A stretch of 64,000 nt of DNA, taken from contig NZ_JAFJMJ010000002.1 in assembly GCF_017309385.1 (NCBI RefSeq), positions 1,364,001 through 1,428,000 on the forward strand. Reading direction: 5' to 3'. Below are positions 1 through 64,000 of this stretch, piece after piece; the stretch's first letter is position 1, and each line of letters begins with the position of its first letter. The position numbers and the translations under genes are program-made. Source of the DNA: Amycolatopsis sp. 195334CR (lineage in GTDB: Bacteria > Actinomycetota > Actinomycetes > Mycobacteriales > Pseudonocardiaceae). Below the pieces are notes generated by a model. That model saw nothing but the letters and a program-made list of their open reading frames with translations. It ran no database searches and was not told the origin of the DNA.

Positions 1-526
1 AATCGCCTTGGCGGGCACCGGTCATGGCGCGGCCGAGCGGCGAATCGGGCGAGTACACCTCGAGTTCGTCGGCCATCGACCCGTCGCGGACGCCGAGGAG
101 GAAGGTCTCGGTGGTGTGCTCACCGTCGAAGCGCACGGTGAGCACCATGCCGGGTTCGGCGACGCCGTCGTCGGGCGGGGCCTGCCCGACGACGGCGCGC
201 TGCAGCAGGCCTTCGAGTTCGCGGGTGCGTGCCTGCCGCCGCTGCAGTTCCAGCACGCGGTCCTCGGCGTCGCCGCTGTCGTCGGGGGCCGCGCGCAGTG
301 CGCCGAGTTCGGCGCTGAGGCGGGTGTAGGCCTCGTCGGTCAGCCACACGGTTTCCATGGCATTTCCTCGTTCGTCGGGGTGTGGGTTGCCGCGCCGGCG
401 GAGCAGGGTCGCGTTCGTGTCTTCGGCGAAGCCTGCCGCCACGCGCAGCAGGATGTCGCGTTCGGTGCGCAGCAAGGTGTTCTCGGCGCGGAGGAACGCC
501 AGCTCGGAGTCCTCGGTGGAGGTCAC
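1..526 (-). CDS. GreA/GreB-family transcription elongation factor, 3' end outside window
   Basis: The C-terminal part reads YSPDSPLGRAMTGARQGD, the typical Gre FKBP-like domain signature near the end of GreA/GreB proteins, which rescue backtracked RNA polymerase by stimulating transcript cleavage. The frame stays open from a GTG at 526, which overlaps the TGA stop of the upstream flavoenzyme gene, through an internal ATG at 358 preceded by GAGGAA. Starting at 358 gives a normal short Gre protein. Starting at 526 adds 56 residues with a leucine-rich coil (ELAFLRAENTLLRTERDILL) that resembles the end of IS3-type OrfA transposases or a generic coiled coil. I cannot decide between the two starts; the SD favours 358, the stop/start overlap favours 526. 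The stop codon lies beyond base 1. Confidence 0.75.
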   Translation of the reverse strand, partial: MTSTEDSELAFLRAENTLLRTERDILLRVAAGFAEDTNATLLRRRGNPHPDERGNAMETVWLTDEAYTRLSAELGALRAAPDDSGDAEDRVLELQRRQARTRELEGLLQRAVVGQAPPDDGVAEPGMVLTVRFDGEHTTETFLLGVRDGSMADELEVYSPDSPLGRAMTGARQGD

Positions 527-1779
527 CGGAGCGGGTCGAACGGTCGCAGGGCCTCGGACTGCTTGCCGGTGACGATGCGCTCGGCGAGCAGCCTGCCGGT
601 GACCGGGCCCTGGGTGAAGCCCCACATGCCGTGCCCGCCCGCCACGAACACCCCCGGCGCGGTGGTCGCGCCGATGAGCGGGAGACCGTCGGTGGTGACC
701 GGGCGCGGCCCGACCCACGTGCCGGTCCGCGCGGCCCAGTCCACGTCGTCGAAGAAGGGGGCCGCCGAGCGCACGATGGCCCGCACGCGCCGATCGTCCA
801 CCGGCGCGTCGGGGCCGCGGAACTCCATGGTCCCCGCGACGCGCATGCCGTCGCGGTAGGGCGTGCAGGCGACGCGGATGCCGGGCAGGTAGACCGGTTG
901 CCGGATCGGCGAGGCGGTCGGGACGGTGAAGGAGTACCCGCGCCCGGCCCGCACGGGGACGCGCACGCCGAGCCGTTTGGCCAACCGGCTCAACCACGCC
1001 CCGGTGGCCAGAACGGCGACGTCACCGGACGCGGTGCCGTTGCCCTGGGAAACCAGCGTGACCGCGTCGCGCTGGGGAACGATCTCGCGGACGTCGAAAC
1101 CGGTGCGGATCGTGCCGCCGCGCTTGCGCACCGAGTCCGCCAGCGCCTCGACGAAGTTGCCCGGGTCGACGAAGCGCTGACCGGCCAGCCGCACCCCGGC
1201 CCCGGCGCGCGCGGACAGTTGCGGCACCTCGGTGCCGACCTCGATGCCGGTCAGGGTGCGGTGGTCCACCGCCGCTCCCGCCGCGGTCATCCGGCGCAGC
1301 TCGGCCAGCAGGGGCGCGGTCTGCGCGGCGGACTCGAACACCGCGGTGACCGGTGCTTCGACGGTTTCGGCCGCCACCCCACCGCGGGTCAGTTCGTCGA
1401 ACACGTCGAGGCATTCGTCGTTGAGCGCCAGGTTCCCGTCGACCACCCGGTGCCAGGCGGGCCAGGTGCAGTGCGCGGCGAACCGCAGCAGGAACGACCA
1501 CAGCCCCGGGCTGACCGCCGGGGGCACGTGCAACGGGGCGTCGCGCTGGACGAGCGAGGCGAGCCCGGTGCGCAGGACCGACGGCTCGTTGAGCGGGATG
1601 GCGAGGCCGGGCGACAGCCAGCCGGCGTTGCCCCACGAGGCACCCGCGGCCACGCCGGTGCGGTCCAGCACGGTCACCCGCACGCCGTGTTCCTGCAGGA
1701 ACCACGCGGTGGACAGCCCGACGATCCCGGCGCCCACCACGACGGCGGTTCGCGGCCTCTCCCCGGTGTTCTCAGTCAT
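523..1779 (-). CDS. FAD-dependent D-amino acid dehydrogenase-like oxidoreductase (DAO family)
   Basis: 418 residues. The N-terminus has a dinucleotide-binding fold with GAGIVG at residues 16-21 followed by the acidic end of beta-2 (VLDRTG); the C-terminus has the DAO-family FAD contact region around DGLPLIG and VAGGHGMWGFTQGP. This is the DadA/glycine-oxidase type of flavoenzyme that oxidises D- or small amino acids to 2-oxo acids and ammonia. The ATG at 1779 was chosen because the FAD motif follows within 15 residues; the longer open frame upstream is not conserved-looking. It is divergent from a PucR-type regulator, with an 81-base gap, and close to amidohydrolase genes, so it probably works in catabolism of nitrogenous compounds. 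The exact substrate is not evident from sequence. Confidence 0.85.
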   Translation of the reverse strand: MTENTGERPRTAVVVGAGIVGLSTAWFLQEHGVRVTVLDRTGVAAGASWGNAGWLSPGLAIPLNEPSVLRTGLASLVQRDAPLHVPPAVSPGLWSFLLRFAAHCTWPAWHRVVDGNLALNDECLDVFDELTRGGVAAETVEAPVTAVFESAAQTAPLLAELRRMTAAGAAVDHRTLTGIEVGTEVPQLSARAGAGVRLAGQRFVDPGNFVEALADSVRKRGGTIRTGFDVREIVPQRDAVTLVSQGNGTASGDVAVLATGAWLSRLAKRLGVRVPVRAGRGYSFTVPTASPIRQPVYLPGIRVACTPYRDGMRVAGTMEFRGPDAPVDDRRVRAIVRSAAPFFDDVDWAARTGTWVGPRPVTTDGLPLIGATTAPGVFVAGGHGMWGFTQGPVTGRLLAERIVTGKQSEALRPFDPLR

Positions 1780-1860
1780 GGTTCGAGCATCACCGAGGCG
1801 GAGTGGGCGCGGGATGTACCGAACGCACAATCTCAGTGGCCGCGCTTGTAGGATCCGGAC

Positions 1861-3366
1861 ATGGTCAAGCTCGACCGGCTGATCACGATCCTCGGGACCT
1901 ACGGCGCGCGCCTGGCCGGGTCCGGGGCGGATCGGGAGGCCGGATTGCACAGCGTCGCCCTGCACGACCCGGTCCGGCCGGGCTCGTCGGCGGGGGACGT
2001 CTTCCTGGCCGTCGGCGTGCCGACGCTGGCCGAGGCCGTCGAACTCGCCCGGGACGCCCAGGCGCTGGTGCTGGTCGCGCGGACGACCGAAGCCCCGCAG
2101 CCCGCGGCCGGGCTCGCCGTGCTGGTGGTCGAGCCGAGCGTGTCGTGGAGCCAGCTGGCCGGTGCGGTCTACGGGCTCGTGCTCGAAGGCCGGGAGACCG
2201 AGTCGGGCCGGGGCCCGGCGGACCTGTCCGCGCTGGCCGACACCATCGCGGCGGCGGTGGGCGGCCCGGTCACCATCGAGGACCAGCTGTCCCGGGTGAT
2301 GGCCTATTCGAGCCAGCAGCACGAGGCCGACCGGGCCCGGCAGGACACCATCCTCGGCCGTCGCGTGCCGGACCCCATGCGCGCGCTGCTCGAACGGCAG
2401 GGCGTGTTCACCCACCTCGCGCGCTCGGACGAACCGCTGTACGTCCCGGCTTCACCCGAGCACGGGCTGCACGGCCGGTCGGTCGCCGCGGTGCGCGCGG
2501 GCAAGGAGGTGCTGGGCTCGCTGTGGGTGGTGCGCACCGAGCCGCTGGACGAGGCGCGGGCGCGCATCCTGGCCGACGGCGCGCGCACGGTGGCGCTGCA
2601 CCTGCTGCGCTGGCGGGTCAGCGCGGATCTGGAGCGCCAGGTGGAGTCGGAGCTGGTGATCCAGCTGCTCGAAGGCGCCCCGGACGCGGAGGCGGCGGCC
2701 GCGAAACTGGGGTTGCCCACCGCGGGCCTGCGGGTCGTCGCCGTGCAGGCGCACACCGACGCCGAACGGCACGCCGGCCTGCTGCTCGCGTTCGAGCGGG
2801 CGACCACCGGGTTCGGGTGGTCGCGCGTGGGCCGCAGCACGTTGTTCGGCAACACCGTCTACACCGTGCTGCCCGCCGAAACGGACCAGGCGAGGCGCTG
2901 GGTGCGCGAACTGGAGCACGGCCTGCCCGCGCACCTGCGGCTCGTCGCGGGCGTGTCGGGGGAGTGCGTGGTCGCGGATCTGCCCGCCGGGCGGCGGGAA
3001 GCCGATGAATGCCTGGCGCTGCAAGAGAAACTCGGCCATCCTGACGCGCTGTCCTACGACGAGTCGTGGCACGAGGTGCTGCTGCAGCGCCTGCGCTCGG
3101 TCGCCGCGGTGGGGCGCGTCCCCGCGCGCGGCCCGGTGACACGCCTGGCCGCACACGACGCGCGCCACGGCACGGCGTACGTGCCGACCCTGCGCGCCTT
3201 CCTGGAAGCCCAAGGCGACCTGTCCCACGCGGCCACCACGTTGGCGGTGCACCAGAACACCATCCGCAACCGGCTGCGCCGGATCGCCGCCGTGCTGCCC
3301 GAAGCGGATCTCACCGATCCGGCGCAACGCCTGGCCATCCTGATCGCGATGGCCGTCAACGACTAG
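1861..3366 (+). CDS. PucR/CdaR-family transcriptional regulator
   Basis: 501 residues. The C-terminal end carries the PucR-type helix-turn-helix (HQNTIRNRLRRI, about residues 464-475) preceded by a GGDEF-like linking domain (about 265-390); the N-terminal half resembles the purine-catabolism regulatory PucR domain. Such proteins act as ligand-responsive regulators of purine, amino-acid or hydantoin catabolism genes. It is transcribed away from the D-amino-acid dehydrogenase-like gene, and ends by overlapping the convergent M20 hydrolase by four bases. It likely controls one or both of these neighbours. ATG at 1861 follows a weak ribosome site. Confidence 0.85.
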   Translation: MVKLDRLITILGTYGARLAGSGADREAGLHSVALHDPVRPGSSAGDVFLAVGVPTLAEAVELARDAQALVLVARTTEAPQPAAGLAVLVVEPSVSWSQLAGAVYGLVLEGRETESGRGPADLSALADTIAAAVGGPVTIEDQLSRVMAYSSQQHEADRARQDTILGRRVPDPMRALLERQGVFTHLARSDEPLYVPASPEHGLHGRSVAAVRAGKEVLGSLWVVRTEPLDEARARILADGARTVALHLLRWRVSADLERQVESELVIQLLEGAPDAEAAAAKLGLPTAGLRVVAVQAHTDAERHAGLLLAFERATTGFGWSRVGRSTLFGNTVYTVLPAETDQARRWVRELEHGLPAHLRLVAGVSGECVVADLPAGRREADECLALQEKLGHPDALSYDESWHEVLLQRLRSVAAVGRVPARGPVTRLAAHDARHGTAYVPTLRAFLEAQGDLSHAATTLAVHQNTIRNRLRRIAAVLPEADLTDPAQRLAILIAMAVND

Positions 3367-4607
3367 TCGTCCAGTGCTCCCGCGGTGAGGCGGTCGACCA
3401 CCTCGGTGAGCAGGTCGACCCCGGCGCGGGCGTCCTCGTCCTTGGTCAGCTCGCCTTCGTTGTGGCTGATGCCTTCGACGCTCGGCACGAACAGCATCAC
3501 CGTCGGCACCCGGCCGTTCATGTTCACCGAGTCGTGCCCGGCGATGGTCATGATCTCCCGGTGGGACAGGTCCAGCGCGTAGGCGCAGTCCCGCGCCAGC
3601 TTCACCCCCGCCGCCGGGAACGGCCGCACGCCCCAGTGGTGCGCGCCGGCCACCGAGATGGCGACCCGCGCCGCCCGCTCGATCGCCGGGATCCGCTCGT
3701 GCAGCATCGCGTTCGCCCGCTCCAGCACGCCCTCGTCCGGCGAGCGCAGGTCCAGGTGCAGCCGCGCCTCCCTGGCCACGGTCACCGGGCTGTTCGGCTC
3801 CACGGTCAGCTGTGACACCGAGGTGTGCAACGGAGCGTCCGATGTGGACAGTGTGTCGGCGATCTCGCGGGCGAGCACGGTCAGGTGCGCGGCCCCGAGC
3901 AGCGCGTCCCGCCGGTCCGCCATCACCGTGGAACCGGTGTGGCTCTGGTCGCCTTCGACGGTGAGGAAGTACTTGTGCGCCGACCAGGTCGCGTGCACCA
4001 GGCCGATGGTGTGCCCGGTGTCCTCCAGCACCCGCCCCTGCTCGATGTGGATCTCGGCGTAGGCGGCCACCTCGTCGATCGACGGCCCGCCGTCGCCGAG
4101 CTGGCCCAGTTCGGCGAGCCGGTCGCCGACGCGAACGCCCCCCAGGTCACGGGTGTCCAGCGCGGTTTCGGCGTCGAGCAGGCCGGTGTACACCGCGCTG
4201 CCCATCATGCTCGGGGTGAAGCGCGACCCCTCTTCGTTGAACCAGTTGACCACGCCGATGTTGTAGCGCGGCGTGCTGCCCGACTCCCGCCACCGCCCGG
4301 CCACGCGCTGCGCGGCGTGCGCTGCGGCCAGCACCCCGTACGCGCCGTCGTAGCGGCCGCCGAACGGCTGGCTGTCCAGGTGCGAGCCGATCAGCACGTA
4401 CGGCGCGCCGGGCACGGCTTCGAGCAGGCCGAACTGGTTGCCGATCCGGTCGAAGCCGACCCGGAAACCCCGTGCGGTCAGGAGTTCGCCGAACCAGGCG
4501 CGCTGCGCGGCGTCGGCGTCGGTGGCGGCCTCGCGGTGCACGCCACCGCGTTCGGTGGCGCCGAAGGTGGACAGCTCGGCGAAATCGTCCAGGAAACCGC
4601 TGGTCAT
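3363..4607 (-). CDS. M20-family amidohydrolase (allantoate amidohydrolase / N-carbamoyl-amino-acid hydrolase type)
   Basis: 414 residues. Metal-binding elements in family order: GSHLDSQPFGGRYDG (His76, Asp87), NEEGSRF (Glu125/126), EIHIEQG (His187) and GISHNEGE near residue 382. This set is characteristic of the dimeric M20 enzymes that hydrolyse N-carbamoyl or ureido groups (allantoate amidohydrolase, beta-ureidopropionase, L-N-carbamoylase). The ATG at 4607 overlaps the TGA of the upstream thiamine-diphosphate enzyme in an ATGA arrangement, so the two are translationally coupled. Substrate within the family cannot be assigned by sight; the neighbouring amino-acid oxidase favours an N-carbamoyl amino acid or a ureide. 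Confidence 0.85.
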   Translation of the reverse strand: MTSGFLDDFAELSTFGATERGGVHREAATDADAAQRAWFGELLTARGFRVGFDRIGNQFGLLEAVPGAPYVLIGSHLDSQPFGGRYDGAYGVLAAAHAAQRVAGRWRESGSTPRYNIGVVNWFNEEGSRFTPSMMGSAVYTGLLDAETALDTRDLGGVRVGDRLAELGQLGDGGPSIDEVAAYAEIHIEQGRVLEDTGHTIGLVHATWSAHKYFLTVEGDQSHTGSTVMADRRDALLGAAHLTVLAREIADTLSTSDAPLHTSVSQLTVEPNSPVTVAREARLHLDLRSPDEGVLERANAMLHERIPAIERAARVAISVAGAHHWGVRPFPAAGVKLARDCAYALDLSHREIMTIAGHDSVNMNGRVPTVMLFVPSVEGISHNEGELTKDEDARAGVDLLTEVVDRLTAGALDD

Positions 4608-6241
4608 CGCGGCGCTCCTTCCGGTAGGGCCAACGGGCCGCGGGTACTGGGATCGGTGTGCAGGTGCAGCACCGCCGGGCCGGGACAGGCGAGCGCTTTC
4701 CCCAGCGCCTCCTCGAACTCGCCGGTGTGCGTCACGGTGGCGCCGAACGCCCCGTAGGCCTTCGCCAGCTCGGCGAAGTCCGGATTGGACAGTCCGGTGC
4801 CGCTGGGACGGCCGGGGTAGTGGGCCTCCTGGTGCGCGCGGATCGTCGCGTAGCAGCCGTTGTCCACGATCAGCACCAGCACCGGCAGGCACCGCTCGAC
4901 GGCGACGGCGAGCTCCTGGCCGTTCATCATGAAGCACCCGTCACCGGCCACCGAGAGGACGCGCCGGCCCGGCTGGACGAGCGCGGCGGCGACGGCTGCG
5001 GGAACGCCGAACCCCATGGCGCCGTTGCGGGGCGCGAGCAGCGAGCCGGGCCGGTGGGCGGGCAGATAGCGCTGCGGCCAGATCGCGTGGTTGCCCGCGC
5101 CGTAGGTGACCACCGGATCGCTTTCCAAGGCACGCCGCAGTATCCCGAAGGCGGCGCCGAGGTCCACCCCGCGATCACCGTCCGGCAGGGGACGCGACCA
5201 CACCCGGTGCGCCTCGTGTGCCGTGCGCATCGGGACGCGATCGGCGTCCGGCCGCACCAGCACGGCACGAGCCGCTGCCACGAATGCCGCCGGGGTCGCG
5301 ACCACGGTCGCGTCCAGCCGCCCGGTGTGGCCGTGCGCGGCCGGATCCGGTCCGATGTAGACAGACGCGGCGTCCATGCCGAGGGTGTAGGAGTCGGTGG
5401 GCACGTCACCGCGCGGACAGCCCAGCCAGAGCTGGAGATCGCTGCCGCGCAGCACCTCGGCCGCCGAAGCGGAACGGCCGTAGCCGAGCGAACCGGCGTA
5501 GCAGGGGCTGTCGTGGTCGATCGCGTCGTAGGCGCGGAAGTCGGTGAGCACCGGCAACGCGGCGGCCTCGGCCCATTCGGCGAGATCCCGCGCGGCCTGC
5601 TCGGTCCAGCCCTCCCCACCGGCGACGACCACCGGCGCCTTCGCCTCGGCCAGCAGCGCGGCGACGGCGTCGAGGTCGGCGGGCGACGGCGCCGGGCGAG
5701 CGGGCGCGCGCGGCGGGAGCGTGACCCCGTCGGTCGGCTCGGTCAGGGTCGTCTCCGGCAGGCCGACCACCACCGGGCCCGGCCGCCCGGTCACCGCGAC
5801 CTGCATGGCCTCGGCGACGATCTCCGCCGCGGCTGCCGGGTCGTCGAGCACGAGCACCCGCTTGGCCGTGCTGCCGAACCAGGCGTTCGGGTCGAACTCC
5901 TGGAACGACTCGCGGTAGCGCTGGCCCGCCGGGATCAGCCCGGCGAACAACACCATCGGCGTGGCGTCCTGCCAGGCGGTGTGCGCGGCGATGGCGGCAT
6001 TCGCCGCGCCGGGCCCGCGGGTCACCATCGCCACCCCGGGACGGCCGGTGAGCCGCCCTTCGGCGACGGCCATGAAGCCCGCGCCGCCCTCGTGGCGGCA
6101 GACCACGGTGTCGATGGGGGAGTCGTACAGGCCGTCGAGGACGTCGAGATAGCTCTCGCCCGGCACGCAGTAGACGCGCTCGACCCCCGAGCGCTCCAGC
6201 TGGCGGACGACCAGGTGCCCGGCGCTGCACGGGTTCGGCAC
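4604..6241 (-). CDS. Thiamine-diphosphate-dependent enzyme, acetolactate synthase-like
   Basis: 545 residues with the three-domain plan of the acetohydroxyacid synthase/benzoylformate decarboxylase superfamily: N-terminal pyrimidine domain with catalytic Glu (RHEGGAGF, Glu51), central domain, and C-terminal pyrophosphate domain with the GDG...N motif (GDGCFMMNGQ to VDNG). The GTG at 6241 is chosen because GGGAGGGG lies just upstream and alignment with the family begins directly afterwards; the open frame to 6583 lacks any such site. It is coupled to the M20 hydrolase gene. Glyoxylate carboligase, which would fit a purine-degradation pathway, replaces this Glu by Val, and here Glu is kept, which argues against that role. 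Actual substrate unknown. Confidence 0.85.
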   Translation of the reverse strand: MPNPCSAGHLVVRQLERSGVERVYCVPGESYLDVLDGLYDSPIDTVVCRHEGGAGFMAVAEGRLTGRPGVAMVTRGPGAANAAIAAHTAWQDATPMVLFAGLIPAGQRYRESFQEFDPNAWFGSTAKRVLVLDDPAAAAEIVAEAMQVAVTGRPGPVVVGLPETTLTEPTDGVTLPPRAPARPAPSPADLDAVAALLAEAKAPVVVAGGEGWTEQAARDLAEWAEAAALPVLTDFRAYDAIDHDSPCYAGSLGYGRSASAAEVLRGSDLQLWLGCPRGDVPTDSYTLGMDAASVYIGPDPAAHGHTGRLDATVVATPAAFVAAARAVLVRPDADRVPMRTAHEAHRVWSRPLPDGDRGVDLGAAFGILRRALESDPVVTYGAGNHAIWPQRYLPAHRPGSLLAPRNGAMGFGVPAAVAAALVQPGRRVLSVAGDGCFMMNGQELAVAVERCLPVLVLIVDNGCYATIRAHQEAHYPGRPSGTGLSNPDFAELAKAYGAFGATVTHTGEFEEALGKALACPGPAVLHLHTDPSTRGPLALPEGAPR

Positions 6242-6450
6242 GGTTCCCCTCCCGGTTGGACGTGGCAGACCTCCAGCACACCAGCCGCCGGGGGCGCGGA
6301 GAAGCGTCGTCCGCCACGCGAACCGGCGCGCTCGTTGTGCAGACGCCCATCCCGGCCGGACCAAGTCGGTGCACCACGCGGTTTCGTCACCCCGGTCCCG
6401 TCTGCATGCTGTTCCGCACTGCACCCCGACCCGCGGACCGAGGATGTGCG

Positions 6451-7770
6451 ATGAGCGAGAAACCCAGCCCCACCGGGGCCGCGACGGTGACCGACGCCGA
6501 GGCCAGGAAGGTGGCCTTCGGCGCGTTCGTGGGCACCGCGCTGGAGTGGTACGACTTCTTCCTCTACGGCACGGCCTCCTCACTGGTGTTCAACCGGCTC
6601 TACTTCGCCACCGACGACGCCGTGGTCGCCACGCTGGCCGCGTTCGCGTCGTTCGCCGTCGGCTTCGCCGCCCGGCCGCTCGGCGCGGTGATCTTCGGCC
6701 ACCTCGGTGACCGGATCGGGCGCAAGAAGTGCCTGATCATCACCGTGACCATGATCGGCGTGGTCACCACGCTGATCGGCGTGCTGCCGAGCTACCTCTC
6801 GATCGGCGTCGCCGCGCCGATTCTGCTGACGCTGTTCCGGCTGCTGCAGGGGGTCGCGGTCGGCGGGGAGTGGGGTGGCGCGGTCACCCTCGCCGTCGAG
6901 CACGCCCCGCCGGAGCGCCGCGGCCGGTACGCCGCGATGCCGCAGATCGGTTCGCCGGTCGGCACGCTGCTTTCCTCCGGCGCCTTCCTCGCGGTGTCGA
7001 CGCTGCCCGCGGAATCGTTCGACTCGTGGGGCTGGCGCCTGCCGTTCCTCGCCGCGTTCCCGCTGCTCGGCGTGGCGTTGTGGCTGCGCCGCCGGGTCGA
7101 GGAGTCGCCGCTGTTCGAGAAGCTGCTCGAAGAGGACGAGCGCGCCTCGTCGCCGGTCCGCCAGGTCTTCACCACCGCGTGGCCGCAACTGCTGGTCGGT
7201 GCCGGGACCGCGCTGCTCGGCGTCGGCGGCTTCTACCTGATCACCACCTTCGTCATCAGCTACGGCACCGCCACGCTGGGCATGCCGCGCTGGCTGCTGC
7301 TCACCGCGACGCTGGTCGCGGCCGCGGTGGAGATCGTGGTGCTGATCGCGGGCGGCAGGCTCGCCGAGCGGTACGGGCCGGCCAGGGTGACCGTGGCCGG
7401 GGCGCTGGGTTCGGCGCTCGTGGCGTTCCCGGCGTTCTGGCTGATCGACACCACCGCGGGGCTCGCGGTGATCACCGGGGTGACCCTGGTGACCGCGCTG
7501 CTGTCGGTGCCGTACGCGGTGTCGGGCGCGCTGCTCACCGAACTGTTCCCGGCCCGCCTGCGCTACAGCGGGGTCGCCCTCTCGGCCAACATCGCCGGGG
7601 TGGCCAGCGGGTTCGTGCCGCTGGCCGCGACCGCGCTGCTCACCCTCGGCGGCGGCAGTTCGGTGCTGCCGACTCTGCTGCTGATCGCGATCTCGCTGGT
7701 GACCTGCGGGTGCGGGCTCGCCGCGCCGCGGTTGTTCGCCGGTCGCGACGAGGTGAAGACCGCGGTCTGA
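6451..7770 (+). CDS. MFS transporter, metabolite:H+ symporter (MHS) family
   Basis: 439 residues, 12 predicted transmembrane segments. The start (KVAFGAFVGTALEWYDFFLYG) and the loop GHLGDRIGRKK after segment 2 are hallmarks of the MHS family (shikimate, proline/betaine, alpha-ketoglutarate, citrate symporters), which use the proton gradient to import small organic acids or zwitterions. ATG at 6451 has GAGG upstream and places the family N-terminus correctly. It is divergent from the thiamine-diphosphate enzyme operon (209-base gap without an obvious operator) and abuts the convergent PucR-type gene with no gap. It probably imports the substrate handled by the neighbouring hydrolases. Confidence 0.87.
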   Translation: MSEKPSPTGAATVTDAEARKVAFGAFVGTALEWYDFFLYGTASSLVFNRLYFATDDAVVATLAAFASFAVGFAARPLGAVIFGHLGDRIGRKKCLIITVTMIGVVTTLIGVLPSYLSIGVAAPILLTLFRLLQGVAVGGEWGGAVTLAVEHAPPERRGRYAAMPQIGSPVGTLLSSGAFLAVSTLPAESFDSWGWRLPFLAAFPLLGVALWLRRRVEESPLFEKLLEEDERASSPVRQVFTTAWPQLLVGAGTALLGVGGFYLITTFVISYGTATLGMPRWLLLTATLVAAAVEIVVLIAGGRLAERYGPARVTVAGALGSALVAFPAFWLIDTTAGLAVITGVTLVTALLSVPYAVSGALLTELFPARLRYSGVALSANIAGVASGFVPLAATALLTLGGGSSVLPTLLLIAISLVTCGCGLAAPRLFAGRDEVKTAV

Positions 7771-9003
7771 TCACCGGGGCTTGAGGGCTTCGGAGCAGGC
7801 GAGCGCGAGCAGCACCACGGTCGCCTGGTCCGGCACCGTCACGTCCCGCCCGGTCAGCTCGGTGATCCGGCGCAGCCGGTTGAGCACGGTGTTGCGGTGG
7901 CACCACAGTTCCTGGGCGACGGCGGTGACCGAACCGGTGCGCGCCCACGCCCGGATGGTGTCCAGCAGCCGTTCGCGCTCGGCGGGCGGCAGGGCGGACA
8001 GGCCGCCGAGCACCGAGGCGACCAGCTCCGGCCCGATGCCCCTGGTGCCGGCGAGCCCCGCCGCGGCCACCGGCAACCACGCGTCGTACGGATCCACCGG
8101 ACCCGCCAGCTCGGGCAGCGCGTCCACGGCCCGCAGCGCGGTCCGCGCGCTCGACGGCACGTTCGCCACACCGTGCGCGAGCGGCCCCAGCACGCACGGA
8201 ACGGTGTCGAGCAGGCCGCCCAGCGCGGAGCGGAGCGCGCGGATCCCGGCCGAGCCCGCGCCCGGCTCCGCACCCGTCCACCGGGCGAGCAGCACCACGT
8301 GCCGGGCCAGCACCTGCACGTGGACCGGGCGGCCCTGCGCGGCGAAGGTGTCCGCGACCCGGTGCAGCCGCGCCCCGGCCGAGGCGGGGGAGACCACCAC
8401 GAGCAGGTCGTCGTCGACGTCGATGGCCAGGGCCCGCGCGACCCTGGCCACGTCGTCCGGCCCGGGTTCACCGAGCACGTGGCCGGGGCCGTCGACCTCG
8501 CCGAGCAGCGCGGCGACCAGCATCGACCGCTCGCCCTGGCGTTCACGGGCGATCAGCGCGCCCTCGTCCTGGTAGGCGAGCTGGACGTGCAGCGCGTGTT
8601 CCTCCACCGCCGCCCACACCCGGTCCACGCGGGCCACCAGCAGCGGCCCGTCCTCCGGCCCGGCCTGCTCGCGCAGGGCGTCCCAGACGATCCGGAAGTT
8701 CAGCCGGACCGCGGTGAGCAAGTCGTTGAGCGGGACCCCGCGGTGCGCCCGGTCGCGGCCGATCTCGGTGCCGAGCCCGGCCAGCCGGTCCGGCATCGGG
8801 GCGCGGCTGATCCGGCGCAGCAGGTAGTCGAAGGTGCGGGTGGCGTCGTGTTCCATCCGGTCGGTGGGCACCAGGCCGCGGGCGTACGGCGGCACGCGGC
8901 GGACCCGGATCAGGAAGGACTGGAACAGGGCGTCGGAGTCCCCGCGCAGGCGCGTGACCAACTCCGCCCAGCGGGCGTCGGCCGGCTCCGCACCACTGGG
9001 CAT
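7771..9003 (-). CDS. PucR-family regulator, second copy
   Basis: 410 residues from ATG 9003 (a GTG two codons upstream at 9009 is also possible). The C-terminal HTH reads CHRNTVLNRLRRI, the PucR/CdaR signature; the N-terminal half (LLRRISRAPMPDRLAG ... GVPLNDLLTAVRLNFRIVWDAL) resembles the RsbRD-type sensor domain found in many actinobacterial PucR proteins. It is unlike the PucR protein at 1861 in its N-terminal half, so the two regulators probably sense different ligands. It lies ten bases downstream of the M20 deacylase gene on the same strand and is presumably cotranscribed with it. Confidence 0.82.
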   Translation of the reverse strand: MPSGAEPADARWAELVTRLRGDSDALFQSFLIRVRRVPPYARGLVPTDRMEHDATRTFDYLLRRISRAPMPDRLAGLGTEIGRDRAHRGVPLNDLLTAVRLNFRIVWDALREQAGPEDGPLLVARVDRVWAAVEEHALHVQLAYQDEGALIARERQGERSMLVAALLGEVDGPGHVLGEPGPDDVARVARALAIDVDDDLLVVVSPASAGARLHRVADTFAAQGRPVHVQVLARHVVLLARWTGAEPGAGSAGIRALRSALGGLLDTVPCVLGPLAHGVANVPSSARTALRAVDALPELAGPVDPYDAWLPVAAAGLAGTRGIGPELVASVLGGLSALPPAERERLLDTIRAWARTGSVTAVAQELWCHRNTVLNRLRRITELTGRDVTVPDQATVVLLALACSEALKPR

Positions 9004-9012
9004 GTGCACACC

Positions 9013-10290
9013 CTACGACCGCGGTTCGACCCCGCACCATTCGGCGGTGAACAACGCGATGGCGGTGGTGATCCGCCGGATGGACTCGACCTCCACCCGC
9101 TCGTCGATGCCGTGGATCGCCTCGGAGACCGGGCCGTAGACCAGGCACGGCAGGTTGCCGTAGAGGGTGAACACGCGGCCGTCCAGGTAACCGGGCGTGG
9201 TGAAGGACTCCAGCTCGCTGCCGAACACCCGCTGGTGTGCGCGGGCCAGCACGCCCTCGGCTTCGGAGCCCTCCTCCAGCACGTACCCCTCGGCGAAGAA
9301 GCCCGACGGGGTGGCGACCACGGCGTCCGGCAGGTCGAACCGCGCGGCCGACTTGGCCAGGACCTCCTGGATCTCGGCCCACGCCTCGGCGGCGGGGGTG
9401 CCGGGGTAGAAGGCGGCGCGGACGGTGAACGTGCACTGGGCGGGCACGCTGGAGGGCCAGTCACCGCCGTTGATCACGCCGAAGTTGAAGTTGATCGGGT
9501 GCTCGGTGTCCTCGAAGTACCGGTGACCGTCCTTGCGCCGGTTCCATTCGGCTTCGAGTTCGCGGAGGTCGTTCATCACCGTGTAGGCGGCGTCGATGGC
9601 GTTCTGCCCGGTGTCCATCACGCGCAGGTGGGCGGGGACGCCTCGGACCTTGACGTCGAACCACAGCACGCCGACGTTGGCGCGGACGAGCTTGTCGTCC
9701 TCCGGCTCGGGGATCACGCACGCGTCGGCGGTGTACCCGCGCAGCAGGGCGGCCAGCGAACCGTTGCCGGTGCACTCCTCCTCGACCACGGACTGCACGT
9801 GGATCCGTCCGGTCGGCCGCAGCCCGGCGGCGGTCAGCGCGCCCAGCGCGAACAGGTTCGCGCCGATCCCGGCCTTCATGTCGGCGCTGCCCCGGCCGTG
9901 GAGCCAGCCGTCGACCACGCTCGCGTCCCACGGGGACCGGGTCCAGTACTCGTCCGGCCCGGTCGGCACCACGTCGACGTGGCCGTTGAGGATCAGCGAC
10001 CGGCCGCGTTCGACCGGCGGGCGCCAGGTGCCGACCACGTTCTCCAGCGTGCCGGGGTCCACTGTGGTCGGTCCGTAACCCGGGTGCGCCCGCAACTCCG
10101 GCGAGTCGATCACCCAGCGGTCGATGTCGAAGCCCGCCTCGGCCAGTGCCGCCTCGATCAGGTCCTGCGCCCCGGCCTCACCGGTCCGCAGGCTCGGGCG
10201 GCGCACCAGTTCGGCGGTCCAGGCGAGCTGCTCGTCGAAGCGCTCGTTCACCGCCGCGACGATGCGCTCGGCGAGTTCCGGGTCGAGCAT
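9013..10290 (-). CDS. M20-family peptidase/deacylase (ArgE/DapE type)
   Basis: 425 residues. Metal-site motifs in order: LILNGHVDVVPTGP (His), HGRGSADMKAG (bridging Asp), VVEEECTGNG (catalytic Glu-Glu), and a late His in SEAIHGIDERV. The central dimerisation domain runs through roughly residues 190-310. The family removes acyl groups from amino acids or cleaves dipeptides (acetylornithine deacetylase, succinyl-DAP desuccinylase and relatives). ATG at 10290 is preceded by ACGGAGGACG, a good ribosome site; the longer frame has none. Different in motif spacing from the M20 enzyme at 3363, so not a recent duplicate. Likely part of the same nitrogen catabolic locus. Confidence 0.83.
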   Translation of the reverse strand: MLDPELAERIVAAVNERFDEQLAWTAELVRRPSLRTGEAGAQDLIEAALAEAGFDIDRWVIDSPELRAHPGYGPTTVDPGTLENVVGTWRPPVERGRSLILNGHVDVVPTGPDEYWTRSPWDASVVDGWLHGRGSADMKAGIGANLFALGALTAAGLRPTGRIHVQSVVEEECTGNGSLAALLRGYTADACVIPEPEDDKLVRANVGVLWFDVKVRGVPAHLRVMDTGQNAIDAAYTVMNDLRELEAEWNRRKDGHRYFEDTEHPINFNFGVINGGDWPSSVPAQCTFTVRAAFYPGTPAAEAWAEIQEVLAKSAARFDLPDAVVATPSGFFAEGYVLEEGSEAEGVLARAHQRVFGSELESFTTPGYLDGRVFTLYGNLPCLVYGPVSEAIHGIDERVEVESIRRITTAIALFTAEWCGVEPRS

Positions 10291-10407
10291 GCGGATCGTC
10301 CTCCGTCCGTCGTGGTCCGTTGCCTCAACGGTCACGCCGGGACGGGCCCGCGACAAGTGAGCCCCACACACACTTGCGGTTCCCGCCGGTGTGCAGATAC
10401 ACAGCGC

Positions 10408-11574
10408 TCAGGAGAACCAGTGCGCTCGCTCGGTCGCGGGCATGCGCTGGGCCATCGCCGGTTCCGGGGCGGGCTTGATCATTCCGGTGTGGGGCGGCCA
10501 GAGCGGCGCCGGCGCGGTGACCAGCGCGGCACGCAGCGACTCGATCGGCAGCGGCCGCCGGTAGGTCACCGTGCTGCTGCACGCCGGGGTCACCGCGACG
10601 AACGGGTAGAGCTCGCTGAGCTGGTGCACCCCACCCAGCAGGCGCTGGCCCGTGTGGTCGAGTTCGTCCTCGCCGACGCAGGGCTGCACGAGCAGGAAGT
10701 CGGTGTCGGAGAGGCGGGCCGCCCGGTCCATCGGCCGGAGGTTCGCGCGCAGCAGGTCCGCGATGTTCTGCTCGGTGTGCATGGCCGCGCGGGCGCCGTG
10801 CGAGTACTCCATGCCGCGCAGGTCCGCGACGCGCAACAGGGTCACGCCGAGGCCGACCGTGTCGGTGTCGGTACCGAGCCAGGACCGCAGGCCGTCCAGG
10901 GTGTGCAGGCCGGTCGCCGGGTCGCGGGCCTCACCGCGTTCGGCCGCCCGCTGCTCGCCTTCCGCGGTCAGCGCGTTGCGGGTGTCGACGAGGCGGGTGA
11001 CCAGGTAGCGGAGCGAGTCCTCGGTGCGCTGCTCCACGTCCACGGCCGGTTCGCTGGTCACCGACTCCAGCACCGCGTCGATGCGGTTGCGCGCCACCGG
11101 CGGGAGCCGGTTGCCCAGCGCCTCCCGCAGCCGGACCACCTCGGCGTAGGCCTCGTCGCGGCGCATGCCCCAGCGCCCGTCGAACTCCCGCGCCGCCTCC
11201 AGCGTCACCACCCCGGGATCGACCTGGTTCAGGTCCTGCGCGATGACCGCGGCGCCGAACGACGGCGACAGCACGACGACCGACCACTCGCGCGCGAGTT
11301 CCTCGTTCGCGCGCAGCAGCACCGGGGTCACGCCCGCGGGGAGGTCCGGGCGGGACCGTTCGACCATGCCGACCACGGTGACCGAGGCGCGCTGCGCGAT
11401 CCGGGCGTAGACCTCCTTCTCGCGCTCGAAGTAGGGCAGCCGCTGGAACATCGCGATCACCACCGCCTGCTCGAGCGCGCCGTCGGCCAGTGCCGCGCGC
11501 TCCACGGTGTGCGAGGCGATGACGAGCGCCCGTTTGGTGAGCCGGCCCGCTCTGCCGTACGACGGTGCAGTCAT
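10408..11574 (-). CDS. DICT-domain sensor with degenerate GGDEF-like domain
   Basis: 388 residues. The N-terminal half (KRALVIASHTVERAAL, then FQRLPYFEREKEVYARIA) resembles the DICT sensory domain, associated with diguanylate cyclases and two-component proteins. The second half has a GGDEF-fold pattern (DPATGLHTLDGLRSWL, then LLRVADLRGMEY) but the active-site GGDEF loop is replaced by SDTDF, so cyclase activity is not expected. It may act as a signal-responsive binding protein. No transmembrane segment or DNA-binding motif is visible. ATG 11574 was chosen over the longer frame because similarity begins there. Divergent from the TetR gene; the 123-base gap contains the TetR operator. Confidence 0.65.
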   Translation of the reverse strand: MTAPSYGRAGRLTKRALVIASHTVERAALADGALEQAVVIAMFQRLPYFEREKEVYARIAQRASVTVVGMVERSRPDLPAGVTPVLLRANEELAREWSVVVLSPSFGAAVIAQDLNQVDPGVVTLEAAREFDGRWGMRRDEAYAEVVRLREALGNRLPPVARNRIDAVLESVTSEPAVDVEQRTEDSLRYLVTRLVDTRNALTAEGEQRAAERGEARDPATGLHTLDGLRSWLGTDTDTVGLGVTLLRVADLRGMEYSHGARAAMHTEQNIADLLRANLRPMDRAARLSDTDFLLVQPCVGEDELDHTGQRLLGGVHQLSELYPFVAVTPACSSTVTYRRPLPIESLRAALVTAPAPLWPPHTGMIKPAPEPAMAQRMPATERAHWFS

Positions 11575-11690
11575 GGGGAAAACCACCTTCACGAAGCCCG
11601 CTGGGGCTGCGGAGGTTAGCAACCACGATCGGGCCCACGAACAGGTGACAAACCGCGCTCGCGTCACGGTCCGTCGAAGTCGTGGTACCG

Positions 11691-11708
11691 TCTGACCGTG
11701 CGGTCAGA
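11691..11708. promoter_or_regulatory. Inverted repeat, probable TetR operator covering the start codon
   Basis: TCTGACCG-TG-CGGTCAGA, perfect 8-base arms, lies across the GTG start of the TetR gene at 11698. An operator in this place would block initiation or, if the mRNA is leaderless, overlap the transcription start. Autoregulation by the adjacent TetR protein is inferred. Confidence 0.7.
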
Positions 11709-12318
11709 TAACTCACCGGAAGGTCAGCGGACCTTCGTGGACGTGGCGCGCCGGGCGCAGCTGGTGGACTGCGCGATCTCGGCGATCGCGGAAGTGGGGC
11801 TCACGCGGGCGTCGCTCGCGGAGATCGGCAAGCGGGCGGGGCTGTCCAAGGCGGCGATCCTGTACCACTTCGCCGGCCGCGACGAACTGATCGGCGAGGT
11901 GGTGATGACCGTGCTGCGGCGCGGTGCCGAGTACATGGCGGCGCGGATGCCCGCCGAGCCGACCCCGCCTGAGGAACTGAGGTCCTACATCGAGTCCAAT
12001 GTGGAGTACGTCGCCGCGCATCGCGACGACGTCAAGGTGCTGGTGGCGATCGCGGTCGGGTTCACCGACGGTGACGGGAAGTCCAAACTGGACGCCGACG
12101 CCTCGGTCTACGACGCGAGCCTCGCGCCGTTGCGGGACATCCTCGGCCGCGGGCAGGCCGAAGGGCATTTCGGTGAGTTCGACACCCGGACCACGGCGAT
12201 GACCATCCGCGCGGCGATCGACGCGATCGGGCCGCAGCTGACCGCCGTGCCCGAGCTCGACCTCGCCGCCTACGCGCGCGAGCTGGTCGCCCTGTTCGAG
12301 CGGGCGACGGCCCGATGA
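11698..12318 (+). CDS. TetR-family regulator of the adjacent ABC exporter
   Basis: 206 residues. N-terminal HTH: ASLAEIGKRAGLSKAAILYHFAGRDELI (about residues 38-65) is a canonical TetR DNA-binding domain; the rest is an all-helical ligand-binding domain. The GTG at 11698 lies inside a perfect inverted repeat; internal GTG codons at 11737 and 11743 would keep the HTH and free the operator, so the true start is uncertain. The stop overlaps the ATG of the ABC ATPase (ATGA), making one operon of regulator, ATPase and permease. It probably represses this exporter until an inducer binds. Confidence 0.87.
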   Translation: MRSDNSPEGQRTFVDVARRAQLVDCAISAIAEVGLTRASLAEIGKRAGLSKAAILYHFAGRDELIGEVVMTVLRRGAEYMAARMPAEPTPPEELRSYIESNVEYVAAHRDDVKVLVAIAVGFTDGDGKSKLDADASVYDASLAPLRDILGRGQAEGHFGEFDTRTTAMTIRAAIDAIGPQLTAVPELDLAAYARELVALFERATAR

Positions 12319-13067
12319 CCGCGGCGCTGGAACTTTCGGGCCTGGTCAAGGTTTTCGGTGCGCAACGGGCGGTGGACGGGGTCGAGCTGACCGTGCCGGC
12401 CGGTGCGTTCTACGGTCTGGTCGGGCCGAACGGCGCGGGCAAGACGACCTCGCTGCTGATGGCCGTCGGCCTGCTCCGGCCCGACGGGGGCACCGCGCGC
12501 GTGTTCGGCCACGACGTGTGGCGCGATCCGGTGCGCGCCAAGGAACTCGTCGGCGTGCTGCCCGACGGCCTGGCGCTGCCCGAGCGGCTGACCGGGCGGG
12601 AGTTCCTGACCTACCTGGGTTTGCTGCGCGGGCTCGGGGCGGAGGTGGTCGAGCAGCGCGTGGCCGAACTGCTCGCGGTGCTCGAGCTGGACGCGACCGG
12701 GGTGTCGGTGCTGGAGTACTCCACCGGGATGCGCAAGAAGATCAGCCTGGCCGCCGCGTTGCTGCACGCGCCGAAGCTGCTGGTGCTCGATGAGCCGTTC
12801 GAAGCCGTCGACCCGGTGTCGGCGGCGACCATCCGCACCATCCTGGAGCGGTTCGTGGCGGGTGGTGGTTCGGTGGTGCTGTCCAGTCACGTCATGGTGC
12901 TGGTGGAGCAGTTGTGCTCGCACGTCGGGATCATCACGCGGGGCCGCGTCGCAGCGGCGGGGACGCTCGACGAGGTGCGCGCGGGGGAGAGCCTGGAGGC
13001 GCGGTTCATCGACCTGGCAGGCGCCCGAACCGGCGGACAGGAGGGCCTGGCGTGGCTGGCGAGCTGA
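12315..13067 (+). CDS. ABC transporter ATP-binding protein
   Basis: 250 residues, full-length single ATPase domain: Walker A GPNGAGKTT (about 39-47), signature EYSTGMRKKISLAAAL, Walker B LLVLDEPFEAVD and H-loop SSHVM. The type matches DRA/CcmA-like exporters that pair with a separate membrane protein. Coupled to the TetR gene by ATGA overlap. Its last codons (LAWLAS-stop) overlap a run of short repeats before the permease starts. Confidence 0.88.
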   Translation: MTAALELSGLVKVFGAQRAVDGVELTVPAGAFYGLVGPNGAGKTTSLLMAVGLLRPDGGTARVFGHDVWRDPVRAKELVGVLPDGLALPERLTGREFLTYLGLLRGLGAEVVEQRVAELLAVLELDATGVSVLEYSTGMRKKISLAAALLHAPKLLVLDEPFEAVDPVSAATIRTILERFVAGGGSVVLSSHVMVLVEQLCSHVGIITRGRVAAAGTLDEVRAGESLEARFIDLAGARTGGQEGLAWLAS

Positions 13068-13255
13068 CTCCGCTGTCGGGGGCGGTGCGGGCCGCCGCGC
13101 TGACCGCACTGCCGCAGCCGGGGCGGCCCGGCGCGCTCACCTCGCTTTCGCGAGCGGGGCGGGCTGGCGAGCTGACGTCGCCGTGGCGGGCGAGGTGGGC
13201 TGGCGAGCTGGCCTCGCTATCTCGAACGGGAGGGTTGGCGTGGCTGGCGAGCTGA
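13052..13255 (+). repeat. Repeat-filled junction with a 67-codon mini-ORF between ABC ATPase and permease
   Basis: The 13-mer GGCTGGCGAGCTG occurs four times, at 13054, 13162, 13198 and 13242, and GCACTGCCGCAGCCGGGGCGG occurs in two near copies. The end of the ATPase (GGC/GTG region coding LAWLAS-stop, overlapped by a GTG reading VAGEL) is duplicated 188 bases downstream, where the same words end a mini-ORF (13052-13255) and start the permease (GTG 13240). The mini-ORF product, rich in Gly, Arg and Leu, has no recognisable fold and looks like a by-product of the duplication. Because 188 is not a multiple of three, each reading frame changes across the repeat. Confidence 0.6.
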
Positions 13256-15240
13256 GCGCACTGCCGCAGCCGGGGCGGGCCGGTGCGTTCACCCCACTGC
13301 TGCACATGAAGCTCGCCCTCCTGCGAGCCTCGTTGACCGGCGTGCGGTCGATGACCACCATCCTCGGAGCCGTGGCGGGCCTCGCCGCGGCGGGGGGCAC
13401 GGTGTGGCTGGCGCTCGACGCCCCACCCGACCTGCTCTGCCTGGTGTTCGCGGCCTGGGCGCTCGGCTGGCTGTTCGGCCCGGTCTTCCTCGGCGGGGGC
13501 GAAGCCGACCTGCGGCCGGAGTACTTCGCGGCCCTGCCGATCCGGCCGCGACGGCTCGCCACCGGGTTGTTCACCGCCTCGCTCGCCGGGGCCGGGCCGC
13601 TGGTCACGCTCGGCGCCTACAGCGCGGGCGCGCTCCACGCGACCACCACCGCCTCGATGGTCACCGCCGTGGTGCTGACGCCGGTGCAGGTGATCGTCGT
13701 GCTGCTGGCCTCGAAGCTGGTCACCGAGCTGACCCGGGCACAGCTCACCTCCACCGCCCGCGCCGTGGTGGCGGCACTCCCGTGGGCCGTGGCCGGGGCG
13801 TTCGTCGCCCAGTTCTGGTTGCTGCTGCCCGCTTTCGCCGGGCTCGGCGGCTTCCTGCCGTCGTTCTCCGTGGTGCTGCGCCTCCTGCCGTCCAGCTGGG
13901 GGCTGGTCGCGATCGACGCGGTGGCCCGCGGCGACTGGGCGTTCGCGCTCCTGCCGATCGCCGGGCTGATCACCGCGATCCTGCTGCTCGGCGCGCTGTG
14001 GTCACGGCTGATCGTCCGGCGCACCAGCGAGGTCAGCACCACCGCGGCCCGGGAACCCGGCCGGGACCTGGCCGCGCTCCTGCCGCCGACGCGGATCGGC
14101 GCGGTGGCGGCCAAGGAACTGCGCACCTGGCTCCGCGACCTCGACCGCGCGCTGTACCTGGCTTTCGCGTTGTTCTTCGGCCTGGCCGTGACGCTGGTTC
14201 CCCTGCTCGCGGGCGAACGCGCCTACCTGGCCGCGACCGGCTTGGTCATCGCGGTGCTCGCCACGAGCGGTTCCGCGCAGCTCTACGGCAGCGACGGCAC
14301 CGCGCTGTGGCTCACCCTGCTGGTCCCCGGCGCCGAACGCGCCGACGTCCGGGGCAGGCAGCTGGCCTGGCTGCTGCTGACCGCCCCGGTCGCCGTGGTG
14401 GCCACGGCGGTGGGACTGCCGCTGAGCGGGGTGGACTGGGCGTGGCCGTGGGTGCTTTCGCTGCTCCCGGCGGCACTCGGCGCGGGCGCCGGGCTGGCCG
14501 TGCTCGTGTCGGTGTTCGCGCTGGTGCCGCAGGCCGATCCGAAGAACCGCGTGCGGGGCGCGGTCGGCGGGGACGGCACCGCCGGGCTCATCACCTGGGC
14601 GATGCTGCCGCTCACCCTGGTCGCGATCGCCCCGGCCGCGGTGCTGCCGCTGCTGGGTTCCCTGCTCGGGAACAGCGCGCTGAGCTGGGCCGGGGTGCCC
14701 GCCGGAGCGGCGATGGGCGCGGGCGCGGCCTGGTGGCTCGGCCGGCTGGGCCACCGGCGGCTGCGCGACGGCGGGACCGTCCTCCTGCAGGCCATGCGCA
14801 GCGGCCGAAGGCCCGCGCCGGCCGCGGTGCCGGAGCCGGAAATGCCCGCGCCGGACGGGGCGCCCGGGCTGCCGATGCTCGCGCCGGACGGGGAGGCCAG
14901 GTTGCCGATTCCCGCGCCGGACGGGGCGCCCGGGCTGGAAATGCCCGACGGCAGGGCGCTCGCGGCGTGGGAGCCGATGCCCGTCGGCAAGGCGCTCGCG
15001 GCGTGGGGGCTGTACCTGGCGGGCGCGGTGCTGGTCCTCGCGCAGGCCGTGGTCGCCTTCGCGCTGTCCCGCCTGGAAGTCCGCGAGCCGACCTGGTTCC
15101 TCGCGCTGCACCTGCCCGCCGGGCTCCGGGTCCCCGCCATGGTGGTGCTCGCGGTGGCCGGTGCGGGCGCGATCACCGGCGGATGGCTGCTGACCCGCCA
15201 CCACGACAAGCCGTCCCGGAAGCGCTACCACCTCCCGTGA
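13240..15240 (+). CDS. ABC transporter permease, large multi-spanning protein
   Basis: About 666 residues from GTG 13240 (VAGELSALPQ); an ATG at 13308 (MKLALLRASL) is an alternative start closer to the first membrane segment. At least 12 hydrophobic segments; sequence LRPEYFAALPIRPRRLATGLF resembles the cytoplasmic N-terminal region of ABC-2-type exporters of the actinobacterial kind. Near residues 530-590 a cytoplasmic linker contains tandem 11-residue repeats rich in Pro, Asp and Gly. Operon partner of the ATPase upstream. The exported substrate is unknown. Confidence 0.82.
   Translation: MAGELSALPQPGRAGAFTPLLHMKLALLRASLTGVRSMTTILGAVAGLAAAGGTVWLALDAPPDLLCLVFAAWALGWLFGPVFLGGGEADLRPEYFAALPIRPRRLATGLFTASLAGAGPLVTLGAYSAGALHATTTASMVTAVVLTPVQVIVVLLASKLVTELTRAQLTSTARAVVAALPWAVAGAFVAQFWLLLPAFAGLGGFLPSFSVVLRLLPSSWGLVAIDAVARGDWAFALLPIAGLITAILLLGALWSRLIVRRTSEVSTTAAREPGRDLAALLPPTRIGAVAAKELRTWLRDLDRALYLAFALFFGLAVTLVPLLAGERAYLAATGLVIAVLATSGSAQLYGSDGTALWLTLLVPGAERADVRGRQLAWLLLTAPVAVVATAVGLPLSGVDWAWPWVLSLLPAALGAGAGLAVLVSVFALVPQADPKNRVRGAVGGDGTAGLITWAMLPLTLVAIAPAAVLPLLGSLLGNSALSWAGVPAGAAMGAGAAWWLGRLGHRRLRDGGTVLLQAMRSGRRPAPAAVPEPEMPAPDGAPGLPMLAPDGEARLPIPAPDGAPGLEMPDGRALAAWEPMPVGKALAAWGLYLAGAVLVLAQAVVAFALSRLEVREPTWFLALHLPAGLRVPAMVVLAVAGAGAITGGWLLTRHHDKPSRKRYHLP
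14845..15007 (+). repeat. In-frame tandem repeats inside the ABC permease
   Basis: GCGCCGGACGGGG recurs at 14848, 14881 and 14914, an exact 33-base period giving three 11-residue units of the form (P/L)APDG..LxM. A second word, GCGCTCGCGGCGTGGG, follows twice at 14956 and 14992 with a 36-base period. All periods keep the frame, so the linker length could vary between strains. Confidence 0.75.
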
Positions 15241-15274
15241 CCAACCGGCTACGGTCTTCGGGGAAACGGAGTGG

Positions 15275-15583
15275 ATGGGGGAGACCGTGGTATCACCAGC
15301 CGACGAGGAGCGCTTCCGGACGGGCCTCCGCGGGGCGATCGACCGGCAAGCCGCTTCGCGGCGCCGCGTGAAGCAGCGGCGGAACCGGCGGCGGCGGATC
15401 GTCGTTCTAGCCTTGATCGGCGTGGCGTTGGTGGTGTCCGTGGTCCTCACGCGCGAACTCCACTGGCTGATGGGGGCCGGTCTGTTCCTCTCCTTGGCCT
15501 TGCTCATCACGGTGAACGGCACCCGGGTGAAGGACTCCCGGGACGCGGAGAACAAGCGCGGCTGGTGGGGCCCAGGCGTCTGA
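15275..15583 (+). CDS. Small membrane protein of unknown function
   Basis: 102 residues from ATG 15275; a GTG at 15287 is also possible. A basic N-terminal part (RRRVKQRRNRRRR, about 28-40) precedes two hydrophobic segments (about 42-60 and 67-82). The composition suggests a cytoplasmic basic N-terminus and a helical hairpin in the membrane. I do not recognise a family. It lies 34 bases after the ABC permease on the same strand but may have its own promoter. Confidence 0.6.
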   Translation: MGETVVSPADEERFRTGLRGAIDRQAASRRRVKQRRNRRRRIVVLALIGVALVVSVVLTRELHWLMGAGLFLSLALLITVNGTRVKDSRDAENKRGWWGPGV

Positions 15584-15587
15584 GCAC

Positions 15588-15612
15588 GCGTCACCGGGCG
15601 CCGCCTGGGTAA
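15588..15612 (+). promoter_or_regulatory. Sigma-B-type promoter for the SRPBCC gene
   Basis: GCGT (15588-15591), 15 bases, GGGTAA (15607-15612), with the ATG at 15622 only 10 bases after the -10. This fits the actinobacterial stress-sigma pattern GNNT-N14/16-GGGTA(A/C/T) and predicts a leaderless or nearly leaderless mRNA. Confidence 0.5.
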
Positions 15613-15621
15613 CCCACCCCC

Positions 15622-16080
15622 ATGACGAGCCTGAAGTCCGAAGTCAGCCTGGAGGTGCCCGTCGGCGCGCCCGCGATCTACGCGGTGCTCGCCGACGGCT
15701 GGTCCTACTCGTCCTGGGTGGTGGGCAACGCCCACATCCGCGACGTCGATCCGGAGTGGCCCGCGCCGGGCAGCCGGATCCACCACTCGGTCGGCGCCTG
15801 GCCGGTCAACATCAGCGACACCACGGTCGTGCGCGACAGCGTGCCGGACCGGCTGATCGACCTCGAAGCCAAGCTCTGGCTGCTCGGCACGGCCCGCGTG
15901 CGCATCTCACTCGAACCGCTCTCGGGCTCGTCGACGCGGGTGGTCATGCAGGAGGGCGCGCTGTCCGGCCCCGGCCGGTTGATGCCGGACATCCTGCAGC
16001 GGCTCCTCCTCGGCCCGCGCAACGCCGAAGCCCTCTCACGCCTGGCCGACTTCGCCGTGGGGCGGGCGCGTCAGCCCTGA
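15622..16080 (+). CDS. SRPBCC-family protein
   Basis: 152 residues. The N-terminal VSLEVPVGAPAIYAVLADGWSYSSWV and the central strand pattern match the polyketide-cyclase/START-like (SRPBCC) fold, which binds hydrophobic ligands in a deep pocket. No catalytic signature is visible, so a ligand-binding or stress-associated role is as likely as an enzymatic one. Preceded by a sigma-B-type promoter. The 3' end overlaps the convergent epimerase gene by ten bases. Confidence 0.75.
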   Translation: MTSLKSEVSLEVPVGAPAIYAVLADGWSYSSWVVGNAHIRDVDPEWPAPGSRIHHSVGAWPVNISDTTVVRDSVPDRLIDLEAKLWLLGTARVRISLEPLSGSSTRVVMQEGALSGPGRLMPDILQRLLLGPRNAEALSRLADFAVGRARQP

Positions 16081-17099
16081 CGCAGCGGACGGCCGGGACG
16101 CAGCCCGGTCAGCCGGGAACGCAGCCCGCGAGGTGGCGGTGCCAGTGGCGGGTTCGCGTTCCCGGCGTGCTCGGCCCACCCGTCGAGCAGCTCGCGCAAC
16201 GTCTCGGCGGAGGTGTGCCGCGGCGACCACGAGAGTTCCTTCTCGGCGCGGGAAACATCGGCGAGCGGCGCCTGGTCGGCCAGCGTCAGCCACCCGGGGT
16301 GCAGCGGCTGGAGCCCGCTGAGCCAGGACAGCCGCGCGGCCGGTTCCAGCACCGCGCGCGGCACCGGCACGCGGCGGCCGCCGACCAGTTCGGCGAGCCG
16401 GCCGGCGTCGAGCACCTCCGGGGACGCCAGGTTGAACGCACCCGTGGCCTCGCGCCGCAGGATGAGCCGGATCGCTTCGGCCACGTCGTCGGCGTGCACC
16501 AGCTGCAACCGCAGCCCGGACCACAGCGGCAGCGGGACGCGGCCGAGCACCCCGAGCGGCAGCAACGGGCTGAACAGCCAGCGGGCGAACTCACCGGCCG
16601 CCTCCCGCTGCGCGATGCCACACGGGCGCAGCCGCGCCAACGCCACTTCCGGGTGTACCGCGGCGAACTCGTCGAGCTGCTGTTCGAGCCGGACCTTGCT
16701 CCGGCTGTACGCGCTGGCGGCGATCCCGCCGAGCGGCCAGTCCTCGCCGACCGGCGTCCACCGCGGCGCGGGCCGGTAGGCCGCGATCGAGGACGCCACG
16801 ACCAGCCGTGGCACCTTCGCCGCCGCGACCGCGTCGAGCACCGCCTTCGTGCCCGCCTCGTTGGTCCGCGACATCGGCGGGTCGTCGGCACCCGGCGAGA
16901 TCGCCCAGGCCAGGTGCACCACGGCGTCGGCACCGGTGAACACCTCCCGCAGCACCGCCGGGGGAGTGGTGCCGAGATCGGCCGCCACCCACGGGCCCGC
17001 GGCCGGGCGGCGGGCCAGGCCGATCACGTCCTCGTCGTCGAGCAGGCGCCGCAACGCCGTGCCGACGTTGCCGCTCGCTCCGGTCACCACTACGCGCAT
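16071..17099 (-). CDS. NAD-dependent epimerase/dehydratase family protein
   Basis: 342 residues, extended short-chain dehydrogenase: nucleotide motif TGASGNVG (residues 7-14), VHLAWA in beta-4, active-site AYSRSK (YxxxK) and an upstream Ser of ASSIAAYR. The family acts on nucleotide sugars or as generic NAD(P) oxidoreductases; no substrate can be read here. ATG 17099 sits 10 bases after a GTTT-N15-GGGCAA element, the same layout as its neighbours' sigma-B-type promoters. Divergent from the phytoene-dehydrogenase-like gene. Confidence 0.83.
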   Translation of the reverse strand: MRVVVTGASGNVGTALRRLLDDEDVIGLARRPAAGPWVAADLGTTPPAVLREVFTGADAVVHLAWAISPGADDPPMSRTNEAGTKAVLDAVAAAKVPRLVVASSIAAYRPAPRWTPVGEDWPLGGIAASAYSRSKVRLEQQLDEFAAVHPEVALARLRPCGIAQREAAGEFARWLFSPLLPLGVLGRVPLPLWSGLRLQLVHADDVAEAIRLILRREATGAFNLASPEVLDAGRLAELVGGRRVPVPRAVLEPAARLSWLSGLQPLHPGWLTLADQAPLADVSRAEKELSWSPRHTSAETLRELLDGWAEHAGNANPPLAPPPRGLRSRLTGLRPGRPLRQG

Positions 17100-17109
17100 C
17101 CCGCCCGGG

Positions 17110-17134
17110 TTGCCCGTCCGGAATGCGGGGAAAC
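17110..17134 (-). promoter_or_regulatory. Sigma-B-type promoter for the epimerase gene
   Basis: Reading on the minus strand: GTTT (17134-17131), 15 bases, GGGCAA (17115-17110), then 10 bases to the ATG at 17099. The -10 differs by one base from GGGTAA. Confidence 0.42.
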
Positions 17135-17136
17135 AC

Positions 17137-17162
17137 GATTGGTGGCGGACGCGGCCGGGTAG
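17137..17162 (+). promoter_or_regulatory. Sigma-B-type promoter for the FAD oxidoreductase gene
   Basis: GATT (17137-17140), 16 bases, GGGTAG (17157-17162), then 10 bases to the ATG at 17173. Its -35 lies three bases from the -35 of the divergent epimerase promoter, so both could be served by one sigma factor. Confidence 0.42.
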
Positions 17163-17172
17163 AACTGCCGAT

Positions 17173-18750
17173 ATGACAGCGGACGCGGTGGTGATCGGAG
17201 CGGGCCCGAACGGCCTGGTCGCGGCGAACCTGCTGGCCGACCAGGGCTGGGAGGTCGAGGTACTGGAGGCCACCGGTGAGCCCGGTGGCGCGGTGCGCAC
17301 CGCCGAACTGGTCGAACCCGGGTTCCGGCACGACCGGTTCAGCGCGTTCTACCCGCTCGGCGCGGCTTCCCCGGTGCTTTCGGCGCTGGACCTCGACCTC
17401 ACCTGGCGGCACGCGTCCGAGGTGCTGGCGCACGTCCTGCCCGACGACCGTTCGGTCCTGCTGTCCCGCGACCTCGACAAGACCGCCGCCTCCGTCGCCG
17501 AGTTCGCCGAAGCCGACGGGGACGCCTGGCGCACCGAGTACGAGCAGTTCCGCGCCATGCGCGACCGCCTGCTGGACGCCTTGTTCACCCCCTTCCCGCC
17601 GATCCGGTCCGGGGTGAAGCTGGCCGCGCACCTGGGCGTAGCCGACCTGCTGCGGCTGGGCAGGCTCGCCACCATGCCCGTGCGCACCTACGGCACGCGC
17701 CGGTTCCGGGGCGAGGGCGGGCAGCTCCTGCTGGCGGGCAACGCGCTGCACACCGATCTCGGTCCCGGCCAGGCGGGCAGCGCGATCTTCGGCTGGCTGC
17801 TCGGCATGCTCGGCCAGGACGTCGGCTTCCCGGTGCCCGAAGGCGGCGCGGGCAGCCTGACCGCCGCGCTGGCCCGGCGGCTCGAAGCCCGCGGCGGCCG
17901 GATCACCTGCGACCGCCCGGTCACCCAGGTGCTCACCTCCGGCGGCGCGGCCACCGGCGTGCTCGACGCCACCGGCACGGTCACCCGGGCGCGGCGGGCG
18001 GTATTGGCCACCGTGCCCGCACCGGTGTTGTACGGCCGGCTGCTCGACCCCGCCGATCTGCCGTCCCGCCTGCGTGCCGACCTTGACTCGTTCGTCTGGG
18101 ACGACGCCACGATCAAGGTGGACTGGGCGCTGTCGAAGCCGATTCCGTGGACCGCCGAGAACGTCCGCGGCGCGGGCACCGTGCACCTGGGCGCCGACCT
18201 GACCGGCCTCGGCGACTACAGCGCCGACCTGGCCGCGGGCCGGGTGCCCGAGCACCCGTTCCTCCTGCTCGGCCAGATGACCACGGCCGATCCCACCCGC
18301 TCGCCCGCCGGGACCGAGACCGCCTGGGCCTACACCCACGTGCCGCGCGGCAGGCCGTGGGACGCCGACGAACTGCGCCGCTTCGCCGACCGGATCGAAG
18401 CGGTGGTGGAACGGCACGCGCCCGGGTTCGGCTCGGCGATCCGCGGCCGGTACGTCCAGGGCCCGGCCGATCTCGAACGCGGCAACCCCAGCCTGGTGGA
18501 GGGCTCCACGAACGCCGGCACGGCCGCGGTCCACCAGCAACTGTTCCTGCGGCCGGTGCCCGGGCTCGGCCGGTCGGACACCCCGGTCGACCGGCTCTAC
18601 CTCGCCGGTGCCTCGGCCCACCCCGGCGGCGCGGTGCACGGCGGCCCCGGTGCCAACGCCGCGCGCGCGGCGCTGGCCAGGAACCACCGCGTCGGCGGCA
18701 CCGTCTACTTCGGACTGATCCGCGGGCTCAACCGGCTGGTGTACCGCTGA
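17173..18750 (+). CDS. Phytoene dehydrogenase-like FAD-dependent oxidoreductase
   Basis: 525 residues. N-terminal dinucleotide-binding motif VIGAGPNGLVAANLLADQGWEV followed by EATGEPGGAVRT, and C-terminal LYLAGASAHPGGAVHGGPGANAA, which are the two ends of the CrtI/phytoene-desaturase superfamily FAD domain. No carotenoid gene (crtB, crtE) is nearby, so it is more likely a member of the broad NAD(P)/FAD-dependent group of unknown substrate. The ATG was chosen because the FAD motif starts six residues later. It abuts the convergent BrkB-like gene with no gap. Probably stress-induced from the promoter just upstream. Confidence 0.83.
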   Translation: MTADAVVIGAGPNGLVAANLLADQGWEVEVLEATGEPGGAVRTAELVEPGFRHDRFSAFYPLGAASPVLSALDLDLTWRHASEVLAHVLPDDRSVLLSRDLDKTAASVAEFAEADGDAWRTEYEQFRAMRDRLLDALFTPFPPIRSGVKLAAHLGVADLLRLGRLATMPVRTYGTRRFRGEGGQLLLAGNALHTDLGPGQAGSAIFGWLLGMLGQDVGFPVPEGGAGSLTAALARRLEARGGRITCDRPVTQVLTSGGAATGVLDATGTVTRARRAVLATVPAPVLYGRLLDPADLPSRLRADLDSFVWDDATIKVDWALSKPIPWTAENVRGAGTVHLGADLTGLGDYSADLAAGRVPEHPFLLLGQMTTADPTRSPAGTETAWAYTHVPRGRPWDADELRRFADRIEAVVERHAPGFGSAIRGRYVQGPADLERGNPSLVEGSTNAGTAAVHQQLFLRPVPGLGRSDTPVDRLYLAGASAHPGGAVHGGPGANAARAALARNHRVGGTVYFGLIRGLNRLVYR

Positions 18751-19680
18751 TCACGGCGGGTCGTCCATCGCCTTGGTGTCGCGGGGTGGCAGGAACGGTT
18801 CCCGCTCCGGTGGCACGCCCTCCTCGATCCGGCCGCCGCGGGTCAGTTCGGCGTCGAACTCGGCGCCGAGCAGTACCGCGATGTTCGAGATCCACAACCA
18901 CACCAGGAACACGATCACGCCGCCCAGTGAGCCGTAGGTCTTGTTGTAGGAGCCGAAGTTCGCCACGTACAGCGCGAACCCACCGGAGGCGAGCAGCCAC
19001 AGCACCACCGCCAGCACTCCGCCGGGGCTGAGCCAGCGGAACCCGGGCTGGCGCACGTTCGGCGCCGCCCAGTACAGCAGCGCGAAGGCCAGGCTGATCA
19101 GCAGCGCGAGCACCGGCCACTTGGCGATGTCCCAGATCAGCACGCCCGCCGACCCGACGCCGAGCCAGCGGCCGAGGCGGTCGGCGATGCCGCCGGTGGC
19201 CACCACGCCGGCCGCGCAGATCGCCAGCAACAGCACCAGCGCGGCGGTCAGGCCCACCCGCAGCGGCAGCGTTTTCCACAGCGGGCGGCCTTCCTCCACC
19301 TCGTAGATGCTGTTGGCCGCGCGCATGAACGCGCCGATGTACCCCGAGGCCGTCCACAGCGCGCCCGCCAGCCCGATGAGCGCGAGCGGACCGGCCAGCC
19401 CGCGCGACCCCTGGAGTTCGTGGATCGCGCCGACCAGCAGATCGGTGCCCCCGCCGGGCCCGAGTCGTCCCACGGCGTCGGTCAGCACTCCGATGGTGCC
19501 CGGTCCGAGGAGGCCGAGCACCGCGCCGAGCACGATGATCGCCGGGAAGAGCGACAGCACGCTGTAGTAGGTCAGCGCCGCTGCCCAGTCGGTCAGGTTG
19601 TCCCGCTGGAACTCCTTGACCGTGCGCCGGAGCACCTGCCACCACGAGCGCCGCGACAGGTCGGTGGGGCCGTCCGCCAC
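18751..19680 (-). CDS. YihY/BrkB-family inner-membrane protein
   Basis: 309 residues, six predicted membrane helices. Typical family features are FQRDNLTDWAAALTYYSVLSLFPAI near the N-terminus, ALWTASGYIGAFMRAANSIY, and FLVWLWISNIAVLLGAEFDAEL near the C-terminus. The molecular role of the family is not established (earlier mis-annotated as RNase BN). GTG 19680 lies five bases after the hemerythrin stop, so the two form an operon driven by the promoter at 20256-20280. Confidence 0.88.
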   Translation of the reverse strand: MADGPTDLSRRSWWQVLRRTVKEFQRDNLTDWAAALTYYSVLSLFPAIIVLGAVLGLLGPGTIGVLTDAVGRLGPGGGTDLLVGAIHELQGSRGLAGPLALIGLAGALWTASGYIGAFMRAANSIYEVEEGRPLWKTLPLRVGLTAALVLLLAICAAGVVATGGIADRLGRWLGVGSAGVLIWDIAKWPVLALLISLAFALLYWAAPNVRQPGFRWLSPGGVLAVVLWLLASGGFALYVANFGSYNKTYGSLGGVIVFLVWLWISNIAVLLGAEFDAELTRGGRIEEGVPPEREPFLPPRDTKAMDDPP

Positions 19681-19685
19681 GGTGC

Positions 19686-20246
19686 TCAGCGGTTCAGCGC
19701 CGAGCGGATGGCGTCCCTGGCGCGGTCCACGATCGCGACCGGGGGACCGAGCAGCAGGTTCGCCGTGGACCCCTCCACCCCGGGGTGCGGGTGGGTGGGC
19801 GCGATCGACTCGGCGGTTTTCGCGGTGGACGCCATCGCCCGCCGCCGTTCCGCGCTGAGCTTCTTGCGCAGCAACGGGAACTCGTCGCGCTCCTCGTGCT
19901 CGGCGTGGGCCAGCACGTCCTCGCGCAACTGCTCCAGCAGGGTGTCGAAGCCGTCCCTGCCCGGGCCCAGTTTGTCCAAAGTGGACAGTAGTTCCTTCGC
20001 GCGGTGCTCCTCGCCGAGGCGGGCCTCGGCCAGCTTCTTCCCGCCGGTGAGGTCGCGCACGGCGGGGTGCACCACCAGTTCCTCCGCGGTCTCGTGCACC
20101 GCGAGCAGGCGCACCAGCTCGCGGAACCGGTCGCGGCGGTGCTCCCCGGTGGTCTTCGCCACCTCGGCGAACAACGCCCTGATCTCGGTGTGCTGGCGCT
20201 GCAGGTAGTCGACGATGTCTTCGTGGTTGTCCGGAGTTCGGTCCAT
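19686..20246 (-). CDS. Hemerythrin HHE-domain protein
   Basis: 186 residues, four-helix hemerythrin fold with metal-ligand residues in place: LQRQHTEI, LAVHETAEELVVHP, GEEHRAKEL and LAHAEHEERDEF. Such proteins hold a di-iron centre and are linked to oxygen, nitric oxide or oxidative-stress sensing or iron handling. A C-terminal tail of about 40 residues extends past the fold. ATG 20246 lies 10 bases after a GCTT-N15-GGGTAA element. First gene of an operon with the BrkB-like protein. Confidence 0.87.
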   Translation of the reverse strand: MDRTPDNHEDIVDYLQRQHTEIRALFAEVAKTTGEHRRDRFRELVRLLAVHETAEELVVHPAVRDLTGGKKLAEARLGEEHRAKELLSTLDKLGPGRDGFDTLLEQLREDVLAHAEHEERDEFPLLRKKLSAERRRAMASTAKTAESIAPTHPHPGVEGSTANLLLGPPVAIVDRARDAIRSALNR

Positions 20247-20255
20247 GGCCCCGGT

Positions 20256-20280
20256 TTACCCAGCCGGTTCCCGGTCAAGC
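20256..20280 (-). promoter_or_regulatory. Sigma-B-type promoter for the hemerythrin-BrkB operon
   Basis: Minus strand: GCTT (20280-20277), 15 bases, GGGTAA (20261-20256), nine bases, ATG. Same geometry as the promoter at 15588-15612. Confidence 0.48.
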
Positions 20281-20331
20281 GCAGTTACCTCAACCGGACC
20301 GCGAAGTGCGCCCCTTCGGCGGTAAGCCGGG

Positions 20332-21087
20332 TCAGCCGGTCCGCGAGCGCCGGTACTCCCCGGGCGGCACGCCGTAGGCGGCGCTGAACAGGCGGGTGAA
20401 GTGCGCGGCGTCGGTGAAACCCCGGCTTCGCGCGATGGCGTGCACGGGCCGGGTGCGCAGATGCGGCGTGACGAGGTCGTGGCGGCAGCGTTCGAGGCGC
20501 AGCCGCCGGATCCAGGCCGCCGGGGTGGTGTGGTCGGCGGCGAACAGCCGTTGCAGCCTGCGCAGGGACAGGTGGTGCGCGTCGGCCACGACCCGGGGTG
20601 AGAGGGACGGGTCCCCGAGGCGTTCCTCGATGAACCGGTCGATCCGCGCGCGCAGCGCCCGATGCGGGGTTTCCGGCGGGTTCGCCGTGTCGAGCGGCAG
20701 GGCCAGGGTGGCGGCGATCAGGTCGACGGTGATCGAAGCGAGGGCCGGCGCGTCGGCGCGGCTGAACTCCGGCGCGCGGTGGCTGAGGTCGAGCAGCCAG
20801 CGCGAGAGAACCCCGCCGAGGCCGCGTTGCCCGTCCAGCGGCCGCGCGAGCTCTTTCGCGGGCAGCGGCAGTACCGAACGCGGCACTTGGGCGACCACAC
20901 CCGACGGCCCGGCCGGGCACCACCGGTCGGCCTGGGTCAGCACCGCGTCCCCGTCGAGGAACACGGTGAGCCGCACCGCCTCCGGACCGGTCTGGCGCAC
21001 CGGTGAGCGCGTCGTCGCCGAGATCTGCACGTCCCCCAGGTCCAGCACCCGGATCCACCCCTGGTCCTCCGTGAGCTCAGCGTGCAT
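20332..21087 (-). CDS. AraC-family transcriptional regulator
   Basis: 251 residues. The last ~100 residues carry the double HTH of AraC proteins: ADAHHLSLRRLQRLFAADHTTPAAWIRRLRLERCR and AIARSRGFTDAAHFTRLFSAAYGVPPGEYR. The N-terminal part resembles the AraC-binding-like domain of the AraC_binding_2 type. It is downstream of the P450 gene on the same strand (64-base gap) and could be cotranscribed with the peptide/P450 pair, which it may regulate; equally it could be an independent gene. ATG 21087 gives the expected length. Confidence 0.85.
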   Translation of the reverse strand: MHAELTEDQGWIRVLDLGDVQISATTRSPVRQTGPEAVRLTVFLDGDAVLTQADRWCPAGPSGVVAQVPRSVLPLPAKELARPLDGQRGLGGVLSRWLLDLSHRAPEFSRADAPALASITVDLIAATLALPLDTANPPETPHRALRARIDRFIEERLGDPSLSPRVVADAHHLSLRRLQRLFAADHTTPAAWIRRLRLERCRHDLVTPHLRTRPVHAIARSRGFTDAAHFTRLFSAAYGVPPGEYRRSRTG

Positions 21088-21151
21088 TCCACCCTCCCCG
21101 AAGCCGACCCGGTGAGGTTAGCCGCGGCGACATGGGGGATTTCTTGTCTCT

Positions 21152-22246
21152 TCATGGGGTACGCGGTCCGATGGTGTGCCGGGGCGGGGAGAACACCGCG
21201 GTGACACAAGGGATTTCGCCGTGGCGGGCCAACGGGATGGGCGGGCGCTCGGCCAGGTGTGCCGCGGCGGCGGCCAGCCAGCGCACCTCGAACCGCGCGC
21301 CGACGCAGGCGCCGGGGCCGGTCGCGAAGGGCAGGAAGGCTTCGGGTCGCCGGGGGATGCGGGCCCACCGGCCGGGGTCGAACAGGTCCGCGTCCGGCCA
21401 GTACCGGGGATGCCGCTGCAGGGCGTAGGCGGGCACGACGATCTCGTCGCCGCTCAGCACCGCGAGGCCGCCGATGCGGTGGTCGTGCCGCACGGGCCGC
21501 CGGTGCTGCCAGGCGGGCGGCCACAACCGCAGCGTTTCCAGCGCGACGTGCTCGGGCGGCAGATCCCGGACCGGCTCCTTCGACCGCGTGGCGGCCACCA
21601 GGTCGCCGGGTCGCTGGGCGCAGATCAGCCAGGCGAGCGCGGCGGCGGAAGCGCCGGCGAATGCGGTCACGGCCCGAAGGTACACCTCGCCGCGGATCGC
21701 GGGATCCAGTTCGGGGAACCCGGGCACAGCGCCGTCGGCCACCGCCCGGCCCGCCCGCGCGGTGAGGCGCTGGAAGGTGTCGAGGTCCGGGAACCGGCGG
21801 GCGCCGGTCATTATGTCGTGGAACACGTGGTCCAGGAATTCGCCGACCGTGGCCCGCAGGTCGCTGTGGTTTTCGAGGCCCAGCGGCCGCCGGTGGGCTC
21901 CGGCCACCGCGTGCAGGCAGGCGCGGTGCAGGTCCCCGCGGGCGGCCGCGACCGTTTCGACCGCGTCCGCGGCCGCCCGTCCGGGATCCTCGTCGGCCAG
22001 GCATGTGTGCACCCACCGGTTCAGCGCCACGCACTCCGGTGGTGGCAGCCGGACGTTGCCGGGCCGCCAGAACGCGGGTACGTGGTCCAGCCGGCGGCCG
22101 GTGTCGGCCAGGACCCGCCTGGCCGCCTCGGCGTCACACACGACGACGCTGCCGGCGAGCGTGCGGAAAACGGGTGTGCGCACGCAGCGTTCGTGCAGTT
22201 TGCGCATACCCCGCCAGCTCGTCCGGCGGATCGGGCCGAAGGACAC
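21152..22246 (-). CDS. Cytochrome P450, probable peptide cross-linking enzyme of a RiPP pathway
   Basis: 364 residues, short for a bacterial P450 (usually about 400). Heme-binding loop FATGPGACVGARF (about 307-319, Cys314), ExxR motif ETLR (237-240) and FDPGRW of the meander are all present. The I-helix (about 188-207) reads TAFAGASAAALAW and lacks the usual acid-Thr pair used for oxygen activation in hydroxylating P450s. That, the small size and the position three bases after the stop of a 31-codon aromatic-tailed peptide gene suggest it forms aryl or aryl-ether bonds on that peptide, as in atropopeptide, cittilin and biarylitide pathways. GTG 22246 is read in frame right after the peptide stop, implying translational coupling; ATG at 22206 is an alternative start. 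No redox partner is encoded nearby, so host ferredoxins would be needed. Confidence 0.85.
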   Translation of the reverse strand: MSFGPIRRTSWRGMRKLHERCVRTPVFRTLAGSVVVCDAEAARRVLADTGRRLDHVPAFWRPGNVRLPPPECVALNRWVHTCLADEDPGRAAADAVETVAAARGDLHRACLHAVAGAHRRPLGLENHSDLRATVGEFLDHVFHDIMTGARRFPDLDTFQRLTARAGRAVADGAVPGFPELDPAIRGEVYLRAVTAFAGASAAALAWLICAQRPGDLVAATRSKEPVRDLPPEHVALETLRLWPPAWQHRRPVRHDHRIGGLAVLSGDEIVVPAYALQRHPRYWPDADLFDPGRWARIPRRPEAFLPFATGPGACVGARFEVRWLAAAAAHLAERPPIPLARHGEIPCVTAVFSPPRHTIGPRTP

Positions 22247-22249
22247 CGG

Positions 22250-22345
22250 TCAGTAGTAGCTGTAGCCGAACGGCGCCCACGCCAGGCGCCGGATGCCGCG
22301 TTCCATTCCCAGCCGCCGCATGACCGGCCGTACCAGACGCTTCAT
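22250..22345 (-). CDS. Putative RiPP precursor peptide with aromatic C-terminus
   Basis: 31 codons, ATG at 22345, TGA at 22252-22250. A purine-rich ribosome site (AAGGGAAGAG) lies just upstream. The N-terminal part is basic and looks like a leader (MKRLVRPVMRRLG, then MERGIRRLA); the C-terminal nine residues are WAPFGYSYY, with one Trp, one Phe and three Tyr. This matches the layout of P450-modified RiPPs, where a short precursor ends in an aromatic-rich core and the P450 gene follows directly. The core boundary is inferred; LAWAPFGYSYY or a shorter tail are possible. No protease or methyltransferase gene adjoins; leader removal would rely on other peptidases. The exact core is not one I recognise from tryptorubin, amyxirubin, cittilin or biarylitide. 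Confidence 0.75.
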   Translation of the reverse strand: MKRLVRPVMRRLGMERGIRRLAWAPFGYSYY

Positions 22346-22582
22346 GTGCTCTTCCCTTCATTCGTCGGTGTGTGTTTCGACCTTCGCAGGCGGTGGCGCG
22401 GTGGCCATTGATCTTCCGTGCCACCTTCTTGGCGATTCGCGCCGACGGCTCCTCGGAACACGGCGGACCGGCGGTGGTGGCGACGAGCCCGCAGACCGCG
22501 GCGGTGGTGATCGCGATGGTCAGGTCGCCGTGCCGGAGGGCGAGGCCGCGGGGTGGTCGCGGCGGACGGTGGGGTGGCCGAC

Positions 22583-22656
22583 AGCCGCCCCGCCAGGACT
22601 CGAACCTGGAACCTCCGCGTTCGTAGCGCGGCGCTCTCTCCCATTGAGCTACGGGG
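22583..22656 (-). tRNA. tRNA-Arg (anticodon ACG)
   Basis: 74 bases folding into a full cloverleaf: acceptor CGCCCCG/CGGGGCG, D-stem GCTC/GAGC, anticodon stem CCGCG/CGCGG with loop CTACGAA (anticodon ACG, reading CGU/CGC after inosine modification), five-base variable loop, T-stem CCAGG/CCTGG with TTCGAGT. CCA is not encoded. Its 3' end points toward the RiPP locus on the same strand. Confidence 0.93.
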
Positions 22657-22691
22657 CGAAAAAAGGTGCGCGGAACAGAGAGTCCGTCACG

Positions 22692-22736
22692 CTAGGAATG
22701 GCGGTGCGACGAGCCGCGCTTCCGCATGGTCGTCAT
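22692..22736 (-). CDS. Possible 14-codon leader peptide upstream of tRNA-Arg
   Basis: ATG at 22736 preceded by AAGGAGCGGAC, an excellent ribosome site, then MTTMRKRGSSHRHS and a TAG stop 36 bases before the tRNA. A TTGACG hexamer lies further upstream on the same strand (around 22797-22792). It is rich in Arg and His. Whether it is translated is unknown; it could also be chance. Confidence 0.25.
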   Translation of the reverse strand: MTTMRKRGSSHRHS

Positions 22737-22849
22737 GTCCGCTCCTTCGTTTGGTGTGCAACCATGTTCGCCCGGCGAGAAGATCCTCGTCAATCGGATT
22801 TCCGGCCGGCACCAGGTCTACTGTGGACATCTCGACGAGGGGACGAAGG

Positions 22850-23302
22850 GTGAAGGAACTCGGGCGGCACGCCCTCGTGGTGCTGGCCGTGGCGCTCTGG
22901 TGGCTGGGCTCGGACTGGCTCGCCGGGATCTCCGCCGACGCGCGGCTGGCCTGCCGGGCGGACCAGCTGACGGCGTTCTCCGGCGCGGGCCTCGTCCTGT
23001 GGCGCTTCGGGTCGGCGCTGCTGTTCCTGCTCGCCGCCGCCCTGTTCCTGCTCCTGCTGAAGCGCGGCCGCCGCCTCGTCGCCGCCGGGGTGTGCGTGGT
23101 GCTGGCCGGGCTGATCACCTGGGGCCAGGTGGCCACCACCCACACGGTGATGCGGTACTCCGTCGAGCACGGCGTGCTGAACGGACTCCCGCAGGACGCG
23201 CAGGGGCAGTTCTACGACCCCTGCGACGGAACGGGTCCGGCCGCGAGCGCGGCCGGACCCGGTGGTGCTATCGCTGGTACGGCCCGGGAGAATGCGGCGT
23301 GA
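22850..23302 (+). CDS. Small integral membrane protein, unknown function
   Basis: 150 residues from GTG 22850. Three hydrophobic segments (about 7-25, 48-68, 75-95) with a short Cys-containing loop after the first and a Cys near the C-terminus (FYDPCDGTG). I do not recognise the family. The 3' end overlaps the convergent peptidase gene by 35 bases. The start is tentative, the ribosome site (GGGACGAAGG) being close to the GTG. Confidence 0.5.
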   Translation: MKELGRHALVVLAVALWWLGSDWLAGISADARLACRADQLTAFSGAGLVLWRFGSALLFLLAAALFLLLLKRGRRLVAAGVCVVLAGLITWGQVATTHTVMRYSVEHGVLNGLPQDAQGQFYDPCDGTGPAASAAGPGGAIAGTARENAA

Positions 23303-24770
23303 GCGCTTTCGCCGAGGAAGAGCCCGGCTTCTCCGTGGCCGGACACGACAAGCCCTTCTGCGGCACCGTCAAGTCGAGCAGGTACGCGTCCACCGCGTCG
23401 TTGACGCACGGGCTCGGCCCGTCGCCGCCGTAGGCGGTGTGGCCCCAGCCCTCATACGTGATCAGGTGCGAGCCGCTCTGTTTCGCGGCGGTCTTGTTCC
23501 ACTCGTACACCGTGGCCGGGTCGTGCACGTTGCCGACCATGACCAGCGGCGGCGCGCCCTTGATCTTCAGCGGCTTCTGCGGGTTCGTCGTCTTCAGCGG
23601 ATCGCCGGCGCAGGTGAGCGCGTGGTCGACGTACGGACTCCACTCCATGTTCGGGAACTTCGCGGACAGCTTCGTCCGCAGCTTCTCGTACTCGGCGAAG
23701 TCCTTCACCGGGAAACGCCAGTCGCTGCACCAGATCGGCGGGTACGGGTTGTTGACCGCGGCGGCCTCTTCCAGCGACACCGCCGACATCGCGCCCGCGC
23801 CGTCCTTGAACGCCTTGAGTTCGGTGGCCAGGTTGCCCCACATCGCCGGCCGCGTCACCGCGAAAGCCCGCTGCGACAACGCGTAGAAGTCGACCGGGTC
23901 GCCCGTCGAAGGATGGGTGAGCGTGCCCGCCTTGGCCCGTTCCTTCAGTTCACCGTAGACCTTCGCGGTGCCCTGCCCGTGCAGCGCGCAGGTTTCGGTG
24001 GTGTCGCACCACTTCGCGAACTCCTCGAAACCCACCTCCACCGGTTCGGTCTCGGTCCGCATGAACTCCCACGCCGTCCGCAGGCTGTGGTCCATGTTGC
24101 CGTCGTTGACCATCGCCCGGATCCGCTCGGGGAACAGCTCCGCGTACTGCTGCCCCATCAGCGACCCGTACGAGTAGCCGACGTAGTTGAGCTTCTCCTC
24201 CCCGAGCGCGACGCGGATGGCGTCCATGTCACGGGCGGTGTGGAGGTTGTCGACGTGGTCGACCAGCTCACCGGAGTGCTCGCGGCAACTGGCGATCAGC
24301 TGCTCGTTGAGTGAGACCAGGTTGTCGAAGTCCGTCTGGCTCGCCGGTCGCCGTGCGCCGATCGCTTGCTGCGAAAGGGTTTCGTCGCAGAGCAGCTGCT
24401 GGCTGGTGTTGATGCCGCGCGGGTCGAAGCCCACGACGTCGAAGCGCGCGGTCACCGCGTCGGTGAACGGGTCGCGGTGGGACACCATGCTCACGCCACT
24501 GCCACCGGGCCCACCCGGGTCGACCAGGATCGAGCCGATCCGGTTCGCCGGGTCCTTGGCCGGGCGCTTCGCGAGGCCGATCTTGGTCTTCGGACCGTCC
24601 GGTCGCGACCAGTCGAGCGGCACCTCGATGGTGGCGCACACGGCACCCTCGCCGGTCGGGCACGGCTGCCAGTCGACCGCCGCGTTCGCGGTGGCGGGCA
24701 CGGCGACGGCGCCGGCAACGAGCAGCACGCCGGTCACCCCGCCCAGGAAAAATCTCCGGAAAACACGCAC
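23268..24770 (-). CDS. Secreted alpha/beta-hydrolase, tripeptidyl-aminopeptidase (TAP/Slp) type
   Basis: 500 residues. Sec signal peptide (VFRRFFLGGVTGVLLVAGAVAVPATANA), oxyanion region LVDPGGPGGSG, nucleophile elbow VGYSYGS (Ser), and C-terminal GNVHDPATVYEWNKTA and GWGHTAYG carrying the Asp and His. The C-terminal TAP-like domain with paired Cys (WCSDW, LTCAGD) marks Streptomyces-type tripeptidyl aminopeptidases, which act outside the cell on peptide N-termini. GTG 24770 is preceded by GGAAAGGA. A paralogue sits at 59578. It lies upstream of the RiPP locus; a role in leader removal is possible but unsupported. Confidence 0.87.
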   Translation of the reverse strand: MRVFRRFFLGGVTGVLLVAGAVAVPATANAAVDWQPCPTGEGAVCATIEVPLDWSRPDGPKTKIGLAKRPAKDPANRIGSILVDPGGPGGSGVSMVSHRDPFTDAVTARFDVVGFDPRGINTSQQLLCDETLSQQAIGARRPASQTDFDNLVSLNEQLIASCREHSGELVDHVDNLHTARDMDAIRVALGEEKLNYVGYSYGSLMGQQYAELFPERIRAMVNDGNMDHSLRTAWEFMRTETEPVEVGFEEFAKWCDTTETCALHGQGTAKVYGELKERAKAGTLTHPSTGDPVDFYALSQRAFAVTRPAMWGNLATELKAFKDGAGAMSAVSLEEAAAVNNPYPPIWCSDWRFPVKDFAEYEKLRTKLSAKFPNMEWSPYVDHALTCAGDPLKTTNPQKPLKIKGAPPLVMVGNVHDPATVYEWNKTAAKQSGSHLITYEGWGHTAYGGDGPSPCVNDAVDAYLLDLTVPQKGLSCPATEKPGSSSAKALTPHSPGPYQR

Positions 24771-24930
24771 GCGGTTGGTTCCTTTCCGTCGGCTCTGTGC
24801 TTCAAGTTACCGACGGAAGTGATCACGCGGAGTTCATCTTTTGCCGCCGGTACGTCACGCACCGCACCGCTGGGCCGTCACCGGTTGTTCATCCCGGCTT
24901 GGCTCGCCGCCGGAGCCGGGCTGGTGATTG

Positions 24931-24948
24931 ACTGACCGCACCGTCAGC
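24931..24948. promoter_or_regulatory. Imperfect inverted repeat resembling the TetR operator at 11691
   Basis: ACTGACCG-CA-CCGTCAGC shares the CTGACCG and GTCAG half-sites with the repeat at 11691-11708 and lies 17 bases before the GDPD start codon. TetR sites of this shape are common in actinomycetes, so linkage to that particular regulator is speculative. Confidence 0.3.
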
Positions 24949-24964
24949 CCGTCCAGGAGGTTTC

Positions 24965-25816
24965 ATGTCCCGGCTTTCCCGTGTCCTCGCCGCGTCGCTG
25001 CTCGCCTCGGTCACCGCCGTGCTCGCGGTACCGGTCACCGCTTCGGCGGCCGGGTCGGCGCCCGCAGTGATCGCGCACCGCGGCTCCTCGGGCGTGGTGC
25101 CCGAGAACACGCTGGCCGCGGTCCGGCAGGCACTGCGCCACCGGGCGGACGTGGTCGAGAACGACATCCAGCGCACCAAGGACGGCGAGCTGGTGATCGT
25201 GCACGACACCACGCTGGCCAGGACCACCGACGTCGAAGCGGTGTTCCCCGATCGCGCGCCGTGGAAGGTCGGGGACTTCACCCTGGCCGAGATCAAGCAG
25301 CTCGACGCCGGTTCGTGGTTCGCGCCGGAGTTCGCCGGCGAGCGGGTGCCCACCCTGCGCGAGTGGGGCGAGGCCATCGGCGGCCGGGCGAAGATGCTGC
25401 TCGAACCGAAGGCGCCCGAGCTCTACCCGGGCATCGAGGTGGACCTGGACCGGGAACTCCGCACGGTCCCGGTGTTCCGCGCCGCGCTGCGCGGGGAGCG
25501 GATCGTGGTCCAGTCCTTCAACCACCCGTGGCTGCGCGGGTACCAGGAGCTGGCGCCGGAGGTACCGGTCGGGCTGCTCTTCGGGACGAAGCCGACGGCC
25601 GCCGACATCGAGCAGGCCGCGGCCTGGGCCGAGCAGGTGAACCCGGCGCTCGGCGTGACCGACGAGGCGACCGTCGACCTGGTGCACGGTCAGGGCATGG
25701 AGATCCACGTGTGGACGGTGAACGACGGCCAGGGCATGCGCACCGCGCGCAACTGGGGCGTCGACGGCATCATCACGAACTACCCCCAGGTTCTGCGAGA
25801 CCTGCTGCGCGGCTGA
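24965..25816 (+). CDS. Secreted glycerophosphodiester phosphodiesterase
   Basis: 283 residues. Sec signal peptide with cleavage near TASAA (about residue 28). GDPD motifs: VIAHRGSSGVVPENTLAA (catalytic His-Arg and Glu-Asn), VENDIQRTKDGELVIVHD (metal ligands and second His) and KMLLEPKAP. It hydrolyses glycerophosphodiesters released from lipids or teichoic acids to glycerol-3-phosphate. AGGAGG precedes ATG 24965. The 3' end overlaps the convergent CoA-ligase-like gene by 44 bases. Confidence 0.9.
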   Translation: MSRLSRVLAASLLASVTAVLAVPVTASAAGSAPAVIAHRGSSGVVPENTLAAVRQALRHRADVVENDIQRTKDGELVIVHDTTLARTTDVEAVFPDRAPWKVGDFTLAEIKQLDAGSWFAPEFAGERVPTLREWGEAIGGRAKMLLEPKAPELYPGIEVDLDRELRTVPVFRAALRGERIVVQSFNHPWLRGYQELAPEVPVGLLFGTKPTAADIEQAAAWAEQVNPALGVTDEATVDLVHGQGMEIHVWTVNDGQGMRTARNWGVDGIITNYPQVLRDLLRG

Positions 25817-27179
25817 GCGGGATCACCGTGCGGTACTTGCCGCCGGCCGCCTGCACGGGCGGTTCGGCGGCCCGCTCCACGGTGAGGTGGCCGAGCTGGT
25901 GGCCGGTGAGGAGCTCGTCCAGTTCACTGTGGACATCGCGCCAGACGCGCTCGGCGTCGGCACCCTCGGCCAGCCGCATCCGCACCCGCAGGGTCGCCGG
26001 CTCGGTCTGCTCGACCTGGAACAGCTCCACCCCGGGAGTGCGGTCGAACAGCGTGCCGAACGCCAGCGGGGAGATGCTGACCTGCTCGCCGTGCTCGGCG
26101 GGGAAGGTGAGCACGTCACCGGCGCGGCCCTCCACCCGCACGGCGGGCAGGGGACTGCCGCAGGGGCAGGGATCGGGGCGGAGCAGGACGCGGTCGCCGA
26201 GGTCGTAGCGCAGGAACGGCTGGACGCGGTTGGCCAGGTTGCTGATCAGCACGGTGTGCGACAGCTCGCCGGGCGGGGTGGGCCGGTAGTCGGCGTCCAC
26301 TGGTTCCAGCGTCGCCCAGTCGGTGTTCACGTGGTACCAGCCGTCTGCGCAGCTGTGGCTGAGGTAGGTGCATTCGGTGCAGGAGTACAGGGTGCGCACC
26401 CGGGCGCCGAAGGCGGTGGCCAGGCGGCCGGTGTCGGCGGGCGTCATGGTTTCCCCGGCCGCCTCGATCAGGATCGGCTTGATGTGCAGCCGTCCGGCCT
26501 CCTGCTCGGCGGCGAGCAGTTGGATCGCGCTGGCGTAACCGACGATGACGGCGGGGTTGTACCGGTTGAGCTGGGCGACCAGTTCCGGCATCGGGGTGTG
26601 CACCGAGAAAGCCCGCACGATCTTGCCCTGCCACCGGCTTTCGCTGGTGACCTGGACGTAGCTGGCGTACCCGACGTAGTGGCCGCCGGTGGCGACCAGC
26701 TGGGCGAGCTTCCCGCCGCGGGCGGCGACCCGGAGCAGGCCGCCCGCGCCGAGCCAGCCCGCCATCACCGGCCCGGTCAGCGCGGAGGCGATGTGCTGGT
26801 AGCGGCGGTCCTGCACGAACAGGCCGCGGCGCCCGGTGGTGCCGGAGGTGGTGGCGACCAGGTAGCGGCCGAGGAACCGGGTGCCGATCAGGGCCGGGTC
26901 GTCGACGAAGGCACGCACCTTGCCGAGGGTGATCTCCCGGTCGGTGGCCCAGTCGTCGAAGTGCTCCATCAGCGTCTTCTTGTCGGTGACCGGCAGGAGC
27001 GCGGGATCGTCGACCCGCTCGGGCAGCTCCCGGTACAGCTCGCGGTAGTACGGGGATTCGGCGCGGGCGAAGGCGACCATCTCGGCCAGCCGCTCGCGTT
27101 GCCGCCGCGCGATCCCGGCCGCGCCCTCCTTGCGCGCGCGGCGGGCGTCCCCGCCGACCCAGGACAGGTTCTCACTCAT
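25773..27179 (-). CDS. PaaK-like adenylate-forming enzyme (phenylacetate-CoA ligase / CapK family)
   Basis: 468 residues. The adenylate-binding loop YLVATTSGTTGRRG, IEAAGETMTP, LYSCTECTYLSHSC and YDLGDRVLLRPDPCPCGSPLPAVRVEGRAGDVL match the PaaK/CapK group, including the Cys-rich CPCG segment. Members activate aryl or acyl acids with ATP, sometimes for CoA. The ATG at 27179 overlaps the TetR stop (ATGA), so it is cotranscribed with its regulator from the palindrome-bearing promoter region. No CoA-dependent partner enzyme adjoins; the substrate is unknown. Confidence 0.8.
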   Translation of the reverse strand: MSENLSWVGGDARRARKEGAAGIARRQRERLAEMVAFARAESPYYRELYRELPERVDDPALLPVTDKKTLMEHFDDWATDREITLGKVRAFVDDPALIGTRFLGRYLVATTSGTTGRRGLFVQDRRYQHIASALTGPVMAGWLGAGGLLRVAARGGKLAQLVATGGHYVGYASYVQVTSESRWQGKIVRAFSVHTPMPELVAQLNRYNPAVIVGYASAIQLLAAEQEAGRLHIKPILIEAAGETMTPADTGRLATAFGARVRTLYSCTECTYLSHSCADGWYHVNTDWATLEPVDADYRPTPPGELSHTVLISNLANRVQPFLRYDLGDRVLLRPDPCPCGSPLPAVRVEGRAGDVLTFPAEHGEQVSISPLAFGTLFDRTPGVELFQVEQTEPATLRVRMRLAEGADAERVWRDVHSELDELLTGHQLGHLTVERAAEPPVQAAGGKYRTVIPLSRAAGLAEPGGSS

Positions 27180-27793
27180 GGTGTTCCTTTCCGCGCGGGC
27201 GGCTGGTAACCGATCTGCCGGAGAATGGCGAGGAAGTAGGCCTCGATCTCGTCCGCGCCGGTGTTGTCGGGATAGGCGGCGAGGTGCTGGAGCGCGGCGC
27301 CGCTGAGCATTTCCTGGAGCACCTTCGTGTCGGCCGCCTGGGGGAGCCGCCCGTCCGCGCGGGCCTTGTCCAGTGCGGTGCGCACGGCCTCGCTCCGGTG
27401 TCTGCCGTGCACCTCGTGGTAGGTGCGCAGCAGGTCGGGCAGTTCGTCCACGGTGCCGTAGAGGCGCCGGATCAGCAGCCGCGCCCGGGGTTGGCTGAGG
27501 TAGGCCGCCCAGTCGGTGAGCATCGCTTCGACGTCCGGCAGGTGCAGCGATTCCGCCGCCACGTCGCGGTATTCCCATTCGATCGCCCGGACCAGCAGGG
27601 CGGTCAGGTCCGGGAACCGCCGGTACACCGTGCGGCGCGTGACCCCGGCGCGTTGCGCGACCTGCTCGATGTTGGTCGCGCGCATGCCCTGGTCGACGAG
27701 CAGGTCCACCGCCGCGCTGAGGATGGCCTCGTCGGCCTCCCGGCTGCGTGGCCTGCCCGGCGCCCGCTTGCCGTCGTCCGGCTGCTGTTCCAT
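27176..27793 (-). CDS. TetR-family regulator
   Basis: 205 residues. HTH: ATNIEQVAQRAGVTRRTVYRRFPDLTALL (about 40-68), preceded by a basic GRPRSREADEAIL arm. C-terminal helical domain of the TetR_C_33-like kind. Start ATG 27793 lies eight bases from an 11-base-armed palindrome, the presumed operator. Coupled to the PaaK-like gene; divergent from the LLM oxidoreductase gene, which may share the control. Confidence 0.87.
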   Translation of the reverse strand: MEQQPDDGKRAPGRPRSREADEAILSAAVDLLVDQGMRATNIEQVAQRAGVTRRTVYRRFPDLTALLVRAIEWEYRDVAAESLHLPDVEAMLTDWAAYLSQPRARLLIRRLYGTVDELPDLLRTYHEVHGRHRSEAVRTALDKARADGRLPQAADTKVLQEMLSGAALQHLAAYPDNTGADEIEAYFLAILRQIGYQPPARKGTP

Positions 27794-27800
27794 GAAATAA

Positions 27801-27823
27801 GGATACGGCACTGTGCTGTATCC
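27801..27823. promoter_or_regulatory. Palindromic operator of the TetR/PaaK-like operon
   Basis: Arms GGATACGGCAC and GTGCTGTATCC flank a single T; ten of eleven base pairs match. It sits directly upstream of the TetR ATG, the expected place for an autoregulatory TetR operator. Confidence 0.75.
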
Positions 27824-27894
27824 AAACAACCCGGGCGCGTGGCCGTGGTTCGCCATCGATAGACAGGGCCTACCGCTGGACCGCCGGACAAGTC

Positions 27895-27925
27895 TTGGAC
27901 GCCCGCCGCCCGGCCGACCTAGGGT
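27895..27925 (+). promoter_or_regulatory. Probable promoter of the LLM oxidoreductase operon
   Basis: TTGGAC (27895-27900), 19 bases, TAGGGT (27920-27925), 34 bases before the ATG. TAGGGT is a common actinobacterial housekeeping -10; the spacer is slightly long. Confidence 0.45.
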
Positions 27926-27959
27926 CGGTGGCAGAGCCCCGACCAGGAAAGTTTCCACA

Positions 27960-29027
27960 ATGGACGTTTCGAAGATCGAGTTCGGCATCGACAGCTTCGG
28001 GGACCTGCCCCGGGACGACCGGGGCGCGGTGGTCTCGCACGCGCAGGCGATCCGCGCCGCGGTGGCCGAGGCCGTGCTCGCCGATCAGGTCGGCGTCGAC
28101 GTGGTCGCGCTGGGGGAGCACCACCGGCCGGAGTACGCGATCTCCAGTCCGGAGACGGTGCTGGCCGGCATCGCGACCGCGACGAAGCGCATCCGGCTCG
28201 CCTCCGGGGTGACGGTGCTGTCCTCCGACGACCCGGTGCGCGTCTTCCAGCGGTTCGCCACCGTGGACGCGCTTTCCGGCGGCCGGGCCGAGGTGATCCT
28301 CGGACGTGGTTCGTTCACCGAGTCATTCCCGCTGTTCGGGTACGACCTGACCGACTACGAGGTGCTGTTCGAGGAGAAGATCGACCTGTTCCACCGGCTG
28401 CTCGACGAGAAGCCGGTCACCTGGGAGGGCACCACCCGGGCCGCGCTGCACGAGGCGGACGTGTACCCGAAGACCGATTCGGGACGGCTCACCACCTGGG
28501 TGGGCGTCGGCGGGTCACCGCAGTCCGTGCTCCGCACCGCCCGCTACGGGTTCGGGCTCATGCTCGCCATCATCGGCGGCGCCCCCGGCCGGTTCGCGCC
28601 CTACGTCGATCTCTACCACCGGGCGACGCGGGAACTCGGCACCACCGCACAGCCGGTCGGGATGCATTCGCCGGGATTCGTGGCGGCCACCGACGAAGAG
28701 GCGAAGGAACTGTTCTACCCCGGGTACCGGGAGATCCGCGACCGGATCGGGGCACTGCGCGGGTGGGCGCCGATTCGCCGCGAGGAGTTCGAGGCCGAGG
28801 TGGCCCACGGATCGCTGTACGTCGGTTCGGCCGAGACGGTCGCCACCAGGATCGCCGACGCGATCCGGGCGCTGGGCGTGGCCCGGTTCGACCTGATCTA
28901 CTCCGCCGCGGGCACCGTTTCCGCCGCCGCCCGCCTGCGTTCGGTCGAGTTGTACGGCACCCAGGTCATTCCCCGGGTTCGCGAACTCCTGGCCGAACAG
29001 CCCGCCGTCCCCGCGGAAGCCCGATGA
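27960..29027 (+). CDS. LLM-class flavin-dependent oxidoreductase
   Basis: 355 residues, luciferase-like TIM barrel. Typical group signatures: [10 protein letters not shown] at strand 1, [70 protein letters not shown]. The family uses FMN or F420 as cofactor for monooxygenation or reduction. ATG 27960 follows AGGAAAG. The next gene, coupled by ATGA, is an NADPH:F420-reductase-like protein, which favours an F420-linked reaction. Substrate unknown. Confidence 0.87.
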
Positions 29028-29659
29028 CCACCATCGGGATCCTGGGCGCGGGGAAGCTCGGTACCGTTCTGGCGCGCCTGGCGGTGGCCGCGGGTTACCG
29101 CGTCCTGATCGCCGGCTCCGGTGACCCCGCGAAGATCGCGCTGACCACCGAGGTGCTCACCCCGGGCGCGACCGCCGCGTGGCCCGCCAAGGCCGCGGAG
29201 GCCGCCGACGTGGTGATCCTCGCCCTGCCGCTCGGCCAGCACCGCGACCTCCCGATCCCGGCGCTGGCCGGGAAACTGGTCGTCGACGCGATGAACCACT
29301 GGTGGGAGATCGACGGCCCCCGCGACTCGGTCGTGCCGCCCGAGACCTCCTCGAGCGAGGCCGTGCAACGGTTCCTGACCGGCGCGCGGGTGGTGAAAGC
29401 CTTCAACCACATGGGTTATCACGACCTCGAGGACGGGGCACGCCCAGCCGGTCACCCCGGGCGCAAGGCGATCGCGCTCGCCGGTGACTCGGCCGAGGAC
29501 GTCACCGCCGTGGCCGAGCTGATCGACGCACTGGGGTTCGACCCGCTCGCCATCGGCGACCTCGCGGCGGGCGCCCGGCTCGAACCCGGGAACCCGGCCT
29601 TCGGCGCCAACCTCGACGCCGAGCGGCTCCGTCACGCGGTCCGGCAGGCCGCGATGTGA
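29024..29659 (+). CDS. NAD(P)-binding protein of the NADPH:F420 oxidoreductase family
   Basis: 211 residues, the length of Fno/NpdG proteins. The N-terminal motif [24 protein letters not shown] is a Rossmann NADP site followed by AGSGDP; the C-terminal part has [14 protein letters not shown] and [24 protein letters not shown], patterns seen in F420-dependent NADP reductases. Coupled to the LLM oxidoreductase by a 4-base overlap, so likely supplies its reduced cofactor. It overlaps the convergent beta-glucosidase by 28 bases. Confidence 0.78.
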
Positions 29660-31008
29660 TCGCGGTACCAGTGGTAGCTGGCCCTCGGAGTGCGGCGCTG
29701 GGTCGGGTAGTCGACGTGCACCAGCCCGAACCGGTGCTTGTACCCGTGCGCCCACTCGAAGTTGTCCAGCAGCGACCAGCAGAAGTACCCGCGCAGGTCG
29801 ACCCCCGCCGCCATGGCCGCCCGCGCCGCCTCGATGTGCTCGCGCAGGTACGCGATGCGCTGCTCGTCGGCGAACACGCCCCGCTCGTCGACGATGTCCG
29901 GGTACACGCAACCGTTCTCGGTGACGTACACCGGCGGGAGCCCCGGGTAGCGGTGGTGCAGGCCGACCAGGGCTTCGGTCAGGCCGTCGGGCTCGACCGG
30001 CCAGCCCATGCCGGTCCGCGGCACGTCCGGCAGGCGGGTGGTGTCCACCCCGATGTCGGCCGCCGTGCGCCGGGCCGGGTCCGGCTCGCGGTGTGGCGCG
30101 TCGGCGACGTGGAGCCGGTAGTAGTAGTTGACCCCGAGGTAGTCGAGCGGCTGGCCGATCGTCTCCAGATCACCGTCGTGGCGGAAGGAGAAGTCGGAGA
30201 CGCCGTCGAACATCGTGGTGAGCCCGGGGGCGTACCGGCCGCCGAACAACGGGTCGGTGAACTGGCGGCGCAGCAACGTGTCCTGCCGCTCGGCCGCGGC
30301 GATGTCCGCGTCCGAGCGGGTCACCGGCAGCGCGGGTGACTGGTTGAGCACGACCCCGAACCGCTGCCCGGACGTCGCCCGCGCCCGCATCGCCCGCACC
30401 GCCAGGCCGTGGCCGAGCAGCAGGTGGTGAGCGGCGGCGAGCGCGCCGTGCCCCTCCCGCGCGCCCGGCGCGTGCCGCCCTTCGGCGTAACCTGCGATCG
30501 CGCACGGGTACGGCTCGTTCAGCGTCGTCCAGTGGTCGACGACGTCACCGAGTTCCTCGTGCACCAGCACCGCGTACTCGGCGAAGCGCTCGGCGGTGTC
30601 GCGCGACCGCCAGCCGCCCTCGTCCTCCAGCGCCTGCGGCAGGTCCCAGTGGTAGAGCGTCAGGAACGGCTCGATTCCCTTGTCCCGCAACCCTTCCACG
30701 AGCCGCCGGTAGAAGTCGAGGCCGCGGCGTTCGGGGCGGCCGCGGCCGGACGGCTGCACGCGGGGCCACGACACCGAGAACCGGTAGGCGTCCACGCCGA
30801 GCCCGGTCAGCAGGGCGAGGTCCTCCGGCAGGCGGTGGTAGTGCTCCGCCGCCGGTTCGCCGGTGTCACCACCGGCCACCGCGCCGGGCAGCGTGGCGAA
30901 GGTGTCCCAGATGGACGGTCCGCGGCCGTCCGCGGTGGTGGCGCCCTCGATCTGGAACGCCGAGGTGGCCACGCCCCAGCGGAAGCCGGGCGGGAAACTG
31001 GAAGTCAC
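29632..31008 (-). CDS. bglC: GH1 beta-glucosidase
   Basis: 458 residues, full GH1 barrel. Acid/base Glu165 in TTLNEP, nucleophile Glu364 in YVTENG, N-terminal [15 protein letters not shown] and C-terminal [12 protein letters not shown] are all intact. No signal peptide, so it acts on imported cellobiose or other beta-glucosides inside the cell. GTG 31008 has GGAG upstream. Last gene of the sugar-import operon; the order binding protein, two permeases, GH1 with a divergent LacI gene equals the Streptomyces cebEFG-bglC/cebR locus, from which the symbol is taken. Confidence 0.9.
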
Positions 31009-31025
31009 GATGAGCTCCGGGAGGG

Positions 31026-31916
31026 TCAGCCCTTGAGCGCGCCCTGCATGATGCCGCCGACGATCTGGCGGCCGAACAGCAGGAACACGAGGAGGACGGG
31101 GACGGTGCCGATGGTCGCGGCGGTGAGCACGAGGGTGTAGTCGGTGGTGTAGCCACTGGCCAGTGTGGACAGTGCTGTTTGCACGGTCGGGTTCTCCGGC
31201 ACCAGCACCACCAGTGGCCAGAAGAAGTCGTTCCACGCCTGCATGAAGGTGAACAGCCCGAGCACCGCGGCGGCCGGGCGGGCGGTGGGCAGCGCGACGT
31301 GCCAGAACAACCGCAACGTCCCGCAGCCGTCCATCCGCCCCGCCTCCAGCAGTTCCAGCGGCAGCGCGCGCTCGAAGTACTGGCGCATGAAGAACACGCC
31401 GAACGCGGTGACCAGGCCGGGCACGATCACCGCCTGCAGTTCCCCGGCCCAGCCGAAGTCGGCCATCATCATGTACAGCGGCACCACGCCCAGTTCGGTC
31501 GGGATCGCCTGGGTGGCGATCACCACCAGCAGCAGCGCGGTGCGTCCGCGGAAGCGCAGTTTGGCGAAGGCGAACCCGGCCAGCGTCGAGAACAGCACCA
31601 CCGAGACGGTGATGGTGCCCGCGACGATCAGCGAGTTCCCCAGTGCCAGCGCGAAATCCGTCTCGTCGAAGACCCGGGCGATGTTCGCGAACAGGTGGCC
31701 GCCGGGCACCAGCACCGGCGGCACGCTGCCCACCGCCTCCGGCGTCTGCGACGAGACGACCAGCGACCAGTACACCGGGAACGCCGAACCGGCCAGGATC
31801 GCGATCAGCGCGGCGTAGGTCCACGGGCTCGCGATCCGCCGGGCGAGCCGCCGGGCCCGGCCCGGCGGGCGGGCGCGGTCGCCCACCGGCGGGGCCGGGG
31901 TCAGCACGGAAGTCAT
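31026..31916 (-). CDS. cebG: Sugar ABC transporter permease, second subunit
   Basis: 296 residues, six membrane segments. The EAA loop ELLEAGRMDGCGTLRLFWHVALPTARPA (about 205-232) marks a MalG-type carbohydrate permease. It lies 17 bases upstream of the GH1 gene and nine bases after the other permease. Symbol given by operon analogy with cello-oligosaccharide transporters. Confidence 0.83.
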   Translation of the reverse strand: MTSVLTPAPPVGDRARPPGRARRLARRIASPWTYAALIAILAGSAFPVYWSLVVSSQTPEAVGSVPPVLVPGGHLFANIARVFDETDFALALGNSLIVAGTITVSVVLFSTLAGFAFAKLRFRGRTALLLVVIATQAIPTELGVVPLYMMMADFGWAGELQAVIVPGLVTAFGVFFMRQYFERALPLELLEAGRMDGCGTLRLFWHVALPTARPAAAVLGLFTFMQAWNDFFWPLVVLVPENPTVQTALSTLASGYTTDYTLVLTAATIGTVPVLLVFLLFGRQIVGGIMQGALKG

Positions 31917-31925
31917 GTCCGCTCC

Positions 31926-32852
31926 TCATTCCGTTTGGATGCGGCGGGTGACCAGGTACGACACGCCCGCCACCAGCATCGTGGCCACCGCCAGCACCAG
32001 CGCGATCGCCGAGCTGTAGCCGAAGTCGTACTTGGTGAAGCCCTGCTCGTAGAGGTAGAGCGCGGCGGTCTGGAACTGCCGGTCGGAGCCGCCGGTGGCG
32101 GCCGCGGTGCCGGGGTTGAACAGCAGCGGCTCGGCGAGCAGCCGCATGTTCCCGGTGGTCGCGATCACCGTGGAGAAGATGATCTGCGGCCGCAGCAGCG
32201 GCACGGTGATCCGCCAGAACTGCTGCCAACTCCGCGCGCCGTCGAGCGTGGCGGCCTCGTACATGCTCGACGGGATCGCCTGCATCGAGGCGAGGAAGAT
32301 CAGCGCGTGGTACCCGGTCCAGCGCCACACCACCATCGCCGCGATGGCGGTGTGCGAGCTGGCGGTGCCTGCCTGCCAGTCGATCTGGCCGGCGCCGAAC
32401 CAGCTCAGCACCCAGTTCACCAGCCCGAAGTCCCGGCCGAACAACTGCGCGAAGATGATCGTCACCGCCGCCACCGAGGTGATGTTCGGCAGGATCATCC
32501 CCATCCGGAACAGCGTCCGCCCACGCAGCCTGCGGTTGAGCAGGTGCGCGACGCCGAGCGCGAACAGGATCTGCGGGATCGTGGTCAGCAGCCACAGGCT
32601 GACCGTGTTCCCCATCGCGTTCCAGAAGTACGGGTCGTGGAACAGCAGCTGGTCGTAGTTGGCGAACCCGACGAACTCCGCGCCCTCGGCGTCGAGCAGG
32701 TTGCGGTCCTGCAGCGACACCCAGCCGGTGTAGAGCAGCGGGAACAAGCCGAAGACGCCGAAGATCAGGAAGTACGGGCTGACGAAGCCGAACGGCGAGA
32801 GCTTGACGTCCCAGTGGTGACGCCGGTCGGCCCAGGTGCGGCGTTCCGCCAT
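31926..32852 (-). CDS. cebF: Sugar ABC transporter permease, first subunit
   Basis: 308 residues, six membrane segments with a cytoplasmic basic N-terminus (ERRTWADRRHHWDVKLSPFGF). The EAA loop reads MYEAATLDGARSWQQFWRITVPLLRP, typical of MalF-type subunits. Its ATG shares one base with the stop of the binding-protein gene. The ATP-hydrolysing subunit is not in the operon; in actinomycetes a shared MsiK ATPase encoded elsewhere usually serves such importers. Confidence 0.83.
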   Translation of the reverse strand: MAERRTWADRRHHWDVKLSPFGFVSPYFLIFGVFGLFPLLYTGWVSLQDRNLLDAEGAEFVGFANYDQLLFHDPYFWNAMGNTVSLWLLTTIPQILFALGVAHLLNRRLRGRTLFRMGMILPNITSVAAVTIIFAQLFGRDFGLVNWVLSWFGAGQIDWQAGTASSHTAIAAMVVWRWTGYHALIFLASMQAIPSSMYEAATLDGARSWQQFWRITVPLLRPQIIFSTVIATTGNMRLLAEPLLFNPGTAAATGGSDRQFQTAALYLYEQGFTKYDFGYSSAIALVLAVATMLVAGVSYLVTRRIQTE

Positions 32853-34135
32853 CAGCTCTGGAGCTTCGCGACGTCACCGACCAGCTGCTGCCACGCCGCC
32901 GCGCCGTCCTGCTTGCCCTGCTCGACGCGCTGCATCGCGTTGCCGAACTCGGTCTGCACGTCACCGGCCTTCGGGCCCTGGTACTGCGGCCGCAGCTGCT
33001 TGGCCGCGTCGGTGAACAGCTTGCCCACGGGGGCGTTGTTGAAGAACGGGTTGGTGTAGCTCGCGATCTTCGGGTCCTCGTAGAGCGACGGCGTCGAGGG
33101 CAGCAGGCCCTCGCTGGTGAACACCTTCGCCTGCTGCTCGGGCGCGGTCAGCCAGGCGGCGAGCTCGGCGGCTTCCTTGGTGTGCTTGCCCTGCTTGGGC
33201 ACGGTCAGGTACGAGCCGCCCCAGTTGCCGCCCCCGCCGGGCACGGCCGCGACGTCCCACTTGCCCGCGGTGTCCGGGGCCTTGTCCTTGATCTTGGTCA
33301 TCATCCAGGCGGGGCAGGTGACGGTGGCGAACTGGCTCTGGGCGAACCCGGTGTCCCAGGTCGGCGTGCTGTAGAGCAGCCCGGCCGAGAGGTTCGCCTG
33401 CACCGCGCCGACGACCTGGTCCCAGCCCGCCCGCAGCGCCGGGTTGCTGTCCACGACCAGCTTGTCGCTCTGGTCGTAGTAGCCGGTCGGGGCCTGGCCG
33501 AAGATCGCGTTGAGCACGGTCGGGCCGCCGTCCATCCACTTGACCCCGTCCGGCGCGTTGGCCTGGAACTGCTTGCCCGCGTCGAAGAACGCCTGCCAGG
33601 TCGGCCAGAGCGCGGAGACGGCTTCGCGGTCGGCGGGCAGCCCGGCGGCTTCGAGCAGGTCGCGGCGGTAGCAGATGGCCAGGCCGCCGACGTCGGTGCC
33701 GTAGCCGATCTGCTGGCCGCCCTTGGCCAGTGATGCGGTCCACTTCCAGTCCAGCCAGCGGCTCTTGAGCTGGTCGCCGCCGACGGTGTTGAGGTCGACG
33801 AACTTGTCCGGGGTGGCCTTGAACTGCGCGATGTAGCCGGTGTCGACCGCCTCGATGTCCGCGGCACCGCCGCCGGTCGCCAGGTGCGCGGCGACGTTCT
33901 TGTGGTGGTCCGAGTACGACGCGGTCCGCTCGGTGATCTCGATGTTCGGATGCGCCGCCTGGTACTCCTTGAGCAGTTCGGTGTAGCCGAACTTGCCGAA
34001 GAGGCCGAGGCTGAGCTTGATCTTGCCGTCGCCGGCTTCGCCGCTGCCGCAGGCGCTCAACGCGGTGGCCGCGACCAGGGTGGCGCACAGTCCGGTGAGC
34101 AGGCGGGTACGGCGGTTCCTCGTTTTCGGGCGCAT
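32852..34135 (-). CDS. cebE: Sugar ABC transporter substrate-binding lipoprotein
   Basis: 427 residues. Lipoprotein signal peptide with lipobox LSAC (Cys near residue 28), then an extracellular solute-binding protein family 1 fold (IKLSLGLFGKFGYTELLKEYQAAHPNIEI; YGTDVGGLAICYRRDLLEAAGLP). Captures the sugar for the two permeases. ATG 34135 is preceded by CGGAG; the longer frame to 34171 would break the signal peptide. First gene of the operon, facing two LacI-type operators. Confidence 0.86.
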   Translation of the reverse strand: MRPKTRNRRTRLLTGLCATLVAATALSACGSGEAGDGKIKLSLGLFGKFGYTELLKEYQAAHPNIEITERTASYSDHHKNVAAHLATGGGAADIEAVDTGYIAQFKATPDKFVDLNTVGGDQLKSRWLDWKWTASLAKGGQQIGYGTDVGGLAICYRRDLLEAAGLPADREAVSALWPTWQAFFDAGKQFQANAPDGVKWMDGGPTVLNAIFGQAPTGYYDQSDKLVVDSNPALRAGWDQVVGAVQANLSAGLLYSTPTWDTGFAQSQFATVTCPAWMMTKIKDKAPDTAGKWDVAAVPGGGGNWGGSYLTVPKQGKHTKEAAELAAWLTAPEQQAKVFTSEGLLPSTPSLYEDPKIASYTNPFFNNAPVGKLFTDAAKQLRPQYQGPKAGDVQTEFGNAMQRVEQGKQDGAAAWQQLVGDVAKLQS

Positions 34136-34210
34136 GAGATCTCCGTTGTTCTGCGGGGCGCACGGGAGCACCGCGGCCAGGACCGGCCGGGGCGGGAAAC
34201 GCGGGTCCCA

Positions 34211-34224
34211 TGAGAGCGCTCCCA
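34211..34224. promoter_or_regulatory. CebR-like operator
   Basis: TGAGAGCGCTCCCA matches the Streptomyces CebR box TGGGAGCGCTCCCA at 13 of 14 positions. It is 76 bases before the binding-protein gene and a good place to control cello-oligosaccharide uptake. Confidence 0.65.
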
Positions 34225-34296
34225 GGGGGCGTTCGTCAAGTAACGAAGCGATAACGTATGCCGATGTTTTTCCAGGCCCGGATCATGTGCTAGAGA

Positions 34297-34310
34297 TGTA
34301 ACCGGTTACA
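34297..34310. promoter_or_regulatory. Perfect LacI-type palindrome before the LacI gene
   Basis: TGTAACCGGTTACA, a 14-base perfect palindrome with central CG, lies 15 bases before the LacI ATG and its AGGAGG site. Probable autoregulatory operator; distinct in sequence from the CebR-like box at 34211. Confidence 0.75.
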
Positions 34311-34324
34311 GGACAGGAGGTCGC

Positions 34325-35362
34325 ATGGTCACAGCCCGCGAAGTCGCCGAGCTCTGCGGGGTCTCCGTCGCCACGGTGTCCCGGGTGTTCAACCGCCCGG
34401 CCACGGTCAGCGCGCCGACCCGCGAGCGCGTCGAGCGCGTGGCCCGCGAGCTCGACTTCTCGCCGAACGAATCGGCGCGGGCGTTGTCGCGGCAGCGGTC
34501 GGCGATGATCGGGCTGGTCTGGGACACCGACCACCGGCGGCCGGGCTGGCGGCACCCGTTCCTCCAGGATTTGTTGCTGGGCCTCAAATCCGCCCTGAGT
34601 TCGCACGGTTACCACCTGCTCCTGCTGGCCACGAGCGATGATGCGCGCAGCCGTACGCCCGGGGTGTCGCTGGCTGATCCGATCGCCTACGTCGGCATGA
34701 CGCGCCGTCACCACCTGGCGGGTCTGGTGCTGATCGACAGCGGGTCGGACGCCGAGGCGTTCGGCGCGTTCGCCCAGTCCGGGCTGCCGTGCGTTGCGCT
34801 CGATGTGGTCGTTTCAGGGGCGAAGGCGACGTACGTGACGTCGGACAACGCCGCGGGCGCGGCCGAGGCCGTCCGGCACCTGGCCGGGCTCGGGCACCGG
34901 CGGATCGCCACGCTCACCGGTCCGCCCGGCAACGCGCCGGCCGCCGCCCGCACCGAGGGCTACCGGCGGGGCCTGGCGGACGCGGGGCTCCCGTCGCGGG
35001 AGGAGTACGTGGTCACCGGCGACTTCTACCGGGAAAGCGGTTTCGCCGGGATGCAACGACTTCTAGCCCTCGGCGAGCCGCCGACGGCGGTTTTCGCCGC
35101 CAGCGACGAAATGGCGATCGGCGCTCTGCTGGCCGCACGCGCCGGGGGCCTGCGGGTCCCGGAGGACCTGGCCGTCGTCGGCTTCGATGACATCGAGGTC
35201 GCGGCGCTGGTGGACCCGGCGCTCACCACCGTCGCGCAGGACAAGGCCGCCTTCGGCACCGCGGCGGCGGGGGCGCTGCTGGGGATGATCGAGAACGCCG
35301 TCCCACCGGAACCGATCCTGCTCCCCACCCACCTGGTGGTCCGCGACTCCTGCGGCGCTTGA
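34325..35362 (+). CDS. LacI-family transcriptional regulator of the sugar locus
   Basis: 345 residues. HTH with hinge: TAREVAELCGVSVATVSRVFNRPATVSAPTRERV (residues 2-35), then a periplasmic-binding-protein-like effector domain (DTDHRRPGWRHPFLQDLLLGLKSAL; FGAAAAGALL at the C-terminus). The recognition helix SVATVSRV is of the kind that pairs with TGTAACCGGTTACA-type operators, while Streptomyces CebR proteins, as I recall, have VGRGTVSRV and bind TGGGAGCGCTCCCA. It therefore may not be the reader of the CebR-like box. Divergent from the sugar-import operon. The 3' end lies three bases from the convergent GlxA-type gene. Confidence 0.85.
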   Translation: MVTAREVAELCGVSVATVSRVFNRPATVSAPTRERVERVARELDFSPNESARALSRQRSAMIGLVWDTDHRRPGWRHPFLQDLLLGLKSALSSHGYHLLLLATSDDARSRTPGVSLADPIAYVGMTRRHHLAGLVLIDSGSDAEAFGAFAQSGLPCVALDVVVSGAKATYVTSDNAAGAAEAVRHLAGLGHRRIATLTGPPGNAPAAARTEGYRRGLADAGLPSREEYVVTGDFYRESGFAGMQRLLALGEPPTAVFAASDEMAIGALLAARAGGLRVPEDLAVVGFDDIEVAALVDPALTTVAQDKAAFGTAAAGALLGMIENAVPPEPILLPTHLVVRDSCGA

Positions 35363-35365
35363 GCG

Positions 35366-36364
35366 TCAGCCGGGTTCCGGCACCGGTGGGAAGGCTTGCC
35401 GGTAGTCGCTGGGGGAGATGCCGATCTGCTTCAGGAAGTGGTGCCGGAGGTTGTTCGCCGTGCCGAGGCCGCTGAGTTTCGCGATCCGTTCGATCGGCAG
35501 GTCGGTGGTTTCCAGCAGGCTCTGCGCCCGGGCCAGCCGCTGGTTGAGCAGCCACTGCAACGGCGTCGTCCCGGTCGCCGCGTGCAGGCGGCGGTAGAAG
35601 GTCCGCGGGCTCACCGCCGCGCGCCGGGCCAGGTCGTCGATGGTCAGCGGCTGGTCGAGCCGGGCTCGCGCCCAGTCCAGCACCGGGGTCAGGCCCTGCC
35701 GGTCGGTGGCCGGGATGGACAGGTCGATGAACTGCGACTGACCACCGGGCCGGTGCGCCGGGACCACCATCCGCCGGGCCAGCTGGTTGGCCACGTGCGC
35801 GCCGAGATCCCGCCGGACCAGGTGCAGGCACAGGTCGAGCCCGGCGGTCATCCCGGCGCTGGTGAGCACGTCGCCGTCGTCGACGTAGAGCACCGAGTCG
35901 TCCACCTGAACCTTCGGATAGCGCTCGGCCAGCTGCGCGGTGTGCATCCAGTGCGCGGTGGCGCGCCGCCCGTCGAGCAGGCCCGCTTCGGCGAGCGCGA
36001 ACGCGCCGACGCAGAGCGACACCATCCGCGCTCCCGCCTCGTGGGCCCGCCGCAGGGCGGTGACCAACTCGGGCGGAACCGGGGCGTTGTCGTCGATGAC
36101 CTCGTCGGGCACCCAGGACACGATGACCGTGTCGGCGTCGGCGAGGTCGTCCAGCCCGCGCCCGCCGAGCAGCGCGAACCCGGGCGCGGTGCCCCGCGCG
36201 CGGGTCCCGGTGCCGCACAACCGCAGGTCGTACCAGGGATCGGCGAGGTCGGGATGGGGCATGCCGAACACGGTCGCGGGAATGCTCAGCTCGTACAGGT
36301 CCAGTACCCCGACCTCATCGGGCACGACCAGGGCGACGGAACCAGCGCTCATGCCGGTCAGCAT
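35366..36364 (-). CDS. GlxA-type regulator (DJ-1/PfpI domain plus AraC HTH)
   Basis: 332 residues. Residues about 7-175 form a DJ-1/PfpI-like domain (VALVVPDEVGVLDLYELSIPATVFG; SLCVGAFALAEAGLLDGRRATAHW) and the C-terminal ~100 residues an AraC double HTH (IDDLARRAAVSPRTFYRRLHAATGTTPLQWLLNQRL; IAKLSGLGTANNLRHHFLKQIGISPSDYR). Such fused proteins commonly sense metabolites and activate a divergent catabolic gene. Start ATG 36364 or 36352. It is divergent from the dehydrogenase at 36437, its most likely target. Confidence 0.87.
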   Translation of the reverse strand: MLTGMSAGSVALVVPDEVGVLDLYELSIPATVFGMPHPDLADPWYDLRLCGTGTRARGTAPGFALLGGRGLDDLADADTVIVSWVPDEVIDDNAPVPPELVTALRRAHEAGARMVSLCVGAFALAEAGLLDGRRATAHWMHTAQLAERYPKVQVDDSVLYVDDGDVLTSAGMTAGLDLCLHLVRRDLGAHVANQLARRMVVPAHRPGGQSQFIDLSIPATDRQGLTPVLDWARARLDQPLTIDDLARRAAVSPRTFYRRLHAATGTTPLQWLLNQRLARAQSLLETTDLPIERIAKLSGLGTANNLRHHFLKQIGISPSDYRQAFPPVPEPG

Positions 36365-36436
36365 ATGGCAGGAATTTGGTGGTGCCGGTCAGCGCTGCCA
36401 CTGGCCGGGTGGGCCGCCCGCGACGAACCTGGTCGT

Positions 36437-37303
36437 ATGCACACCACGATCACGGTCATCGGACTCGGCAACCTCGGCCGGGCGCTGGCCCACACACTCC
36501 TGCGCGACGGCCACCCCACAACGGTGTGGAACCGTTCCCCACACAAGGCGGAAGCCCTTGTCGCACAAGGAGCAACGTCCACGACCACAGCGGCGGAGGC
36601 GATCGCCGCCGGCGACCTCGTGCTGATCGCCCTGCTCGACCCCACGGCGGCGCGCAAGGTGCTGACCGAGGCAGGCGACGCCGTTCGCGGGCGCACGCTG
36701 GTGAACCTCACCTCCGGCGGTCCGGACGACGCACGCGAACTGGCGACCTGGGCGGCTGAGCACGACGGCGAGTACCTGCACGGCGCCGTGTACGCCGTGC
36801 CCCAGACGATCGGCACGGCCGAGGCTTCGATCAACTACAGCGGTTCCGAAGCGGCCCATCACCGCTGGCAGTCTCAATTGGACCTTCTCGGCCGGAGCAC
36901 CTTCCTCGGCACCGACGCCGGGCGGGCCTCGGGTTACGACGTCGCCATCCTCGCCGGGATGTACGGCACGATCGGCGGCTTCCTGCACGCCGCCGCGATG
37001 GCGCAAGCCGCCGGGATCAGCGCGGCCGACCTCACCCCGAAGTTGTTGTCCTGGTTGACGGACATGTTCCCGGCACTGTCCACATTCGCCAGGGAGATCG
37101 ACGACAAGGAGTACTCGACGGAGGAGTCCAGCCTGGTGATGAACCAGTCCGGCCTGGCCACGATCATCGCGGCCAGCCAGGCGCAGGGCGTGCCCGCCAC
37201 CACGCTGCTCCCGCTCAAGGACCTGATCGACCGGGAAGTCACCGCCGGCCACGGCGCGGCCAGCCTGGCCCGCGCCGTCGAGTCGCTCAAGGCCGCCGGA
37301 TGA
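36437..37303 (+). CDS. NAD(P)-dependent beta-hydroxyacid dehydrogenase / imine-reductase-like oxidoreductase
   Basis: 288 residues. N-terminal Rossmann motif ITVIGLGNLGRALAHTLLRDGHPTTVWNRSPHKAEAL (residues 5-41; WNR is typical for NADP). The second half is the all-helical 6-phosphogluconate-dehydrogenase-like domain, with SGYDVAILAGMYGTIGGFLHAAAMAQAAG in place of the DAAILA... pattern of imine reductases. It reduces or oxidises a small substrate not identifiable here. Divergent from the GlxA-type regulator and coupled by ATGA to the flavin-like gene behind it. Confidence 0.82.
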   Translation: MHTTITVIGLGNLGRALAHTLLRDGHPTTVWNRSPHKAEALVAQGATSTTTAAEAIAAGDLVLIALLDPTAARKVLTEAGDAVRGRTLVNLTSGGPDDARELATWAAEHDGEYLHGAVYAVPQTIGTAEASINYSGSEAAHHRWQSQLDLLGRSTFLGTDAGRASGYDVAILAGMYGTIGGFLHAAAMAQAAGISAADLTPKLLSWLTDMFPALSTFAREIDDKEYSTEESSLVMNQSGLATIIAASQAQGVPATTLLPLKDLIDREVTAGHGAASLARAVESLKAAG

Positions 37304-37782
37304 CCAGCAGGGTCAAGGAATTCGGCGACCTGGAAGCCGAGTTCAACGCCTACGTCGGAGCGATCGTCTACGCCACCATGGTCACGGTCGACGCCAAGAA
37401 CCGCCCACGCACGCGCGTGCTCATCCCCGTGTGGGAGAACGTCGACGGCGAGCCTCTCGGCTGGCTGGCGACCTACCACACGCCGGTCAAGGCCGCGCAC
37501 CTCGCGGGCAATCCGCACACCAATTTCTCCTACTGGGCGCGGGGGAACAACTCCGTCGCCATCGACGCCACGGCCGAATGGGACAACGCGCTGCCCACCA
37601 AGGAACGCGTGTGGGAGCTCTACCGCAGGACAAGCCCACGCGGGGCCGGATACCCGCTCGGGAACTTCTGGAAAGCGCCCTCGGACCCGGAACTGCACGT
37701 GCTCCGCCTGAAACCGTGGCGGGTCCAGGTCATCCGGGGTGCCGATCTGCGCAGCCGGATCTGGCGCGCCGACGGCGGGTAG
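37300..37782 (+). CDS. Pyridoxamine 5'-phosphate oxidase-like split-barrel protein
   Basis: 160 residues. KEFGDLEAEFNAYVGAIVYATMVTVDAKNRPRTRVLIPVW and VKAAHLAGNPHTNFSYW fit the FMN-binding split barrel of the PNPOx-like family; this could bind FMN or F420. Coupled to the oxidoreductase upstream by a 4-base overlap and probably acting in the same reaction scheme. No true PdxH signature is present. Confidence 0.75.
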   Translation: MTSRVKEFGDLEAEFNAYVGAIVYATMVTVDAKNRPRTRVLIPVWENVDGEPLGWLATYHTPVKAAHLAGNPHTNFSYWARGNNSVAIDATAEWDNALPTKERVWELYRRTSPRGAGYPLGNFWKAPSDPELHVLRLKPWRVQVIRGADLRSRIWRADGG

Positions 37783-37814
37783 GCCCGCGACGACGTCAGT
37801 CCCAGCGGAAGAAG

Positions 37815-38192
37815 GTGGCGGAGACGGCTGCGCCGATCACCGCCGCCGCGGTGAGGCTCAAGGACGTCACCCTGGACCAGCTGACCCACGCGGTCCGCGT
37901 CCTGGCCGATGGCGGCACGCTCATCGCGCCGTCGATCACGAGCCGCTTGCTGCGCGCGATCCGCGCGAGCCCCGCACCGGCGGAAACCCCACCGGTGCGG
38001 GAACTCACCGGCCGCGAACTGGAAGTGGTGCGGCTGATGGCCGCCGGGTACAACAACCGCGAGATCGCCGGTGCCCTGTTCCTGGCCGAAGGCACGGTGA
38101 AGAACCACGTGTCGACGATCCTGCTCAAGCTGGGCGCGCGCGACCGCACCAACGCCGTGCTCCGCGCACTGCACGAAGGAATCCTGAGCTGA
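37815..38192 (+). pseudogene. Truncated NarL/LuxR-type response regulator
   Basis: The 125-residue frame from GTG 37815 begins with about 15 non-homologous residues and then continues RLKDVTLDQLTHAVRVLADGGTLIAPSITSRLL, which is the last helix of a receiver domain plus linker, followed by a complete LuxR HTH (ELTGRELEVVRLMAAGYNNREIAGALFLAEGTVKNHVSTILLKL). In full-length NarL-type regulators about 110 residues of receiver, including the phospho-acceptor Asp, precede this point; here they are missing and no partner kinase adjoins. It is either a decayed gene or a free-standing DNA-binding domain. A purine-rich site (GCGGAAGAAG) does precede the GTG, so expression is possible. Confidence 0.6.
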
Positions 38193-38213
38193 CCCGTGCC
38201 GCGACCTGATCGA

Positions 38214-38252
38214 GGGCACCGGCCCGCCACGAGTCATCGCGGGCCGGTGCCC
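38214..38252. terminator. Bidirectional hairpin between convergent genes
   Basis: Arms GGGCACCGGCCCGC (38214-38227) and its exact complement (38239-38252), 14 base pairs, loop of 11 bases, between the truncated regulator and the small exported protein. No T-run follows, as usual for GC-rich terminators. Confidence 0.75.
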
Positions 38253-38260
38253 CTGGGCGC

Positions 38261-38491
38261 TCAGATCAGGTAGAGCCACCACTTCTGGCTGGCGGCGCTG
38301 CCGGAGTGCGGGCCGGTGCAGTCGTACCGGTATGCCTTGCCGGACAGCACGTACTGGAAGCCCGCGGTCCGGCACGCGGATTCCGTGGGGTATTTGGCGT
38401 ACGGGGTTTGCGCGGACGCGGTGCCCGCACCGGCCAGCACCATGCCGAACGCGGCTGAAGCAACCGCTGCTGTGGTCAGAACTCGCTTCAC
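38261..38491 (-). CDS. Small exported protein, unknown function
   Basis: 76 residues. Sec signal peptide (KRVLTTAAVASAAFGMVLAGAGTASA), leaving a mature protein of about 49 residues with two Cys (ESACRTAG, YRYDCTGP) that may form one disulfide. The mature part AFQY-like aromatic content and the ending QKWWLYLI are unusual but I do not recognise a family. A purine-rich site (GGAGGGAACCTCGGTG region) lies upstream of ATG 38491. Confidence 0.65.
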   Translation of the reverse strand: MKRVLTTAAVASAAFGMVLAGAGTASAQTPYAKYPTESACRTAGFQYVLSGKAYRYDCTGPHSGSAASQKWWLYLI

Positions 38492-38536
38492 CGAGGTTCC
38501 CTCCGGTCGACGTCGATGATCATCACCATCATGGCA

Positions 38537-41047
38537 TCACCCCGCCGGTTCGAGGCGGATGCGCAGCGCGGTGTTCGTTTCGACGTCCTCCCGGTTGTAG
38601 TGGAGGGGGAACATCTTGTCCTCGGCCCAGGGCACGAAGAGGTTCTCGTAGAACGGGCTTTCCGGATCACCGGACTGGCCCGGGTTGTTCATCGCGAGCG
38701 CGTCGTCCCAGTTGCCGGGTTCGGCGATGTAGCGCCAGGAAGCGCCTTCGTCGCCGACGGTTTCGTTGACCGGGCCCTTTTCGCGCGGCTCGATGTCGAT
38801 GGCGCGCCGGGTCTCCGGGTCGACCAGGTCCGAGAGCGGGTGGACGAGCTCCTGCTTGTTGTAGAACCCGTACCGCCACGCGGCCGGATCCGCGCCCTGG
38901 TCGGCGGTCAGCTTCCGGATCGCGGCCGCGAGACTCGACTCGATCGCCGCGTCCCGGACCGCGATCGCGTTGCCGCCGAACCACTTCCCGGGGTTCTCGA
39001 TCATGTCCACCGTCGTGGTGCTGCTCGGCCGCCCGATCGCCGCCACCGCCGCGGGGTCGTCGACGGCGGCGTCCAGCAACGCCTGCCCGAGGAAGCCGTC
39101 GCCGGTGCCGGACGCGCCGTGCAGGTCGGTCCAGACGTCGAAGAGCGCTGCGGCGGCGGAGTCGAGCGACATCTCGTGGTCCCACTCGCGCAGCAGGGTG
39201 AGCGCCCGCCGCACGGCCGGGTCGGCGGAATCCACCGCCGAGAGGGCGGCGGTGATGCGCCGCCCGGGGATCGACACGTGGTCGGTCTGCAACGCGAGCA
39301 TCGTCTCCGGCGTCGCCTGGTCCATCCCGGCGAGCACCTCACGGCTGCGCAGCGCCCGCCACGGGTTGGCGGCCTCGAAGCCGATCTTGCGGTGGACGTA
39401 CTCCGGCAGCGGCCCGGTCTCGTGCTCGTCGAACAAGCGCGACTCGTTGTTGGTCTGGAGCCAGCCCCGGGCCGGATCGTGGCTGACCGGCAGCTGATCC
39501 ATGCGGTAGAAACCGTTCCACTCGTACCGGCCGTCCCCGGGGACCGGCAGCAGCCCGTCCCAGTTCCGGCGGACCGGCGTGCGGCCGGCCGGTTTCCAGC
39601 CGATGTGCCCGGCGGCGTCGGCGTACTGGTGGTTTTCGCCGGGCGTGCCCCAGCGGTTCAGCGAATCGAGGAAGCCGGCCCAGTCGGTGTCGCGCATGTA
39701 CTCGACGCTGCCGAAGTAGGCGCTCGTGCCCGGCCCGCTCCACACGGTGCGCACGCCGAAGGCCACCTGGAGCTCCGGGTCCTCGTAGATCACCGGCCCG
39801 TGCCGGGTGAACTTCATCTCGACGGTTTCCGTGCCACCACCGCGTACCGGAATTTCCTCGGACTGCACGGTCATCGGCTCCCAGCGGCCCTGGTAGCGGT
39901 ACTCGTCCGGCTGCCCGGGACGGGTCCGGTAGACGTAGAGGTCCTCCTGGTCGATGTCGAACACCGTCAACCCGAACGCGATGTCCTGGTTGTGGCCCAG
40001 CGACAGCCCGGGCAGCCCCGGCTCACCGGCGCCGATCACGTCGATGCCGGGCGCGTTGAGGTGCGCGGCGTAGCGCAGCGACGGCACCGCCTGGACCCGG
40101 TGCGGGTCGCTCGCGATCAGCGGCCCGTCGACCGCCGTGCGCCCGGGCGAGACGGCGAACGAGTTCGAGCCCTCCTCATTTTCGGTGGCACGGCCGCCGG
40201 GCAGCGCGGCTTCCCGGCCGAGGCGCCGGTCGGCCGCGGGCTGGACAGCGCGCCCGTCGAGCGTGGTGTCGCCGAAGCCGCCGATCGCCGCCAGGTCCTG
40301 TGGCGCGAAGGTGACGCCGCGGGTGGCGAGGGTGTAGACGCCGAGCAGTTCGTCGCGATTTTCGGGCAGCAGCCCGAGATCGAGGCCTTGGGGGAGGCGC
40401 GTCTGCCAACCGGCGTCGAGCGGTTGCCGGATGTCTTCGTACTGCAGCCCGAAGTCGCGTGCCAGGTAGGCCCGGTCGACTTCGCTGGTCAGGTTTCCGA
40501 CCAGCGCGTGGGTGCGCAGCCGGACGACGTCCTCCGCAGCCCACTCGTCGGGTTGGTAGCGCAGGAACTCGAACTCCCACGGCATCAGCTCGGCGTTCTG
40601 CCTGGCGAGTCCGATGTAGGCGTTGATCCCGGCGGTGTAGGACTCCGCGAGTTGCTTGGCGTCGTTGCCGTAGGCGCGCCACTCGGCGTCGATGTCACCG
40701 CGGTAGGAGAACATCCGGTTCGCGCGGTCCTGTTCGACGTACGCCGGACCGAGCACTTCGGACAGTTGCCCGAGTCCCTTGCGGCGCCACAGGTCTATCT
40801 GCCACAGGCGGTCCCGGGCGGCGTTGAACCCCTGCGCGAAGAAGACGTCGTGGTGCTCGCCCGCGTAGATGTGCGGGATCCCGTGGTCGTCGACCAGGAT
40901 GTCGACCGGCTTTGCCAGCCCGTCGACGGTGTAGACCTGGTCCGCTGCCGGTGCCGCCAGACCGGTCGCCTGGCCGGTGACCAGCGACGCCACCAGCAGT
41001 CCGGTCAGTCCCAGCGCCCGCCACCCGCGTGCCGTCGGAGATCGCAT
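38537..41047 (-). CDS. Penicillin acylase-family N-terminal-nucleophile hydrolase, secreted
   Basis: 836 residues. Signal peptide up to about TGLAAPA (residue 34). The precursor matures by autocleavage at GSN (Gly293-Ser294), Ser294 becoming the N-terminal nucleophile of the beta chain; the sequence EEGSNSFAVSPGRTA shows it. The alpha-chain starts VDILVDDHGIPHIYA and contains ARDRLWQIDLWRRKGLG, typical of the penicillin G acylase / acyl-homoserine-lactone acylase superfamily. Could hydrolyse acyl homoserine lactones, lipopeptides or beta-lactam side chains; substrate not readable. ATG 41047 was chosen because it begins the signal peptide. Confidence 0.88.
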   Translation of the reverse strand: MRSPTARGWRALGLTGLLVASLVTGQATGLAAPAADQVYTVDGLAKPVDILVDDHGIPHIYAGEHHDVFFAQGFNAARDRLWQIDLWRRKGLGQLSEVLGPAYVEQDRANRMFSYRGDIDAEWRAYGNDAKQLAESYTAGINAYIGLARQNAELMPWEFEFLRYQPDEWAAEDVVRLRTHALVGNLTSEVDRAYLARDFGLQYEDIRQPLDAGWQTRLPQGLDLGLLPENRDELLGVYTLATRGVTFAPQDLAAIGGFGDTTLDGRAVQPAADRRLGREAALPGGRATENEEGSNSFAVSPGRTAVDGPLIASDPHRVQAVPSLRYAAHLNAPGIDVIGAGEPGLPGLSLGHNQDIAFGLTVFDIDQEDLYVYRTRPGQPDEYRYQGRWEPMTVQSEEIPVRGGGTETVEMKFTRHGPVIYEDPELQVAFGVRTVWSGPGTSAYFGSVEYMRDTDWAGFLDSLNRWGTPGENHQYADAAGHIGWKPAGRTPVRRNWDGLLPVPGDGRYEWNGFYRMDQLPVSHDPARGWLQTNNESRLFDEHETGPLPEYVHRKIGFEAANPWRALRSREVLAGMDQATPETMLALQTDHVSIPGRRITAALSAVDSADPAVRRALTLLREWDHEMSLDSAAAALFDVWTDLHGASGTGDGFLGQALLDAAVDDPAAVAAIGRPSSTTTVDMIENPGKWFGGNAIAVRDAAIESSLAAAIRKLTADQGADPAAWRYGFYNKQELVHPLSDLVDPETRRAIDIEPREKGPVNETVGDEGASWRYIAEPGNWDDALAMNNPGQSGDPESPFYENLFVPWAEDKMFPLHYNREDVETNTALRIRLEPAG

Positions 41048-41163
41048 GGGACCGTTGGTACCACAAACCACCCCCCCGGGTGGCGGTTGTGCACCCGCTC
41101 GGCCCGGTGGAACGATGTTCGCCTCGATGGCAGCGATGAAAGCCGACGCGGGGTGAACGCGAC

Positions 41164-41646
41164 ATGAGCCGGTTCGCGACGCTGATCCGCCCGGACGGGC
41201 CTGCCGCGGCGATCCTGATCCGCCTGGCGGTCGGCGCGGTGTTCCTTTCCGAAGGGATCCAGAAGTTCCTGTACCCCGGTGAGCTGGCCGAAGGCAGGTT
41301 CACCACGATCGGCATCCCCGCGCCGGGGTTCTTCGGCCCGTTCGCCGGTGTGGTCGAGACCGTCTGCGGTGCGCTGCTGCTGGCCGGGCTGCTGACGCGG
41401 GTGGCGGCGGTGCCGCTGGTGGTCGACATGGTGCTGGCGCTGGCGCTGACCAAGGTGCCGATCCTGTGGGGCGGATCGGCGGACAAGCCCAAGGCGGACG
41501 GTTTCTGGGCGATGGCCCACGAAGCACGCACCGACTGGGCGATGCTGCTGGGCCTGGTGTTCCTGCTGGCGGCCGGGCCGGGGCGGTGGTCGCTGGACGC
41601 GGTTTTGGCCCGCCGCGCCGGGCGGGCGGTTTCGGCGGAGCGCTGA
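41164..41646 (+). CDS. DoxX-family membrane protein
   Basis: 160 residues, four predicted membrane helices. ILIRLAVGAVFLSEGIQKFLYPGELA and VVETVCGALLLAGLLTRVAAVPLVVDMVLALALTKVP are the characteristic DoxX core. The family is linked to thiosulfate:quinone reduction and redox stress in mycobacteria, but function is generally unproven. Divergent from the penicillin-acylase-like gene. Confidence 0.85.
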   Translation: MSRFATLIRPDGPAAAILIRLAVGAVFLSEGIQKFLYPGELAEGRFTTIGIPAPGFFGPFAGVVETVCGALLLAGLLTRVAAVPLVVDMVLALALTKVPILWGGSADKPKADGFWAMAHEARTDWAMLLGLVFLLAAGPGRWSLDAVLARRAGRAVSAER

Positions 41647-41781
41647 CCAGTCCGGTACCGACCTGTGCGCACCCTGTGAGCTGGTGTGCCAGAGCTGTGC
41701 GTCTCCCGGATTTCCTTGTGGCGGCCCGGAAAAGCTCGGGATGCTCCCCTTGTCGATACGTCATCGGGAGGGGAGAACAAA

Positions 41782-43152
41782 ATGGGGAAAATCAGCAGGA
41801 GAGGCGTGGTCGCCGGGGCCGTGGGCGCGGCCGCGGTGTTGGGCGGTTTCCGGGAGGCGAGTGCGCGGCCGTTTCGCGCCGCCACCACCGAAGAAGCACC
41901 CCGCCCGAACATCCTGGTCATTCTCGGCGACGACCTCGGCTGGGCGGACCTGAGCTGCTATGGCGCACCGGAGATCCGCACCCCGCGGCTGGACGGTCTC
42001 GCGGACGGGGGAGTGCGGTTCACCGACGCCTATTCGGCGGCCGCGGTGTGCTCGCCGACGCGGTTCGCGCTGTACACGGGCCGTTATCCTGGCCGGTTGC
42101 CCGGCGGTCTGGAGGAACCGATCACCCTGCCGAACGAACTGCACGGGATTCCGCCCGAGCACCCGACTCTCGCCTCACTGCTCAAACAGGCCGGCTACAC
42201 CACCGCCATGTTCGGCAAATGGCATTGCGGCTTCCTCCCGTGGTTCAGCCCGACCCGCTCGGGCTGGGACACCTTCTTCGGCAATTTCGGCGGCGCCCTC
42301 GACTACTACTCCAAAATGACCGCCCGCGGCCGTGACCTCTACGAGGGCGAGGTGCCGGTCGAATCACTGGACTACTACACAGACACCATCGCGGACCGTG
42401 CCGCCGAGTTCGTGCGTGGCGCGACCGGCGGACCCTGGCTGCTCAACGTCAACTTCACCGCACCGCACTGGCCCTGGGAGGCACCCGGTGACCAGGCCGT
42501 CAGCCGGGACATCACCCAGCGGCTCGCGTCGGGCGACCAGCAGGCGTTGGCGCACAACGACGGGGGCTTGCTCGGCACCTACCGCGAAATGGTCGAGGCG
42601 ATGGACGCCGGTATCGGCCGGATCCTGGACGCACTGCGGGAAAGCGGCCAGGAGAACGACACCTGCGTCCTGTTCTCCAGCGACAACGGCGGCGAGCGCT
42701 GGTCGTACCAATGGCCGTTGACCGGGGCCAAGGGCGCCCTGCACGAAGGCGGGATCCGGGTGCCGAACATCCTGCGCTGGCCCGCCCGGATCCAGCCGCG
42801 GCAGGTGAGCGACGCGCCGGTGATCACCCAGGACTGGACCGCGACGCTCCTCGAAATTGCCGAAGCCCCACCGGCCGCCAGCCATCCACTGGACGGGCAG
42901 AGCCTCGTTCCCTACCTGCTCGGCGGCGCGGGCAAACCACAGCACGACCTGTTCTGGCGCACGAAATCCGCCAGGGCACTGCGCCGTGGCCAGTGGAAGT
43001 TCCTCCGCCAGGGCGCGGCACCCGACGGGCTGTACGACCTCAGCGCCGACCCCCGCGAGAACGCGAACCTGACCCGGCATCAGCCCGACCTCGCCGCCGA
43101 ACTCAGCGCTCGCTGGGACGAGATCAACGCGGGGCTACTGCCCTACGCCTGA
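41782..43152 (+). CDS. Tat-exported type I sulfatase
   Basis: 456 residues. Tat signal (ISRRGVVAGAVGAAAVLGG, twin Arg at 6-7). Catalytic Cys90 in CSPTR, the CxPxR motif converted to formylglycine, metal-binding Asp pair in LGDDLGW (50-51), MFGKWHCG (Lys/His) and SSDNGGE. It cleaves sulfate esters outside the cell. Strong ribosome site GGGAGGGGAG precedes ATG 41782. No formylglycine-generating enzyme gene is visible here. Together with the nearby alginate lyases it may degrade sulfated or uronate-rich polysaccharide, though this link is inference. Confidence 0.9.
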   Translation: MGKISRRGVVAGAVGAAAVLGGFREASARPFRAATTEEAPRPNILVILGDDLGWADLSCYGAPEIRTPRLDGLADGGVRFTDAYSAAAVCSPTRFALYTGRYPGRLPGGLEEPITLPNELHGIPPEHPTLASLLKQAGYTTAMFGKWHCGFLPWFSPTRSGWDTFFGNFGGALDYYSKMTARGRDLYEGEVPVESLDYYTDTIADRAAEFVRGATGGPWLLNVNFTAPHWPWEAPGDQAVSRDITQRLASGDQQALAHNDGGLLGTYREMVEAMDAGIGRILDALRESGQENDTCVLFSSDNGGERWSYQWPLTGAKGALHEGGIRVPNILRWPARIQPRQVSDAPVITQDWTATLLEIAEAPPAASHPLDGQSLVPYLLGGAGKPQHDLFWRTKSARALRRGQWKFLRQGAAPDGLYDLSADPRENANLTRHQPDLAAELSARWDEINAGLLPYA

Positions 43153-43911
43153 CCACAGTGGACCCGCGTCGAGCAGGGCCAGGTCCGGCGGCACCAGCGT
43201 GGTGGACAGGATCAGTTCCCGGAGCAGGTTGTCGTTGAGGGTGTTGCCCACCGGTTCCCCGACCTCCTCCCGCAGCAGGCCGTGCACCCCGGCCGCGGAC
43301 AGCCGCAGGCGCACGTCGGTGACGAGGTGCTCGACCCGCTTGGCGCTCCAGTTCGCGCCGGGCTGCAACTCGGCGAGCATCAGCGCGGCCTGCTGCCGCG
43401 AGATCGGCTGCGGATTGGCGTCGTGGAACAGGTAGCGCTGCCCCAGCACCACCAGCAGCAGCCGTTCGTCGGGGGAGAGCGGCCATTGCCGGGGCTGGTG
43501 GGTGATCGCGTCGGGCCGGACGGCGGGCTGGCCGCCGTCCTCACCCGCGACGTACAACTCCAGCAGGTGCTCGCGGTCGCGGGAACCGCGGATGAACATC
43601 GGCGTGTACCCGGTGGGCAGCGGCAGCGGATCCTCACCGGGGAACAGCCAGGTGGTCTTGGGCAGCCGGATGGGCAGCCTGCCGGTGTTGCTGACCCACC
43701 AGTGCGCATCGCGCCGGACCAGCAGGCCGTGCTGGCGGCTGACCCGCGGATCGGTCTCGCCCACGGGCAGGTCGACCTCGGTCCGGTTGCGGCCGAACCG
43801 GATGGTGCGCCCCTCCGCCGGCCCGGCGGTGATCCGGCCGGTGACGGTGAGCGCGACGACAGTGCTCGCGGCGGCCGGCGGCACACCGCGAGCCAGGCTC
43901 TCCTGGCTCAT
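43135..43911 (-). CDS. FHA-domain protein
   Basis: 258 residues. FHA signature: IRFGRNRTEVDLPVGETDPRVSRQHGLLVRRDAHWWVSNTGRLPIRL (about residues 35-85), with the phospho-Thr-reading GR, SRxH and SNTG elements. The C-terminal 130 residues (PLSPDERLLLVVLGQRYL, EHLVTDVRLRLSAAGVHGLL) form a winged-helix-like region seen in actinobacterial FHA proteins. Next to a Ser/Thr kinase gene on the same strand, so it is probably its substrate or docking partner. ATG 43911 is preceded by GGGAGG. Confidence 0.83.
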   Translation of the reverse strand: MSQESLARGVPPAAASTVVALTVTGRITAGPAEGRTIRFGRNRTEVDLPVGETDPRVSRQHGLLVRRDAHWWVSNTGRLPIRLPKTTWLFPGEDPLPLPTGYTPMFIRGSRDREHLLELYVAGEDGGQPAVRPDAITHQPRQWPLSPDERLLLVVLGQRYLFHDANPQPISRQQAALMLAELQPGANWSAKRVEHLVTDVRLRLSAAGVHGLLREEVGEPVGNTLNDNLLRELILSTTLVPPDLALLDAGPLWSGVGQ

Positions 43912-43960
43912 TCCTGCCTCCCGCGGTCCAGTCTGCCGGATCTCCCCGGGACCCCTCCCT

Positions 43961-45709
43961 TCACCGAGGCAACCGGGAAGCCGCCGCTTCCGCCAGGCCG
44001 ATCGCGCGCGGGCAGTACTGGGCGTCCGGGCGCGGTCCCTCGACGGTGAGCAACAGCAGATCGATGGTCGGACCCGCGGGCCGGACGGCCGGTCGATGCA
44101 CCACGTGCACGGTGCACGCGTCGGAGTCGGCGTCGATATGCGCCTCGTGACCGGGGAACGGGATCGCGTCGCCCTCGACGGGGGACGTGCTGGAGTGCTG
44201 GTCGTACCGCAGCAGGACGCTGACCTGGTCCGCCGTGCTGTACCACCGGCAGCGCCAGCCGCCGAAGCCCCGCGCCCCTGCCGCGGCGTCGATGGCGGGG
44301 TAGACGGCCAGCGCGCTGCCGTCGAGCAGCGAACAGGCGTCGAGGTGGGCCAGCGAACCGGTCGCCAGCGGCTCCGCGCGACGGGGGATCGGACCGCGGT
44401 CGAGCACCCCGCGCACCTGCTCCGCCGCCACCGTCGCGGTGGTGCAGAGCTGTTCCCGTGACTGCTCGCCCTTCGCCGCGACCTGGATGCCGAACCGCTC
44501 GTCCACCGGAACCTGCTGGGCGCATTCACCGTCCCCCGGCGGGCCTTCGTCCTCGTAGAGCTCGCCGACGACGGGATGCCGCTTGAGCCGGAGCAACTGC
44601 ACCTCGATGTCGATCGCGGTCGCCGCGTCCGCGCCGGGCGGCCCGAGGATCACGTCGCAGCGGTTGAAGTTGCCCAGCGCGTTGTGCAACTGCGCCGGCA
44701 CACCGAAGTGCGCGCTCAGCGCGTCCGGGTCGACCAGGGCGCACGGCGCGACGGTGTGCTCGTCGCCGACGAGGTCCCCGGCCGGTTCGGCCTCCCACAG
44801 CGTCGGCACCAGCGTGGCGGCGGAGATCGTCGCGACGAGCACGAGCGCCGCGAGCACCTGGACGGGACGGCGGCGCCACCACGGCGGGCGAACGAAAGCG
44901 GGCGGGCGGGTGATCCGGTCGGTCCCGGCGACGGCCTCGAGCCGCTGGCGCACCTGGTCGGCGGTCGGCCGCTGAAGTGGTTGCGCGGCCAGCATTTCCT
45001 CGAGCAGCGGCGCCAGCGGCCCCGCCCGGGAGGCACTGCCGACCTCACCCCGGCGGGCGCGGTCCAGCACCTCGCCCGGATCACCGGCGCCGAAGGGCGG
45101 GACGCCCTCCAGCGCGGTGAACAAGGTCGCGCCCAGTGAGAACACGTCCGAGGCCTCACCGGCCGGGTGCCCGCTCGCCACCTCCGGCGCGGCATAGGCG
45201 GGTGTACCGCTGAAATCGCCGTCGTGGGTCCAGGTCACCTCGCGCCAGACGGAGATGCCGAAGTCGGTCAGCTTGGCCACCCCGTCTTCGGTGACCAGCA
45301 CGTTGCCCGGCTTCACATCGCGGTGCACGATCTTGCGCTGGTGCAACGCGGCCAGCGCGGCCGCGATCTGCGCGCCGACCGCGGCCACCCATTCCGGAGG
45401 CCGCGGTCCGCGCTCGGCCAGCACGCGGTCCAGGCTCTCCGCGGGCAGGTACTCCATCACCAGCCAGCAGCCGTCCGCCTCCACCGTGTCGAAGATCGAG
45501 ATCGCGTTCGGGTGCTGTACCTGGGCCGCGGTCTCGGCCTCACGGCAGAACTGGATCCGGTCGGCCTCGCTGACCATGGCGTGCGGGCGCTTGAGCGCCA
45601 CCGTGCGCTTGAGCTTGCGGTCGAAGGCCGTCCAGACCATCCCGCCGGCCCCACCGCCCTTGACGTCCTCGAGCTGGTAACGCCCGTCGATCACGTCTCC
45701 CGTGCGCAC
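43961..45709 (-). CDS. Membrane-anchored eukaryotic-type Ser/Thr protein kinase
   Basis: 582 residues from GTG 45709. Kinase domain about 10-262: Gly-rich loop GGGAGGMV, Lys40, HRDVKPGN (Asp131), DFG 149-151 and APE 174-176 are all intact. A single membrane segment (about 283-304) leads to an extracellular domain of ~280 residues with several Cys (PCALVDPD, RCDVILGPP, DGECAQQV) and no PASTA repeats, possibly ligand-binding. Transcribed toward the FHA gene, 49 bases apart; likely one signalling unit. Confidence 0.88.
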   Translation of the reverse strand: MRTGDVIDGRYQLEDVKGGGAGGMVWTAFDRKLKRTVALKRPHAMVSEADRIQFCREAETAAQVQHPNAISIFDTVEADGCWLVMEYLPAESLDRVLAERGPRPPEWVAAVGAQIAAALAALHQRKIVHRDVKPGNVLVTEDGVAKLTDFGISVWREVTWTHDGDFSGTPAYAAPEVASGHPAGEASDVFSLGATLFTALEGVPPFGAGDPGEVLDRARRGEVGSASRAGPLAPLLEEMLAAQPLQRPTADQVRQRLEAVAGTDRITRPPAFVRPPWWRRRPVQVLAALVLVATISAATLVPTLWEAEPAGDLVGDEHTVAPCALVDPDALSAHFGVPAQLHNALGNFNRCDVILGPPGADAATAIDIEVQLLRLKRHPVVGELYEDEGPPGDGECAQQVPVDERFGIQVAAKGEQSREQLCTTATVAAEQVRGVLDRGPIPRRAEPLATGSLAHLDACSLLDGSALAVYPAIDAAAGARGFGGWRCRWYSTADQVSVLLRYDQHSSTSPVEGDAIPFPGHEAHIDADSDACTVHVVHRPAVRPAGPTIDLLLLTVEGPRPDAQYCPRAIGLAEAAASRLPR

Positions 45710-45751
45710 GGGAAGTAGTGTAGCCAGACCGCTGCGCTGCGTGAGCCGCTT

Positions 45752-46525
45752 TCACGCGGGCCGATGGGTCACGGTGAGCCCGTGGACGATCACCTCCCCG
45801 TAGTTGCCCGCGTCGCAGGGCGCGGACTTCGCGCAGTTGGCCTGGGTGTAGGCACCGGACTTGAAGTAGGCGCCGTCGAACGCGGCCGGGAGGGTGACCT
45901 TGTGCTCGCCGTTGTAGTAGGCCTTGATCTCGCCGCCGCTCACCTCGAACCTCGCCCGGAACCGGGTGCCGAGCACGTAGTTCTCGTCGATCAGCGCGAA
46001 GTTCGGGTCGTCCCCGTTGGTGACGTAGAGTTTCTGCCCTTCGAGCCGGAACACCGTGACGTCGTCCTTGCCGTCGTGGATCTGGCCGGCGACCACGTGC
46101 GGCTTGTCGTTGGGCAGGTGCGTGATGGCCTGGTCGATCTCCATCACGTGCGTCCCGGAGGTGGGGGACCAGCTGATCGGCTGCGTGCCCCCGCGGGTCA
46201 TCTCGTGCAGTTCGGACCGGGGATAGCTGCTGTTGGGCGTGGTGACGCCGTTGACCGCGCTGCGGAACCGGACGCCGTCGCAGGCGTCGGTGGGCACGAA
46301 CCACGGGTCGAGCCCGTAGTGCTTGAGCCGCGGCTGCCGGATCTCCAGCGGCTGGGCTTCGGGCTGGTGCGGGTCGTCGACCGGCAGGGTGATCTTCCAG
46401 TTCCGCAGGTCCAGCACCTGGGCGGGCCGGGAGCAGCCGAGGGCTTCCTCCGCGGTTGCCACCGGTGCCGGCACCAGCGTGGACGCACCGGCGAAAACAC
46501 CGGCGAGCAGTCGGATCGTGCGCAT
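45752..46525 (-). CDS. PL7-family alginate lyase, secreted
   Basis: 257 residues with a Sec signal peptide to about residue 27. PL7 motifs: YPRSELHEM (R-S-E-L), VVAGQIHDG (Q-I-H) and AYFKSGAYTQANC (Y-F-K-x-G-x-Y-x-Q). It cleaves alginate or related polyuronates by beta-elimination. ATG 46525 has GGGAG upstream. Divergent from and clearly paralogous to the longer PL7 gene at 46648, with a shared palindrome between them. Confidence 0.9.
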   Translation of the reverse strand: MRTIRLLAGVFAGASTLVPAPVATAEEALGCSRPAQVLDLRNWKITLPVDDPHQPEAQPLEIRQPRLKHYGLDPWFVPTDACDGVRFRSAVNGVTTPNSSYPRSELHEMTRGGTQPISWSPTSGTHVMEIDQAITHLPNDKPHVVAGQIHDGKDDVTVFRLEGQKLYVTNGDDPNFALIDENYVLGTRFRARFEVSGGEIKAYYNGEHKVTLPAAFDGAYFKSGAYTQANCAKSAPCDAGNYGEVIVHGLTVTHRPA

Positions 46526-46579
46526 TCTTCTCCCATCGGGACGGGCCCCCATTCGGCTCGGAGGCTAGGTGGCCGGGCC

Positions 46580-46593
46580 GGGGACCGGTCCCC
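46580..46593. promoter_or_regulatory. Perfect palindrome between the divergent alginate lyases
   Basis: GGGGACCGGTCCCC, 14 bases, perfect. It is 55 bases from each ATG (46525 and 46648), placed to control both. A LacI- or GntR-type operator is likely; no regulator gene is adjacent. Confidence 0.55.
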
Positions 46594-46647
46594 CAGCGCG
46601 TTGCCACCTTGGACGCGTCACCCCTGTTCTCACCGAAGAGAGGTCCG

Positions 46648-47796
46648 ATGAAACGCACTCTTGGCGTGGTACTGGCAGCGGTCGCGCTCGGCATACCGGG
46701 CGCGCTCACCGCGGTCGCCGCGGGTTCGCCCCTGCAGATCGCGGGAGTGACCGCCAGCGCGGACGACGGCAACGTCCCCGCCAACACGCTCGACAACGAT
46801 CTCCAGACCCGGTGGTCCGCCGAGGGCGACGGGGTGTGGATCCAGTACGACCTCGGCACCACGCAGACGGTCGGTTCGGTGTCGCTGGCCTGGCACAAGG
46901 GAGACACCAGGAAGGACACCTTCGACATCGAGCTGTCCGCCGACGGGGCCACGTGGAAGACCGCGCTGGCCGGGAAGGTCACCAGCGGCACCACGCTCGC
47001 CCCGCAGAACTTCGACTTCGCCGACGCCTCCGCCCGGTACGTGCGGGTGGTCGGGCACGGCAACACGGGCAACGACTGGACCAGCATCACCGAAACGGCC
47101 GTGCTCGGCGCCGACGGGGGTGGCGGTGGCACCTGCGAGTACCCGGCCGACGTGCTGGACCTGAAGAACTGGTACGTCGGGCTGCCCATCGGCGCGGCCG
47201 AGAAGCCGACCAACGTCGAGCAGCCGGAACTCGCGACGTACTCGATCGACCCCTGGTTCACCACGACCCCGGACTGCGACGCGGTCCAGTTCCGCGCCGC
47301 GGTCAACGGCGTCACCACGAGCGGTTCGAACTACCCGCGCTCGGAACTGCGTGAGATGAAGGGCTCGTCGAAGGCCAGCTGGTCGTCCACCTCGGGCACG
47401 CACACGATGACCATCGACCAGGCCATCACCGCCCAGCCCAAGGAAAAGCCGGACGTGGTCGCCGGGCAGATCCACGACAGCGAGGACGACGTCTCGGTGT
47501 TCCGCTTGGAGGGCAAGAAGCTCTACGTCACCAAGGGCGACACCTCCGACCACAAGCTGATCACCGACAACTACGTGCTCGGCACCCGGTTCCAGGCGAA
47601 GTTCGAGGTGAGCGGCGGCAAGATCAAGGCGTACTACAACGGCGTCCTGCAGACGACGATCTCGGACAGCTTCAGCGGCGGGTACTTCAAGGCGGGCGCC
47701 TACACGCAGGCCAACTGCGAGAAGTCGTCGCCGTGTTCGAGCGGCAACTACGGCGAGGTGAAGATCTACGACCTCGACGTCACCCACAGCGGCTGA
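46648..47796 (+). CDS. PL7 alginate lyase with N-terminal F5/8 type C (CBM32-like) domain
   Basis: 382 residues. Signal peptide to about residue 25; discoidin-like carbohydrate-binding domain about 28-150 (ASADDGNVPANTLDNDLQTRWSAEG; IQYDLGTTQTVGSVSLAW; ARYVRVVGHGNTGNDW), Gly-rich linker, then PL7 domain about 162-382 with YPRSELREM, VVAGQIHDS and YFKAGAYTQANC. The catalytic part closely resembles the short paralogue at 45752. The hairpin behind the gene ends transcription. Confidence 0.92.
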   Translation: MKRTLGVVLAAVALGIPGALTAVAAGSPLQIAGVTASADDGNVPANTLDNDLQTRWSAEGDGVWIQYDLGTTQTVGSVSLAWHKGDTRKDTFDIELSADGATWKTALAGKVTSGTTLAPQNFDFADASARYVRVVGHGNTGNDWTSITETAVLGADGGGGGTCEYPADVLDLKNWYVGLPIGAAEKPTNVEQPELATYSIDPWFTTTPDCDAVQFRAAVNGVTTSGSNYPRSELREMKGSSKASWSSTSGTHTMTIDQAITAQPKEKPDVVAGQIHDSEDDVSVFRLEGKKLYVTKGDTSDHKLITDNYVLGTRFQAKFEVSGGKIKAYYNGVLQTTISDSFSGGYFKAGAYTQANCEKSSPCSSGNYGEVKIYDLDVTHSG

Positions 47797-47802
47797 CGAC
47801 GC

Positions 47803-47832
47803 GCCGGTGGCCCGCGAGGGCGGGCCACCGGC
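47803..47832. terminator. Hairpin between convergent genes
   Basis: Arms GCCGGTGGCCCGC and its exact complement, 13 base pairs, four-base loop GAGG, between the PL7 gene and the AhpD-like gene. Confidence 0.8.
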
Positions 47833-47838
47833 GGGTTG

Positions 47839-48330
47839 TCAGTTCCGCCACTGCTCCGTGGGTGAGACGCCGGGGAGCGGTTTGCCGATGAGGGCAAGAG
47901 GAATGAAGAAGCAGACCTGGCCGATCGCCATGGCGAGAGTGGCGAGCGCCTTCTCGTCGTAGTGGGCGGAAGCCTCGGCGTACAGCTCGTCGGGGACCCG
48001 CTCGCCGTGCGGGTTGGGCGTCAGGACGGCGTCGACGAGCGCCAGTGCGACCCGCTCGGCGTCGGTGAACTGGGGTGCGTCGCGCCAGGACGACACCGCG
48101 GTGATCCGCTCTTCGGCCTCCCCGGCCTTGCGGAGGTTGCCGGTGTGCAACACGGTCAGGTAGGTGTTGCCGACGATCTGCCCGGCCCGCAACTGCACCA
48201 GGCTGATCGTGGTCCGCGGGATCGTGCCGTTGCCGGTGGCCTTGAACAGGGCGCCGCCGATCTGCGCCAGTTCGGGGACGAGCACGCCGGGGTCGGACAG
48301 GCGCGACTGGACGGATTCCTGCTGGGTCAT
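47839..48330 (-). CDS. AhpD-like carboxymuconolactone decarboxylase family protein lacking the CxxC motif
   Basis: 163 residues. The fold signature LRAGQIVGNTYLTVLHTGNLRKAGEAEERI aligns with the family element QINGCxYCxxMH, but both Cys are replaced (Asn and Leu) while the His is kept. SSWRDAPQFTDAERVALALVDAVL follows as usual. Third gene of an operon preceded by an ECF41-type promoter; such sigma factors are known to sit next to carboxymuconolactone-decarboxylase-like genes. With no redox Cys it cannot be a peroxidase-type AhpD; a structural or different role is likely. Confidence 0.82.
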   Translation of the reverse strand: MTQQESVQSRLSDPGVLVPELAQIGGALFKATGNGTIPRTTISLVQLRAGQIVGNTYLTVLHTGNLRKAGEAEERITAVSSWRDAPQFTDAERVALALVDAVLTPNPHGERVPDELYAEASAHYDEKALATLAMAIGQVCFFIPLALIGKPLPGVSPTEQWRN

Positions 48331-48361
48331 GGTGAGTTTTCCTTACTGGGTATCGAGGTTG

Positions 48362-49810
48362 TCAGAGCACTGACGCGCGGCGAGGCGCGGATGTGACCGG
48401 CCGGAGGAGAACGAGGGCGACGAGCACGGCGGCGAGGTGGAAACCCCCGGCGCCGAGCAGGCCGGTGGTGTAGCCGTCGGTGAGCGCCTCCCGGACGGCC
48501 GCCTGGGCGACGGTGGCCAGGACGCCCGGCTCGCCGACGGCGACACCGGTCAGGACGTCCGGCTCGCTCACGGCGACGCTGGCGCTGGAAAGGACGGCCA
48601 GTCCCAGCGCGCCGCCCACCTGCTGGCTGGTGTTGACCAGCCCGGAGGCGATGCCCGAATCCTGCGGGGCGACGCCCTGCACGCCACTGATCGTGGTGGC
48701 CACGAAGCCGATGCCCAGGCCGATCCCGGCGGCCAGTTGCGCGGGCAGCAGGACGAGCAGCGCGTGCTGGTCCGGCGTGAGCAGGCTGAACCAGACCATC
48801 GCGACGGCGGCCACGGTCAAACCGGCCGTCACGGTGGTCCGGGTGGACGTGCGGGCTTGCAGTCGCGGCCCGAGCACCCCGGAGCCGAGGCCGATGCCGA
48901 GCGCGAACGGGAGGTAGGCCAGCCCGGTGAGCATGGGCGGGTACTGCTTGATCGACTGCATGTACAGCGTGAGGAAGTAGAACGTGGCCAGCTGGCCCGC
49001 GCCCATCAGCAACATCACCAGGTTGGCGCCGAGCCGGACGCGGTCGGCCAGCACGGCGGCCGGGAGCACGGGGTCGCGCCCCCGCCGCTGGAGCGCGGCG
49101 AACGCGCCGGCCAGCACGACCCCGGCCGCGCCGAACGCGAGGGCGAGCCCGTCGCCGTCGGTACCGGCGCGGTTGACCGCGTAGACCAGCGAGCCGAGCG
49201 CGAGCGTCGCGGTGATCGCGCCGGGCAGGTCGATCCCGCCGCGTCGCCGGGTGCCGGGCACCACGGCGACGGTGCCGACGAGCAGCAGCAACGCGCAGGG
49301 AACGTTGATGAACATGATCCAGCGCCAGCCCAGGTGCTCGGTCAGCGCGCCACCGAGCAGCAGCCCCGCCACGGCACCGAGACCGCCCATCGCGCCGTAC
49401 ACGCCCAGCGCCTTGTTGCGCCGGGGACCGGCGGGAAAGGTGTCGGCGAGCAACGACAACGCGGCGGGCGCGATGATCGCCGCCCCCACGCCCTGCAGCA
49501 CGCGTGCCGCGATCAGCAGGCCGCCGGTGTGCGCCACCCCGCCGAGCACCGAGGCGAGCAGGAACACCACCAGCCCGGCCCGGAACAGCCTGCGGCGCCC
49601 GAACACGTCACCGGCGCGCCCGCCGGCCAGCAGCAGCCCGCCGAACGCCAGCGCGTAGGCGGTCAGCACCCAGTCCAAATCGGACTCGGCGATGGCCAGC
49701 CCGGCGCCGATGACGGGCAGGCCGACGGTCACGATGGTGCCGTCCATCACGATCAGCAGTTGCGCGGCGGCGATCACCAGCAGCGCCACGCCACCGGAGC
49801 GGGAATTCAT
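48362..49810 (-). CDS. MFS drug/H+ antiporter, 14-TM DHA2 (EmrB/QacA) family
   Basis: 482 residues with 14 predicted membrane helices. Motif A after helix 2: LLAGGRAGDVFGRRRLF; helix 1 starts LLVIAAAQLLIVMDGTIVTVGLPVIG with the DxTIVNVALP-like motif of the DHA2 group. Predicted to export small toxic compounds using the proton gradient. Coupled by ATGA overlap to the serine hydrolase gene upstream; 31 bases before the AhpD-like gene. Confidence 0.88.
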   Translation of the reverse strand: MNSRSGGVALLVIAAAQLLIVMDGTIVTVGLPVIGAGLAIAESDLDWVLTAYALAFGGLLLAGGRAGDVFGRRRLFRAGLVVFLLASVLGGVAHTGGLLIAARVLQGVGAAIIAPAALSLLADTFPAGPRRNKALGVYGAMGGLGAVAGLLLGGALTEHLGWRWIMFINVPCALLLLVGTVAVVPGTRRRGGIDLPGAITATLALGSLVYAVNRAGTDGDGLALAFGAAGVVLAGAFAALQRRGRDPVLPAAVLADRVRLGANLVMLLMGAGQLATFYFLTLYMQSIKQYPPMLTGLAYLPFALGIGLGSGVLGPRLQARTSTRTTVTAGLTVAAVAMVWFSLLTPDQHALLVLLPAQLAAGIGLGIGFVATTISGVQGVAPQDSGIASGLVNTSQQVGGALGLAVLSSASVAVSEPDVLTGVAVGEPGVLATVAQAAVREALTDGYTTGLLGAGGFHLAAVLVALVLLRPVTSAPRRASVL

Positions 49811-50958
49811 GCGGACTCCCGCAGGCAGCGGTGGACCGCGGCGGCCAGCCGGTCGTGCTCGGGATAGGACCAGTCGAAGGAGAAACGGCGGCGCGTGTAA
49901 CCGAAAGCGAGGCCGCTGCGCGGGTCGGCGAACGCCTCGGAACCCGCGGATCCGTTGTGCCCGAACGCGTTCGCGCTCAAGAAGGGGTACCGCATGCCCT
50001 TGGCCTGGAATCCCAGTGCGTACTGGCCGGCCTCGCCGGTGACCAGGTCGCGGCCGGTGGAGTGCAGCATGGTGAACTCGCCGAGGGTGTCGGGCTTCAG
50101 CAGCGGCGCCCGTCCGTCCACACCGGACACCGCGGCCGCGTATATCCCGGCCAGCCCGCGGGCGCTGCCCACCCCGCCGGCCGAGGCCTGGCCGAGCGCG
50201 CGCACCCGCCGGGTGTTGAGGAAGGCCACCTGGTCCAGCGGTGGCGTGGAGTTGAGGCCGTAGCCGATCCCGGTGATGCTGTGCGGTCCGGGCACGTTCG
50301 CCCAGAACGCGGCGAGTTCGTCCGGGCTCGCCAGTCCGGGGAGTACCGGGCGAAACCGGTCTTCCAGCGCTTCGGGCAGGCCGAGGTAGAGGTCCAGTCC
50401 GTAGGGGGCGCGGATTCGCGCCTCGAAGTGGTCCTGCAGTGAGCTGCCGGTGGCCCGGCGGACGACCTCGCCCACGATCGCGAAGGTCACGAAACCGCCG
50501 TAGCCGTAGGCCGACCCCGGGCGCCAGTACGGCCGTTGCCCGGCCAGCCGCCGTGCGATCACCTGGTCGTCAGCGAGTTCTTCGGCGGACAAACCGCCGT
50601 CGACGCCGATCACGCCGGACCGGTGGCTGAGCACGTCCCGCAGGGTGATCCGGTCCTTGCCCGCGGCGGCGAACTCGGGCCACCGGTGGGCGACGGGCTG
50701 GTCCAGCTCCAGCGCGCCGTCCTGCACCAGCAGAGCCACCACCAGGGTCGCGGCCGCCTTGGTCGAGGAGTAGACGCCGGTCAGCGTGTCGCCGGTGACC
50801 TGGTCCCCGGCCCACAGGTCGACCACCGGGCGGCCGTGCACGGAGACCGCCAGCTGCGCGCCCGCCTGTCCGTCCTCTTCGGCCACCACGGCGGCGAACT
50901 CCGCGCGCACCGCTTCGAACCCGCCTGCCACCGTCCCGTGGACGTCGATGTCGCTCAT
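49807..50958 (-). CDS. Serine hydrolase of the beta-lactamase/EstB family
   Basis: 383 residues. Active-site STKAAATL (SxxK), HRSGVIGVDGGL and a C-terminal HNGSAGSEAF are the family pattern for class C-like beta-lactamases and EstB-type esterases. No signal peptide is visible, so it acts in the cytoplasm as an esterase or amidase. First gene of the operon that starts at the ECF41-type promoter at 51006-51032. Its ATG is 50958. Confidence 0.87.
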   Translation of the reverse strand: MSDIDVHGTVAGGFEAVRAEFAAVVAEEDGQAGAQLAVSVHGRPVVDLWAGDQVTGDTLTGVYSSTKAAATLVVALLVQDGALELDQPVAHRWPEFAAAGKDRITLRDVLSHRSGVIGVDGGLSAEELADDQVIARRLAGQRPYWRPGSAYGYGGFVTFAIVGEVVRRATGSSLQDHFEARIRAPYGLDLYLGLPEALEDRFRPVLPGLASPDELAAFWANVPGPHSITGIGYGLNSTPPLDQVAFLNTRRVRALGQASAGGVGSARGLAGIYAAAVSGVDGRAPLLKPDTLGEFTMLHSTGRDLVTGEAGQYALGFQAKGMRYPFLSANAFGHNGSAGSEAFADPRSGLAFGYTRRRFSFDWSYPEHDRLAAAVHRCLRESA

Positions 50959-51005
50959 GGTTTTTCGCTGCTCCGATCATCGTGTTGCCGAGTTGTCGGA
51001 GGCAT

Positions 51006-51032
51006 GACGCACGATCCGCCGGGTGTGTGACC
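51006..51032 (-). promoter_or_regulatory. ECF41-type promoter of the serine hydrolase operon
   Basis: Minus strand: GGTCACA (51032-51026), 16 bases, CGTC (51009-51006), about 48 bases before the ATG at 50958. It differs by one base from the published ECF41 -35 TGTCACA and has the conserved -10 CGTC. Exact mirror of the promoter at 51042-51068. Confidence 0.8.
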
Positions 51033-51041
51033 GCCCCCGGC

Positions 51042-51068
51042 GGTCACATCGCCGGGCTCCGGTGCGTC
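51042..51068 (+). promoter_or_regulatory. ECF41-type autoregulated promoter of the sigma factor
   Basis: GGTCACA (51042-51048), 16 bases, CGTC (51065-51068), 31 bases before the sigma-factor ATG. Same elements and spacing as the divergent promoter at 51006-51032; the two are back to back. Confidence 0.8.
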
Positions 51069-51099
51069 ATGGGTTCGACCGTCGAGACGAAGGACGACC

Positions 51100-51981
51100 A
51101 TGACCGAACACGATTTCCTGGCCAGGCGATTCGAGGAGCACCGCACGCACCTGACCGCGGTGGCCTACCGGATGCTGGGCTCACTGGCCGACGCCGACGA
51201 CGCCGTGCAGGAGGCCTGGCTGCGGCTCGCGCGCTCGGCGGCCGAGGACATCGACAACCTCGGCGGCTGGCTGACCACCGTCGTCGGCCGGGTCTGCCTG
51301 GACATGCTGCGCTCGCGACGGCTGCGCCGGGAGGACCACCTGCCGGACCACCTGCCGGACCCGGTGGTCACCGACGACCGGGCCGATCCCGAGCGGCAGG
51401 CGCTGATCGCCGACTCGGTGAGCCTGGCGCTGCTGGTGGTGCTGGAATCGCTGAACCCGGCCGAACGGCTGGCCTTCGTGCTGCACGACATGTTCGGCCT
51501 GCCGTTCGAGCAGATCGCCCCGATCATGGACCGCACGCCGGCCGCGGCCAGGAAGCTCGCCAGCCGCGCCCGGCAGCGCGTGCGGGGCGCGGCGCCCGCG
51601 CCGGACCCCGACCCGGTCGTCCAGCGCCGGGTCGTCGACGCCTTCCTGGCCGCCGCCCGCGGCGGTGACCTGACCGCGCTGATGGCCGTGCTCGCCCCCG
51701 ACGTCACGCTGCGCGCCGATGGCGGGAAGGCGCTCCCCGGCGGCATGCGGGTGCTGCGCGGCATCGACGCCGTGGCTGGGCAGCTGGCCACCTTCCAGCG
51801 CATGGCCACCGCGTCGACGATCCGGCCCGCACTGGTCAACGGCACGGCCGGACTGGTCAACACCATCGACGGCGAGCTCATCTCGATCATGAGCTTCACC
51901 GTGGTCGACGCGCGGATCGCCGAGATCGACATCCTCTCCGACCCCGACCGCCTGGCCCGCCTCGACCTGGGCGGGTTTTAG
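51100..51981 (+). CDS. ECF sigma factor, ECF41/SigJ type with SnoaL-like C-terminal domain
   Basis: 293 residues. Sigma-2 region about 9-70 (EEHRTHLTAVAYRMLGSLADADDAVQEAWLRL), sigma-4 about 115-170 (LNPAERLAFVLHDMFGLPFEQIAPIMDRTPAAARKLASRARQRV), then a ~110-residue C-terminal extension. The extension has RADGGKALPGG and ends DPDRLARLDLGGF, close to the DGGGK and NPDKL motifs of ECF41 factors, which control sigma activity in place of a separate anti-sigma factor. ECF41 genes are typically linked to carboxymuconolactone-decarboxylase-like, oxidoreductase or epimerase genes, matching the divergent operon here. Both sides carry the same promoter, so autoregulation is very likely. Confidence 0.93.
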   Translation: MTEHDFLARRFEEHRTHLTAVAYRMLGSLADADDAVQEAWLRLARSAAEDIDNLGGWLTTVVGRVCLDMLRSRRLRREDHLPDHLPDPVVTDDRADPERQALIADSVSLALLVVLESLNPAERLAFVLHDMFGLPFEQIAPIMDRTPAAARKLASRARQRVRGAAPAPDPDPVVQRRVVDAFLAAARGGDLTALMAVLAPDVTLRADGGKALPGGMRVLRGIDAVAGQLATFQRMATASTIRPALVNGTAGLVNTIDGELISIMSFTVVDARIAEIDILSDPDRLARLDLGGF

Positions 51982-51993
51982 GAACACTCGTTC

Positions 51994-52023
51994 TTGACTG
52001 ATCGTTCCTTTAAAAGCTACGGT
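51994..52023 (+). promoter_or_regulatory. Probable housekeeping promoter of the TetR operon, leaderless
   Basis: TTGACT (51994-51999), 18 bases, TACGGT (52018-52023); transcription would start at about 52030, the ATG itself. The spacer contains CGTTCC near an AACGA-like copy upstream (GAACACTCGTTC), a possible operator. Confidence 0.5.
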
Positions 52024-52029
52024 TGTCCC

Positions 52030-52449
52030 ATGGGACGGCGGAGGTCATTCGACGAGGACGAGGTCGTCGCGGCGGCGGCGGAGTTGTTCGCCCGCCGCGC
52101 CTACGACGGCGTGTCGGTGGACGACCTGGTCACCCGCCTCGGGGTGCACCGCAACAGCCTCTACGGCGTGTTCGGCAGCAAACGCGGGCTCTACCTGGCG
52201 GCGTTGCGCCGGCACATCGAGCACGACGTCCGCCCGCACCTGACGCGGGTGACCCAGCCGGACCACGTGCTGACGTGGGACCTGCTGCTGGTCGCCGCGA
52301 TCGATCGGGCGCCCGACGATCCCGAGGTCGCGGAGCTGGTGTCGGCGGTCTTCGCGGAAATCGACGAGGCGACGGGTGACGCGCGCGTCACCGAGGAGCT
52401 GCTGGGGCAATGGGTGCGCCGGCGGCCGGAAAGCTCAAGGGAGAACTGA
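52030..52449 (+). CDS. TetR-family regulator, short
   Basis: 139 residues, well below the usual 190. HTH GVSVDDLVTRLGVHRNSLYGVFGSKRGLYLAAL (about 28-60) is complete; the ligand-binding half is short (about 80 residues). The ATG was chosen over the upstream alternative at 51994 because that one falls in the promoter. One base separates its stop from the next gene, so regulator, PH-like protein and hydrolase form an operon. Confidence 0.83.
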   Translation: MGRRRSFDEDEVVAAAAELFARRAYDGVSVDDLVTRLGVHRNSLYGVFGSKRGLYLAALRRHIEHDVRPHLTRVTQPDHVLTWDLLLVAAIDRAPDDPEVAELVSAVFAEIDEATGDARVTEELLGQWVRRRPESSREN

Positions 52450-52450
52450 C

Positions 52451-52804
52451 ATGGCGGTCATCAGTGTGCGAGGCCAGGACCTGGTCGTGGAGATGGAGGG
52501 GATGGACCGGTTGTGGGCCTTGAAGAGCAAGCTGACCATTCCGCTGGCGCACATCCGGGGCGCCACGGCGGATCCGGGGATCCTGGGCGAGCCCAAGGGG
52601 GTCCGGGCGCCGGGCACGCACGTGCCAGGGGTGATCACCGCGGGTACTTTCCACCAGGACGGCGAAAAGGTGTTCTGGGCGGTCCGTGACGCGAAGAAGG
52701 CCGTGGTCGTGGAACTGGCCGACGAACGCTTCACCCGCCTGGTGGTCGAAGTCGACGACCCCCGCGCGGCCGTGGCACTGGTCGAGCAGGCGACGAGCCG
52801 ATGA
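52451..52804 (+). CDS. Small PH-like domain protein, unknown role
   Basis: 117 residues. MAVISVRGQDLVVEMEGMDRLWALKSKLTIPLAHIRGA, then FWAVRDAKKAVVVELADERFTRLVVEVDDP, has the strand-helix rhythm of the bacterial PH-like domain family seen in many actinobacterial proteins of unknown function. No membrane segment or catalytic motif. The stop overlaps the ATG of the hydrolase (ATGA). Confidence 0.6.
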   Translation: MAVISVRGQDLVVEMEGMDRLWALKSKLTIPLAHIRGATADPGILGEPKGVRAPGTHVPGVITAGTFHQDGEKVFWAVRDAKKAVVVELADERFTRLVVEVDDPRAAVALVEQATSR

Positions 52805-53835
52805 ACGTCAGAGTCGCGTTCGCGCTCGCGGCGGCGATTTCCACCGTCGCGGTGCCACCGGCCCTCGCCGGCGCCGCCCCGGTACCCGGGCCCGCCGTCC
52901 ACGGTCACCACGAGTCCGCGGTCTGGCTGCCCGCCCGCGACGAGCAGATTTCCTTTGTCGTGGAAGGCACAACCACCTACGGCACGCTCCACGTGCCCGC
53001 CCGGCGCCGCGGTGAGCGCCTGCCCGCGGCCCTGCTGCTGCCGGGCAGCGGTCCCGCCGACCGTGACGGCAACCAGCCGTCGTACACACCCAACACCCTC
53101 CGGGATCTCGCCGGCGAACTGGACCGCGATCGGGTCGCGACCCTCCGGTTCGACAAGTACGGCACCGGCCGCACCGGACTGGGCGCGTGGGCCGGGCGGC
53201 CGCAGGACCTCGACTACCCGGCCTTCGTCCGGCAAGCCGCGGCGGCCCGCGACTACCTGCACCGCCAGGCCGAAGTGGCGCCGGGCCGGGTGGCCCTCGT
53301 CGGCCACAGCGAGGGAGGCATGACGGCGCTGGTGCTGGCCGCGCAACGGCGGGCCGCCGCGCTGGTTTTGCTGCAGCCCCAAGCGTTGCGCATGCTCGAC
53401 CTGCTGGCCAGGCAACTGCACGACCAGACCAGGCAACTCGTCGAGGCAGGGGAGTTGACCCCGGAGGAAGGCGAAAACGTCGACCGGGCAGTCGATACCG
53501 CCGTCTCGAACCTGCGCGGCGGCCGCCCGGTCGACACCACGGCCATGCCGGCGCCGCTCGCCACGCTCTTCCAGTCGCTGGCCGGGCCGAACCGGCGGTT
53601 CGTGCTGACCGACGACGCGGTCTTCCCGCCGGACGTCGCACGCCGCCTGCCGCGCACGCCCGTCCTGCTGACCTGCGGCACGCTGGACACGCAGGTGCCC
53701 TGCCACACCACCGATCAGCTCGCCGCCGTCGTCGGCCACCGTGTGGTCCTCCCCGGTGTCGGGCACTTGATGACCACCGCCGACGGGACGTTCTCGCCCG
53801 CGCTGACCCGGGAACTCAGCGCCCTGCGCTGGTGA
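52801..53835 (+). CDS. Secreted alpha/beta-hydrolase
   Basis: 344 residues. Sec signal peptide to about residue 26. [18 protein letters not shown] and the nucleophile elbow [15 protein letters not shown] (Ser) with a late [12 protein letters not shown] (His) and [10 protein letters not shown] (Asp) form the triad. This resembles the BAAT/acyl-CoA-thioester hydrolase-like and dienelactone hydrolase group. Third gene of the TetR operon; ends 20 bases inside the convergent flavoprotein gene. Confidence 0.85.
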
Positions 53836-55501
53836 CTTCCGCGAGGTAGGCGTGGACCATCGGAACGGCTGACGCGCCTTCGCCGGAGGCGGAGGTGACT
53901 CGTTTCATCGAGCCGGAACGGATGTCGCCGACGGCGAACACACCGGGAACGCTGGTGGCGAGGTCGGCCGGTGGCCGGCCGTCGATCCAGTGCCGGGTCG
54001 GGAGGTCGCGGCCGGTGCGGACGAAGCCGCGGGTGTCGCGGTCGACCTCGGCGGGGAGCCAGTCGCCGTGGGGTTCGGCGCCGAGCAGGAGGTAGAGGCC
54101 CCGGGTGTCGTGGTGGGTGGTGCTGCCGGTGTCGAGGTGGCGCAGGGTGACCCGGGCGAGGGTGCCCTGGTCGCCGGCGCCCGCGTCGACGACCTGGGTT
54201 CGCGGCGCGACGGTGATGCGCGGGTGGTTCTCGATCTCGCGCACGAGGTAGTGGGACATGGTGTCGGTGAGTCCGTCGCGGCGCACCACGACGGTGACCG
54301 AGGCCGCGAAGCGGGCGAGGTGGATGGCGGCCTGGCCGGCGGAGTTGCCACCACCGACCACGACGGCGTGGTGGCCGGTGGTGTCGCGGGCGGTGCTGAT
54401 GGCCGCGCCGTAGTGCACACCGCGTCCCACCAGCCGCTCGATCGAATCCACGCCGAGAGTCCGGTAGGCGACACCGCAGGCGATGACCACGGCTCGGGCG
54501 CGGACGTCACCGCCGGTGGTGCGCAGGGTGTGGTGGCCGTGGGTGCCGGGGAGCAGTTCCAGGACTTGCCAGCCGACGCGGAAGCGGGCGCCGAAGCGGC
54601 TGGCCTGGGTGCGGGCGCGCTGGGCCAGTCGCATGCCGGAGATGCCGCGGGGGAAGCCGAGGTAGTTGCGGATCATCGAGCTGGTGCCCGCTTGTCCGCC
54701 GACGGCGTCGGTGTCGAGCACGACCGTGGTCAGGCCTTCGCTGGCACCGTAGACGGAGGCAGCGAGTCCACCGGGTCCGGCGCCGACGATGGCCAGGTCG
54801 ACGGTGTCGGTGATGTCGCCGGGAGAACCGTAGAGCAGGGCGGCGACTTCGCTGGGGTTGCCGGGTGCGATCGGCGGGTGGTCGAACACGACCACGAGGG
54901 GGTAGCCGACCGGCCTGCCGGTGGCGTCGTAGGTGTCGCGAATGGACTGTCCGGTTTCGCTGCCGGGGGCGAATACCTGGGTCGGCATGCCCATGCGTTC
55001 GGTGAGTTCGCGGATGGCCGTGGTGAGGGCGTCGCCCTCGGAGACGATGCGGATCATGGCGACTTCGGGATCGGCGGTGGTGGATCCCCAGTCGGAGAGC
55101 AGTTCGGCGAGCGCGATGTGGAACTCCTCGTCACGCGGGCCGCGCGGCATGAGCAGGTAGGCGTCGAACAACCCGGCGCCCAGCGCCTCGCGCAGGCCGC
55201 GTTCGGCGGTGCGCAGTTCCGTCAGGAACCTCTCGTAGGGCGCGGCGAGGACCCGGCGGGCGGTGGGGACCCGGCTGCGCCAGGCGGCGAACGCGGTCAG
55301 CGGGCCGGCGTCGGGGAGTTCGCCGTCCTGCACGATCATCGCCACCTGGCCGCCCGCCGCGGTGATCTCGTCGAGCACGGTGACGGTGGCGGCCGAGGAG
55401 TCCGTGACCCGGAGGTCGTAGTCGTGTTCGTAGCGGCGCAGCTGGGACCGCAGGCCCTCCGCGTACTGGGCGGAAGCGAGCACGATGGCGGGAACGGGCA
55501 C
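53816..55501 (-). CDS. Thioredoxin-reductase-like flavoprotein fused to an N-terminal receiver-like domain
   Basis: 561 residues from GTG 55501; a TTG at 55510, overlapping the AsnC stop as TTGA, is the alternative. Residues about 1-125 are receiver-like ([42 protein letters not shown]; no obvious phospho-Asp). About 240 onward is a TrxR-like two-dinucleotide-domain flavoprotein: [43 protein letters not shown] and [16 protein letters not shown]. The CxxC redox pair of true thioredoxin reductases is absent ([14 protein letters not shown]), as in the fused response-regulator/TrxR group, so it probably transfers electrons to another acceptor. Lies directly behind the AsnC gene. Confidence 0.82.
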
Positions 55502-55506
55502 GGTGG

Positions 55507-55944
55507 TCAAGAGCGCGTCCAGGCGCCGAGCACGAGCAGGGTCTTGGTGCCCGCGATGGAACCGCCGGCCCGCAGCTGGTCGATGACCTGCTGCAGGTGC
55601 GCCACGTCCCGGACCCGGACCTGCACGAGCGCGTCCGGGTCGCCCGCGATCGTGTAGATGGCGGCCACCTCGGGCAGCTGGCTCGCGCTCCCGACGATGT
55701 CGGCCACCCGCGTCGTGCCCGCGTACCGCAGTTCGGTGAACGCCTCGACGCCCCAGCCGAGCTTCGTGTGGTCGACCTGCACGGTGAACCCGGTGATCAC
55801 CCCGGTTTCCTGCAGCCGGTTCACCCGCCGCTTCACCGCCGCCACCGAGAGCCCGACGGTGCTCGCCATGTCCGAGTAGGTCCGCCGCCCGTCCTCCCGC
55901 AGCAACGCGATCAGGCGGCGGTCGAGCTCGTCGGGTTCCGCCAT
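55507..55944 (-). CDS. AsnC/Lrp-family regulator
   Basis: 145 residues. HTH in the first 60 ([44 protein letters not shown]), then a RAM/AsnC effector domain ([29 protein letters not shown]). Binds amino acids and DNA as octamers. ATG 55944 is preceded by GGAGG. Divergent from the indolepyruvate oxidoreductase gene, the usual Lrp-type arrangement for amino-acid-degradation control. The big open frame continuing to 61467 on this strand is spurious. Confidence 0.9.
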
Positions 55945-56032
55945 GAAGGCCCTCCTCGCGCAAAAATCTTCAGATCGAACGGGCGAATCGAGGTGCTGTT
56001 TGCGTGTTGACCGTATCTTTCCCGATGTTGCT

Positions 56033-56042
56033 TGCGTACGCA
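56033..56042. promoter_or_regulatory. Possible AsnC/Lrp site in the ior promoter
   Basis: TGCGTACGCA, a perfect 10-base palindrome, lies 50 bases before the TTG start of the oxidoreductase gene, with a TTGACC hexamer 21 bases upstream. Lrp-type sites are loose, so this is tentative. Confidence 0.3.
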
Positions 56043-56091
56043 GAGGCAGGTCATTTCCACTGGGCCTACCCGACGGCCGAAGGAGGCCACG

Positions 56092-59000
56092 TTGACCGTC
56101 CCCACCACGGTGACCCTCGACGACCGCTACGCCGCCGAGCGCGGCCGGGCGCTGCTCACCGGGATCCAGGCACTGGTCCGGCTCACCCTCGAACAGCGCC
56201 GCCTCGACACCGAGCGCGGCTTCGACACCCGGGTCTTCGTCTCCGGCTACCAGGGTTCGCCGCTGGGCGGGCTGGACTCCGAACTGCTCCGGTCGAAGCG
56301 CTTCCTCGATCCCGCGGGCGTGGTCTTCCAGCCCGGGGTGAACGAGGAACTCGCCGCCACCGCGGTCGCCGGGACGCAGACGCTCGGGCAGGTGCCGGGG
56401 CGGCGGCACGACGGCGTGGTGGGGTTCTGGTACGGCAAGAACCCCGGCCTCGACCGCGCGGCGGACGCGATCCGGCACGGCAACCTCGCCGGTACCGCGA
56501 CCGTCGGCGGCGCCGTCGCGATCATCGGTGACGACCCGGCGTCGAAGTCGTCCACCGTGCCGAGTTCGTGCGAGCCGATGGCGCAGAGCCTGGGCATCCC
56601 GCTGCTCGTCCCGGGCACCGTGGGGGAGATCGTCGAACTCGGGCTGCACGCCGTCGCGCTGTCCCGTGCTTCGGGCCTGTGGACCGGGCTGAAGATCGTG
56701 GCGGACAACGCCGACGCCTCCGCCACCATCGACGTCGGCAGCCTGCGGCTCGGCATCCCGATGCCGCCGGCTCAGCCGCGCCCCACCAGGGGCGTGCTCG
56801 TCGGGCCGGGAGCGCTCGACGCCGAGCACGACCTGCTCACCCGCCGCCTCGACCTCGCCCGTGCCTACGCGCGCGAGACCGGGCTCAACCGCGCGGTGTT
56901 CGCCCCGGCGGGTGCGCGGCTCGGCGTGCTCGCCAGCGGCACCGGCTTCGCCGTTCTCCAGCGCGCGCTCGACGACCTCGGGTTCGACGAGGCGACCATG
57001 GAACGGCTCGGGATCCGGCTGATCCGGCTCGCCATGCCGTGGCCGATCGACGCCGAGGAACTGCGGCGGCTCACCGCGGACCTCGACGAGGTGCTGGTGG
57101 TCGAGGACAAGGTGCCGTTCCTCGAAGAACACCTGAAAGCGGCGCTCTACCGGGTGCCGGACGCGCCGCTGGTGGTCGGGCGCTTCGACGAGCGGAACCG
57201 GCCGCTGCTCACCGCGCGGGGGCAACTCGGCGCCGAGGACGTCGCGCGGGCCGTGGCCGCGCGCGTCGGGCACGAGCGGCTGCCGCACACGGCGACGGTG
57301 CACCTGACGGCGTCCGAACCCCGCAAGCCCGCGCGCATCGGACTGCCGATGGCGGGCGCGGCGCGCACCCCGTACTTCTGCTCGGGCTGTCCGCACAACA
57401 CCTCGACCAGGACCGCGGACGGCACGCTGGTCGGCGTCGGGATCGGCTGCCACACCATGATCGCGATCGACAGCGACGGCCGCGGCACGCAGATCGGGCT
57501 GACCCAGATGGGCGGCGAGGGCGCGCAGTGGCTCGGCCTCGCCCCGTTCACCGACGACCGGCACTTCGTGCAGAACCTCGGTGACGGGACCTTCCACCAC
57601 TCCGGCTCGCTGGCGGTCCGGCAGGCCGTGGCCGGCGGGGTGACGATGACCTACAAGCTGCTCTACAACGACGCCGTCGCGATGACCGGCGGGCAGCAGG
57701 CGATCGGGCGGCTGTCCGTCCCGGAGATCACCCGGCTGCTCGCCACCGAAGGCGTTCGCCGGATCATCGTCACCGCGGACGACCCGGCCAAGTACCGCGG
57801 GGTCACGCTCGACCCGATCGCCTCGGTGCGTCACCGCGACGAGTTCGCCGAGGCCGAGGCCGAGCTGGCGGCGATCGACGGGGTCACCGTGCTGATCCAC
57901 GACGACCGCTGCGCCGCCGAGGAACGCCGGCTGCGCAAGCGCGGCAAACTCCCGACCCCGGCGGAAAAGGTGGTGATCAACGAGCGCGTGTGCGAGGGGT
58001 GCGGGGACTGCGGTGACCAGTCGACCTGCCTGTCGGTGCAGCCGGTGGCCACGGAATTCGGCCGCAAGACACGCATCCACCAGCCCTCGTGCAACTCGGA
58101 CTTCTCCTGCCTCAAGGGCGACTGCCCGTCGTTCCTGCTCGTGGAGCCGGGCACGGTGAACCGGTCCGTGCCACCGCTCCCGGTCGTACTGACCGAGCCC
58201 GAGCCGCGCTTCGACGACGACCAGACGCTGATCCGGATGCCCGGCATCGGCGGCACGGGAGTGGTCACGGCCTCGCAGATCCTGCAGATGGCCGCGCACA
58301 TGGACGGGCGGTTCGCCGCGGGCCTGGAACAGGTGGGGCTGGCGCAGAAGGGCGGCCCGGTGGTCTCCGACGTCCGGATCGCCAAGCAGCCGGTCCGGGG
58401 CGCGCTGCGGGCCTCGCGCGGCACCGCCGACGTCCTCATCGGATTCGACGTGCTCGGCGCGGCCGAGTTGGCGAACCTCGCCACCGCCCGGAGCGGGCGG
58501 GCGGTCGCGGTGCTGAACACCGCGATCATGCCGACCGCGGCGATGATCAGCGGGCGGGTGCCGCTGCCGGGAACCGCGGACGAGGCGGTCGGGCGGATCG
58601 CCGCGGCGGTGGGCGACGTGGTCGCGATCGACGCGCAGGCACTGGCCGAGGCGTTGTTCGGCGACCACATGCCCGCCAACATGGTGCTGCTCGGCGCCGC
58701 GTACCAGGCGGGCTGCCTGCCGGTGTCCGCCGAGTCGATGGAGGAGGCGATCCGGCTCAACGGCGCCGCGGTCGAGAAGACCCTGGCGGCGTTCCGCTGG
58801 GGCCGGGCCGCGGTGCTGGACCCCGTCGCGGTGCGGGAGGCCGCGCATCCGCAGGTCGCCGTCGTGCGGACCGAAGGACTCGACGAGGTGCTGGCGGTCC
58901 GCGTCGACGACCTCACCGGCTTCCAGGACGAGGTGCTGGCCGGCCGGTACGCGGCCGAGGTCCGCCGGGTCGCCGCGCTGGCGGACCCCGTCGACCCGGA

Positions 59001-59490
59001 CGGCCGGATCGCCGTCGCCTACGCCCGCGGGCTGCACCGGCTGCTGGCCTACAAGGACGAGTACGAGGTCGCGCGGCTGCACCTCGACCCGGACGAGAAA
59101 GCTCGGCGTGACAACGAATTCGGGCCGGACGCGAAGGTGTCGGTGCTGCTGCACCCGCCGGTGCTGCGCGCACTGGGCATGAAGAACAAGATCCGGCTGG
59201 CCGGTCGTACCGCGGACGTGGCCTTCCGCGGGCTGCGCGCGATGAAGGGCTTGCGCGGCACCGCTTTCGACGTGTTCGGCTACGCGAAGGTCCGGCGGGT
59301 GGAGCGCCGGCTGGTGGCCGAGTACCAGGAGTTCCTGCGGATCGCACTGGAGCGGCTCACCGCGGACAACCTCGACCGGGTCGTGGCGATCGCCGAACTG
59401 GCCGAGGAGGTCAAGGGCTACGAGGAGATCAAGCTCGCCAGCATCGAGCGCTTCCGGGCGAAGGCCGCCGAGGCACTGGCCGGTCTCTGA
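56092..59490 (+). CDS. Indolepyruvate:ferredoxin oxidoreductase, fused alpha-beta
   Basis: 1132 residues from TTG 56092. AGGAGG with a five-base spacer precedes this TTG, whereas the earlier TTG at 56032 has no such site. N-terminal TPP-binding part (YQGSPLGGLDSELL) as in IorA-like domains; central cysteine cluster CEGCGDCGDQSTC (Cys634, 637, 640, 646), an iron-sulfur site; C-terminal gamma-type domain MPGIGGTGVVTASQILQMAAHM with VGLAQKGGPVVSDVRI. It oxidatively decarboxylates aryl or branched 2-oxo acids to acyl-CoA with ferredoxin. Fused, oxygen-tolerant forms of ~1150 residues occur in aerobic bacteria. The divergent AsnC gene probably controls it. Confidence 0.92.
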   Translation: MTVPTTVTLDDRYAAERGRALLTGIQALVRLTLEQRRLDTERGFDTRVFVSGYQGSPLGGLDSELLRSKRFLDPAGVVFQPGVNEELAATAVAGTQTLGQVPGRRHDGVVGFWYGKNPGLDRAADAIRHGNLAGTATVGGAVAIIGDDPASKSSTVPSSCEPMAQSLGIPLLVPGTVGEIVELGLHAVALSRASGLWTGLKIVADNADASATIDVGSLRLGIPMPPAQPRPTRGVLVGPGALDAEHDLLTRRLDLARAYARETGLNRAVFAPAGARLGVLASGTGFAVLQRALDDLGFDEATMERLGIRLIRLAMPWPIDAEELRRLTADLDEVLVVEDKVPFLEEHLKAALYRVPDAPLVVGRFDERNRPLLTARGQLGAEDVARAVAARVGHERLPHTATVHLTASEPRKPARIGLPMAGAARTPYFCSGCPHNTSTRTADGTLVGVGIGCHTMIAIDSDGRGTQIGLTQMGGEGAQWLGLAPFTDDRHFVQNLGDGTFHHSGSLAVRQAVAGGVTMTYKLLYNDAVAMTGGQQAIGRLSVPEITRLLATEGVRRIIVTADDPAKYRGVTLDPIASVRHRDEFAEAEAELAAIDGVTVLIHDDRCAAEERRLRKRGKLPTPAEKVVINERVCEGCGDCGDQSTCLSVQPVATEFGRKTRIHQPSCNSDFSCLKGDCPSFLLVEPGTVNRSVPPLPVVLTEPEPRFDDDQTLIRMPGIGGTGVVTASQILQMAAHMDGRFAAGLEQVGLAQKGGPVVSDVRIAKQPVRGALRASRGTADVLIGFDVLGAAELANLATARSGRAVAVLNTAIMPTAAMISGRVPLPGTADEAVGRIAAAVGDVVAIDAQALAEALFGDHMPANMVLLGAAYQAGCLPVSAESMEEAIRLNGAAVEKTLAAFRWGRAAVLDPVAVREAAHPQVAVVRTEGLDEVLAVRVDDLTGFQDEVLAGRYAAEVRRVAALADPVDPDGRIAVAYARGLHRLLAYKDEYEVARLHLDPDEKARRDNEFGPDAKVSVLLHPPVLRALGMKNKIRLAGRTADVAFRGLRAMKGLRGTAFDVFGYAKVRRVERRLVAEYQEFLRIALERLTADNLDRVVAIAELAEEVKGYEEIKLASIERFRAKAAEALAGL

Positions 59491-59577
59491 GGGCGGCCGA
59501 ACCAGATTTTTTCTTGAGTGTGCCGCGAGGGCATGGTTTCCACTGGTCCTGACGGAAGTCCACCGAAGGGACGGTAG

Positions 59578-61137
59578 ATGGACAAGAGAGTGCGGTTCGC
59601 CGTGGTGATTCCCGCGGTCGTGGGCGGCCTGCTCGCGGGGCTGACCCCCGCGCTGGCGAACCCCGGCACGCTGAACACCACCGGCATCCCGGCGCGCTAC
59701 GCCGACCAGGAACTGGACTGGCGGCAGTGCACCGCCGAGGACGTGCCGGACCAACCCGACACGGCGAAGCTCCTGGAGTGCGCCACGTTCGCCACGCCGC
59801 GCAACTGGGAACGCCCGGGCGACGGGCAAGACGTGACGATCGCGATCAGCAGGCTGAAGTCCACCGGCGAGACCACGGCGTCCGTGCTGACCAACCCGGG
59901 CGGTCCCGGCGGCCCGGGCCGCTCGTTCCCCGCCTCGATGGCCGATCAGGCGAAGCTGCGCGAGCACCAGGAGATCATCGGTATCGACACGCGCGGCACC
60001 GGCCGCAGCACGAACATCTCGTGCGGCGGGGTGGGCGGCACCGTCGAGACGCACGACCCGCGCGACCGCGACCCGCGCAACCTGGACCTGCTCCTGGACG
60101 CGGTGGAACTGACCACGGAGGCCTGCGAGCAGACCTCCGGCGAACTGGTGAAATTCGTCGACACCTTCCACAACACCAAGGACCTGGACCTGCTGCGGGT
60201 GCTGCTCGGCCGGGACAAGATCAACTGGATCGGCTACTCGGCGGGCACCTGGCTCGGCGCGCACTACGCCCAGCGCTTCCCCGACCGCGTCGGCCGGTTC
60301 GTGCTGGACTCCTCGGTCGACTTCACCTCGAGCTGGGCGACGACGTTCGACCTGCAGCCGATGGGCTACGAACGCCGCTGGCGGCAGGACTTCCTGCCGT
60401 GGGCCGCGACCCACCACGACCGGTACGGGCTCGGCGTTACCGGCGAGGAGGTCCGGCAGACCTTCGAACGGGTCCGGTACGCGCTGACCCAGAACCCGGT
60501 CGAGGTCGGTGGCACGAAGGTCGGCCCGGTCGAACTGGACAGCCGGTTCATCGGCCTGCTCAAGAGCAAGGCCGCCTTCCCCGGCCTGGCCGACTTCCTG
60601 GCCCAGCTCAAGACGCTGACCGGGAACGACGCCACGGAGCAGGCCAAGGCCCAGGCCAAGACGGCGATCGCGGCGGCGCCGGCCGAGCCGGACCCCCTCG
60701 ACGCGCTGCTCGCCGTGCTCACCGCGGTCCGGTGCAACGACGCCCCCGAGCACGGCACCCGGAAGTCGGTGATCCGCCGGTCGCAGAAGTTCCTCGACCA
60801 GGATTACCTGCTGGCCGGCGGGCAGTGGATGTTCATCCAGAACTGCATCTTCTGGGACCACCAGCCCCGCCCGCTGCCCAAGGTGGACGGCAAGGGCGTG
60901 CCGCCGGTGCTGATGGTCCAGTCGGTCAACGACCCGGCCACCCCCATCGAAGCGGCTCGCAAGGCACACGCCGGGTTCAAGAACTCCCGGCTGCTGACCG
61001 TCACCGGCGAGGGTGACCACGGCATCTACGGCTACGGGAACGCGGCCGTGGACAAGGTCGTCGACGCCTACCTGGTCGACGGCGTGGTCCCGGCGAACCA
61101 GAGCCTGCCCGGCATGCCACTGCCCAACCCCGCCTGA
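59578..61137 (+). CDS. Secreted alpha/beta-hydrolase, TAP-type aminopeptidase
   Basis: 519 residues. Sec signal peptide to about LTPALA (residue 27). LTNPGGPGGPGRSF (oxyanion), WIGYSAGTWLGAHYA (nucleophile Ser), late QSVNDPATPIEAARKA (Asp) and GEGDHGIYG (His). Paralogue of the secreted enzyme at 23268, with the same TAP-like C-terminal domain. It cuts di- or tripeptides from peptide N-termini outside the cell. A long perfect palindrome 18 bases after the stop should end transcription. Confidence 0.87.
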   Translation: MDKRVRFAVVIPAVVGGLLAGLTPALANPGTLNTTGIPARYADQELDWRQCTAEDVPDQPDTAKLLECATFATPRNWERPGDGQDVTIAISRLKSTGETTASVLTNPGGPGGPGRSFPASMADQAKLREHQEIIGIDTRGTGRSTNISCGGVGGTVETHDPRDRDPRNLDLLLDAVELTTEACEQTSGELVKFVDTFHNTKDLDLLRVLLGRDKINWIGYSAGTWLGAHYAQRFPDRVGRFVLDSSVDFTSSWATTFDLQPMGYERRWRQDFLPWAATHHDRYGLGVTGEEVRQTFERVRYALTQNPVEVGGTKVGPVELDSRFIGLLKSKAAFPGLADFLAQLKTLTGNDATEQAKAQAKTAIAAAPAEPDPLDALLAVLTAVRCNDAPEHGTRKSVIRRSQKFLDQDYLLAGGQWMFIQNCIFWDHQPRPLPKVDGKGVPPVLMVQSVNDPATPIEAARKAHAGFKNSRLLTVTGEGDHGIYGYGNAAVDKVVDAYLVDGVVPANQSLPGMPLPNPA

Positions 61138-61154
61138 CCGCGGAGTCGGACCCT

Positions 61155-61186
61155 CCCCGGCGAGGCGGTGCACCGCCTCGCCGGGG
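61155..61186. terminator. Perfect 32-base palindrome terminator
   Basis: A 16-base arm (CCCCGGCGAGGCGGTG) followed immediately by its exact complement, 18 bases after the TAP-type gene. It is a bidirectional hairpin between the peptidase and the LacI remnant, whose reading frame runs through it. Confidence 0.8.
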
Positions 61187-61189
61187 TCT

Positions 61190-61467
61190 GTCGCGTCCCG
61201 CGGGTCGCGCACACGGTGTGCGGCCCGCCTGCCCATTTCGGTGAGGGGCGGGGCGTAGGTGGTGATGCCGGGCGACCGGACGGCGAAAGTGGTGACCACG
61301 ACGCGCGAGCGTGCCGCCGTGCGGGGTGCGGTCAGCACGACTTCGGGAATTCCCGCTTCGGCGATGGCGCGGCGGTAACTCTCGATGCGGTCGCGGCTGG
61401 TGCTCAACCGGAGTTCGCCGACGAGGCGGCGATGCCGGTGTGCCCGGCTCTCGCCGATGGCGACCAC
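61190..61467 (-). pseudogene. Decayed LacI-family regulator fragment
   Basis: Minus-strand reading frame from 61467 has RHRRLVGELRLSTSRDRIESYRRAIAEAGIPE, the effector-domain segment that follows GHRRI in LacI proteins, then jumps to SPGITTYAPPLTEMGRRAAHRV, normally about 120 residues further on near the C-terminus. The HTH, the N-terminal part and the middle are missing, and there is no stop at the right place. It is a remnant, with no start codon or ribosome site. Confidence 0.7.
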
Positions 61468-61551
61468 TCGCTTGCGGCGCGTCCGGTGGTTCGGGTTGCC
61501 TGGGACCGGGGCCGGTCGAATTGGATGTGGTTGGAGAGGCGGGAGCCGGCG

Positions 61552-62016
61552 ATGGGAGTCGAGTCAGCCAACTATTGGTATGTGGCGGGTGAGGAGGTGG
61601 CCATCGAGGCGATTCTGCGGGAGTTGGGGGCAGAGCAGCCCGTTGACCAACGGGTTGTCGAGTATGTGCTCCGTGATGAGGACCATTGGATCGATGTGCA
61701 GATCCAGGACCGGCTCCCCGCGTCCCCGCCTTCGGCGTGGATAAGGATCGCCTTGACCAACCCCCTCAGTGTGGAATCCAGGCTGCGCGGATTGGCGGAG
61801 ACATTGCTTCACCAGGGCGGCGGAACCGTGGTCGACATGGATAGCCGCAGGCGGCTCTCGGGTGTGACGGGCGGGAAGGTGAATGACGCCGAGTGGTCAG
61901 AACTGTGGTCAGCGTATTTGGGCAAGCGATCAGTGTTCCGTCAGTACTACGGAACGCTTGAGGCGGCCATCTCCGGTGCCGCGGTGTTCGCGACGCTCCG
62001 AGATCAGAAGCGATAG
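61552..62016 (+). CDS. Protein of unknown function, lower GC than neighbours
   Basis: 154 residues from ATG 61552, preceded by GGAGAGGCGGGAG. Contains ANYWYVAGEEVAIEAILRELGAEQPVDQRVVEYVLRDEDHWIDVQIQD and SVESRLRGLAETLLHQGGGTVVDMDSRRRLSG, with a C-terminal WSAYLGKRSVFRQYYGTLEAAISG. No signal peptide, membrane segment or known catalytic motif. Wobble positions use A and T more than the flanking genes, hinting at a different origin. An immunity-type or small regulatory protein is possible but unsupported. The frame extends upstream to 61168, but similarity to any family is absent there. Confidence 0.55.
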   Translation: MGVESANYWYVAGEEVAIEAILRELGAEQPVDQRVVEYVLRDEDHWIDVQIQDRLPASPPSAWIRIALTNPLSVESRLRGLAETLLHQGGGTVVDMDSRRRLSGVTGGKVNDAEWSELWSAYLGKRSVFRQYYGTLEAAISGAAVFATLRDQKR

Positions 62017-62511
62017 CCGACGCCCCAGGGAGACGGACTTGAGCGGCCCGCGCGCTCGTGTTCGCCCCTCACTGTCCTTTATGGAGGATGGCGAACGTGG
62101 CCGAATCGGGCGGTAGCCCCGAAACGGGCGCACCCCCGCGACCTGGGGACCTTCTGGGTGGGACATGGAACTGGTCGGGTGGCACGCCGAGACCGCGGCC
62201 CTCGACGAGCTGCTGGACCGTGCGGCGGACGGCGCGGGTTCTCACGTCCTTCGCGAGGCGATCGTGGTGTTCATGCCCGGTGGCAGAGGCGCCCGGGCGC
62301 CGCGGCGCGCGCTGGGTCGGCCGGTCAATCGTTCACCCCGCGACGTTCATGCCATCGTGAAAGCCGCACACACGTGCGTCGTAGCCCGGTTCGTCATGGA
62401 GTTGGCCAAGGTGCGCCACCGCCCACCTCGAACTTTTACCGACACGGGCGGGAGTTCGTTGACCCGGTTGCCGGATCGACTTCGGATAGGGGGTCGGGGA
62501 GGCTGCCCGCC
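62017..62511. other. Non-coding or decayed stretch between unknown gene and NACHT gene
   Basis: About 495 bases without an intact gene. It contains the LAL remnant described separately, an A/T-richer pocket around 62430-62470, and TTGACC at 62459-62464 that may be the -35 of the NACHT gene promoter. No repeat or RNA element is seen. Confidence 0.5.
62165..62290 (+). pseudogene. Remnant of a LuxR-LAL type regulator N-terminus
   Basis: The frame from ATG 62165 starts MELVGWHAETAALDELLDRAADGAGSHVL, which is the beginning of large ATP-binding LuxR (LAL) regulators just before their Walker A loop. The expected GIGKT motif does not follow; the reading frame continues into Arg/Pro-rich sequence with no family likeness. 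A remnant rather than a gene. Confidence 0.5.
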
Positions 62512-64000
62512 GTGGAGGGCAAACCCGAGCGCAGAGCGTGGTTCGTCGACGTGACGATGTTCGTCCTGACGGTGCTGATGGCGATCGCGGTCAACTACGC
62601 GACGAGCGGTGACCAGGCTCCGGGGCCGCTGGCACTGGTCAAGCAGCGGCCGTGGCAGTTCATCCTCATCCTGTCCGTCCTGGGGCTGCTGGTGTACGCC
62701 TGGCAGGGTCGGTGGCCCGGTAGACCAGGGCGTGGGGTTCAAGCCAAGCACGTGACGCGCGCCTGTCAGTCCCTCGCGAACCAGGTTCGCGCCGACTGGG
62801 TCGAGAAGATCCTGGCGCCCTCGGTGGAGGTGGAACTGCCCGCCCCGGTTCTGGTCCAACGGTGGAACGCGGTGCGCAGTGCCTACACCACCGGCGCGGG
62901 CCCGCCCGGGGACGACCCGGTTCCGCCGGGAGTCCGGCTGGTCGACCTCGCCGAGCAGCGAGGCTGGCGCATGCTGGTGCTCGGGGCCGCCGGTGCCGGC
63001 AAGACGACCGCGTTGCTCACCGTGGTACGAGACCTCCTCGATCGCGGCACCGGCCCGGTTCCCGTCGTGTTCCTGCTGTCGCGGTGGACGCGCAAGCGAT
63101 CTCTGCTGGCTCGGTGGCTGGCCGACGAACTGGTCTCCCTTTATAAACTCTCCGGTCGGGACGTCGCGGCGCACCTCGTCCGGGAGCGTCTCGTGCTCCC
63201 CGTCCTCGACGGCCTCAACGAGGTGGATCCCCGGTACCGCCAGGCCTGCATCGAGGCGATCGAGCAGTTCCGCGACGGGTTCCCCGATCCGCCACCGGTG
63301 CTGGTCGGTGCCCGCACCGGCGAGCACCCCGACCTGCCCAGACTGGGCCTGAACGGAGCGGTGCTCGTGTCCCCGCTCTCACACGAGCAGGTCGAGCGAT
63401 ACCTGACCGGGAGCGGCCAGGAGCTGGCGGCGCTGCGGGACGCGTTCCACCGCAGCGAGGAACTGGCCGAGTTGTTGTCCAAGCCGCTGTTCCTGCACCA
63501 GGCGGCCACGGTCTACCGCGGCGCGGAACCGCTCCCCGACACCGGTTGGGCGGCGGAGCACCTGATCTCGGCCTACGTCCACCGGATGCTGACCTACCAG
63601 GCGGTCACCGATCCGCCCGACCCCCCACGGCTCGACGACCAGGTGCTGCTGGCCTGGCTCAGGTGGGTCGCGGTCGGCCTGGTGCGTGACAGACAGGACC
63701 TGTTCCGGATAGCCGAGGTGGACGCCGGCGCGCTGGCCGGCTCCAGCCGCCGCTGGTGGGCGTCGACCGGGCTGAACTGGGCGATCGGGATCGCCGGTGG
63801 TCTCGTGATCGGTGGGTTGTTCGCGAGGATGGGCTGGTCGGATACCGCGCCGTTCCCGTGGTACCTCGGGTACAGCGCCGGTGCGATCGCCGTCGCGTCG
63901 GTGACGCTCTTCCTGCTGGCCAGGGAGTCCCGTGTGCCGGACGGGCCGGTGCTGCGGTGGAACTGGAAAGCCGCCTTCGGCTGGCTGCTTTCACCGTTCG
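62512..64000 (+). CDS. Membrane-anchored NACHT-type NTPase, 3' end outside window
   Basis: At least 496 residues from GTG 62512, with GGGGAGG nine bases upstream. Two hydrophobic segments at the N-terminus (about 16-36 and 52-72) precede a NACHT-like STAND ATPase domain: Walker A GAAGAGKTT (about 158-166), Walker B LPVLDGLNEVD (about 225-236) and downstream PLSHEQVERYL. Further hydrophobic segments follow (WASTGLNWAIGIAGGLVIGGLF, then PWYLGYSAGAIAVASVTLFLL). STAND ATPases are molecular switches used in signalling, transcription control or antiphage defence; which applies here cannot be told without the missing C-terminus. It sits next to decayed genes, as accessory genes often do. Confidence 0.78.
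   Translation, partial: MEGKPERRAWFVDVTMFVLTVLMAIAVNYATSGDQAPGPLALVKQRPWQFILILSVLGLLVYAWQGRWPGRPGRGVQAKHVTRACQSLANQVRADWVEKILAPSVEVELPAPVLVQRWNAVRSAYTTGAGPPGDDPVPPGVRLVDLAEQRGWRMLVLGAAGAGKTTALLTVVRDLLDRGTGPVPVVFLLSRWTRKRSLLARWLADELVSLYKLSGRDVAAHLVRERLVLPVLDGLNEVDPRYRQACIEAIEQFRDGFPDPPPVLVGARTGEHPDLPRLGLNGAVLVSPLSHEQVERYLTGSGQELAALRDAFHRSEELAELLSKPLFLHQAATVYRGAEPLPDTGWAAEHLISAYVHRMLTYQAVTDPPDPPRLDDQVLLAWLRWVAVGLVRDRQDLFRIAEVDAGALAGSSRRWWASTGLNWAIGIAGGLVIGGLFARMGWSDTAPFPWYLGYSAGAIAVASVTLFLLARESRVPDGPVLRWNWKAAFGWLLSPF

Follow-up and report, generated by a model that had tools for sequence, protein, structure and literature searches.

A short aromatic-tailed peptide gene kept beside a cytochrome P450 gene in Pseudonocardiaceae: a predicted two-gene P450-RiPP cluster

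Cyclic peptides made by cytochrome P450 enzymes attract interest as scaffolds and biocatalysts, but the tiny genes of their precursors escape gene callers. In the established model, a leader recruits the P450, the P450 links aromatic residues of the core, and release of the product is attributed to a ubiquitous protease (PMC11450843). On the minus strand of a 64,000-nucleotide stretch of the genome of Amycolatopsis sp. 195334CR (hereafter the window), a reading frame of only 31 codons ends in a run of aromatic residues directly ahead of a P450 gene. The question raised by this locus is whether the small frame encodes the substrate of the neighboring enzyme, and if so, to which group of P450-modified peptides the pair should be assigned.

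A peptide gene kept upstream of a P450 gene

A sequence-only reading of the locus had described a minus-strand frame of 31 codons with a ribosome-binding site, placed three bases before a P450 gene in the same frame, and the sequence confirms this arrangement (Table 1). The frame translates to MKRLVRPVMRRLGMERGIRRLAWAPFGYSYY followed by a stop codon, and its ATG is preceded at a distance of 5 nt by the ribosome-binding site AAGGGAAG; purine-rich sites are also found before the starts of the relatives' precursors. Three nucleotides (CCG) follow the TGA, after which a frame of 364 residues opens with GTG. Pfam recognizes this frame as a P450 at 64.9 bits (cut-off 22.8), and in the remaining family loci with an intact start the P450 begins with ATG. 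The peptide has no match in NCBIfam or Pfam, and a promoter scan at the locus returned nothing.

Table 1. Features of the peptide-P450 locus, with positions in the window
Feature	Position	Strand	Basis
Ribosome-binding site AAGGGAAG	22351..22358	-	Read from sequence
Precursor peptide gene, 31 codons + TGA	22250..22345	-	Kept upstream of P450 at 7/7 family loci; 0 nonsynonymous and 4 synonymous differences vs G138
Proposed leader, residues 1-22 (MKRLVRPVMRRLGMERGIRRLA)	22280..22345	-	Invariant R3, R6, P7, RRLG, ERG, RRLA (7 rows); cleavage site inferred
Proposed core, residues 23-31 (WAPFGYSYY)	22253..22279	-	Invariant W23, P25, Y28, Y30, Y31 (7 rows)
Cytochrome P450, 364 aa, GTG start	21152..22246	-	Pfam p450, E 8e-18; homologs 61-82% (six other family genomes), 49% (Luteimonas)
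P450 I-helix block, residues 188-208, AFAGASAAA replacing the usual G-x-E-T-T	21623..21685	-	Alignment of 25 P450s
ExxR motif, E237-R240	21527..21538	-	Sequence and alignment of 25 P450s
Heme-binding motif FATGPGACVG, Cys314 ligand	21299..21328	-	Sequence and alignment

The window holds 378 readings 20-45 codons long; of these, only the precursor carries at least five aromatics in its last nine residues, and none of 30 first-order Markov random windows held a tail as aromatic. A looser filter (three aromatics including Trp in the last ten residues) gives six matches in the window, or five besides the precursor per 64 kb, and the aromatic tail alone would therefore be no proof. Conservation upstream of the P450 is the stronger test. 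Homologs of the P450 (E <= 1e-40) were found in 7 of 390 sampled genomes of the family Pseudonocardiaceae, the window's own included, with Saccharothrix, Goodfellowiella and Actinophytocola as named carriers, and the peptide lies directly upstream of the P450 in all seven. An independent protein search with the peptide recovered the same 7/7 genomes. When named genomes were scanned with two peptide patterns from the P450, six loci came back: four already known, one in Luteimonas sp. Y-2-2-4F and one in Saccharothrix carnea. The last of these (L021) is only a C-terminal fragment, and is the one P450 match without a visible peptide. The sequence-only reading had put forward co-occurrence of the peptide with homologous P450s as a check, and this did not refute it: peptide and P450 stand together at 8/8 loci where the P450 gene is complete or nearly so (seven in the family and Luteimonas). 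The gene pair is real. It is also rare and patchy in distribution, as drawn from genome samples and the one pattern-based scan: in wider samples, the P450 profile (396 genomes from the phylum, 1e-25) and the peptide (298 genomes from the order, 0.001) each matched the window's own genome and no other.

The precursors of the family share the leader motif RRLG[MV]ERG[IV]RRLAW and the core pattern W-x-P-(1-2 residues)-Y-[ST]-Y-Y. The peptide of G138 is identical to that of the window, and the others read VKRLMRPLMRRLGMERGVRRLAWAPVGYSYY in Saccharothrix sp. NRRL B-16348, MRRLIRPVMRRLGVERGVRRLAWNPQYTYY in Goodfellowiella, MKRMMRPVMRRLGMERGIRRLAWAPFGYSYY in Actinophytocola, VKRLMRPLMRRLGMERGVRRLAWAPVGYTYY in S. 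luteola and VKRMIRPLLRRLGVERGIRRLAWRPIYTYY in G076. Within the core, Trp is followed by A, N or R, the residue ahead of Tyr is F, V, Q or I, and either Ser or Thr stands between Tyr residues. The Tyr-x-Tyr spacing is constant in the seven family rows, and the Trp-to-Tyr distance is one residue shorter in two of them. At the six intact loci the precursor stop and the P450 start lie 3, 2, 3, 3, 2 and 25 nt apart, the longest gap being that of G076. The Luteimonas pair (L020:5798-7107) has a diverged upstream peptide, MMKRVMKQAVRSMARAVGAESRPRKWIWPAYYKI, which retains MKR and G-x-E in its leader; its core (KWIWPAYYKI) retains W, P and YY, with no Tyr-x-Tyr. Between the end of this peptide and the first conserved residue of the P450 lie 98 nt, and either GTG 5917 or GTG 5974 could serve as the P450 start. 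The occurrence of the pair in a gammaproteobacterium hints at inter-phylum transfer or an old origin.

Both the precursor and the P450 are under purifying selection. The two precursor genes that encode the identical peptide differ at synonymous sites only (Table 1), and dN/dS of the P450 ranges from 0.26 to 0.52 over 21 pairs. The 120 bp upstream of the precursor start are 40-55% identical, versus 73-96% for the precursor (10 pairs, 5 loci); this comparison omitted the Actinophytocola precursor, which was taken into the synonymous and dN/dS analysis. When reading frames of at least 90 aa around the eight loci were compared all against all, the P450 alone, together with shadow frames over it, was common to all of them. 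Because the upstream 120 bp have diverged and the neighbors differ, the precursor-P450 pair is the conserved unit, and it recurs in several unrelated genomic settings. In S. luteola (L013), the precursor has lost its stop and the reading frame of the P450 is broken near codon 21, with the core still intact, which indicates that core decay does not come at once. A second Goodfellowiella precursor on another contig (L042, G201:C33:34149-34235), MKRLIRPLMRRFGAERGVRRLAWAPFGYETF, has the core WAPFGYETF: its leader is nearly intact, the terminal Tyr-Ser-Tyr-Tyr is gone, and just about the first 15-22 P450 codons are recognizable behind it. This is how a substrate and its enzyme should behave in decay, as a single case that carries no statistic.

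The two Saccharothrix loci are syntenic, and further neighbor matches were found for the pairs G138-Saccharothrix (48%) and G138-Goodfellowiella (34%). A protein of about 1000 aa (34%) adjoins the pair downstream in Actinophytocola and upstream, divergently, in Goodfellowiella; it is a transcriptional regulator of the AfsR/SARP type with BTAD, NB-ARC and TPR domains (L018:7077-10136 and L017:2939-5884). Regulators of this type are common in actinomycetes, and their position beside the pair at two loci, on different sides, is possibly due to chance. Directly behind the window P450, on the same strand, lies an AraC-type regulator (20332-21087; closest to FeaR in NCBIfam, at 90.6 bits with a cut-off of 199). 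It is not supported as a cluster member, having not been found beside the other loci. An HTH protein adjoins the Saccharothrix locus, so that regulators of differing kinds (AraC-type, HTH and AfsR/SARP) adjoin the pair at several loci. The window neighbors also include a hemerythrin and a TAP-like alpha/beta hydrolase, and other scanned neighbors are a YCII protein, a protein of the isopropylmalate-dehydrogenase type and a solute-binding/VWA protein. Among the neighbors identified, which are a part of all, there was no peptidase, transporter or second tailoring enzyme common to the loci.

A tRNA-Arg (ACG) gene, the sole tRNA found in the window, occupies 22584-22658, 239 nt upstream of the precursor. 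Integration of the pair at this tRNA was considered and rejected, its 3' end being without a repeat in the window. In a plasmid collection, the sole match of the window P450 was a haloarchaeal P450 (26% of the query), and that of the Luteimonas P450 was one Streptomyces plasmid, whose locus gave no match with the stricter aromatic filter and one short match, at the far end, with the loose filter.

Related P450s and the altered I-helix

A profile of the family P450s, searched at 1e-22 against 199 genomes from one genus of the class (probably Streptomyces), matched 11 places in 7 genomes. Nine of these 11 loci passed the small-ORF filter, and one of the nine (L028) was discounted as an antisense frame inside the P450 frame. 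At three loci (L023, L024 and L031, in G1185, G1203 and G1219), a frame of 28 codons ending in FWYLYHHI lies about 9 nt downstream of the P450, and these loci constitute a putative second P450-RiPP type. At five others (L025, L027, L029, L030 and L032), a tiny frame lies upstream and ends in RY-x-YWPY (four loci) or MYTYWNIFN (one locus); these are putative further P450-RiPP pairs. Given the filter's background of five other matches per 64 kb, less weight falls on YTYW, seen once, than on the recurring types.

We placed these enzymes in a tree of 25 P450s, comprising seven of the precursor-linked family, the 11 profile matches and seven others from the window's genome. The family P450s group with the FWYLYHHI P450s (10 rows, 100/99), all 15 P450s beside tiny aromatic frames fall on one side of a branch (98/98), and a grouping of the family P450s with the YxYW type alone was rejected (p-AU 0.0046); the joined P450 branches are long, and the tree program warns of this. 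The seven loci from the window's own genome gave a single filter match (L005), on the opposite strand and at the edge of the P450 frame. The FWYLYHHI enzymes form the sister group of the family, and both groups lack the I-helix acid and carry an LRLWP-x-AW stretch. They differ in that identity is 34% over 192 residues and that the precursor of the FWYLYHHI P450s is downstream and unlike. The PDB entry 9ulw matches the window P450 over residues 224-359 only (E 5.1e-17), and matches the L023 P450 almost throughout (E 3.1e-64).

The I-helix Glu is absent in 15/15 of the P450s beside tiny aromatic frames and present in 10/10 of the others, where it is followed by Thr in nine and by Val in one. Loss of the I-helix Glu-Thr pair fits radical coupling without ordinary oxygen insertion, as in CYP121. 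The missing pair is a candidate sequence marker for further peptide cross-linking P450s. The P450Blt of the biarylitides has both E238 and S239 in its I-helix (PMC10929621), so that loss of the acid marks the present P450 neighborhood and is no general law for cross-linking P450s.

A predicted cross-linking function and its alternatives

Judged by the composition and conservation of the two genes, it is very probable that they form a minimal two-gene P450-RiPP cluster in which the P450 cross-links the aromatic residues of the core and the product is cyclic. The leader (about residues 1-22, with RRLG[MV]ERG[IV]RRLA) would dock on the P450, and the core, W-x-P-(1-2 residues)-Y-[ST]-Y-Y, would be fed to the heme, where the enzyme would oxidize and couple aromatic side chains. 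The likeliest linked pair would be Tyr28-x-Tyr30, placed first because its spacing is constant in the family loci; Trp23-Tyr would be the second candidate, since its spacing shifts by one in two loci. Each kind of link has a precedent: ApyO joins the two Tyr of a Y-L-Y motif (PMC13192836), ScaB joins W-x-x-Y (PMC12352619), and links from Trp to either His or Tyr are made by cyptide P450s (PMC12299652, PMC11002830). The Luteimonas core, without Tyr-x-Tyr, argues against one shared link position across the clade. Host proteases may then remove the leader, and are proposed because no conserved peptidase gene was seen beside the two genes. The structure model is poor (mean pLDDT 58, from a five-row alignment) and lends this reading no support. 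The collected loci supply natural substrate variants and decayed copies, with which both the recognition of the leader and the position of the links can be tested directly.

A bolder and more tentative proposal, to which we give perhaps one chance in three, is that the pair represents a separate RiPP family. Such a family would use RRLG-x-ERG-[IV]-RRLA as a leader code of its own, where atropopeptides have KSLK, and a P450 without the I-helix Glu-Thr that makes more than one link (Tyr-x-Tyr and Trp-Tyr) in a nine-residue core, yielding an undescribed polycyclic scaffold from a bare two-gene cassette that has spread between Actinomycetota and Pseudomonadota (Luteimonas).

The pair might instead be a diverged atropopeptide cluster of the tryptorubin type, with the same P450 class, a lengthened core and R-R-L as the worn remnant of KSLK, which we regard as unlikely. 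Atropopeptides are defined by a KSLK-type leader, Trp at core position 2 and a class-defining P450 (PMC11450843). The two-gene layout and the short basic leader are in keeping with this origin, as is the distribution of atropopeptides in Actinomycetota and in Xanthomonas and relatives (PMC11450843), beside that of the present family in Pseudonocardiaceae and Luteimonas. Trp would stand at position 2 only if cleavage left A22 as the first core residue. Against it, none of six KSLK-type motifs (KSLK, RSLK, ESLK, KSRK, KPLK, PSLK) occurs in any of the seven distinct precursors, though the definition requires one. As a source of atropopeptide P450s for comparison, the pattern KSLK-x-WYIWY was found in 0 of 394 genomes of the class and KSLK-x-WY-x-W in 0 of 80 genomes of the window's own genus; KSLK-x-W-x-x-W was found in 4 of 199 genomes (the genus of G412), none of them with a recognizable P450 within the 3 kb of the locus. 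Judged from the leader motif, the pair is not an atropopeptide as these are defined in print. With the defining motif missing, kinship with the atropopeptides is so far an analogy only.

We think it very unlikely that the P450 hydroxylates or otherwise oxidizes the peptide with no ring linkage. P450s do usually insert oxygen, and SroB also hydroxylates Trp (PMC11002830), but the I-helix here is without the usual Glu-Thr pair, the neighboring P450 types adjoin aromatic-tailed frames of the cross-linking kind, and the constant Y-x-Y spacing in the family loci suits a link. That the small frame is no substrate at all, and serves as a regulatory leader of the P450 gene by upstream-ORF coupling or attenuation, is scarcely credible: the tight spacing and the lack of a clear P450 ribosome site suggest translational coupling, but the amino acids are conserved while synonymous sites drift, the peptide is still kept across the wider gaps in G076 and Luteimonas, the core decays in a copy without the P450, and the coding strand has no terminator-like hairpin.

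Comparison with known systems

With cross-linking as the preferred reading of the pair, its closest parallels can be set side by side. Atropopeptides (tryptorubin, amyxirubin and scabrirubin, including the bitryptides) likewise have two genes, a short aromatic-tailed precursor and one P450, with no dedicated peptidase in the cases characterized in PMC11450843. They differ in that their cores are mostly hexapeptides, as opposed to the nine residues of W-x-P-..-Y-x-Y-Y here. Genome mining that insists on KSLK would miss the present pair. The YSYY tail may have a parallel in the cittilins, in whose Tyr-rich core the Tyr side chains are described as bridged by biaryl and aryl-ether links (PMC11450843).

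The aminopyruvatide P450 ApyO, a RiPP cross-linking enzyme that joins Tyr to Tyr (Y-L-Y), is the best NCBIfam resemblance of the window P450, yet at 51.4 bits this falls far under the cut-off of 525. The aminopyruvatide precursor ends in Asp and the cluster has an MNIO enzyme (PMC11002830). Membership of this group was rejected, as 7/7 family precursors end in Tyr-Tyr rather than Asp and the match lies below the ApyO equivalog cut-off. Membership of the biarylitides was likewise rejected, given 31 codons here versus a pentapeptide precursor encoded by an 18-bp gene (PMC13417212).

The sequence-only reading had called the core unfamiliar. Six core and leader strings are absent from the literature searched, and the description holds for that literature. 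Published mining has covered 20,399 actinomycete genomes, and another study sorted 1057 P450-RiPP clusters into 11 categories (PMC12299652); the gene family may already be listed in such surveys. Among the cyptides (roseovertin, rubrin, lapparbin), a short precursor stands beside an adjacent P450, and Trp-Tyr and Tyr-Trp links are precedented (PMC12299652, PMC11002830). They appear to differ from the present pair in motif, its leader and core motifs not being among those taken from PMC12299652 and PMC11002830. By gene content as read from the sequence, namely a short aromatic-tailed precursor gene and an adjacent P450 kept at every one of the eight loci, the pair belongs to this wide group of P450-cross-linked RiPPs, the cyptides in the broad sense.
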